From positions 1 to 31,342 of the IMG/VR virus record IMGVR_UViG_3300029319_000285: 31,342 nt of DNA; one strand, written 5' to 3'. The position numbers and the translations under genes are program-made. Origin of the DNA: a virus. The notes below the pieces were generated by a model that made no database searches, was not told the origin of the DNA, and saw only the letters and a list, made by a program, of their open reading frames with translations. Positions 1 through 31,342 of the stretch are shown here, one piece after another. Positions within the stretch are counted from its first letter, which is position 1. Each line of letters starts with the position of its first letter.

Positions 1-125
1 TACATGGGGTCTGCCACGCACTTTGCATATTCTTCGATTTGTTCTTTTGTAAATTCAGTCTGTACGCCAGCGGCTTTTAGATTGATATTGCCAAGATAGG
101 ACTCAGCATCATGCTTCTCGGTCAT
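1..125 (-). CDS. gp17: Terminase large subunit, N-terminal fragment (gp17-like)
   Basis: This gene starts at an ATG at 125 and runs off the left edge; 41 codons are visible. In T4-like phages gp17 is the ATPase/nuclease motor that packages DNA into the prohead. The visible part carries a Y-L-G-N-x-N-L-K segment followed by F-T-K-E-Q and K-C-V-A-D-P-M, which resembles the N-terminus of marine T4-like gp17 as I remember it. Neither the Walker motifs nor the nuclease domain is in the window. The gene overlaps the end of gp16 by 17 bases, and the order 15-16-17 is that of T4. No good Shine-Dalgarno is seen (only AGG right against the ATG), so translation probably depends on coupling to gp16. The call rests mainly on position plus the short match. 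Confidence 0.8.
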   Translation of the reverse strand, partial: MTEKHDAESYLGNINLKAAGVQTEFTKEQIEEYAKCVADPM

Positions 126-597
126 TCCTAATCTTCTTCACTTTCTTCGCAGGAAGTTGTTTGTTAATCATATCCTGTAATTCTTTTGTAGATCCAACAA
201 AGAAAGCATTGTTCGTAACCTGTTTCTTTGTTTCATCTTTTTCAAGGTCTTTCATTTGTTTATGAACATCAAGTAATTCCTTGTTCGCCTCTGTTGCCGT
301 TTTTAGAAGTTGTGACACGACCTCGTAGGCTCTGGGACTATCGCTCTCTGATGCAACTTTCAAAATACCGTCCATAGCGACTTTACTATTATCAATAATG
401 TCTTTTAGATTTTCACGAACCTCGCCGTAGTCTTTTCGCTGATCCATCTTTTTGCGGTCGGGAAACTTGGAAAGGTCAACCTTCACAGGCTCGCGGCGAA
501 CGATGTCGGCATCCACCACATCGTGTGTCGTTTTCCGCACCTCTGTTGGCTCGATATTTAAGGCATTTTCAAGTGGATTTTCATTAGATTTAGACAT
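109..597 (-). CDS. gp16: Terminase small subunit (gp16-like)
   Basis: A 162-aa protein, close to T4 gp16 in length (about 164 aa). The small terminase forms a ring that recognises DNA and regulates the gp17 motor. The N-terminal half is charged and probably disordered. The middle (residues ~50-125) is a helical segment rich in Lys, Glu and Leu, as expected for the coiled-coil oligomerisation core. Near the C-terminus an F-F-V-G-S-T-K-E-L segment is followed by a basic tail (K-K-V-K-K-I-R). A strong GGAGG lies 8 bases before the ATG, inside the end of gp15, and the two genes overlap by 8 bases. Position between gp15 and gp17 supports the call; this family diverges fast. Confidence 0.85.
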   Translation of the reverse strand: MSKSNENPLENALNIEPTEVRKTTHDVVDADIVRREPVKVDLSKFPDRKKMDQRKDYGEVRENLKDIIDNSKVAMDGILKVASESDSPRAYEVVSQLLKTATEANKELLDVHKQMKDLEKDETKKQVTNNAFFVGSTKELQDMINKQLPAKKVKKIRNDREA

Positions 598-1411
598 CTT
601 GTGTTCCTCCGGTAATACTCAGTCCCGCACCAAACTCAAAAATTTCTTGCGTGATTCCGGCAATAGGTGGCAAAGAAAATTCACCAGAGGGTCCGGTGAC
701 TGATGTAATAATTCTGAATCCCGCAGAGGTCGGTCCCGTGATACCGTCCTCTGTAAAAAACGAATTGAATGCGGTAATATCTGTTGTCGTAATATACTTT
801 TTGGTTTTTGTGGGTGAGAAAACATAAGAGTATGCAATGAAATCAATTGTAAAAATTACATTTCTTTGTGTAAGTGTATCGCCTTCATAATCAATCTCTG
901 GGTTGACCGACTGAATAACAATTGGAACGTCAATCTTTGTATTGAAGTCGCTAAAATTCATTGAGATGGTAAATTCAGGCGTAAAGTATGGAATGATCTG
1001 CTCGACGATTTGAAGAGCATCGTCCATCGTTCTTGCCGCAATCGTTAATTGAAAGCCAACTGTATAAGGAACTTCTGAATATTGTGTTTCAGTATTTCCC
1101 ACTGTCGAACTTTTATATCTTTCATAGACAGTATTTCTTTTACGTTGCCCATCGTAATTGATCGAGGTGATATTGAAACCCATCCGAGGGAGTGCGCCCG
1201 CGATACCAGCAGCATTTTCAGTTTCCTTTGTATTTGGTAGTTCCCTTAGCATACGAAGAAACTTTTCTTGTGTCGCGTATGTGATAGGCACAAGAATTTT
1301 TTTCGTTGTAGCACCCGTAGAGTCTCTTCTTTGCACAAAAATTTCATCAAAAAGAGAGGCAAACCCAACCACGGTTTTGCGAATAGTTTCATTGTAAAAC
1401 GTAGTAAACAT
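590..1411 (-). CDS. gp15: Tail sheath stabiliser / tail terminator (gp15-like)
   Basis: A 273-aa protein; T4 gp15 is 272 aa. gp15 caps the finished tail and forms the ring that binds the neck of the head. The N-terminus (M-F-x-x-F-Y-N-x-x-x-R) and the V-P-I-T-Y-A segment at about residues 42-47 match the T4 gp15 pattern. The rest is beta-rich and contains an R-x-M-D-D-A-L-Q-I-V-E-Q-I-I-P-Y-F-T-P helix-turn segment. The start codon overlaps the gp14 stop as TAATG. A GGAGG lies about 9 bases before the ATG, within gp14, so the gene has both coupling and its own ribosome site. Confidence 0.9.
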   Translation of the reverse strand: MFTTFYNETIRKTVVGFASLFDEIFVQRRDSTGATTKKILVPITYATQEKFLRMLRELPNTKETENAAGIAGALPRMGFNITSINYDGQRKRNTVYERYKSSTVGNTETQYSEVPYTVGFQLTIAARTMDDALQIVEQIIPYFTPEFTISMNFSDFNTKIDVPIVIQSVNPEIDYEGDTLTQRNVIFTIDFIAYSYVFSPTKTKKYITTTDITAFNSFFTEDGITGPTSAGFRIITSVTGPSGEFSLPPIAGITQEIFEFGAGLSITGGTQDV

Positions 1412-2283
1412 TACAGGTCACCCTCCGAAAACGGATCAGTATCAGTAAAGTCAATAAAGGACGCACCCTCCAACTGGAAGTCTGTGTTGTTTTCCATTGG
1501 ATCTTTGACAAAGAAATCTTGTGTAAGACCAATCGAAGTGATTGCGTAAGATGCACCAGAGGATACGCCCACAATGCTCGCGGCAGCATCAATAGTACCA
1601 GAGATCAACGAACCCTCTGCCACGTTGGAAGTTGTATCCCACAAAACCAAAGACATTGTGCCACCAGTGACGGCACTAGAAGACAAGAGGTGGGCGTTTT
1701 CACCCTCGATGAATTCACCAGATCCGGTTGATCCCATGACAATTTCAAAAAGTTGTGTGTAAACATCAGCAGTTGAACCATCAACGACATCAAAGCCAGT
1801 GTCCATATCCTCACCAGAGTATTTGAACATACTGCATTTCATTTCAAAAGTAAAAATTTTACCGAAGTTAAAGAAGTTCTTTTCTCTTTCAACAAAGTTT
1901 ACTTCAAACAAACCATTTGAAAGAGGAAAGTAAATAAGGTCGCCCTCTCTCGGATATGGATAACCTTTATCAGAAAAGGTGTCTAAAAATCTTCTTCTCG
2001 AAATTGTTAGTGTAATTTCATCACGGATTTCAAGACCATACTGTGTCATCACCTCGCCTTCGCCCTCAAAGCCATCGTACGAGTTGACATACATTTCAAT
2101 TTCTCTACCATTTTCAAATTTTGCTTGTCGATCCTCCCCAAAAATGTTATCAACATTTACTAGACTTCTCGGAATGTAAACACAATCAACACCGTGAATC
2201 TTAATTGACTCAACGACCAAATCTTCGACTAAATTTTGTTCAGCCTTATTTGAAAATTTGTTGAAGTATTGATTAGTAGCCAT
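1411..2283 (-). CDS. gp14: Neck protein (gp14-like)
   Basis: A 290-aa protein, slightly longer than T4 gp14 (256 aa). With gp13, gp14 forms the neck that completes the head and joins it to the tail. Around residues 20-60 the pattern V-x-E-S-I-K-I-x-G-V-x-C-x-Y-I-P-R and then I-F-G-E-D-x-Q-x-K-F closely follows T4 gp14. Next comes a Y-x-N-S-Y-D-G-F-E-G-E-G segment, also typical. Residues ~170-265, rich in Gly, Ser and Thr, look like a beta-rich addition that explains the extra length. It starts 2 bases after the gp13 stop and overlaps gp15 as TAATG. Confidence 0.92.
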   Translation of the reverse strand: MATNQYFNKFSNKAEQNLVEDLVVESIKIHGVDCVYIPRSLVNVDNIFGEDRQAKFENGREIEMYVNSYDGFEGEGEVMTQYGLEIRDEITLTISRRRFLDTFSDKGYPYPREGDLIYFPLSNGLFEVNFVEREKNFFNFGKIFTFEMKCSMFKYSGEDMDTGFDVVDGSTADVYTQLFEIVMGSTGSGEFIEGENAHLLSSSAVTGGTMSLVLWDTTSNVAEGSLISGTIDAAASIVGVSSGASYAITSIGLTQDFFVKDPMENNTDFQLEGASFIDFTDTDPFSEGDL

Positions 2284-2285
2284 GT

Positions 2286-3080
2286 TTATCCCGTAAAGAA
2301 GTCCGGTGGCAGTTCATACTTGTCTTGCAGGGTATCCTCAATTTTTTCCATTTCGTCATTACCTTGACTAATCAAAGCCTGACCATCAAATTGAACACCA
2401 CCGGGAAGATTAATACCTTGATATTTGATTAGATTCATGCCCCACTGTTTTCTAAAAGATGCGGTCACATACCTTTTGAGTAAAATGTCATTATAAATTT
2501 CTGTATAATTATCAGGATTCAACGAAACGTAACAATCTAATACAACAAAATCACCCACCGACACGGTTTCAGACCAGTTCATATCAAGGTAAACTCTATT
2601 GGTCACTCTGTTAAATCTAATTTGTTTTTCGGGATCTAAAAAGTCGGCGAGCAAACTGATATACGACTGGGTGATATAGTAATTTGTCATATCTCCACCG
2701 TATCTTAGACCGTAAGAATCATTAAGTGCCATTTGATATCTGACACTAAACATATTTGTTCCAGCACCACCCTCATCAAACTGAAACGCCTTAGTAATAG
2801 AAACAATTCTGGAAGAGTCTTCGACTTGTGGATAGTCGTTGGGACCAGTCAAGCCAAGTGAATTTGTATCAATAAATCCGTTGTCAATATCAGTTTGCGT
2901 GATTGCATGTTTGTATAACGCACGCTCTACTCCATCGAAATGGTATTCATTAAAAATTTGAATAGCATCATCCAGCGAATCTTCCAACTGAGCATCATCG
3001 ACATTAATCTCGATGACGGGTGCGCCGAGTTTTCTTAGAGCATACTGTTTTAGTTCTTCTCGCGTCGTTGGTGTTGCCAT
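2286..3080 (-). CDS. gp13: Neck protein (gp13-like)
   Basis: A 264-aa protein; T4 gp13 is 309 aa. gp13 is the head-proximal neck protein that works with gp14 to close the DNA-filled head. The N-terminus reads T-R-E-E-L-K-Q-Y-A-L-R-K-L-G-A-P-V-I-E-I-N-V, then D-D-Q-type helices with a D-A-I-Q-I-F-N-E-Y-H-F-D-G motif, a hallmark of this family. The chosen ATG at 3080 has a very good ribosome site (AAGAGGAG, GGAG at 3092-3089). It is preceded by a 96-base stretch with no firmly called gene, the longest such gap in this otherwise packed strand, so gp13 may start its own transcript. Confidence 0.92.
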   Translation of the reverse strand: MATPTTREELKQYALRKLGAPVIEINVDDAQLEDSLDDAIQIFNEYHFDGVERALYKHAITQTDIDNGFIDTNSLGLTGPNDYPQVEDSSRIVSITKAFQFDEGGAGTNMFSVRYQMALNDSYGLRYGGDMTNYYITQSYISLLADFLDPEKQIRFNRVTNRVYLDMNWSETVSVGDFVVLDCYVSLNPDNYTEIYNDILLKRYVTASFRKQWGMNLIKYQGINLPGGVQFDGQALISQGNDEMEKIEDTLQDKYELPPDFFTG

Positions 3081-3176
3081 CTAAATCGCTCCTCTTCCTT
3101 TTATATGTATTGGATCGAGGCTTCTTGTGATATGATGGGTCACCTTTTGGTTTCGATTCCTCGCCTTTATTTTTCA

Positions 3177-3177
<1 letters not shown>
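3004..3177 (-). CDS. Candidate small basic protein (57 aa), unproven
   Basis: An ORF of 57 codons whose ATG overlaps the stop of the 1570-aa gene as TAATG, the same coupling seen at several real junctions here. Its first ~32 codons fill the gap before gp13; the last ~26 overlap the gp13 start out of frame. The product is rich in Lys and Arg (K-K-P-R, Y-K-R-K-R, K-K-T-R-R-T-R) with no recognised domain. No Shine-Dalgarno precedes it, and the 77-base overlap with gp13 argues against it. Treat it as a hypothesis; the alternative is an untranslated leader for gp13. Confidence 0.25.
3085..3105 (-). promoter_or_regulatory. gp13 ribosome-binding site and weak late-promoter-like TATA box
   Basis: On the minus strand the octamer TATAAAAG (3105-3098) matches 6 of 8 bases of the T4 late promoter core TATAAATA. 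It is followed by GGAAGAGGAG, a strong Shine-Dalgarno ending 8 bases before the gp13 ATG. If the box is a promoter, transcription would begin at about 3092, right at the ribosome site, giving a very short leader. The ribosome site is clear; the promoter is speculative. Confidence 0.35.
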
Positions 3178-7889
<4,712 letters not shown>

Positions 7890-7907
7890 ACTTTATCTAT
7901 GCCTCTC

Positions 7908-10900
7908 TTAACTCTTAATAATGTAAGTCACAGTAATATACGGAGGCATTTGTTCCTGTTGCCCATCAGTATTAGAAGCGATGGGCATACTGCCATCCAA
8001 GGAAAGCGGTGTGTTTGGTTTTCCAACCATACCAAACTTGGCAAGGTCTTGACCCTCATCGCCATCAACCCCCAACATGCGATATCTGAGTTCGCCTTCT
8101 CCGCCAGCGGTCGCAACACTTGAATTCGGTGGCTGCAAGGTATTATCCGCACCGGGATTATCAAAACTTTCGTTACCAAAGGCATCTTGGAACATGGCGT
8201 GAGTGTGATCCAACATTCTATTGGTTCCACCAGTTTTGTTAAGTTGACCCATATCAGCCCGTGGATTTGGAATGTGAGAAGTATCACCAATCGCCCGACC
8301 CAGTGGCACACGATATGCAAGGTTTGGTGTCAGTGATCTACCGTTTGGACCGACACCATATGCTCCGTTCAAAATACTATTCAAATCAATTTCACTAGCA
8401 TCAACTTCTGTGCCGTCACAGAAACGGAAACCAGAGGGTGGGCTATTACCCGCATACGGGAAGATAGCACCCGGAGGAATCGCAGCACCGGAGAAGAAGA
8501 TATTACCATCTGAGACTCTTCTAGGAACTGCGGCTAGAATATCAATATATGGTGCAAAGTCAGTTTCATTGATATTGTAATTAAATACAACTTTGATAAG
8601 ATATCGATTGTATTCACCAACGAAAATCCCGCTTTCGGGAAGGTTGCCACCTGTTCGTGATGGCAGTTGGAAAATTTGCTGTCTACCCGCTGCGGTGGTG
8701 GTGGGAAGCACTTGTGATGGTTCACCATTCGGGAACAACTCGTAGTATCTGTTATCATCAATATCTCCGCCATCACCAGTATCAAATTTAGCAAAAATTC
8801 TAAAAGCGTCTTCTTTTGGCGAGAAATATCCCACATTTAGAATGAGATCATCAGATGCTTGTCCCGCGTCCAACTCCACAATCTTTGAATAATACCTTGC
8901 AGTTCCGGGGTTTCCTGTGTCTGATGGATTCAGTTCTGCTTGGGTTTCAAATCCAACGAGGGGACCAAGATCAGCACCAACTTTGTATTCACTAAGAAGA
9001 AGTGAAACCTGATCACGATCAACCATCGTTGAATAAAGACCAGATGTATTTAAGTTAAACTTCAAGTTGGTGGATAAACCAAGAGTTCGTCTGCCACCGA
9101 GGGAGGACGATTGATTGATGGTCAGTGGTTGTGGATCAAACAGTGAGTCAACACTATTTTGATATTCACTAACAGGTTCAATATTTCCAGAAACATAAAT
9201 GCTATCATATGGAATTTGTGATGAATTTGAAGTTGTAAAAGAAATAGTTGGTGTGGTCGCAGTATCGAAAATACATTGATTGATTTCACAACAAATTCTT
9301 CTATTTGTATATTCTACCACCGAACCGTCAGTTGTTGAAACCACCAAAGAGCCAAACTTAGGATCTTGCGGGGGAAGCAATGTAGTAAACACATTTGTTG
9401 ACAGATCATTTGTCACAATGGAAATTGCATACTGTCCGGCAGGCAGATACACTGGTGTTGAAAAAGTAAAAGTGGTTCCAGCAGTATCGTCAAATTCACC
9501 TGCACTGTTTAAAATATCCGAAGCGAGGGAAGACCGAACCACCTGTGAGAAGGGCATCACGATAGAGTCAGATACGATACCATCAAACACGGGACGAATA
9601 CTAAGATACACTGGTGTGCTTCGATCTGTCGTCTCATCAAAATGAACTTTGATCGAAGGAATATGAATTCCTTGGGGATAGTTATCTGGGCTAACATTAA
9701 AGATTTGATGTAAAGGTCTTTGAGAATTAAGAACTTGTTGATCTTCCGCAACAAACAGGTCACTGTAATCTTCAAATCTTGCCAATAATGACCCAGAGGA
9801 TTTTCTTCTAACCTCTGGTGGTCGAACATGTTTGACACCAAGGATGTCCGTATCGATTGACCTAATAGCATAGAAGAAAGTATCAGCAGATGTAGAGCAG
9901 TTTTCAACATTTCCATCTGCGGAGTCAAGAATGGTCAGACGTTTTCTACCAATAGTAAATGTATCGGCAGGAATGACGATTTCCGTATCATCTAAAACCC
10001 CATTTGCACTAACTTCATAACCATCGGTGTTGCCAATTTGCTCATCATCAAGATACACAAAAACGGTGACACCACCACGAAGACCCTCCGCTCTCACTTT
10101 AATTGTGGTGGCAGGAATATATGGTTTAATAGAAAGGTCAATAATTCTGTCACTGAGTCTTTGAATCACTCTTCTTGATAAAATTCTACTAATGAAAACA
10201 CTAGATGAGTCTGATGCAACGTACTCACGCTCAAAGGGGCTAACAAAGGTTCTCAGTGCGGGAGTTTTAAATTTTCGACCGAACCAGTGGAACTCCCAAT
10301 CTTTCCAAGTCGTTCCAAACCCAGCGTTTCGTCCTACAATTCCACCAGCATCTTGTACGGTAAAGTCAAGTTCCCAGTTATTAAGTTGCCCATCAGGGTT
10401 TGATACAACAACTGGTTTCTGGGATTCTGACCAATAGTTAATACAGAACGGAGAAACTTTCGCCACACCCAAGAAGTCAACGGATGCGTAAGGATTAATT
10501 CTTTCCCTAACACCCGCCGAGCCATCTGTATTTGTTTGTGCAGCGAATCTTGCGGTCGTGTAATCTACAAGAGTAACATTGTCAAAAGCAGATGGGGTCG
10601 TGACACCAGATGGTGTAACTTCGGAATCAGTCACCCCAACACTTTGACTCACAAAGGGTGGATACAGTCTGTTTTCAATAGGATCAATTGCAACATTATA
10701 ATTTGTTCTTGAAATGTCGGCGTTTTTGTGTCCTGCAAATTCATCAACGAAAATACCACTCTCAGAAATTGGAGCAACATTACCAGCAGAGTTCACTCTT
10801 GATATCGCTGCATTTACAAGTTGAGATTTGTATCTTGCAGTCGCGTCAAATTCTTGTGTTCTTTCAATATCGCCGATCTCACGCATCGTGAATCGTTGAT

Positions 10901-13538
10901 TGTCAATATAAACTGCCTTTACGTCTTCGGGAGATCGAGCATCTGCGGGAATGACAAGTTGATAGAGTTCAAGATCATTTGGTGAAACTTCTGGCGGCAC
11001 TGGGACAGCAGCAGGCTTGCCTCTAATAATGATAAACTTGCGATCATCTGTTAAAACAACACTGTCAATTCTTGCACCATATCTAATGATTTCAACAGTA
11101 GGATCTTCGGGATCTTGGTCTGGTTCACATTTACCATCTGCGGAAAGTGCCTGACTCACAGATCCGTTTCTTGCTGCCACCGTGGATTTATGAACAACTG
11201 GTCGGAAGTCAAGATAGTTCGTTAATTTAAGACCGTTGAAAGACGGAACATCTGCGGTGTCAACCGTGGTATAACTGTCAGCAGTGAATGGACCACTACC
11301 AGAGTGAATAAATCTTTTGTATGTGACAGTTACAGAATCATCCTGTGCCAAGGAAAATGTTGATGTTTTGGGTATGATCGATGAGAATTGATAAGTGTCA
11401 ATTCGTTGACCGTCATCCAAGTCAAAATCTGCTGTTCGGTCAGTTCCGTTTACCACGATGCTAGAAACAGATGTAACATCAATAAGACCGAGAGACAATT
11501 TGTTTCCAATAAAGTTGGCATTGAAGCCACTATTATTTACAGTGATAGTTACTGTTTCGTCACCAGATAAAGTTTTTGTTCTTTTATTACTTTTCTCAGA
11601 TGTATTTACGGGTGCAAATACCACGACCTCACCAGTGAATGGCGTGGTTCCGTCTGGCTGAGTGAGTCCTGTGACAGTAAGTGACCCAGTTGAATTGTTC
11701 AGTTCAAAAGAAGGTGAATTATTAACAAAAGCATTATTATTGCTATCAATAAACCAAACTGTTGGGGTCACCAGACCACCATTTTGATTTCCCAATGAAC
11801 CAACAAAAGTGGTGGATGAATCATCGTTCGATATTGTCACTGCACCACTCACAGCAGACCCAACAAAGGGTCTAATTGTTGTAATGTCAACGGGGTTATC
11901 AATAGAAATAGCACCCTCGGTCATCGCAAAGAGTTTTCTTTTTGCCTCACCTAGAACAAACTCATCAGTGCTTGGATCAATTAAGATAAACGCCCCACCG
12001 AAACTTGATGGATCTTCGGGATCGGTCCCTGATGCGTCAGGACCAAATTCACTATCTTGACTAACACTAGAAACAATAGCCCTGTCAGCATTTCTAAAAT
12101 TAAAGTTTCTTGGGTCAACATCAGGATCAGTATCGGTATTAAAGTTTTTGAAGTATACTCTGTAAACAAGACCGTTAGATCCCGCCTCTTCAAAAATTCT
12201 ACTAACATTAAAAGAGCCTACTCTGGTAGTGCCTTGGAAAAGATAAAATTTTCTACCCTGAATAAAAGGCTCATCAAAATCACTCGCTTGATTACCGCGA
12301 AGAACATTAGCAAGTTTTTGTAGGGCAGTTCTATTGGTTGCACCATCGGTGCTTGCCCTTAGTCTTAGATATTGACCACCATCAAACTCTCCAACGGTCT
12401 GGGTGACAACCTCAAAAGTTTCTGTGGGATAATCATCTTCAAGTTTGTTTTCGGCGATAGTTTCAAACTCATATCCTTTGACGTATGCTTTACCCGGACC
12501 AATCCGAACGCCAAATTTGCTACGATCAACGACTCCAAAAGTATCCTGATAAGAGTCAATTTCAATTGGAAACGGATCAACTGTGTAATGACCAGACTCG
12601 TCGTAAGTTCTTCTTGCCAAAGTTTTTTCAAGTTCGGCATAGTCTGGGTACTTTACTCGTCTTGTTACAGTGCCGTCAACAATTTTGACAAGTTCAATAA
12701 AATCAGTCTTATCTTGAAGTTGATATCCAAGCACCGACGATCCGGTTAAACCTCTTTGACCAAGGGTGAGATCAACCTTGAAACGATCTGCGCCCGGAGA
12801 GTTGAAGTTGCTGAAACCAAAAGATGGATCTCTTAAACTTGTATCCTCATCTGATGTGACGACTTCGTTGGTCTTCACTAAGCCAATTGAGTTGAAGGTG
12901 TTTGAAAAAACTCTATAATTTAATGTGCTATCATCGGTATAACTTGGAACTGATTGCCGATTGACTTTTGCGAAGTAGCCTCCGGTGTAGTAAATACCAT
13001 CGTTGACTGTGATAAAGTTTGATACAGTGCCAACACCCGGTGCGGACTGCCCACTAAGACTCGTAAGTGTGACTCCAATATTTGAAGTTCCCACTGTCGT
13101 AAGACTTTGATTTTCATTAAAAGTACCCGGAGTCAGGTATTGAACAAACAGCATTTGATAGTTGTCATTTTCAAGAGTCGATCCAGAAAGCACAGAGACA
13201 ACTTTTGCATCAGTGGTTACACCAGCGGAGGTTCCTCTCACTGTTTGACCAATCATATTTTGTAAAGTAGTAGGGTCTAATGCGGTGTCTGTTGAGATTC
13301 TAACAAACCCTGCTGTGGACACAGAAACGCCGCCGCCTGCGACAACTGATCCTTCATCAAAAATATGATCGCCAATCTTCTCAATTTGGTTTTGGAGGAC
13401 TGATTGTAATTGGGAGAGTTCTCTTGCCTGAATCGGGAATCCGGGCTTGAAAAGAATTTGATAATATTTCTTATCAATATCGAAGTCGTTGTAGTAGGGG
13501 ACTCCTCCCATGATGTTTTTATTGTAGGCGGTTGTCAT
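7908..13538 (-). CDS. Giant baseplate/short-tail-fibre protein with C-terminal collar domain
   Basis: An 1876-aa protein. The N-terminal ~120 residues (N-I-M-G-G-V-P-Y-Y-N-D-F-D, then Q-A-R-E-L-S-Q-L-Q-S-V-L-Q-N-Q-I-E) look like the conserved head of a large structural protein found in marine T4-like phages, which I recall as a DUF4815-type domain. The middle is a long beta-rich stretch. Residues ~1687-1876 form a phage tail-collar domain: I-P-P-G-A-I, then P-P-S-G-F-R-F-C-D-G, and an HxH pair at His1778/His1780 in D-H-T-H, like the metal-binding pair in T4 gp12 short tail fibres. By position between gp8 and gp13 it probably combines the jobs of T4 gp10-gp12: attachment to the baseplate rim and binding of the host surface. 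A clear GGAG sits in TAAGGAGCATAG just before the ATG. Confidence 0.75.
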   Translation of the reverse strand: MTTAYNKNIMGGVPYYNDFDIDKKYYQILFKPGFPIQARELSQLQSVLQNQIEKIGDHIFDEGSVVAGGGVSVSTAGFVRISTDTALDPTTLQNMIGQTVRGTSAGVTTDAKVVSVLSGSTLENDNYQMLFVQYLTPGTFNENQSLTTVGTSNIGVTLTSLSGQSAPGVGTVSNFITVNDGIYYTGGYFAKVNRQSVPSYTDDSTLNYRVFSNTFNSIGLVKTNEVVTSDEDTSLRDPSFGFSNFNSPGADRFKVDLTLGQRGLTGSSVLGYQLQDKTDFIELVKIVDGTVTRRVKYPDYAELEKTLARRTYDESGHYTVDPFPIEIDSYQDTFGVVDRSKFGVRIGPGKAYVKGYEFETIAENKLEDDYPTETFEVVTQTVGEFDGGQYLRLRASTDGATNRTALQKLANVLRGNQASDFDEPFIQGRKFYLFQGTTRVGSFNVSRIFEEAGSNGLVYRVYFKNFNTDTDPDVDPRNFNFRNADRAIVSSVSQDSEFGPDASGTDPEDPSSFGGAFILIDPSTDEFVLGEAKRKLFAMTEGAISIDNPVDITTIRPFVGSAVSGAVTISNDDSSTTFVGSLGNQNGGLVTPTVWFIDSNNNAFVNNSPSFELNNSTGSLTVTGLTQPDGTTPFTGEVVVFAPVNTSEKSNKRTKTLSGDETVTITVNNSGFNANFIGNKLSLGLIDVTSVSSIVVNGTDRTADFDLDDGQRIDTYQFSSIIPKTSTFSLAQDDSVTVTYKRFIHSGSGPFTADSYTTVDTADVPSFNGLKLTNYLDFRPVVHKSTVAARNGSVSQALSADGKCEPDQDPEDPTVEIIRYGARIDSVVLTDDRKFIIIRGKPAAVPVPPEVSPNDLELYQLVIPADARSPEDVKAVYIDNQRFTMREIGDIERTQEFDATARYKSQLVNAAISRVNSAGNVAPISESGIFVDEFAGHKNADISRTNYNVAIDPIENRLYPPFVSQSVGVTDSEVTPSGVTTPSAFDNVTLVDYTTARFAAQTNTDGSAGVRERINPYASVDFLGVAKVSPFCINYWSESQKPVVVSNPDGQLNNWELDFTVQDAGGIVGRNAGFGTTWKDWEFHWFGRKFKTPALRTFVSPFEREYVASDSSSVFISRILSRRVIQRLSDRIIDLSIKPYIPATTIKVRAEGLRGGVTVFVYLDDEQIGNTDGYEVSANGVLDDTEIVIPADTFTIGRKRLTILDSADGNVENCSTSADTFFYAIRSIDTDILGVKHVRPPEVRRKSSGSLLARFEDYSDLFVAEDQQVLNSQRPLHQIFNVSPDNYPQGIHIPSIKVHFDETTDRSTPVYLSIRPVFDGIVSDSIVMPFSQVVRSSLASDILNSAGEFDDTAGTTFTFSTPVYLPAGQYAISIVTNDLSTNVFTTLLPPQDPKFGSLVVSTTDGSVVEYTNRRICCEINQCIFDTATTPTISFTTSNSSQIPYDSIYVSGNIEPVSEYQNSVDSLFDPQPLTINQSSSLGGRRTLGLSTNLKFNLNTSGLYSTMVDRDQVSLLLSEYKVGADLGPLVGFETQAELNPSDTGNPGTARYYSKIVELDAGQASDDLILNVGYFSPKEDAFRIFAKFDTGDGGDIDDNRYYELFPNGEPSQVLPTTTAAGRQQIFQLPSRTGGNLPESGIFVGEYNRYLIKVVFNYNINETDFAPYIDILAAVPRRVSDGNIFFSGAAIPPGAIFPYAGNSPPSGFRFCDGTEVDASEIDLNSILNGAYGVGPNGRSLTPNLAYRVPLGRAIGDTSHIPNPRADMGQLNKTGGTNRMLDHTHAMFQDAFGNESFDNPGADNTLQPPNSSVATAGGEGELRYRMLGVDGDEGQDLAKFGMVGKPNTPLSLDGSMPIASNTDGQQEQMPPYITVTYIIKS

Positions 13539-13547
13539 CTATGCTCC

Positions 13548-15503
13548 TTAGAATTCAAAGATAAATCTAAAAACTTCATCTTGTTCTGCCACTCTGGTAA
13601 TACCTTGTGATAGTCCTTTTATGTATGGCAGTTCTCCCGTAAATAAATTTAATTCTGGTCCGCTGACATTTCTGATGATACCTGAAATATCAGCACCATT
13701 CGCATCAGGATAAGTGACTGTTTCTCCAACCACAAATCCAAATGTAGAGCCAGAAGTGTCGCTGACATCGGACAGTGATAAAACGCCCTCAGCACCCCCC
13801 GCCTCTGTCGGAATAAATCTTGCTATGTAACCTTGACTGCCACTAGCACCTGTGGCTATCCCATCAAGCGTTGGGGTATATGTTCCGTTTACTCCGAAAT
13901 CAACGGTCAAGTTTAGAGTGCAGTCGTAGGCATCTCTGGTTCTTGAAAGAGTTGAGTCATCATATCGAGTCACATAGTTCAAGGCAGTTTTTTCACTTTG
14001 TGCAAATCGAGTTGTTGTGTTATCTTTCCCAACAAAAACTAAAACTTCATCCTCAACGAATGGTCTTTTTAGATCCCTTGCCGTAAATGATCCTGTCCTC
14101 TGCGTGGTGGAAATTATAATATTATCATCGACAGTTGATGAAATTTTTGAAGTTTCTCCAAAGACAATAATATCTGATGTCGAATCATTAAGTTTAGCGA
14201 GATCAGTTAAAACATCTGTGCTTGAAGCCTCTGAAATTGTGACTGGTGTTTTGAGTGTGTCATCAAAACCAGCAACTTTACCGGCGTTAACTTTATCTTT
14301 TCCAATCTTTGGATTTTTCCACAACAACACATCTTTGAAGTCATTACCAAGGATCGCTGACTGCGATGGATCAATACCAGAAAGTTTACCAATAATCCCG
14401 GCATGTCTAGCACCCAAAGTTGAGATGGGGTCTTCTCCAACACTCGCAAACAAAAGTGCGTCTAAAACATAAGCATCACCGGAGAAGGTTGGCATGGTAG
14501 CCGTATTAATTGTAGCGTTTGCGGTTGAATATCCAGATCCAGTGGCGTAAACAACAATACTATCAATTTTACTGTCAGTGCCTCTAACCTTACCAAAAGC
14601 CAAAGCACCGCTGCCATCACCAGAGATTGTAATAGGCACACCAATTTCGTATCGATCATCTGCTTCGGGGCGTTTGTTTGCTTCCCACTCCTCGCTCAGT
14701 GTGATTGTTCCAGATACATTTGAGGTGATGACTCTCACAGCCCCAGCAGCAACACCACTAAGAATCCTGATCGCAAGACCATTTAGTTGACCACTCGTAG
14801 GTGTAGAATTGATCACCACAGTGTTAGAACTAGAAGCGACAATTTTATTCGTGGGCTTTTCAGGGATTGCCTCTGCGAACACCCCACCCAACGTCGAGAT
14901 GCTTACAGCCTCAACTCTCCCAGATGCACTAGAAAGACTACCCTCATACTGCACAGCATATTGATTTTGTCTCAAATCACTGTAAGCGTTTGCGATTCTG
15001 CTGTAAGTCGGTAGTTGTTGTGCTGGAATAAATGTGTCCGTAATAAAATCTGTCAAGGCATCTGGAATGGTATACATAAACTTCCAACGATAGCCATCAG
15101 ACAAAACAATCTCATCCGTTCCAATACCAGTGGGTTGAATTGAAGAACCTGTTCCACCTCCATTGTTAAGACAAAGATAAACATTATTATCATTTGTTAA
15201 AACATAAAATGGCTTTGTATAATCCTGAACAGTTTTACTAGATGAATATTGTTCCATAGTAATACCGTTTGACCAATCATATCGTCGTAGCAAAACAGCC
15301 GCACCGTTGTTTGGATCGATGCGATTAGCAAGAACAATGTTGTTTCGCACGTTCAATTCAGATTCGGGTGTGTGAGAAGCAATCGGATCACCGTGGATAC
15401 CAGCGATTGCAATATAAAACTTATTATTACTCTGCGGACCAAACTGGTTGACAAAGTTTTTTGCGACCTCTGATTTTAAGTTGTTGTCGTAAGTTACTGA
15501 CAT
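13548..15503 (-). CDS. gp8: Baseplate wedge protein (gp8-like), enlarged
   Basis: A 651-aa protein, about twice T4 gp8 (334 aa). gp8 forms dimers in the baseplate wedge. The family signs are the R-R-Y-D-W segment at residues 73-77, the D-G-Y-R-W-K-F-M-Y-T-I-P segment at 136-147, and a C-terminus reading E-Q-D-E-V-F-R-F-I-F-E-F that resembles the end of T4 gp8. The extra ~300 residues lie in the middle (roughly 190-600) and are beta-rich with G-S-G and A-S-G turns, so they look like inserted domains. The gene starts 2 bases after the gp7 stop, with GAGGTG as ribosome site in the last gp7 codons. Confidence 0.88.
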   Translation of the reverse strand: MSVTYDNNLKSEVAKNFVNQFGPQSNNKFYIAIAGIHGDPIASHTPESELNVRNNIVLANRIDPNNGAAVLLRRYDWSNGITMEQYSSSKTVQDYTKPFYVLTNDNNVYLCLNNGGGTGSSIQPTGIGTDEIVLSDGYRWKFMYTIPDALTDFITDTFIPAQQLPTYSRIANAYSDLRQNQYAVQYEGSLSSASGRVEAVSISTLGGVFAEAIPEKPTNKIVASSSNTVVINSTPTSGQLNGLAIRILSGVAAGAVRVITSNVSGTITLSEEWEANKRPEADDRYEIGVPITISGDGSGALAFGKVRGTDSKIDSIVVYATGSGYSTANATINTATMPTFSGDAYVLDALLFASVGEDPISTLGARHAGIIGKLSGIDPSQSAILGNDFKDVLLWKNPKIGKDKVNAGKVAGFDDTLKTPVTISEASSTDVLTDLAKLNDSTSDIIVFGETSKISSTVDDNIIISTTQRTGSFTARDLKRPFVEDEVLVFVGKDNTTTRFAQSEKTALNYVTRYDDSTLSRTRDAYDCTLNLTVDFGVNGTYTPTLDGIATGASGSQGYIARFIPTEAGGAEGVLSLSDVSDTSGSTFGFVVGETVTYPDANGADISGIIRNVSGPELNLFTGELPYIKGLSQGITRVAEQDEVFRFIFEF

Positions 15504-15505
15504 TT

Positions 15506-17800
15506 TTACACCTCTGGTCTTTTCATTCTGTTTAGGAAGTCATCAATTCTGACGTTTCCAAAAGATAGATCCTCTTCTGACTCCTCAACGATAATTTGCT
15601 CTGTTCCACGGAATCCTGCAATGAGAAAATTTGTACCTTTACCGTTCGTACAAACATATTTATCAGCAATTTCATTGCCTTTGAGGGCATTTGAAAAAGA
15701 TCCGTTAAGCATTTTTACTGTAAGAACAGTCTGACTCTCGTAAGTAAATTCTGATGCCAAGAGTATTGATGGATCTGATGGAGTTTGCAAATCGACTTGG
15801 GCGAAGATGCCCGCCACTTGTTGTGTTTCGGATATGTCTATGTTGGAAAGACCACCGCCACCGTAATAGTTAGAGATACCACCCGGAGTAGCAGAACCAA
15901 GAACAGTTTGAATATTGGTGATTTCACCAGTGGCAGCGGGTTGACCGGGAATACTTTGTCTAATTCTATCACCAACAGTCAAACCATCAACCGTGCCTGT
16001 TCCTGTATTGACATTGGTGATAGCAAATGTCACAGTGGTAAAACTTGATTTCAATTTATTTCTTGTTGAGTCGAGGGTATAATTTTTATTAACACTTGCT
16101 GCCTGTCTTGCGGTAAAATTGTCAGAAACAATTAAGTTATTAGGATGCTTGTAAATAATAAAGAAATCAGACAAGCGATTGTCGGTGCTTGTCATAATAC
16201 TTTGCGGATTTATTTCGCTAGTGTATCCGGGCAACAGTGGGAAATTCGTGACATCAGCACCCGCAGCAATTTTAAGAAGACGCAATGGACTGTTTAGACC
16301 AGCGTTATCACCGCTATAAAATGGACCACCGATCTGTGCAGTGATTCCAAAGAACTGAAAGGAATCATGTGTTACAGCGTTGCCTTGGGCATCAAACTCT
16401 CCCCAAGTTGCAGCAGTGACCCCATCCCAACCATACGGATAGTAATCCGCGAACGTGGAGCCAGCCGTATCACCACGCAAGTCCATAGTGCTTGCAAAAG
16501 TATATGGTAAGTAATTACCAATTCTTGCCGTCAGAATAGGGATGTTTGAAAACTGATCGATATCTGTTGTGAGTCCACCGGCAACTGAAATCTCATTAAA
16601 ATTATACTCACCCAACATCATACTACCAGCAGGGTGAAATAGTTTTTTCACAATACCAGCGTATGATTTAAGTTGAACATCTGATTTGATGCGATAAGAA
16701 AAGTTTTGATAAGAAAAGTTGTTTTGAATGAAGGACTGAGATGACAACAAAGACTTAGGTGTTGTAAATGTTCGAGCGGAGGATATCTCAGGATTTTTTG
16801 AAACAATTTCTAAAATACCACCAGTGCCACCTGCTGTCAAAATTTCAATATCATAAGTGGCAGATGAAAGATAAATCTTATCCGTTTTGACAGGACTCAC
16901 AGAAATAATTTCACCAATGGGTGAAACAGATAACAGTTCGGTGGTCCCGACAATTTTATTATTAGAATCCCTAATGATTACCTGATCGTCTTGGTCGTAT
17001 CCAATGCCATCTTGGGTGACACCAGCCACAACTGCAAGTCCAAGAGTTGAAAGAATATCAAAAGGTGTTTCTCGGATATTATTTTGTCCATCGATGCTAA
17101 AAATAACTTCGTGATTCGATACGAAATTGCCAAATTTAGCCACGACTTTGATCAAAGCGTGATCAATACCATTTTCCTCTTTGAAAGTAATATCGTCAAT
17201 AAATCCAGATGCCACAATTCTTGATGAAGAGTTTTGATCCTCAGAGTATTGAAATATATTACCACCTACAAAGTCAAGAAGATTTGAACCATTTACTCTG
17301 GTCGTCTTCAAAAATGTTTCATTTTCATAGGACGACTCAGATAAAGTGATGATGTCATCTCTTGGAAAAAATACATCTGCATTTGTTTTGTATAAAATTC
17401 TAAAAAGAAGATCAAGTGATCTTGGGTTACCCTTGTCGCCATAATACGTTTTTATGTTTTTGACAAGTTGCTTCTCGTTGATACCATCAGAAAGATTTTC
17501 TGGAAAATCATATAAGTAGGTTGATTTGAAGAATTGCAAAAAAGAGTCAAGAGTTTGATCAATATCCGTATACGTTTCTAAACGAACAGCCTCAGCCCTT
17601 GGATTTCCATGCTGTTCCATATACTCGTAATACGCTCTGATAAAAGCGACAAAAAGAGTGTGATCATTAACAACAAAGTCAGGCAACACCTGATTTAATA
17701 ACGTAGAAAATCTTTCATCAACCTCTTGCGGGGTTGTTGCTGGAAACGCATCCTCAACAAACGGGCGTAGGGGCAGAAGCAGTGAGCCACCAAACGGCAT
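15506..17800 (-). CDS. gp7: Baseplate wedge protein in the gp7 position
   Basis: A 764-aa protein; T4 gp7 is 1032 aa. It lies exactly between gp6 and gp8, as gene 7 does in T4, and gp7 joins gp6, gp8 and gp10 in the wedge. Residues ~25-160 are helical: D-E-R-F-S-T-L-L-N-Q-V-L-P-D-F-V, A-Y-Y-E-Y-M-E-Q-H-G, and L-V-K-N-I-K-T-Y-Y-G-D-K-G-N-P-R-S-L. The last of these I recall as well conserved in marine T4-like phages. The remainder is beta-rich. Identification is by position more than by sequence, so a phage-specific structural protein cannot be excluded. The ATG overlaps the gp6 stop as TAATG with a GGAGG 6 bases upstream. Confidence 0.65.
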   Translation of the reverse strand: MPFGGSLLLPLRPFVEDAFPATTPQEVDERFSTLLNQVLPDFVVNDHTLFVAFIRAYYEYMEQHGNPRAEAVRLETYTDIDQTLDSFLQFFKSTYLYDFPENLSDGINEKQLVKNIKTYYGDKGNPRSLDLLFRILYKTNADVFFPRDDIITLSESSYENETFLKTTRVNGSNLLDFVGGNIFQYSEDQNSSSRIVASGFIDDITFKEENGIDHALIKVVAKFGNFVSNHEVIFSIDGQNNIRETPFDILSTLGLAVVAGVTQDGIGYDQDDQVIIRDSNNKIVGTTELLSVSPIGEIISVSPVKTDKIYLSSATYDIEILTAGGTGGILEIVSKNPEISSARTFTTPKSLLSSQSFIQNNFSYQNFSYRIKSDVQLKSYAGIVKKLFHPAGSMMLGEYNFNEISVAGGLTTDIDQFSNIPILTARIGNYLPYTFASTMDLRGDTAGSTFADYYPYGWDGVTAATWGEFDAQGNAVTHDSFQFFGITAQIGGPFYSGDNAGLNSPLRLLKIAAGADVTNFPLLPGYTSEINPQSIMTSTDNRLSDFFIIYKHPNNLIVSDNFTARQAASVNKNYTLDSTRNKLKSSFTTVTFAITNVNTGTGTVDGLTVGDRIRQSIPGQPAATGEITNIQTVLGSATPGGISNYYGGGGLSNIDISETQQVAGIFAQVDLQTPSDPSILLASEFTYESQTVLTVKMLNGSFSNALKGNEIADKYVCTNGKGTNFLIAGFRGTEQIIVEESEEDLSFGNVRIDDFLNRMKRPEV

Positions 17801-19812
17801 TAATATCCTCCGCCATAGCCGCCGCCACCGCCGCCGCCACCGCTAGATGAACCACCACCACTACCAGATCCAGACCCCGATCCAGCACCAGCACCCGATG
17901 TTGAAGAGTATGTGGTGGTAGAGGACGATGTAGAAATCTGCTGAGAGATACTTGATGTGCCAACGTATTCTGCACTCGCGGTATCTGTGACAAGCCTTCT
18001 ATCGGGTCTGTCATCTGCGGTCATGATAATATTTGAGTATGAGGGATCAAGTTGATCAACTTGCAAAATACTTTTGTTAGAAGATGCAATTCTTGACCCT
18101 GTGATTTCGACGGTAATTTTAATGCTTGAATCAGATGAAATGTTGAGTGCGAACGAGTTCAAACTTAATTTACCCGAAGCGTAGTCTATCGTGCCAAAAT
18201 CAGTTTCAAGATAATTTCTGACATTACCACTAAGTTGATAAACTCTGAGTTTACCCCTACCATCGTCATCAAGTTTCACCACTTTTTGTTGACCATTAGA
18301 GTCAATGTAAATGAAGTCGTTTGATGTGACAACAGGGCTATGTCCCTCATGCGGATGAAAAATAGGATTTCTAAAATTGATTTCATAACTAGCAACAGTG
18401 TTAATCGCAGGGGTAAATCTGAATTCAAGAAGTGGATTGAAGGTCAACGATTGAACCTCCGGCAGACCGTCCAGAATACTTTTTTGTAAGCCACTCAAAG
18501 AGACAGAGGTATTAAAGTTTACCGTGTTCTGTGAGATGTAATTAAAAACAAGCCTCCGTACTTCATCTTTGACTTGATCAGTGGTAAGGACTGTTAATGA
18601 TGGATTGAATACAACATTTGAATTATACTTGATAAAAATGAAATCTGGATCAATGACCTCTGGCGTAATACTGACAGGGCATCTCGTTTTCATAAAACTT
18701 TCAATTTCACCTTTGAGAGAGGTTGGTGTGATACTACCAATAGTCGGATTTAGTGCGATGAAAACTTTACCAAATTCAGGTGGTTCTGCATCTTCACCAC
18801 CATAAACATAAACTGACCTGAACCCCGAAAAGTTGTTATTGATAATCGCTTCATAGTCATTTGTAGTTACGGCACGATTTTGTGCGGCATACGCTTTGGG
18901 GGCATTGGATCGAATACTTGCGATGCTCTCTTTCGCACCCCCGCCAGCGGATGCCTCGACAACTTCGACAACGGAGTTTGTGTCACCATTGTATACAAAA
19001 GCCCGATTTGTTTCAGAGTCATTCAACCCCAATGAGTTGGCAGCAGCACCAGATGACTGTAAATAAGAAATCAAAATCACATTCCCGGCACTAACTTTTC
19101 TACCCATGACTCCATCACCAAACGACACTGAAAAGACACCTGTGAATTCTTCGTCTAGGAAGTAAACAGTGTCATCAGACCCAACGGTAGATTTTGTATT
19201 AGCGTTCGTCCAAACGTCGGTGATACCCTCGTTATCATTTACTGATCTTAAAACTTGAACAACAATTGTTTTTGTATCAATCTTTTCATCTGGGATAGTA
19301 TATTTTTGCGTGTTGTCATTTGAGGGAACCACAAAAGTTGAAGTTCTAATAATTCCCTCTCGAATAGGCACATCTGAAAAGGTCGTGGATGTCCCAGTTA
19401 CAGTGCCAACCTGATCATCTGTCGCTACGAATGTGTAGGATGTATTTCCATTTCGACCAGTAAAAACAGATCCTCTTCTAAGTAAATTATTAGTGCTATT
19501 ATTCAGAGTTAGATTAACACGGGCAGTAGGGGCGGAAACTGATCTCGGAGTGTAGCCCAAAGACTTTGCCTGTGAAACCACTGATGATCTTTTAACTGCC
19601 GTGTCAAGAAATAGTTCGTTAGCAATAAGATTGTTGTAAAGACCTTGATAGTGTGTGAAGTATGACAGCACATCCAAAAGGACGCTCAGACCTGATGCTT
19701 CAAAATTGTAATCTGAAAATTTATCTTGATCTTTAAGGAACGAGGAAATGTTACCGCGAATACCCTCAAAATCAAGTTCATTTACTTGAAGACTTTTTCT
19801 TTCGTTAGACAT
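17800..19812 (-). CDS. gp6: Baseplate wedge protein (gp6-like) with Gly/Ser-rich tail
   Basis: A 670-aa protein; T4 gp6 is 660 aa. gp6 belongs to the J-like baseplate family and builds the inner iris ring that starts sheath contraction. The N-terminus has the family pattern F-L-K-D-Q-D-K-F-x-D-Y-N-F-E-A-S-G-L-x-V-L-L-D-V-L-S-Y, followed by S-S-V-V-x-Q-A-K-x-L-G-Y-T-P-x-S at residues ~76-91. A T-T-N-D-Y-E-A-I-I segment in the middle is also typical of J-like proteins. The last 47 residues are an unusual low-complexity Ser/Thr then Gly/Ser/Tyr tail. The start overlaps the gp25 stop and the stop overlaps the gp7 start, both as TAATG. Confidence 0.9.
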   Translation of the reverse strand: MSNERKSLQVNELDFEGIRGNISSFLKDQDKFSDYNFEASGLSVLLDVLSYFTHYQGLYNNLIANELFLDTAVKRSSVVSQAKSLGYTPRSVSAPTARVNLTLNNSTNNLLRRGSVFTGRNGNTSYTFVATDDQVGTVTGTSTTFSDVPIREGIIRTSTFVVPSNDNTQKYTIPDEKIDTKTIVVQVLRSVNDNEGITDVWTNANTKSTVGSDDTVYFLDEEFTGVFSVSFGDGVMGRKVSAGNVILISYLQSSGAAANSLGLNDSETNRAFVYNGDTNSVVEVVEASAGGGAKESIASIRSNAPKAYAAQNRAVTTNDYEAIINNNFSGFRSVYVYGGEDAEPPEFGKVFIALNPTIGSITPTSLKGEIESFMKTRCPVSITPEVIDPDFIFIKYNSNVVFNPSLTVLTTDQVKDEVRRLVFNYISQNTVNFNTSVSLSGLQKSILDGLPEVQSLTFNPLLEFRFTPAINTVASYEINFRNPIFHPHEGHSPVVTSNDFIYIDSNGQQKVVKLDDDGRGKLRVYQLSGNVRNYLETDFGTIDYASGKLSLNSFALNISSDSSIKITVEITGSRIASSNKSILQVDQLDPSYSNIIMTADDRPDRRLVTDTASAEYVGTSSISQQISTSSSTTTYSSTSGAGAGSGSGSGSGGGSSSGGGGGGGGYGGGY
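17803..17943 (-). repeat. Low-complexity Ser/Thr/Gly/Tyr tail of gp6
   Basis: The last 47 codons of gp6 encode a Ser/Thr-rich stretch, then alternating Gly-Ser, then eight Gly in a row and a G-Y-G-G-G-Y end. The terminal GGC-GGA-GGA codons contain the GGAGG (17811-17807) that serves gp7. The segment is likely a disordered or sticky tail and would not fit the folded part of gp6. Confidence 0.85.
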
Positions 19813-20192
19813 TATCTAAGCCTTTCTAGTGAAAAATCTAATTTTACTGGTTGATTTGAGTTACTTACAAGAAACTCTATATTCACATTAAAGGCATTTT
19901 GATCCAAACTCGGTATGACATTTACATTCCTAAGAATAGCCCTTGGCTCATTATCTTTGACTGTTTTAATAATAAAATCACGAATATTTATGGCAGTGAT
20001 TGGGTTGATGTTCTCAAAAAGTTGTGCGATTACATTACCCCCAAACCGTGGTTTGAAGGGCTTTTCAAAAAAGTTGTAAAGCACGGCATGTCTCACAGAT
20101 GCTTTCACTGCATCCGAATCAGTGAGTGTATTGATATCCCCCGTCAATGGGTTTCTAGCAAAGTTCAAATCTAGGTCTGTAAAACGTGCCAT
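19812..20192 (-). CDS. gp25: Baseplate wedge protein (gp25-like)
   Basis: A 126-aa protein; T4 gp25 is 132 aa. gp25 is the core wedge protein next to the central hub, and its family includes gpW/gp25 proteins of other contractile tails and type VI secretion (TssE). The family signs are the A-V-K-A-S-V-R-H-A-V segment, the P-F-K-P-R-F-G-G stretch at ~45-52, and the conserved E-P-R triad at residues 82-84 (N-E-P-R-A-I-L). It starts 11 bases after the stop of the 286-aa gene; the leader is A/T-rich with no Shine-Dalgarno. Its last base overlaps the gp6 ATG. Confidence 0.95.
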   Translation of the reverse strand: MARFTDLDLNFARNPLTGDINTLTDSDAVKASVRHAVLYNFFEKPFKPRFGGNVIAQLFENINPITAINIRDFIIKTVKDNEPRAILRNVNVIPSLDQNAFNVNIEFLVSNSNQPVKLDFSLERLR

Positions 20193-20193
20193 A

Positions 20194-20201
20194 TATTTAT
20201 G
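20194..20201 (-). promoter_or_regulatory. Late-promoter-like octamer before gp25
   Basis: On the minus strand CATAAATA lies immediately before the gp25 ATG, matching 7 of 8 bases of the T4 late core TATAAATA. A start site 6 bases downstream would fall inside the gp25 codons, so it would suit gp6 rather than gp25, or the match is chance in an A/T-rich gap. Another identical octamer occurs inside gp25 at 19992-19985. Confidence 0.2.
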
Positions 20202-20203
20202 TA

Positions 20204-21064
20204 TTAGATATTAAGAAGCCCTTTGAGGTCTGGTTTTGCAATTTGTCCAAGTAATTTTTGACTAAAACATGGATCTTCCGCCATAGACAAAACAGAGAAT
20301 CCCAAAGCCTGTTGTGCCAGATAATCAGCGGCAGTAAAGTATGAAAGATTGTCTGAATCTATTAAATTTTGCACGCTTTGATACAAATCATCAGCGGATT
20401 GACCCAGTTCGACCAGACGTTGAAGTTGCTCTTGGGTGGCATTAGAAAAATCAAATCTTCCATCGGTGATTGGAAATGTATTTAAAAAGTTTCTGTAATC
20501 TCCTGCAATAAGAGATTCCACAGATTCATACAATTCGTCACCCGGACCTAAAATACTAGAAAAGAATGGTGAGTAGTGATCCACCAACGCCTCACCGATG
20601 TTTCCCCCATCTATCGCATTTTTAATATTATTGTAACTCTGTGCAATACCCTGCAATCCAGATAGACCCGGAACCTCTCCGATATTTCTTGGGTCACTGT
20701 CTAAAACTCCACTCAACCTGTATGAGTGTTCTTGAAAGTCATTTGATATGTCAGTGATTTTTTCTAACTTTTCTGTGATATACTGGGCTGGCTGATATGG
20801 TCGTTCAACACCGTTCTCATCGATGTATGTCGCAAAAGGCTCTGGTGCGTTGGGATCGTTGTAATTAATTGTTGTCGCATTAGCAACAGATCCGATTACA
20901 TCTCCTGCTGCACCAATCACAGAGTTTACAGCACCCTCAACAGGGCTGCGAAACGCCTCCCCCGATATCACATTTTGAATCACCTCTATCTGATTGGGTG
21001 GTAGCGGTAGCGGCGGTAGGGGACATCCGCTAACATTAAAAAGATTTAAATCTACGAGAGCCAT
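20204..21064 (-). CDS. Unrecognised baseplate-region protein, 286 aa
   Basis: I do not recognise this protein. The best start is the ATG at 21064 (M-A-L-V-D-L-N), which overlaps the previous stop as TAATG and has GGAG 8 bases upstream. An in-frame ATG five codons earlier is less likely. Residues ~14-24 form a Pro-rich stretch (P-L-P-P-L-P-L-P-P). Then comes a Gly/Ala-rich, weakly hydrophobic segment (V-N-S-V-I-G-A-A-G-D-V-I-G), too polar to be a clear membrane span. The rest is helical with many Asp, Asn and Gln. Its place between the spike tip and gp25 suggests a hub or wedge accessory protein; that is inference only. Confidence 0.75.
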   Translation of the reverse strand: MALVDLNLFNVSGCPLPPLPLPPNQIEVIQNVISGEAFRSPVEGAVNSVIGAAGDVIGSVANATTINYNDPNAPEPFATYIDENGVERPYQPAQYITEKLEKITDISNDFQEHSYRLSGVLDSDPRNIGEVPGLSGLQGIAQSYNNIKNAIDGGNIGEALVDHYSPFFSSILGPGDELYESVESLIAGDYRNFLNTFPITDGRFDFSNATQEQLQRLVELGQSADDLYQSVQNLIDSDNLSYFTAADYLAQQALGFSVLSMAEDPCFSQKLLGQIAKPDLKGLLNI

Positions 21065-21798
21065 TACATCTCCATCCAATATGCAGAATTATTTATTTTC
21101 ACATAAACAAACCTAAGACCTCTTTTAGTGTCAAACCATGTATCACCCGGAACTGGTCTTGGGGGTTGATTCATACCAGAGAAACCTTTAATCGCCCTGT
21201 TTTTATTATAATCATAAGTCCCTGCGTTGTATTTTCCGGGTTGTCTAACAGTAAGTGGCGACTTAGCATTTACATATGCGAACAACTCATCTTGAAGAGG
21301 TCGTAATTTTTCAATAATGTCATTTGTTAAATTTGTGGCACGCACAGGCACTTGAAAAGGTGTGAGACTCTCATTTCTGACATATGCGGATCGCATCAAA
21401 TCAATTTTTTCATCAGTAAGTTCTTTATGAACAGACTTGATTTGATCGTTTCTAAGTGGTGTTGTAAATCCATGCTTTTTACTTCCAGATAGCAACATAC
21501 CAACCATGTGATATCTTGCGGTTTGGTCGCCGGGGTAAGATCCACGATCACCATTTTCATTAGTGAAATTTCTTTCATAAACTGGCTCTTCTAAAAATAC
21601 GTTGAATCTAACGCCTAAATTATTCTCAACAAAATTAAAATATGTCTTAGATTCATCTGTGACTTTTAATGTTGCCAGTCTTTTATACAACTCGTTATTT
21701 GTTTGTGATGCAACTTCACCAGAAGTGGGATTGTCAACATCCACTATGCTTCTCGCGGTATTTGATACTGTGATTGGTGTGCTTGTGTAAGAACTCAT
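21064..21798 (-). CDS. Unrecognised structural protein, 244 aa
   Basis: The ATG at 21798 lies one base after the PAAR stop and is the preferred start; a GTG at 21807 would add three residues and overlap PAAR. The N-terminal ~60 residues are polar and Thr/Ser-rich. The middle holds an N-N-L-G-V-R-F-N-V-F-L-E-E-P-V-Y segment and a long helical part. The C-terminus has P-G-D-T-W-F-D-T-K-R-G-L-R-F-V-Y-V and ends Y-W-M-E-M, a small Trp-rich beta motif of the type often found at the ends of phage structural proteins. Neighbours suggest a baseplate or spike-associated role. No specific function can be assigned. Confidence 0.75.
   Translation of the reverse strand: MSSYTSTPITVSNTARSIVDVDNPTSGEVASQTNNELYKRLATLKVTDESKTYFNFVENNLGVRFNVFLEEPVYERNFTNENGDRGSYPGDQTARYHMVGMLLSGSKKHGFTTPLRNDQIKSVHKELTDEKIDLMRSAYVRNESLTPFQVPVRATNLTNDIIEKLRPLQDELFAYVNAKSPLTVRQPGKYNAGTYDYNKNRAIKGFSGMNQPPRPVPGDTWFDTKRGLRFVYVKINNSAYWMEM
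21090..21097 (-). promoter_or_regulatory. Late-promoter-like octamer upstream of the 286-aa gene
   Basis: AATAAATA on the minus strand (7 of 8 to the T4 late core TATAAATA) lies 25 bases before the ATG at 21064. A start about 6 bases downstream would give a leader of about 20 bases carrying the GGAG ribosome site, which is good geometry. It lies inside the end of the preceding gene. Unproven, but the better placed of the two octamers here. Confidence 0.3.
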
Positions 21799-21799
21799 T

Positions 21800-22072
21800 T
21801 TAGTCACCTATATTTACGTTTGGAGAGCATCCCGTGATAGTATGCCCACAAGTGCCGGGATGTCCGAGTCTTGATAATCCGATTCCACCACTTTTTACAG
21901 AGGTTGATGCTCCACAAACAACGGGGGATGTGTGTGGTGGGGGAGCGTGTGGTGCTATATTTGAATTCAATGTGGCAGGTGGGACACCGTTGACATTCAG
22001 ACTAACTGAACGTGAGGTGGTGATAATTCCTCCACACGCATCTCTTGAAACTCGTCCACACGGTAGTCCCAT
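21800..22072 (-). CDS. PAAR-domain tail spike tip protein
   Basis: A 90-aa protein rich in Gly, Pro, Cys and His, the profile of PAAR proteins that form the metal-bound sharp tip on the central spike (T4 gp5.4, and VgrG-PAAR in type VI secretion). Possible metal ligands are His42, His47, His71, His77 and Cys5, Cys13, Cys53, Cys75, Cys82. The middle has the expected N-V-N-G-V-P-P-A-T and P-P-P-H-T-S-P-V phrases. A G-H-P-G-T-C-G-H segment lies near the C-terminus. It follows gp5 directly (ATG overlaps the gp5 stop as TAATG), which fits a protein that docks on the gp5 beta-helix end. Confidence 0.85.
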   Translation of the reverse strand: MGLPCGRVSRDACGGIITTSRSVSLNVNGVPPATLNSNIAPHAPPPHTSPVVCGASTSVKSGGIGLSRLGHPGTCGHTITGCSPNVNIGD

Positions 22073-22947
22073 TAGTTTAAGTCGATGGGAAATCCTTCGA
22101 TTTTCACCGACGCTCCTTTCATAAAAAGTCTACCATCCGCGACTAAATCCATGTTACCTTTTGCATTGACATCAACATTTCCGTCAACAACAATAGTTGC
22201 ATTTTTAGCAACTGAAATACTTGTGTTTCCATCAATATCAATATTCACATCACCACGAACGTGTAAATCACTGTCACCAAAAATAACTGTATAATTGTCA
22301 CCGACAACCTTCAAAACTTTTGTGCCGTCTGGGTGAATCTCTTCAAAAGTTCCTGACCTGTGATATGTGTGAATTCTTTCAGATCCCGGTGTGTCATCAA
22401 ACTCTTGAATATGTCCAGACTCAGTTTCAAGAACTTTATTCATTGGATATGATGTGTTGTAAGGTGTGGATGGCTCGCTCAAAGAACTACTAGAACCCTC
22501 TCCGGCAGGCACAGACATTTCATCAATGTTGTCTCTTTTTTGCTCTACGATTGTTTTCTCTGTTTGACCGCGTGCCAGCCTATTGGTGTCTGGTTCATTT
22601 AAATGATCTGACTTTGGATAAAAACCACTTGGGTCTGAAAATCCACTCGTTGTGTTTGCAGCCTCTTGCGGTATGCCTGCAAGTGTTCCAAAGAAAACAG
22701 GGTACTGGCAATCTTCACCATCTCTAAAAAATCCAACAACCACAGTGCCGGGAACTGGACCCAAAGGGCTTGTGCCTACACCACTCATAGCCGCCGAGGT
22801 GATTGGTTGAACCGGAACTGCCCACGGTAAATCATCAGTCGGCAAATCTTGTTTGTTTTCCGTGTGGTAGCCAATACATCTAATTTTTACTCGACCCAAT
22901 TGTAGGGGATCGTTCCTATCTTCAACAACGCCTTCAAACCATTTCAT
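22072..22947 (-). CDS. gp5: Central spike protein (gp5-like) lacking the lysozyme domain
   Basis: A 291-aa protein; T4 gp5 is 575 aa. The N-terminal ~110 residues are an OB-fold: W-F-E-G-V-V-E-D-R-N-D-P-L-Q-L-G-R-V-K-I-R, then L-P-W-A-V-P and V-V-V-G-F-F-R-D-G. A polar linker follows (~115-190). The C-terminal ~100 residues carry the short periodic repeats of the triple beta-helix (V-N-I-D-I-D-G-N-T, V-D-V-N-A-K-G-N-M-D-L). There is no room for the T4 lysozyme domain that normally lies between them. It forms the needle that crosses the outer membrane together with gp27 and the PAAR tip. The start overlaps the gp27 stop by 4 bases (ATGA) and has GAGG 7 bases upstream. Confidence 0.9.
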   Translation of the reverse strand: MKWFEGVVEDRNDPLQLGRVKIRCIGYHTENKQDLPTDDLPWAVPVQPITSAAMSGVGTSPLGPVPGTVVVGFFRDGEDCQYPVFFGTLAGIPQEAANTTSGFSDPSGFYPKSDHLNEPDTNRLARGQTEKTIVEQKRDNIDEMSVPAGEGSSSSLSEPSTPYNTSYPMNKVLETESGHIQEFDDTPGSERIHTYHRSGTFEEIHPDGTKVLKVVGDNYTVIFGDSDLHVRGDVNIDIDGNTSISVAKNATIVVDGNVDVNAKGNMDLVADGRLFMKGASVKIEGFPIDLN

Positions 22948-24254
22948 TTTTCAAACCTCACTTCATTAGGTGCTGCTTTGCTTCTAAAATTACGAACACA
23001 AAGAACTGTTGTTTTCATCTCATCACTGCCTGTTTCTGGCAAGTAAAATCTATGAGTCAAACTCTTTACTAAGTATGTGCTTGTTAACTCTTCACTAAAT
23101 TCACCATTAGTGATATTGGTGCTTGCATCATTTTTTGGTAAGATGATCTCAATAGTTTGTCCTGCCTCGTATCGAGAGTCTCCTGCACATGTAAACTTTA
23201 ATGAACTATCATCGTGCGTGACGTAATTCATATTCGCAAATGGTTTTGTCGATGCCAAATCACCCTCATTTGACTCTTGGTTTTTAAAATTTTTCAAGGC
23301 TCTCGGACTGTAAGTTATATCAGACCGACCAGAATTTTCGTCACCCTCAGAGGCAATCACTGGATTAAATTTTTCACCCTTGTTGTTTGACACATATGAG
23401 TCACTAAAATAAGAGACATCTTTTTTACCAACTATTTTTGTTGTTGTGTCATAAGAATAGTTTGATGAATTCAACCCACCGCCATGAAGTTGCACAGGTC
23501 TATTAAATGCCTTATTGATTGATAAATCTTCAATCAAGTGAGTGTGTAAATTTAGATCGTCCATATCAAATCTATTTCTATCAGTCATCGTCATAATAAA
23601 ATAATTTATTGGCTCCTGTTCGTATAGATTTACAAGCGACTTGAAATGTAAGCCGCTAGTGGTTTCATAAAAAACATAACCCGCAGATGAGTTTGGCTGA
23701 TTTGAACTGGTGGAGTAACTTTTTTTACAAATGTCAGTCAACATTTCTGATGGACGTTTGTATGGAAACGCTATTTCAATATCTTGTGAAGTCTGATCAA
23801 TATCTTTCAAGTCCTGCTTATAATATTCTTTACAAATATCTTTCGCAATATTTGAGTATGTGCCTTTGAATGATTTGCTTCGCTTTGATAACATATCTGT
23901 GTAACCTGTGACAGATACAAGCCTGAATCGCATGACATCTTTGAGATTGTTTTTAACCTTATCGAGCATCGTAGACAATCTCAACGTGAGTGTTTTTTGC
24001 TTTGTGTCGAAAGGTGTCCTATATTTTATGCTAATAAGTTCTCTACCTAAAATAGAATACTTTTCCATAAATCCACTGCCGTCAACCATAGTGATTTGAC
24101 CCACTACAAAATTTGAAAAAATGTTTTCGGTGAATTCAAGATATGTGACCATTTGTTTGATAGGCACGACAGGACCGACCAGAGATTTGATTGATATGTC
24201 ATCAATCATAACCTCAAATCTACGAGAATAGAAATCATTACCTTGACCAGACAT
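22944..24254 (-). CDS. gp27: Baseplate hub protein (gp27-like)
   Basis: A 436-aa protein; T4 gp27 is 391 aa. gp27 forms the hub cylinder that holds the gp5 spike and starts the tail tube. The N-terminus (R-R-F-E-V-M-I-D-D, later L-E-F-T-E-N-I-F-S-N-F-V-V-G-Q-I-T-M-V-D-G) looks like the first tube-like barrel. The C-terminus has the R-Y-E-A-G-Q-T-I-E-I-I-L-P and S-T-Y-L-V-K-S-L-T-H-R-F pattern seen in gp27-like and VgrG N-terminal hub folds. Residues ~280-330 are polar and probably a loop. Its place right before gp5 agrees well. It starts 1 base after the gp53 stop and has no clear ribosome site. Confidence 0.78.
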   Translation of the reverse strand: MSGQGNDFYSRRFEVMIDDISIKSLVGPVVPIKQMVTYLEFTENIFSNFVVGQITMVDGSGFMEKYSILGRELISIKYRTPFDTKQKTLTLRLSTMLDKVKNNLKDVMRFRLVSVTGYTDMLSKRSKSFKGTYSNIAKDICKEYYKQDLKDIDQTSQDIEIAFPYKRPSEMLTDICKKSYSTSSNQPNSSAGYVFYETTSGLHFKSLVNLYEQEPINYFIMTMTDRNRFDMDDLNLHTHLIEDLSINKAFNRPVQLHGGGLNSSNYSYDTTTKIVGKKDVSYFSDSYVSNNKGEKFNPVIASEGDENSGRSDITYSPRALKNFKNQESNEGDLASTKPFANMNYVTHDDSSLKFTCAGDSRYEAGQTIEIILPKNDASTNITNGEFSEELTSTYLVKSLTHRFYLPETGSDEMKTTVLCVRNFRSKAAPNEVRFEK

Positions 24255-24255
24255 C

Positions 24256-25137
24256 TTACGCAGAGATCAAAGTCTCAAACTCCTCTATAACCTTTTGCAC
24301 GACAGATTTTTTTGGAATTCTAATTTTCATCCGAGATTCATTCAATCGTGTTTCGTACTGACGATTTGTAATTACATAAGAATTATCACCGTCAGTATAG
24401 TTTTGCAATAAACTTCCGTAGTATCCACTCCATTCAGGTTGAGTCCCATCTGCCTCCGGTGCAAATCTAAGAGGATCTAACATGATACCTACCTCTTTAT
24501 TTTCTACGGCTAACTCAAAGTGATGTAAAGCATCAAGAGCGTTGACAGCCCTAGTGACCTGTGATCTGTATTTTGTATCAAGGATGGTGCTTCTCCTTGC
24601 AATCACATCATCAACTTGAAACAAGGGTCCGACATGCTTAGATGTTTCTATTTTTGACAACTGATTATCAACTCTTTTTACAATGGCGTGTTGGGTTGTT
24701 GAGTTAAATTTTTCAACGCTCATAGATCCAATTTGCAAGTAATACCGGGTGCTGATCTTTTCTCCGGGTTTCAGTGCAGTGGTTTCATTTGTGAACATGG
24801 GAGTCTGTGATTCTCCAAGTGGCGACAAAAATAATGCTTGCCCCTCATACTTTTTATCTAAGAATTCACGGAAAGAGTTTCTGGACAAAGGGAATGAGTA
24901 AAAAGGATCAAAAGCCGTATTATACAGGATGATCACCCAGTGTAATTCTGGATCATTGTAAAACTTTGTTGCGAGTTTCTCCGGTGTATCACCATCCTTA
25001 TAATAATAGTTGTCAAAGGCAGACTCTTGTAAATAACTCTCTTTTGTAAATACAACTCTACGCAGAACATCAATTGCCTGTGATACAGTACCATCAGACT
25101 TATAAAAGTTAGTTAATGGAAAATCTTTAAAATACAT
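24256..25137 (-). CDS. gp53: Baseplate wedge protein (gp53-like)
   Basis: A 293-aa protein, longer than T4 gp53 (196 aa). gp53 clamps gp6, gp7 and gp25 in the wedge next to the hub. A LysM-like segment lies at residues ~46-73 (Y-K-D-G-D-T-P-E-K-L-A-T-K-F-Y, then P-E-L-H-W-V-I-I-L-Y-N), followed by D-P-F-Y-S-F-P-L-S; both match the T4 gp53 pattern. The C-terminal ~100 residues are extra compared with T4. The ATG overlaps the gp48 stop as TAATG. Confidence 0.88.
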   Translation of the reverse strand: MYFKDFPLTNFYKSDGTVSQAIDVLRRVVFTKESYLQESAFDNYYYKDGDTPEKLATKFYNDPELHWVIILYNTAFDPFYSFPLSRNSFREFLDKKYEGQALFLSPLGESQTPMFTNETTALKPGEKISTRYYLQIGSMSVEKFNSTTQHAIVKRVDNQLSKIETSKHVGPLFQVDDVIARRSTILDTKYRSQVTRAVNALDALHHFELAVENKEVGIMLDPLRFAPEADGTQPEWSGYYGSLLQNYTDGDNSYVITNRQYETRLNESRMKIRIPKKSVVQKVIEEFETLISA

Positions 25138-26720
25138 TAGAACCCCGCTTGAATAAGTTGTCTGTTTAGCAAGAGTGCCTGATCAAACTCAACCGAAAGA
25201 TTTACCTCGGTCGGTGTCCCATCCATAAAAAAGGATGATCTATCATTTGGTGTATAATCAACATTAACGGCGGTGCAAAACGCTCGACCGATTTTTGGCA
25301 TTTTCAAATTTGTCACGAATTGTCGTGAGTTTAAATCTTTGAATAAGAAATCAATTTCAAACTCATGTGGTGAAAGTAACAAAGCCCCCGATGCGGATAC
25401 CTCTGGTAACATGTGGAACCTAAATGCCTCGATAATATTCAACATGATAAGTGATTCTTGTGACGATCTGGGTGCAAACTTAAAATCAAATTTGAATGTT
25501 TTTCTGGTAACATCTTTGAACAAGGATTCGTTTCTAGGATTTTCCACAACCCCCACCGTTGCAGAGAAAAAGTTGTTCAGATCACTATCCCCAACACCGG
25601 GAATAAATTCACCAAGAGCCTTTGAAACCTGACTGATTCCTAAAAGTTTAGCCTTATCACCAGCGGCGGCGAAGTTTCCCGCGAACGCCTCATTGATCGC
25701 ATTGAACGCACCAGCACTTGCCTCTGTGTAATTGACCTTATCATTAAATGATAAAGTGCTTGGCATATAAAGAATTATTTGCTCATTTAACTCTTCGTCT
25801 GCTTTTGACAAACGAAGGTCTGATGCAACTCTATCTCTAAATTTAATTAACTGGTCATCGGATAAACCCGCTCCGCCCAACACACCACCGGCTGCACCCG
25901 CAACGCCAGATCCCTGTCCGAAGTTTCCAAATGTTGCTCTGCGAAGTCTACTTTCGTTAGGTCCGGCTTGTGCTGGCGTGTCATCGTTTACACCACCTAA
26001 ATTTGGAACCAGCCCGCTGGGATTTTCCACGACGTTTGACCCAAAGCCACCCGATACAGTGAACCCGCCTGTAAGGTTATCCTCCGCGTCCGTGAATCCA
26101 ACGTCAAGAACCCTGTTACCAAATACTCCAAATCCAGATTCTCCCTCAGCAGCCTTTCTTGTGCGTGCGGATAACTTTTGACTTTTACGTTTGAATACTT
26201 TGAATTTGATAGCGGAGGTTTGTCTATTTTGAAAGGTTAGTTCTCCCAAGTCCTCTGGGTAAATTAAATTATTACCACCCAAGAAGGGATATTTGTCATT
26301 ATTTCTTGCCTTGCTTCTCTCATCGAAATATGAGTCCGCTCCAACATTGATACCTTTGTCGGTCAATGCACCAAGTTCACCTAAAAGTGTTGACTCCTCA
26401 CTTTCAGCATCGTTTATATCGCCTGCTCCGGGTGTCGGCAATAGACCTGACTGATTTGGGATTTCCCCAGCACCCGCACCCGGTATCCCCTGCGGTTGTG
26501 GTGCAAGAGGATTTCCAAAAGGCGAAACACCAGAGGGTGCTTCACCCTCAAAGAATTCTTGATATGAACCATCTGTGATACTAGATCCGGGTGGGACTGT
26601 AACAACCGCTGGATCAGGTAAACTGGTCGAATCGTCAAATTCAAATTCAAGTTCCTTGGAAACAGGCTCCGGTGCGGCGGGTGGTTTTCCGAAGTTAAGG
26701 GTTTCGTCTGAAATTGGCAT
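25137..26720 (-). CDS. gp48: Baseplate tail tube cap (gp48-like) with long N-terminal extension
   Basis: A 527-aa protein from the ATG at 26720, which has AGGAG 7 bases upstream. An in-frame ATG at 26822 would run through the divergent gap into gp4 and is rejected. The C-terminal half (~280-527) carries the conserved part: D-F-K-F-A-P-R-S-S-Q-E, then I-I-E-A-F-R-F-H-M-L-P-E-V, L-L-S-P-H-E-F-E-I-D-F, and a V-N-L-S-V-E-F-D-Q end. I associate this with gp48, which caps the hub and nucleates the tube. The first ~130 residues are Pro/Gly/Glu-rich and look disordered; T4 gp48 is only 364 aa. A swap of the gp48 and gp54 labels is possible. Confidence 0.75.
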   Translation of the reverse strand: MPISDETLNFGKPPAAPEPVSKELEFEFDDSTSLPDPAVVTVPPGSSITDGSYQEFFEGEAPSGVSPFGNPLAPQPQGIPGAGAGEIPNQSGLLPTPGAGDINDAESEESTLLGELGALTDKGINVGADSYFDERSKARNNDKYPFLGGNNLIYPEDLGELTFQNRQTSAIKFKVFKRKSQKLSARTRKAAEGESGFGVFGNRVLDVGFTDAEDNLTGGFTVSGGFGSNVVENPSGLVPNLGGVNDDTPAQAGPNESRLRRATFGNFGQGSGVAGAAGGVLGGAGLSDDQLIKFRDRVASDLRLSKADEELNEQIILYMPSTLSFNDKVNYTEASAGAFNAINEAFAGNFAAAGDKAKLLGISQVSKALGEFIPGVGDSDLNNFFSATVGVVENPRNESLFKDVTRKTFKFDFKFAPRSSQESLIMLNIIEAFRFHMLPEVSASGALLLSPHEFEIDFLFKDLNSRQFVTNLKMPKIGRAFCTAVNVDYTPNDRSSFFMDGTPTEVNLSVEFDQALLLNRQLIQAGF

Positions 26721-26743
26721 GTTTACTCCTACATATACTATGT
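26721..26743. promoter_or_regulatory. Divergent intergenic region with small inverted repeat
   Basis: Only 23 bases separate the starts of gp48 (minus) and gp4 (plus), the one divergent junction in the window. It holds an inverted repeat ACATA-TAC-TATGT (26731-26743), a TATACT box on the plus strand (26734-26739), and, on the minus strand, the AGGAG ribosome site of gp48. gp4 has no Shine-Dalgarno. Promoters for both directions must lie here or inside the opposite gene starts. Whether the inverted repeat binds a regulator is unknown. Confidence 0.45.
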
Positions 26744-27178
26744 ATGGCGTATAGTGGAAAGTATCAGCCAAAGAACCCTTCAAAATACATCGGCGACCCA
26801 ACAAAAATTCAATACAGATCACTGTGGGAAAGAAAATGTATGATGAAGTTTGATGAGAACCCTAACATCATACGTTGGGCTTCGGAGGAAGTTGCAATCC
26901 CATACGTTTCACCTGTTGATGGAAAAAGACACAGATATTACCCTGATTTTATAGTTGAGTTGAAAAACAAAAAGGGGGACATCGAAACACTGATGATCGA
27001 GGTCAAGCCCCTAAAACAAACCAAACCTCCTAAGAAACCAAAAAGAATGACAAAGCGATTTATCTCAGAGGCAAAAACATTTAGCGTCAACATGGCAAAG
27101 TGGGACGCTGCCAAACAAGTATGTGATAAAAAGGGTTGGGAATTCAGGCTTCTAACGGAGAAAGAAATCTATGGCTGA
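26744..27178 (+). CDS. gp4: Head completion nuclease (gp4-like)
   Basis: A 144-aa protein from the ATG at 26744; T4 gp4 is about 150 aa. gp4 acts on filled heads before tail joining and looks like a PD-(D/E)xK nuclease. The N-terminus M-A-Y-S-G-K-Y-Q-P-K-N-P and the R-S-L-W-E-R-K-C and R-W-A-S-E-E-V-A-I-P-Y segments are strong family matches. The likely catalytic residues are Asp68 (Y-P-D-F) and Glu86/Lys88 (I-E-V-K), with Glu48 or Glu49 further upstream. An in-frame ATG ten codons earlier lies within the gp48 coding start and lacks the family N-terminus, so it is not used. The end overlaps the next gene by 8 bases. Confidence 0.93.
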   Translation: MAYSGKYQPKNPSKYIGDPTKIQYRSLWERKCMMKFDENPNIIRWASEEVAIPYVSPVDGKRHRYYPDFIVELKNKKGDIETLMIEVKPLKQTKPPKKPKRMTKRFISEAKTFSVNMAKWDAAKQVCDKKGWEFRLLTEKEIYG

Positions 27179-27758
27179 TAATTTTTCATTCCTTTCGGGC
27201 AAGGTAAATCAAATTTTACTAGAATCAAAAGACCTTACCCTGACACAAAATACTGTCAGAACCATAAGACCAAACTCAATCCCAAAGAATGTCTTAGGCG
27301 AGGGCAGGATGTTCATGTTCAAATACATCAACCCCAAAACCCGTGATGAGTTGAGATACTTTCACATGTTTCCCGTGGTATACACTCTGAGTGTGCAGCC
27401 CGGATATATCACTGGTATCAACTTTTTTTATCTACCAAGACGATTCAGACCATTTTTACTAAATTTCCTAATGAAGCGGATGTCTGGGGGGCAAGACTTT
27501 CCACGTTCATTTATGAGATATGACATAGTAAATTCACTGAGAAGATATCGCTCTCTGATGGCTCCTGCGATCAAAAAGTATGACATGGACAGGATGGGAT
27601 CAATGGCTATTGAATTTGACAGTAGTGTATGGAGTGAAATAACCAGCGGAGATTCAGCAGAGTTATTAGAGTCACTTTGGCTCAAATCATCAAAATCAAT
27701 TGTATACAAAGATACCATCATCAAAATTATTAAAAGTTACCTAGATACTAGCAGATGA
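27171..27758 (+). CDS. Unrecognised tail-region protein, 195 aa
   Basis: I do not recognise this protein with a firm name. It has a F-M-F-K-Y-I-N-P-K-T-R-D-E-L-R-Y-F segment near residues 50-66, a G-I-N-F-F-Y-L-P-R-R-F-R-P-F motif near 85-98, and a basic helical second half (R-R-Y-R-S-L-M, I-K-K-Y-D-M-D-R). I think similar proteins occur beside gp4 in marine T4-like phages. Overlaps on both sides (8 bases with gp4, ATGA with the next gene) tie it to head completion or tail-tube start. A GGAG lies 10 bases before the ATG. It shows no membrane span or signal. A tail-completion role is only a guess from position. Confidence 0.8.
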   Translation: MADNFSFLSGKVNQILLESKDLTLTQNTVRTIRPNSIPKNVLGEGRMFMFKYINPKTRDELRYFHMFPVVYTLSVQPGYITGINFFYLPRRFRPFLLNFLMKRMSGGQDFPRSFMRYDIVNSLRRYRSLMAPAIKKYDMDRMGSMAIEFDSSVWSEITSGDSAELLESLWLKSSKSIVYKDTIIKIIKSYLDTSR

Positions 27759-28369
27759 GTAATTTTTCTTTTGGCAGTCTGAATATCGAAGCGTTTAAAC
27801 GCTCAATCTCGAACTTTGGTTATCAAAGATCGGATCGCTATAACGTGTATTTTTCAAAAGTTTCTGCATCTTTGAAACGATCAATTCTATACGCAGGGGT
27901 ATCAGAATTAGAGTTTCAAACACAGTTAAATGATCGTCTACAATCAATAAAATTACCAGAGCAAAGTTTAGCCACAAACACCATCAAGGTATCTGGCGTT
28001 GACTATGAACATCCCTATCAAACAAATTATGAGGGTGACATTGAAATGACCTTTTTGCTTGACAAAACCGCTTTTCTAAGAAGAGTGTTCAATAACTGGT
28101 TAAACGATATCCATCTTGGACGAAGCGGAGCGTTTCGTTATAAGACAGATTACGCTTGTAATATTATCATTGAATTGACTAACCAACAAGGCACACCACA
28201 AAGTGGCTGTTTGGTTTTTGATGTTTTTCCTAAAACTGTCTCAGCATTTTCTACTGATGGAGAATCAACGAAACTGGTTGAGCAGACCGTTACGTTCTCA
28301 TATAAAAATTATGTAAATGGATTCACTAGATTCTCTGACCCTGATATTTTTGGACCACCCGCTATTTGA
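27755..28369 (+). CDS. gp54: Tail-tube-fold protein, probably tube initiator (gp54-like)
   Basis: A 204-aa protein of the gp19/gp54 tail-tube type. Residues ~65-115 read L-P-E-Q-S-L-A-T-N-T-I-K-V-S-G-V-D-Y-E-H-P-Y, then G-D-I-E-M-T-F-L-L-D-K and F-N-N-W-L-N, a pattern close to T4 gp19 (tube monomer), to which gp54 is related. The real gp19 is expected beyond gp17 and gp18, outside this window. With gp26 and a tape measure next to it, tube initiator gp54 is the best reading. T4 gp54 is longer (about 320 aa), so a tube paralogue is the alternative. The start overlaps the previous stop as ATGA. Confidence 0.65.
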   Translation: MSNFSFGSLNIEAFKRSISNFGYQRSDRYNVYFSKVSASLKRSILYAGVSELEFQTQLNDRLQSIKLPEQSLATNTIKVSGVDYEHPYQTNYEGDIEMTFLLDKTAFLRRVFNNWLNDIHLGRSGAFRYKTDYACNIIIELTNQQGTPQSGCLVFDVFPKTVSAFSTDGESTKLVEQTVTFSYKNYVNGFTRFSDPDIFGPPAI

Positions 28370-28383
28370 TGAAAGGATTATGA

Positions 28384-29079
28384 ATGGCTTTACCAATCTT
28401 AAATACACCAGAATATGAAACAATGTTGCCATCCGGCATCTCTGTGGTTTACAGACCTTTCCTTGTCAAAGAGGAAAAAATTATGCTTACAATTAAAGAG
28501 TCTAAAAACCCAAAAGAAATTTTGAAGTGCATGTATAATGTGGTCAAAAACTGTCTTATTAGTGGGGCGGATGCAAAAGACTTAGGTTATAACGACGTTG
28601 AGCATCTTTTCATCCTGATGAGAAGTAGATCAGTCGGTGAGGCTGTTGAAATTAAACACGTTTGCGAGCATTGCGGTAAAGAGTTCCCCCTGTCTTTTGA
28701 TATTTCAAACGTGGGACTTAATAAAGAATATCCTAAAACAAACACTGTGATGCTCAATGAAACAGTTGGCGTTACAGTAAAGCCCATCTCCATTGTAGGG
28801 ATGTCGCAAGTAATTACAAAGATTGAATCAGATCCACTTGAAGTGATTAATTATGTTATTGAGACTGTTTACACTGAGGAGTCTGTTACAAAATTTGATG
28901 GACTTTCCGAGGATGAAAAAAGACAATTCTTGGAGTCTTTGTCTTTGGTGCATGTGAAAAAAATCATGTCTAAGTTTGAAGAGTATCCAAGATGCTGCAT
29001 TCGCGCACAGAGCGTGTGTCCACATTGTGGTGGAACGAACGAAATCTTGGTGGAGGGCATTGAGAATTTTTTTACCTAA
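28384..29079 (+). CDS. gp26: Baseplate hub / tail assembly protein (gp26-like)
   Basis: A 231-aa protein; T4 gp26 is 208 aa. The N-terminus (M-A-L-P-I-L-N-T-P-E-Y-E, then Y-R-P-F-L-V-K-E-E-K) is a strong match to gp26, which takes part in hub assembly. Two CxxC pairs, Cys94/Cys97 (C-E-H-C) and Cys212/Cys215 (C-P-H-C), could form one zinc site from distant parts of the chain. AAGGA lies 6-7 bases before the ATG. The gene ends in a run of seven T followed by ACC and the TAA stop, which would allow a -1 slip into the next ORF. Its place just before the tape measure suggests a chaperone role. Confidence 0.88.
   Translation: MALPILNTPEYETMLPSGISVVYRPFLVKEEKIMLTIKESKNPKEILKCMYNVVKNCLISGADAKDLGYNDVEHLFILMRSRSVGEAVEIKHVCEHCGKEFPLSFDISNVGLNKEYPKTNTVMLNETVGVTVKPISIVGMSQVITKIESDPLEVINYVIETVYTEESVTKFDGLSEDEKRQFLESLSLVHVKKIMSKFEEYPRCCIRAQSVCPHCGGTNEILVEGIENFFT
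29067..29073 (+). promoter_or_regulatory. Candidate -1 ribosomal frameshift site (T7)
   Basis: Seven T in the frame T-TTT-TTT (AAT TTT TTT ACC TAA in gp26) fit the slippery pattern X-XXY-YYZ. A -1 slip here continues TAC CTA AGC ATG..., entering the frame of the ORF at 29082 with no stop between. The fused product would be 292 aa. A GGAGGG lies about 10 bases upstream of the run (29052-29057), where an internal Shine-Dalgarno is known to stimulate -1 frameshifting in bacteria. Confidence 0.6.
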
Positions 29080-29081
29080 GC

Positions 29082-29261
29082 ATGGCACATGATTCACTTC
29101 AAGGACACATTCATACGAATTATCACTTGATGTTTAATGTGGGACTGAATCTGGACACGATTGAAAGAATGATGCCGTGGGAAAGACAAATTTATGTGAA
29201 TCTTTATATCAAGGAACAGCAGAAAAAGAAAGAAGAATATGAAAGGCACAAGTTGAAGTAA
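29082..29261 (+). CDS. Small tail-assembly ORF, probably the frameshifted extension of gp26
   Basis: A 59-codon ORF from the ATG at 29082, which lies 2 bases after the gp26 stop in the -1 frame. It ends exactly where the tape-measure gene starts (TAA then ATG). The product is helical, with E-R-M-M-P-W-E-R-Q-I-Y-V at residues 28-39 and a charged Lys/Glu tail. A short helical segment with a P-W-E-R or P-F-E-R phrase, placed right before the tape measure, recalls the T part of tail chaperones as I remember them. No Shine-Dalgarno is within reach of the ATG, so either coupling or, more likely, a frameshift from gp26 makes it. It is too short for most gene callers to keep. Confidence 0.7.
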   Translation: MAHDSLQGHIHTNYHLMFNVGLNLDTIERMMPWERQIYVNLYIKEQQKKKEEYERHKLK

Positions 29262-31226
29262 ATGGCTGATAGATCCATTATCGCAGATATGATTTCTGCA
29301 ATGGTAAACGACTCTGACAGTGGCTCGGCAAAGGACAACGCCGAAATCACCGGAAATATCATTGCGGACAAAATTAATCTTTCTGGGATTGGATCGACAG
29401 GGATTAGTGGTGTCCCTGTCACTGTGTCATATATGGATGCCGCCATAGTTCCGATACTAGAATCTATCGCACAACAACTAAGACCAAAAACCAAAGAGCA
29501 AAGAGAAGAAGAGTATGCAAGGATCACTTCGTCAATTATTGATGCCTTAGAGATTTTTCATAATAAAAACGTAGCCACCACTTTGCGAGTCAAGGGTGCG
29601 ATGAGTGGATCGGGAGGAGATGATCGTTCCGGTGAAGGTGGTTTCATCAAAGATGTTTTGGGTGCGTTTAATTTAGGCGGAAACTTTATCAAGGGTATTC
29701 TTGGCATTGGTGCTTTATCCCTTGCTCTCGTCGGGTTTGCATTTTCTCTCAAAAAATTGATGGAGGTTGTTGGGCTTGATTTTAGTACGCTGTTGTTATC
29801 AACAGTTGCCATTGGTGGATTCTTCTTATTGGTGCGGCAAATAGGTAAGGATTTTTCAAAGGTCTTAAAAGGTTCTCTTGGGTTCGCTGCCATTGCAGGA
29901 ACATTAGTTTTGTTTTCAGTCGCTTTGGCTAAATTTGCACCAATAGACTTTAAATCTGTTGCACTTGGCGCACTTGCAATCGGTGGACTATTCAAAGTCG
30001 TTGAGATAATTGGTAGGAAATTTTCAACCGTGATGAAAGGAAACATCGCGTTGGCTGGCATAGGCTTGGCGTTGATTCCCTTTGCCAAGGCAATGCAGAT
30101 GATGACAAAAGTAAATTTTAAAGCCGTGGGAGTTTTGGCTTCTAGTTTGATCACAGTTGGTTTGGCTGTCGCTGCCCTGACTGCCACCATCGCATCTGGT
30201 GTGGGCGGTCTTGCGGTCGCAGGTGCTATCGCTGCTCTGGCTGGTATTGGGGTTGCACTAATACCCTTGGCTTACGCCCTTGACTTGTTTGGAGAGGCGA
30301 GTAAAAAATTTGTGCCGCTGTTCAAAACTTTTGGCAAAGTGATCAAAGGCGTTATTGGAAAAATAGGCGACACATTTACAAGTATCTTGCAATCAGTTGA
30401 GGAATTTTCAAATAAGGTCAGTGTGAGTAATTTGACAGGTGCAGCCAGTGGGATCGGTGCAATTGCAGTGGCTCTTGGGGCTTTCGCTGGTGGTGATTTC
30501 CTCTCATCTGCACTCTCTATTGGTTCGTCCTTCATAGACTTCTTCACTGGCAGAGTGGGTAATGTTGAACTTCTTGGTATTTTAACTTTGTTCGGAGAAT
30601 CAGCCCCTCAACTTTTAAAAACAAATATTCAATTAGAACGTCTTTTAAACAATCTGACAAACATGGCGGGAGGCTTCAAGGGTGAATCTATTCAAAACTT
30701 GCTAACACTTCTTGAAGCACTGAAATCGGAAATACAAGTAACCGAAGGCTTCTTGGGTAAGGTGGCAGGTTTTGTTTTTGGTGGCGATGTAACAGCCTTA
30801 TCGGCACTAATCAAACTCGCTGAAATCTCACCCGATATTGATATTTTCTCCAAAGCAATCTTGGGTCTAACAGAGGCACTGGCTGGGTTGAATTTTGAAT
30901 CATCAGTTTTCAACGCACAGAAGTCTCTCGATGGTTTTGTTGATTATGTCATCGATAATGAAAATGATATTAATAGGGCTGCTGAAATTTTGAATCAACT
31001 CGGAAATGAAAACGCAGCAGCCGTCGCTCTTCAACTCGATGCTGCAAGAGCAGAGGCGGTGGCGGCTGAAATTGGTGCAGGATTTGATCAAGTTGCAAGC
31101 AGCATAAGTGTGATTAACCAAACAGCACCCACACAGATCAATAACAATGTTTCAACATCCTTGTCTGCCTCCACGAATGATATTGAGTTAGCCCACATCA
31201 TTGGTCACGGCACAGTCTTAGATTAA
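29262..31226 (+). CDS. gp29: Tail tape-measure protein (gp29-like)
   Basis: A 654-aa protein; T4 gp29 is 590 aa. The tape measure runs inside the tail tube and sets its length. Residues 1-130 are polar with a helical part (~60-105). Residues ~142-340 are strongly hydrophobic, with several membrane-like segments rich in Ala, Gly, Val and Leu, as tape measures have for insertion into the host membrane; they consist of four ~56-residue repeats. The second half (~345-620) is amphipathic and helical, ending in a polar tail. The gene starts directly at the stop of the 59-codon ORF and is followed by a terminator. Position after gp26 and the presumed chaperone supports the call. Confidence 0.8.
   Translation: MADRSIIADMISAMVNDSDSGSAKDNAEITGNIIADKINLSGIGSTGISGVPVTVSYMDAAIVPILESIAQQLRPKTKEQREEEYARITSSIIDALEIFHNKNVATTLRVKGAMSGSGGDDRSGEGGFIKDVLGAFNLGGNFIKGILGIGALSLALVGFAFSLKKLMEVVGLDFSTLLLSTVAIGGFFLLVRQIGKDFSKVLKGSLGFAAIAGTLVLFSVALAKFAPIDFKSVALGALAIGGLFKVVEIIGRKFSTVMKGNIALAGIGLALIPFAKAMQMMTKVNFKAVGVLASSLITVGLAVAALTATIASGVGGLAVAGAIAALAGIGVALIPLAYALDLFGEASKKFVPLFKTFGKVIKGVIGKIGDTFTSILQSVEEFSNKVSVSNLTGAASGIGAIAVALGAFAGGDFLSSALSIGSSFIDFFTGRVGNVELLGILTLFGESAPQLLKTNIQLERLLNNLTNMAGGFKGESIQNLLTLLEALKSEIQVTEGFLGKVAGFVFGGDVTALSALIKLAEISPDIDIFSKAILGLTEALAGLNFESSVFNAQKSLDGFVDYVIDNENDINRAAEILNQLGNENAAAVALQLDAARAEAVAAEIGAGFDQVASSISVINQTAPTQINNNVSTSLSASTNDIELAHIIGHGTVLD
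29685..30281 (+). repeat. Four ~56-residue repeats in the tape measure
   Basis: Units start near residues 142, 198, 254 and about 316. Each has F-x-K-V-(L/M)-K-G or a similar phrase, then a hydrophobic Ala/Gly stretch. The first three then carry a (D/N)-F at positions 174, 230 and 286, exactly 56 apart. I-G-G-F-F (184) and I-G-G-L-F (240) are also 56 apart. The fourth is shifted by about six residues (A-G-I-G-x-A-L-I-P at 265 and 327). Confidence 0.7.
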
Positions 31227-31227
31227 C

Positions 31228-31256
31228 AAAAAACCCCCGCCGAAGCGGGGGTCTTT
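31228..31256. terminator. Bidirectional rho-independent terminator
   Basis: An 8-bp stem (ACCCCCGC at 31233-31240 with GCGGGGGT at 31245-31252) closes a CGAA loop. It is followed on the plus strand by TCTTT and preceded by six A (31228-31233), which give six T on the minus strand. It begins right after the tape-measure stop and lies between two convergent genes, so it can end transcripts from both sides. The leftward T run is the better one. Confidence 0.9.
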
Positions 31257-31260
31257 GCAC

Positions 31261-31280
31261 ACATCACACACCCGTGATGT
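31261..31280. terminator. Second small hairpin beside the terminator
   Basis: ACATCAC (31261-31267) pairs with GTGATGT (31274-31280) around a 6-base loop. It lies directly after the stop of the convergent gene. It may help end transcription or protect the 3' end; with no T run of its own it is unlikely to be a terminator alone. Confidence 0.4.
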
Positions 31281-31342
31281 TTAGTCCTCTTCGGACAACC
31301 TTTGGAAGTAGGAAAGAGCATCCTCTTCCGAATCAGGCTCGA
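31281..31342 (-). CDS. C-terminal end of a convergent gene (partial)
   Basis: An open frame enters from the right edge on the minus strand and ends with TAA at 31283-31281. The 19 visible residues are acidic (E-P-D-S-E-E-D-A-L-S-Y-F-Q-R-L-S-E-E-D). Of the three minus frames this one ends at a stop just before the hairpins, as a real gene would. The fragment is too short to identify. Confidence 0.6.
   Translation of the reverse strand, partial: EPDSEEDALSYFQRLSEED

Follow-up and report, generated by a model that had tools for sequence, protein, structure and literature searches.

Sequence comparison and prediction indicate that this marine T4-like virus very probably uses a single start codon to make both a short and a long tail assembly chaperone, the longer of which would be reached by a -1 programmed frameshift at the end of the gp26-like gene. 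The window, i.e. the whole stretch of DNA that was analyzed, comprises positions 1 to 31,342 of the IMG/VR record IMGVR_UViG_3300029319_000285 (31,342 nt, one strand). An earlier note on this DNA had proposed that such a frameshift joins gp26 to the small ORF behind it, and comparison with related sequences strongly supports the proposal, with 90 of 90 loci in agreement.

The gp26-like ORF (TAC-N, 28384-29079, on the plus strand like all features of the locus) encodes 231 aa and ends in ...NFFT followed by the stop codon TAA at 29077-29079. One codon ahead of this stop lies a run of seven T at 29067-29073, a slippery heptamer T_TTT_TTT that is in phase with the gene (aaT_TTT_TTT_ACC_TAA), correct to the base as it had first been described. 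Runs of six or more T occur 18 times on the same strand of the window, so that by chance about 0.004 in-phase runs should lie no more than 20 nt from any one stop codon. Ahead of the slip site, a TGA at 29061-29063 ends the preceding stretch of the -1 frame, and from 29064 this frame is open through the TAA at 29259-29261, with no intervening stop, as claimed. The only entry into it is therefore the 16 nt from 29064 to 29079, which hold the T7 run. The putative TAC-C domain at the C-terminal end of the long form (29064-29261) begins with EFFYLS-MAHDSL... and contains the small ORF of 59 codons (29082-29261), whose ATG is internal to this extension. A frameshifted product would have 292 aa, and the predicted lengths of both forms match those originally given. 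The next ORF (29262-31226, 654 aa) had been called the tape measure gene. Its ATG indeed follows directly on the small ORF's TAA, and by position only it probably encodes a tape measure protein; at E 0.1 it matched none of the Pfam families, and its single PHROG hit is of unknown function (E 0.09). Elsewhere in the window, on the minus strand (3177-7889), a predicted fibre-like protein of 1570 aa carries long GATGATGAT (Gly-X-Y) collagen-like repeats and matches the Pfam family Collagen (E 4e-6), the score falling slightly short of the curated cut-off.

The gp26-like ORF matches the T4 gp26 family, PF12322, with E 3.7e-46 and 158 bits (cut-off 24.5), and its residues 1-231 align to positions 5-233 of the phrog_150 profile. 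The small ORF matches phrog_634, the gp51 family (E 6.8e-15), and in addition the C-terminus of phrog_150 (positions 230-281, E 8e-5), so that in some members of this family the two parts form a single chain. T4 gp51 is such a member. Both T4 gp26 and T4 gp51 belong to PF12322; gp26 stops at position 235 of phrog_150 and is without the small-ORF domain, whereas gp51 spans positions 13-280 of 282, covers phrog_634 as well and has the domain fused in one frame. The small ORF had been regarded as the equivalent of T4 gene 51, which holds for the ~50 C-terminal residues of gp51 (249 aa) and not for the whole gene, the remainder being a paralogue of gp26. T4 thus has a separate gene for each form, gp26 being the short one and gp51 the long one, and therefore needs no frameshift. 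Genes 26 and 51 lie on opposite strands in T4; their copies in Klebsiella phage KP27 are neighbouring and in tandem.

A structural model of the gp26-like protein was obtained with AlphaFold from 45 sequences (window and IMG/VR) and reached a pLDDT of 93. For residues ~1-90 the two best VIA matches were 3fgx (Z 7.6) and the HK97 chaperone gp13, 2ob9 (Z 7.5), with the next match at 4.5. Foldseek gave a modest match to 2ob9 (probability 0.51, E 0.5), and a sequence search of the PDB with the gp26 profile returned chance hits only. The predicted N-terminal domain of gp26 thus resembles the HK97 tail assembly chaperone, which supports, and does not prove, a chaperone N-domain.

For comparison we assembled 90 loci consisting of the window, nine reference or single-cell phages and 80 uncultured viruses from an alignment-based scan of IMG/VR. 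All locus counts given here are counts of related sequences; clustering by gp26 identity reduces the loci to 56 groups at 70% and to 22 at 50%. Neither gp26 nor the tail tube protein nor the downstream ORF, each used as a single-protein query against IMG/VR, retrieved any relative, and the gp26 of the window is at most 35% identical to any sequence found. The virus belongs to a distant branch of the T4-like phages, and the conservation described here relates it to sequences no closer than 35% in gp26. Across the 90 loci the slip site is invariant. An in-phase T_TTT_TTN heptamer is found at the gp26 end of every locus, with C (72 loci), T (16) or A (2) as the last base, and the stop follows after one codon in 79 loci and after zero codons in 11. 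The codon preceding Phe-Phe ends in T at all 90 loci, compared with NNT-TTT at 67 of 193 other X-Phe sites in the same genes (Fisher p 6e-31, kinship not corrected for). The C-domain lies in the -1 frame throughout, and the alignment of marine T4-like relatives suggested in the earlier note thus shows both the heptamer and the -1 overlap to be kept. The phages Stenotrophomonas YB07, Vibrio CZ01 and Aeromonas 65.2 likewise have T_TTT_TTC and a C-domain in the -1 frame. When the -1 reading was taken from base 29064, tblastn matches in cyanophages started at residues 1-2, i.e. upstream of the ATG. In Pelagibacter phage Mosig the heptamer is kept and the zero-frame stop has shifted eight codons downstream, so that the slip site is separable from the stop. 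Homopolymer runs are prone to error, and faulty sequencing or assembly of the seven T might have split one gene in two, but the identical split at the identical place in 89 other loci, curated genomes included, makes such an artefact hardly credible.

A C-domain-like -1 ORF also follows gp26 in the Ackermannviridae Bue1, UPM2146 and phiA8-29 (L094, L095 and L096). The gp26 ends of these three have no canonical X_XXY_YYZ heptamer, the context being ATT TTC or CTT TTC, and they may use a different slip signal.

The C-domain might also be produced by stop-restart coupling, in which ribosomes that have finished gp26 at 29079 start anew at ATG 29082 and produce a separate protein of 59 aa. This ATG is a usable start that begins 2 nt past the gp26 stop, an ATG is similarly placed in a sizeable group of relatives, and a separate gp51 is annotated in GenBank for many cyanophages. 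However, the window sequence has no Shine-Dalgarno within reach of ATG 29082, as had been observed before, and the GGAGGG at 29052-29057 lies 24 nt upstream, which is too far to serve it. Relatives argue against a restart as well. Among 88 complete C-domains, an ATG precedes the conserved N-F-x-L-M-Q core in 48; the other 40 divide into 19 with GTG or TTG only and 21 without any of the three. Because no start codon precedes the core in these 21, an independent start of the C-domain is often impossible as far as the sequences tell. In the 18-locus AGTATGGC group, moreover, the ATG, where present, sits in the 5' arm of a stem. Reinitiation would also leave the invariant in-phase heptamer and the fused T4 gp51 unexplained. 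We therefore regard it as a very improbable account of the locus; it may act as a minor route. With a -1 frameshift as the preferred reading, gene calls in this group need correction: what is annotated as a 'baseplate hub subunit' with a tiny 'hub assembly catalyst' behind it would be one chaperone gene with two products, and annotations often overlook its second half or begin it too far downstream. The C-domain ORF is missing from the annotations of S-CAM4 and S-WAM1. The 'baseplate hub assembly catalyst' annotated in Mosig (L097) at 2564-2698 begins inside the C-domain, and the full -1 reading runs from the upstream heptamer.

The comparison further gave indications of RNA elements that might stimulate the shift. 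The GGAGGG of the window was measured at 9 nt before the T7 run, close to the 10 bases estimated at first. Where a Glu-Gly pair is encoded 9-10 nt upstream of the heptamer, the Glu codon is GAG in 52 of 71 cases, compared with 583 of 2088 for all Glu codons and 14 of 45 for other Glu-Gly pairs. Predicted pairing with the 16S 3' end, set against synonymous shuffles, had a mean z of -1.16 over the 90 loci and of 0.01 over 360 control segments, and the window element itself reached z -3.2 against synonymous-codon shuffles. This Shine-Dalgarno-like element is under synonymous-site selection and likely acts as a stimulator. RNA from ~5 nt past the heptamer folds more stably than expected, with a mean z of -1.8 against dinucleotide shuffles (controls -0.2 and -0.5) and of -1.7 against synonymous-codon shuffles (-0.3 further downstream). 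A stem with z below -1.5 is predicted in 48% of the relatives, with striking examples in S-WAM1 (-25.7 kcal/mol, z -5.9) and in one further locus (L067, z -6.6), and the stems differ between lineages. In the 18-locus group, 83.8% of stem cells pair, compared with 28-44% in slid registers, and there are a few compensatory changes. The window has no significant stem-loop starting 5-9 nt past the heptamer (z -1.2 to -0.1 by segment; z -0.7 against synonymous shuffles); a possible weak stem at 29086-29141 (CACAU/AUGUG plus inner pairs) is not significant against shuffles.

The T runs themselves are six T long in 73 of 89 loci and seven or eight in 16, the window having seven. Median stem energy is -3.0 kcal/mol at the T7/T8 loci and -7.7 kcal/mol at the others, nearly all T6C (p 4e-4, kinship not corrected for). 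The weaker stems at all-T runs are possibly a trade-off or a hint of another mode of slippage. They would fit, as would the homopolymer run as such, with RNA polymerase adding a U at the run, so that a fraction of the mRNAs encodes the fusion. Six T, however, which is all that most loci have, is short for polymerase slippage; the phase is always X_XXY_YYZ, and the upstream Shine-Dalgarno-like element together with stems at ribosomal spacing points to the ribosome. Transcriptional slippage is accordingly even a little less probable than a restart, and ribosomal frameshifting remains the favored reading. No correlation of Shine-Dalgarno strength with stem energy was found across loci. We tentatively suggest, while considering it somewhat doubtful, that across marine T4-like phages an invariant heptamer is combined with exchanged stimulators, i.e. 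upstream Shine-Dalgarno-like elements and non-identical downstream stems, and that the ratio of short to long form is tuned by such interchangeable RNA parts. Stems over the would-be start of the C-domain in one group and weaker stems at T7/T8 runs, including that of the window, would belong to the same, equally tentative picture.

Under the frameshift reading, most ribosomes would terminate at 29079 and release the 231-aa TAC-N (gp26). In a minority, tRNA-Phe in the P and A sites on T_TTT_TTT would slip back by one base, and these ribosomes would read on to 29261 and yield the 292-aa TAC-NC. Pairing of the upstream GGAGGG with 16S rRNA probably causes the ribosome to pause. What the sequences establish is the slip site, its frame, the conservation and the homology; the slippage itself and its rate in this virus are inferred. 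By analogy with lambda gpG and gpGT, TAC-N would coat the tape measure protein, the C-terminal domain of TAC-NC would recruit tail tube subunits, and the slip frequency would set the ratio of the two forms; these binding partners follow the analogy, and the downstream ORF would be the tape measure gene by its position.

The earlier note had also suggested that a real frameshift would give T4-like phages the G/GT logic of lambda. Conservation, the T4 gp26/gp51 duplication that mirrors the two forms, and the chaperone-like fold all support both the frameshift and this logic; what does not stand is its novelty. The abstract of the 2022 study by Vladimirov, Gautam and Davidson is said to name genes 26 and 51 and to state that several T4-like groups keep frameshifting, and Xu et al. 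reportedly surveyed the chaperone frameshift of long-tailed phages. Frameshifted chaperones in T4-like phages were described in that study (Virology, doi 10.1016/j.virol.2021.11.003), which is cited in PMC10885494 and PMC12846349, and the frameshift logic is therefore not new here. According to these two papers (on PRFect and phage Adele, respectively), some T4-like phages have separate short and fused long genes, and the latter paper summarizes poly-T -1 slip sites in T4-like TAC-N genes. A review of frameshifting from 2016 (PMC5009743) still listed T4 as an exception. This exception was settled in 2022, and the gain of our analysis is breadth and candidate stimulators; the Shine-Dalgarno-like element and the stem-loop are possibly additional to what was known of the T4-like frameshift.

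With the T4-like chaperones of 2022 the window shares the TAC-N gene, the poly-T -1 slip site and the -1 frame position of the C-domain; it differs in a gp26 of at most 35% identity, in its heptamer (T_TTT_TTT, where T_TTT_TTC is common) and in having no clear stem-loop. The E. coli dnaX gene similarly combines a heptamer with an upstream Shine-Dalgarno-like stimulator, and a downstream stem is predicted in about half of the relatives of the window; the dnaX heptamer, however, is the lysine A_AAA_AAG and its shift yields the shorter product. Lambda gpG and gpGT likewise are a short and a long chaperone made by a late -1 shift into a small second ORF directly before the tape measure gene (presumed in the window), although no sequence homology is shown and lambda has its own heptamer in place of T_TTT_TTT. 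Marine T4-like phages would thereby join the general tail-building logic of lambda. T4 has the same two forms, with gp26 corresponding to N and gp51 to N plus C, but makes them from separate genes, and its genes 26 and 51 appear to be a duplicated, frameshift-free version of the lambda-type logic.
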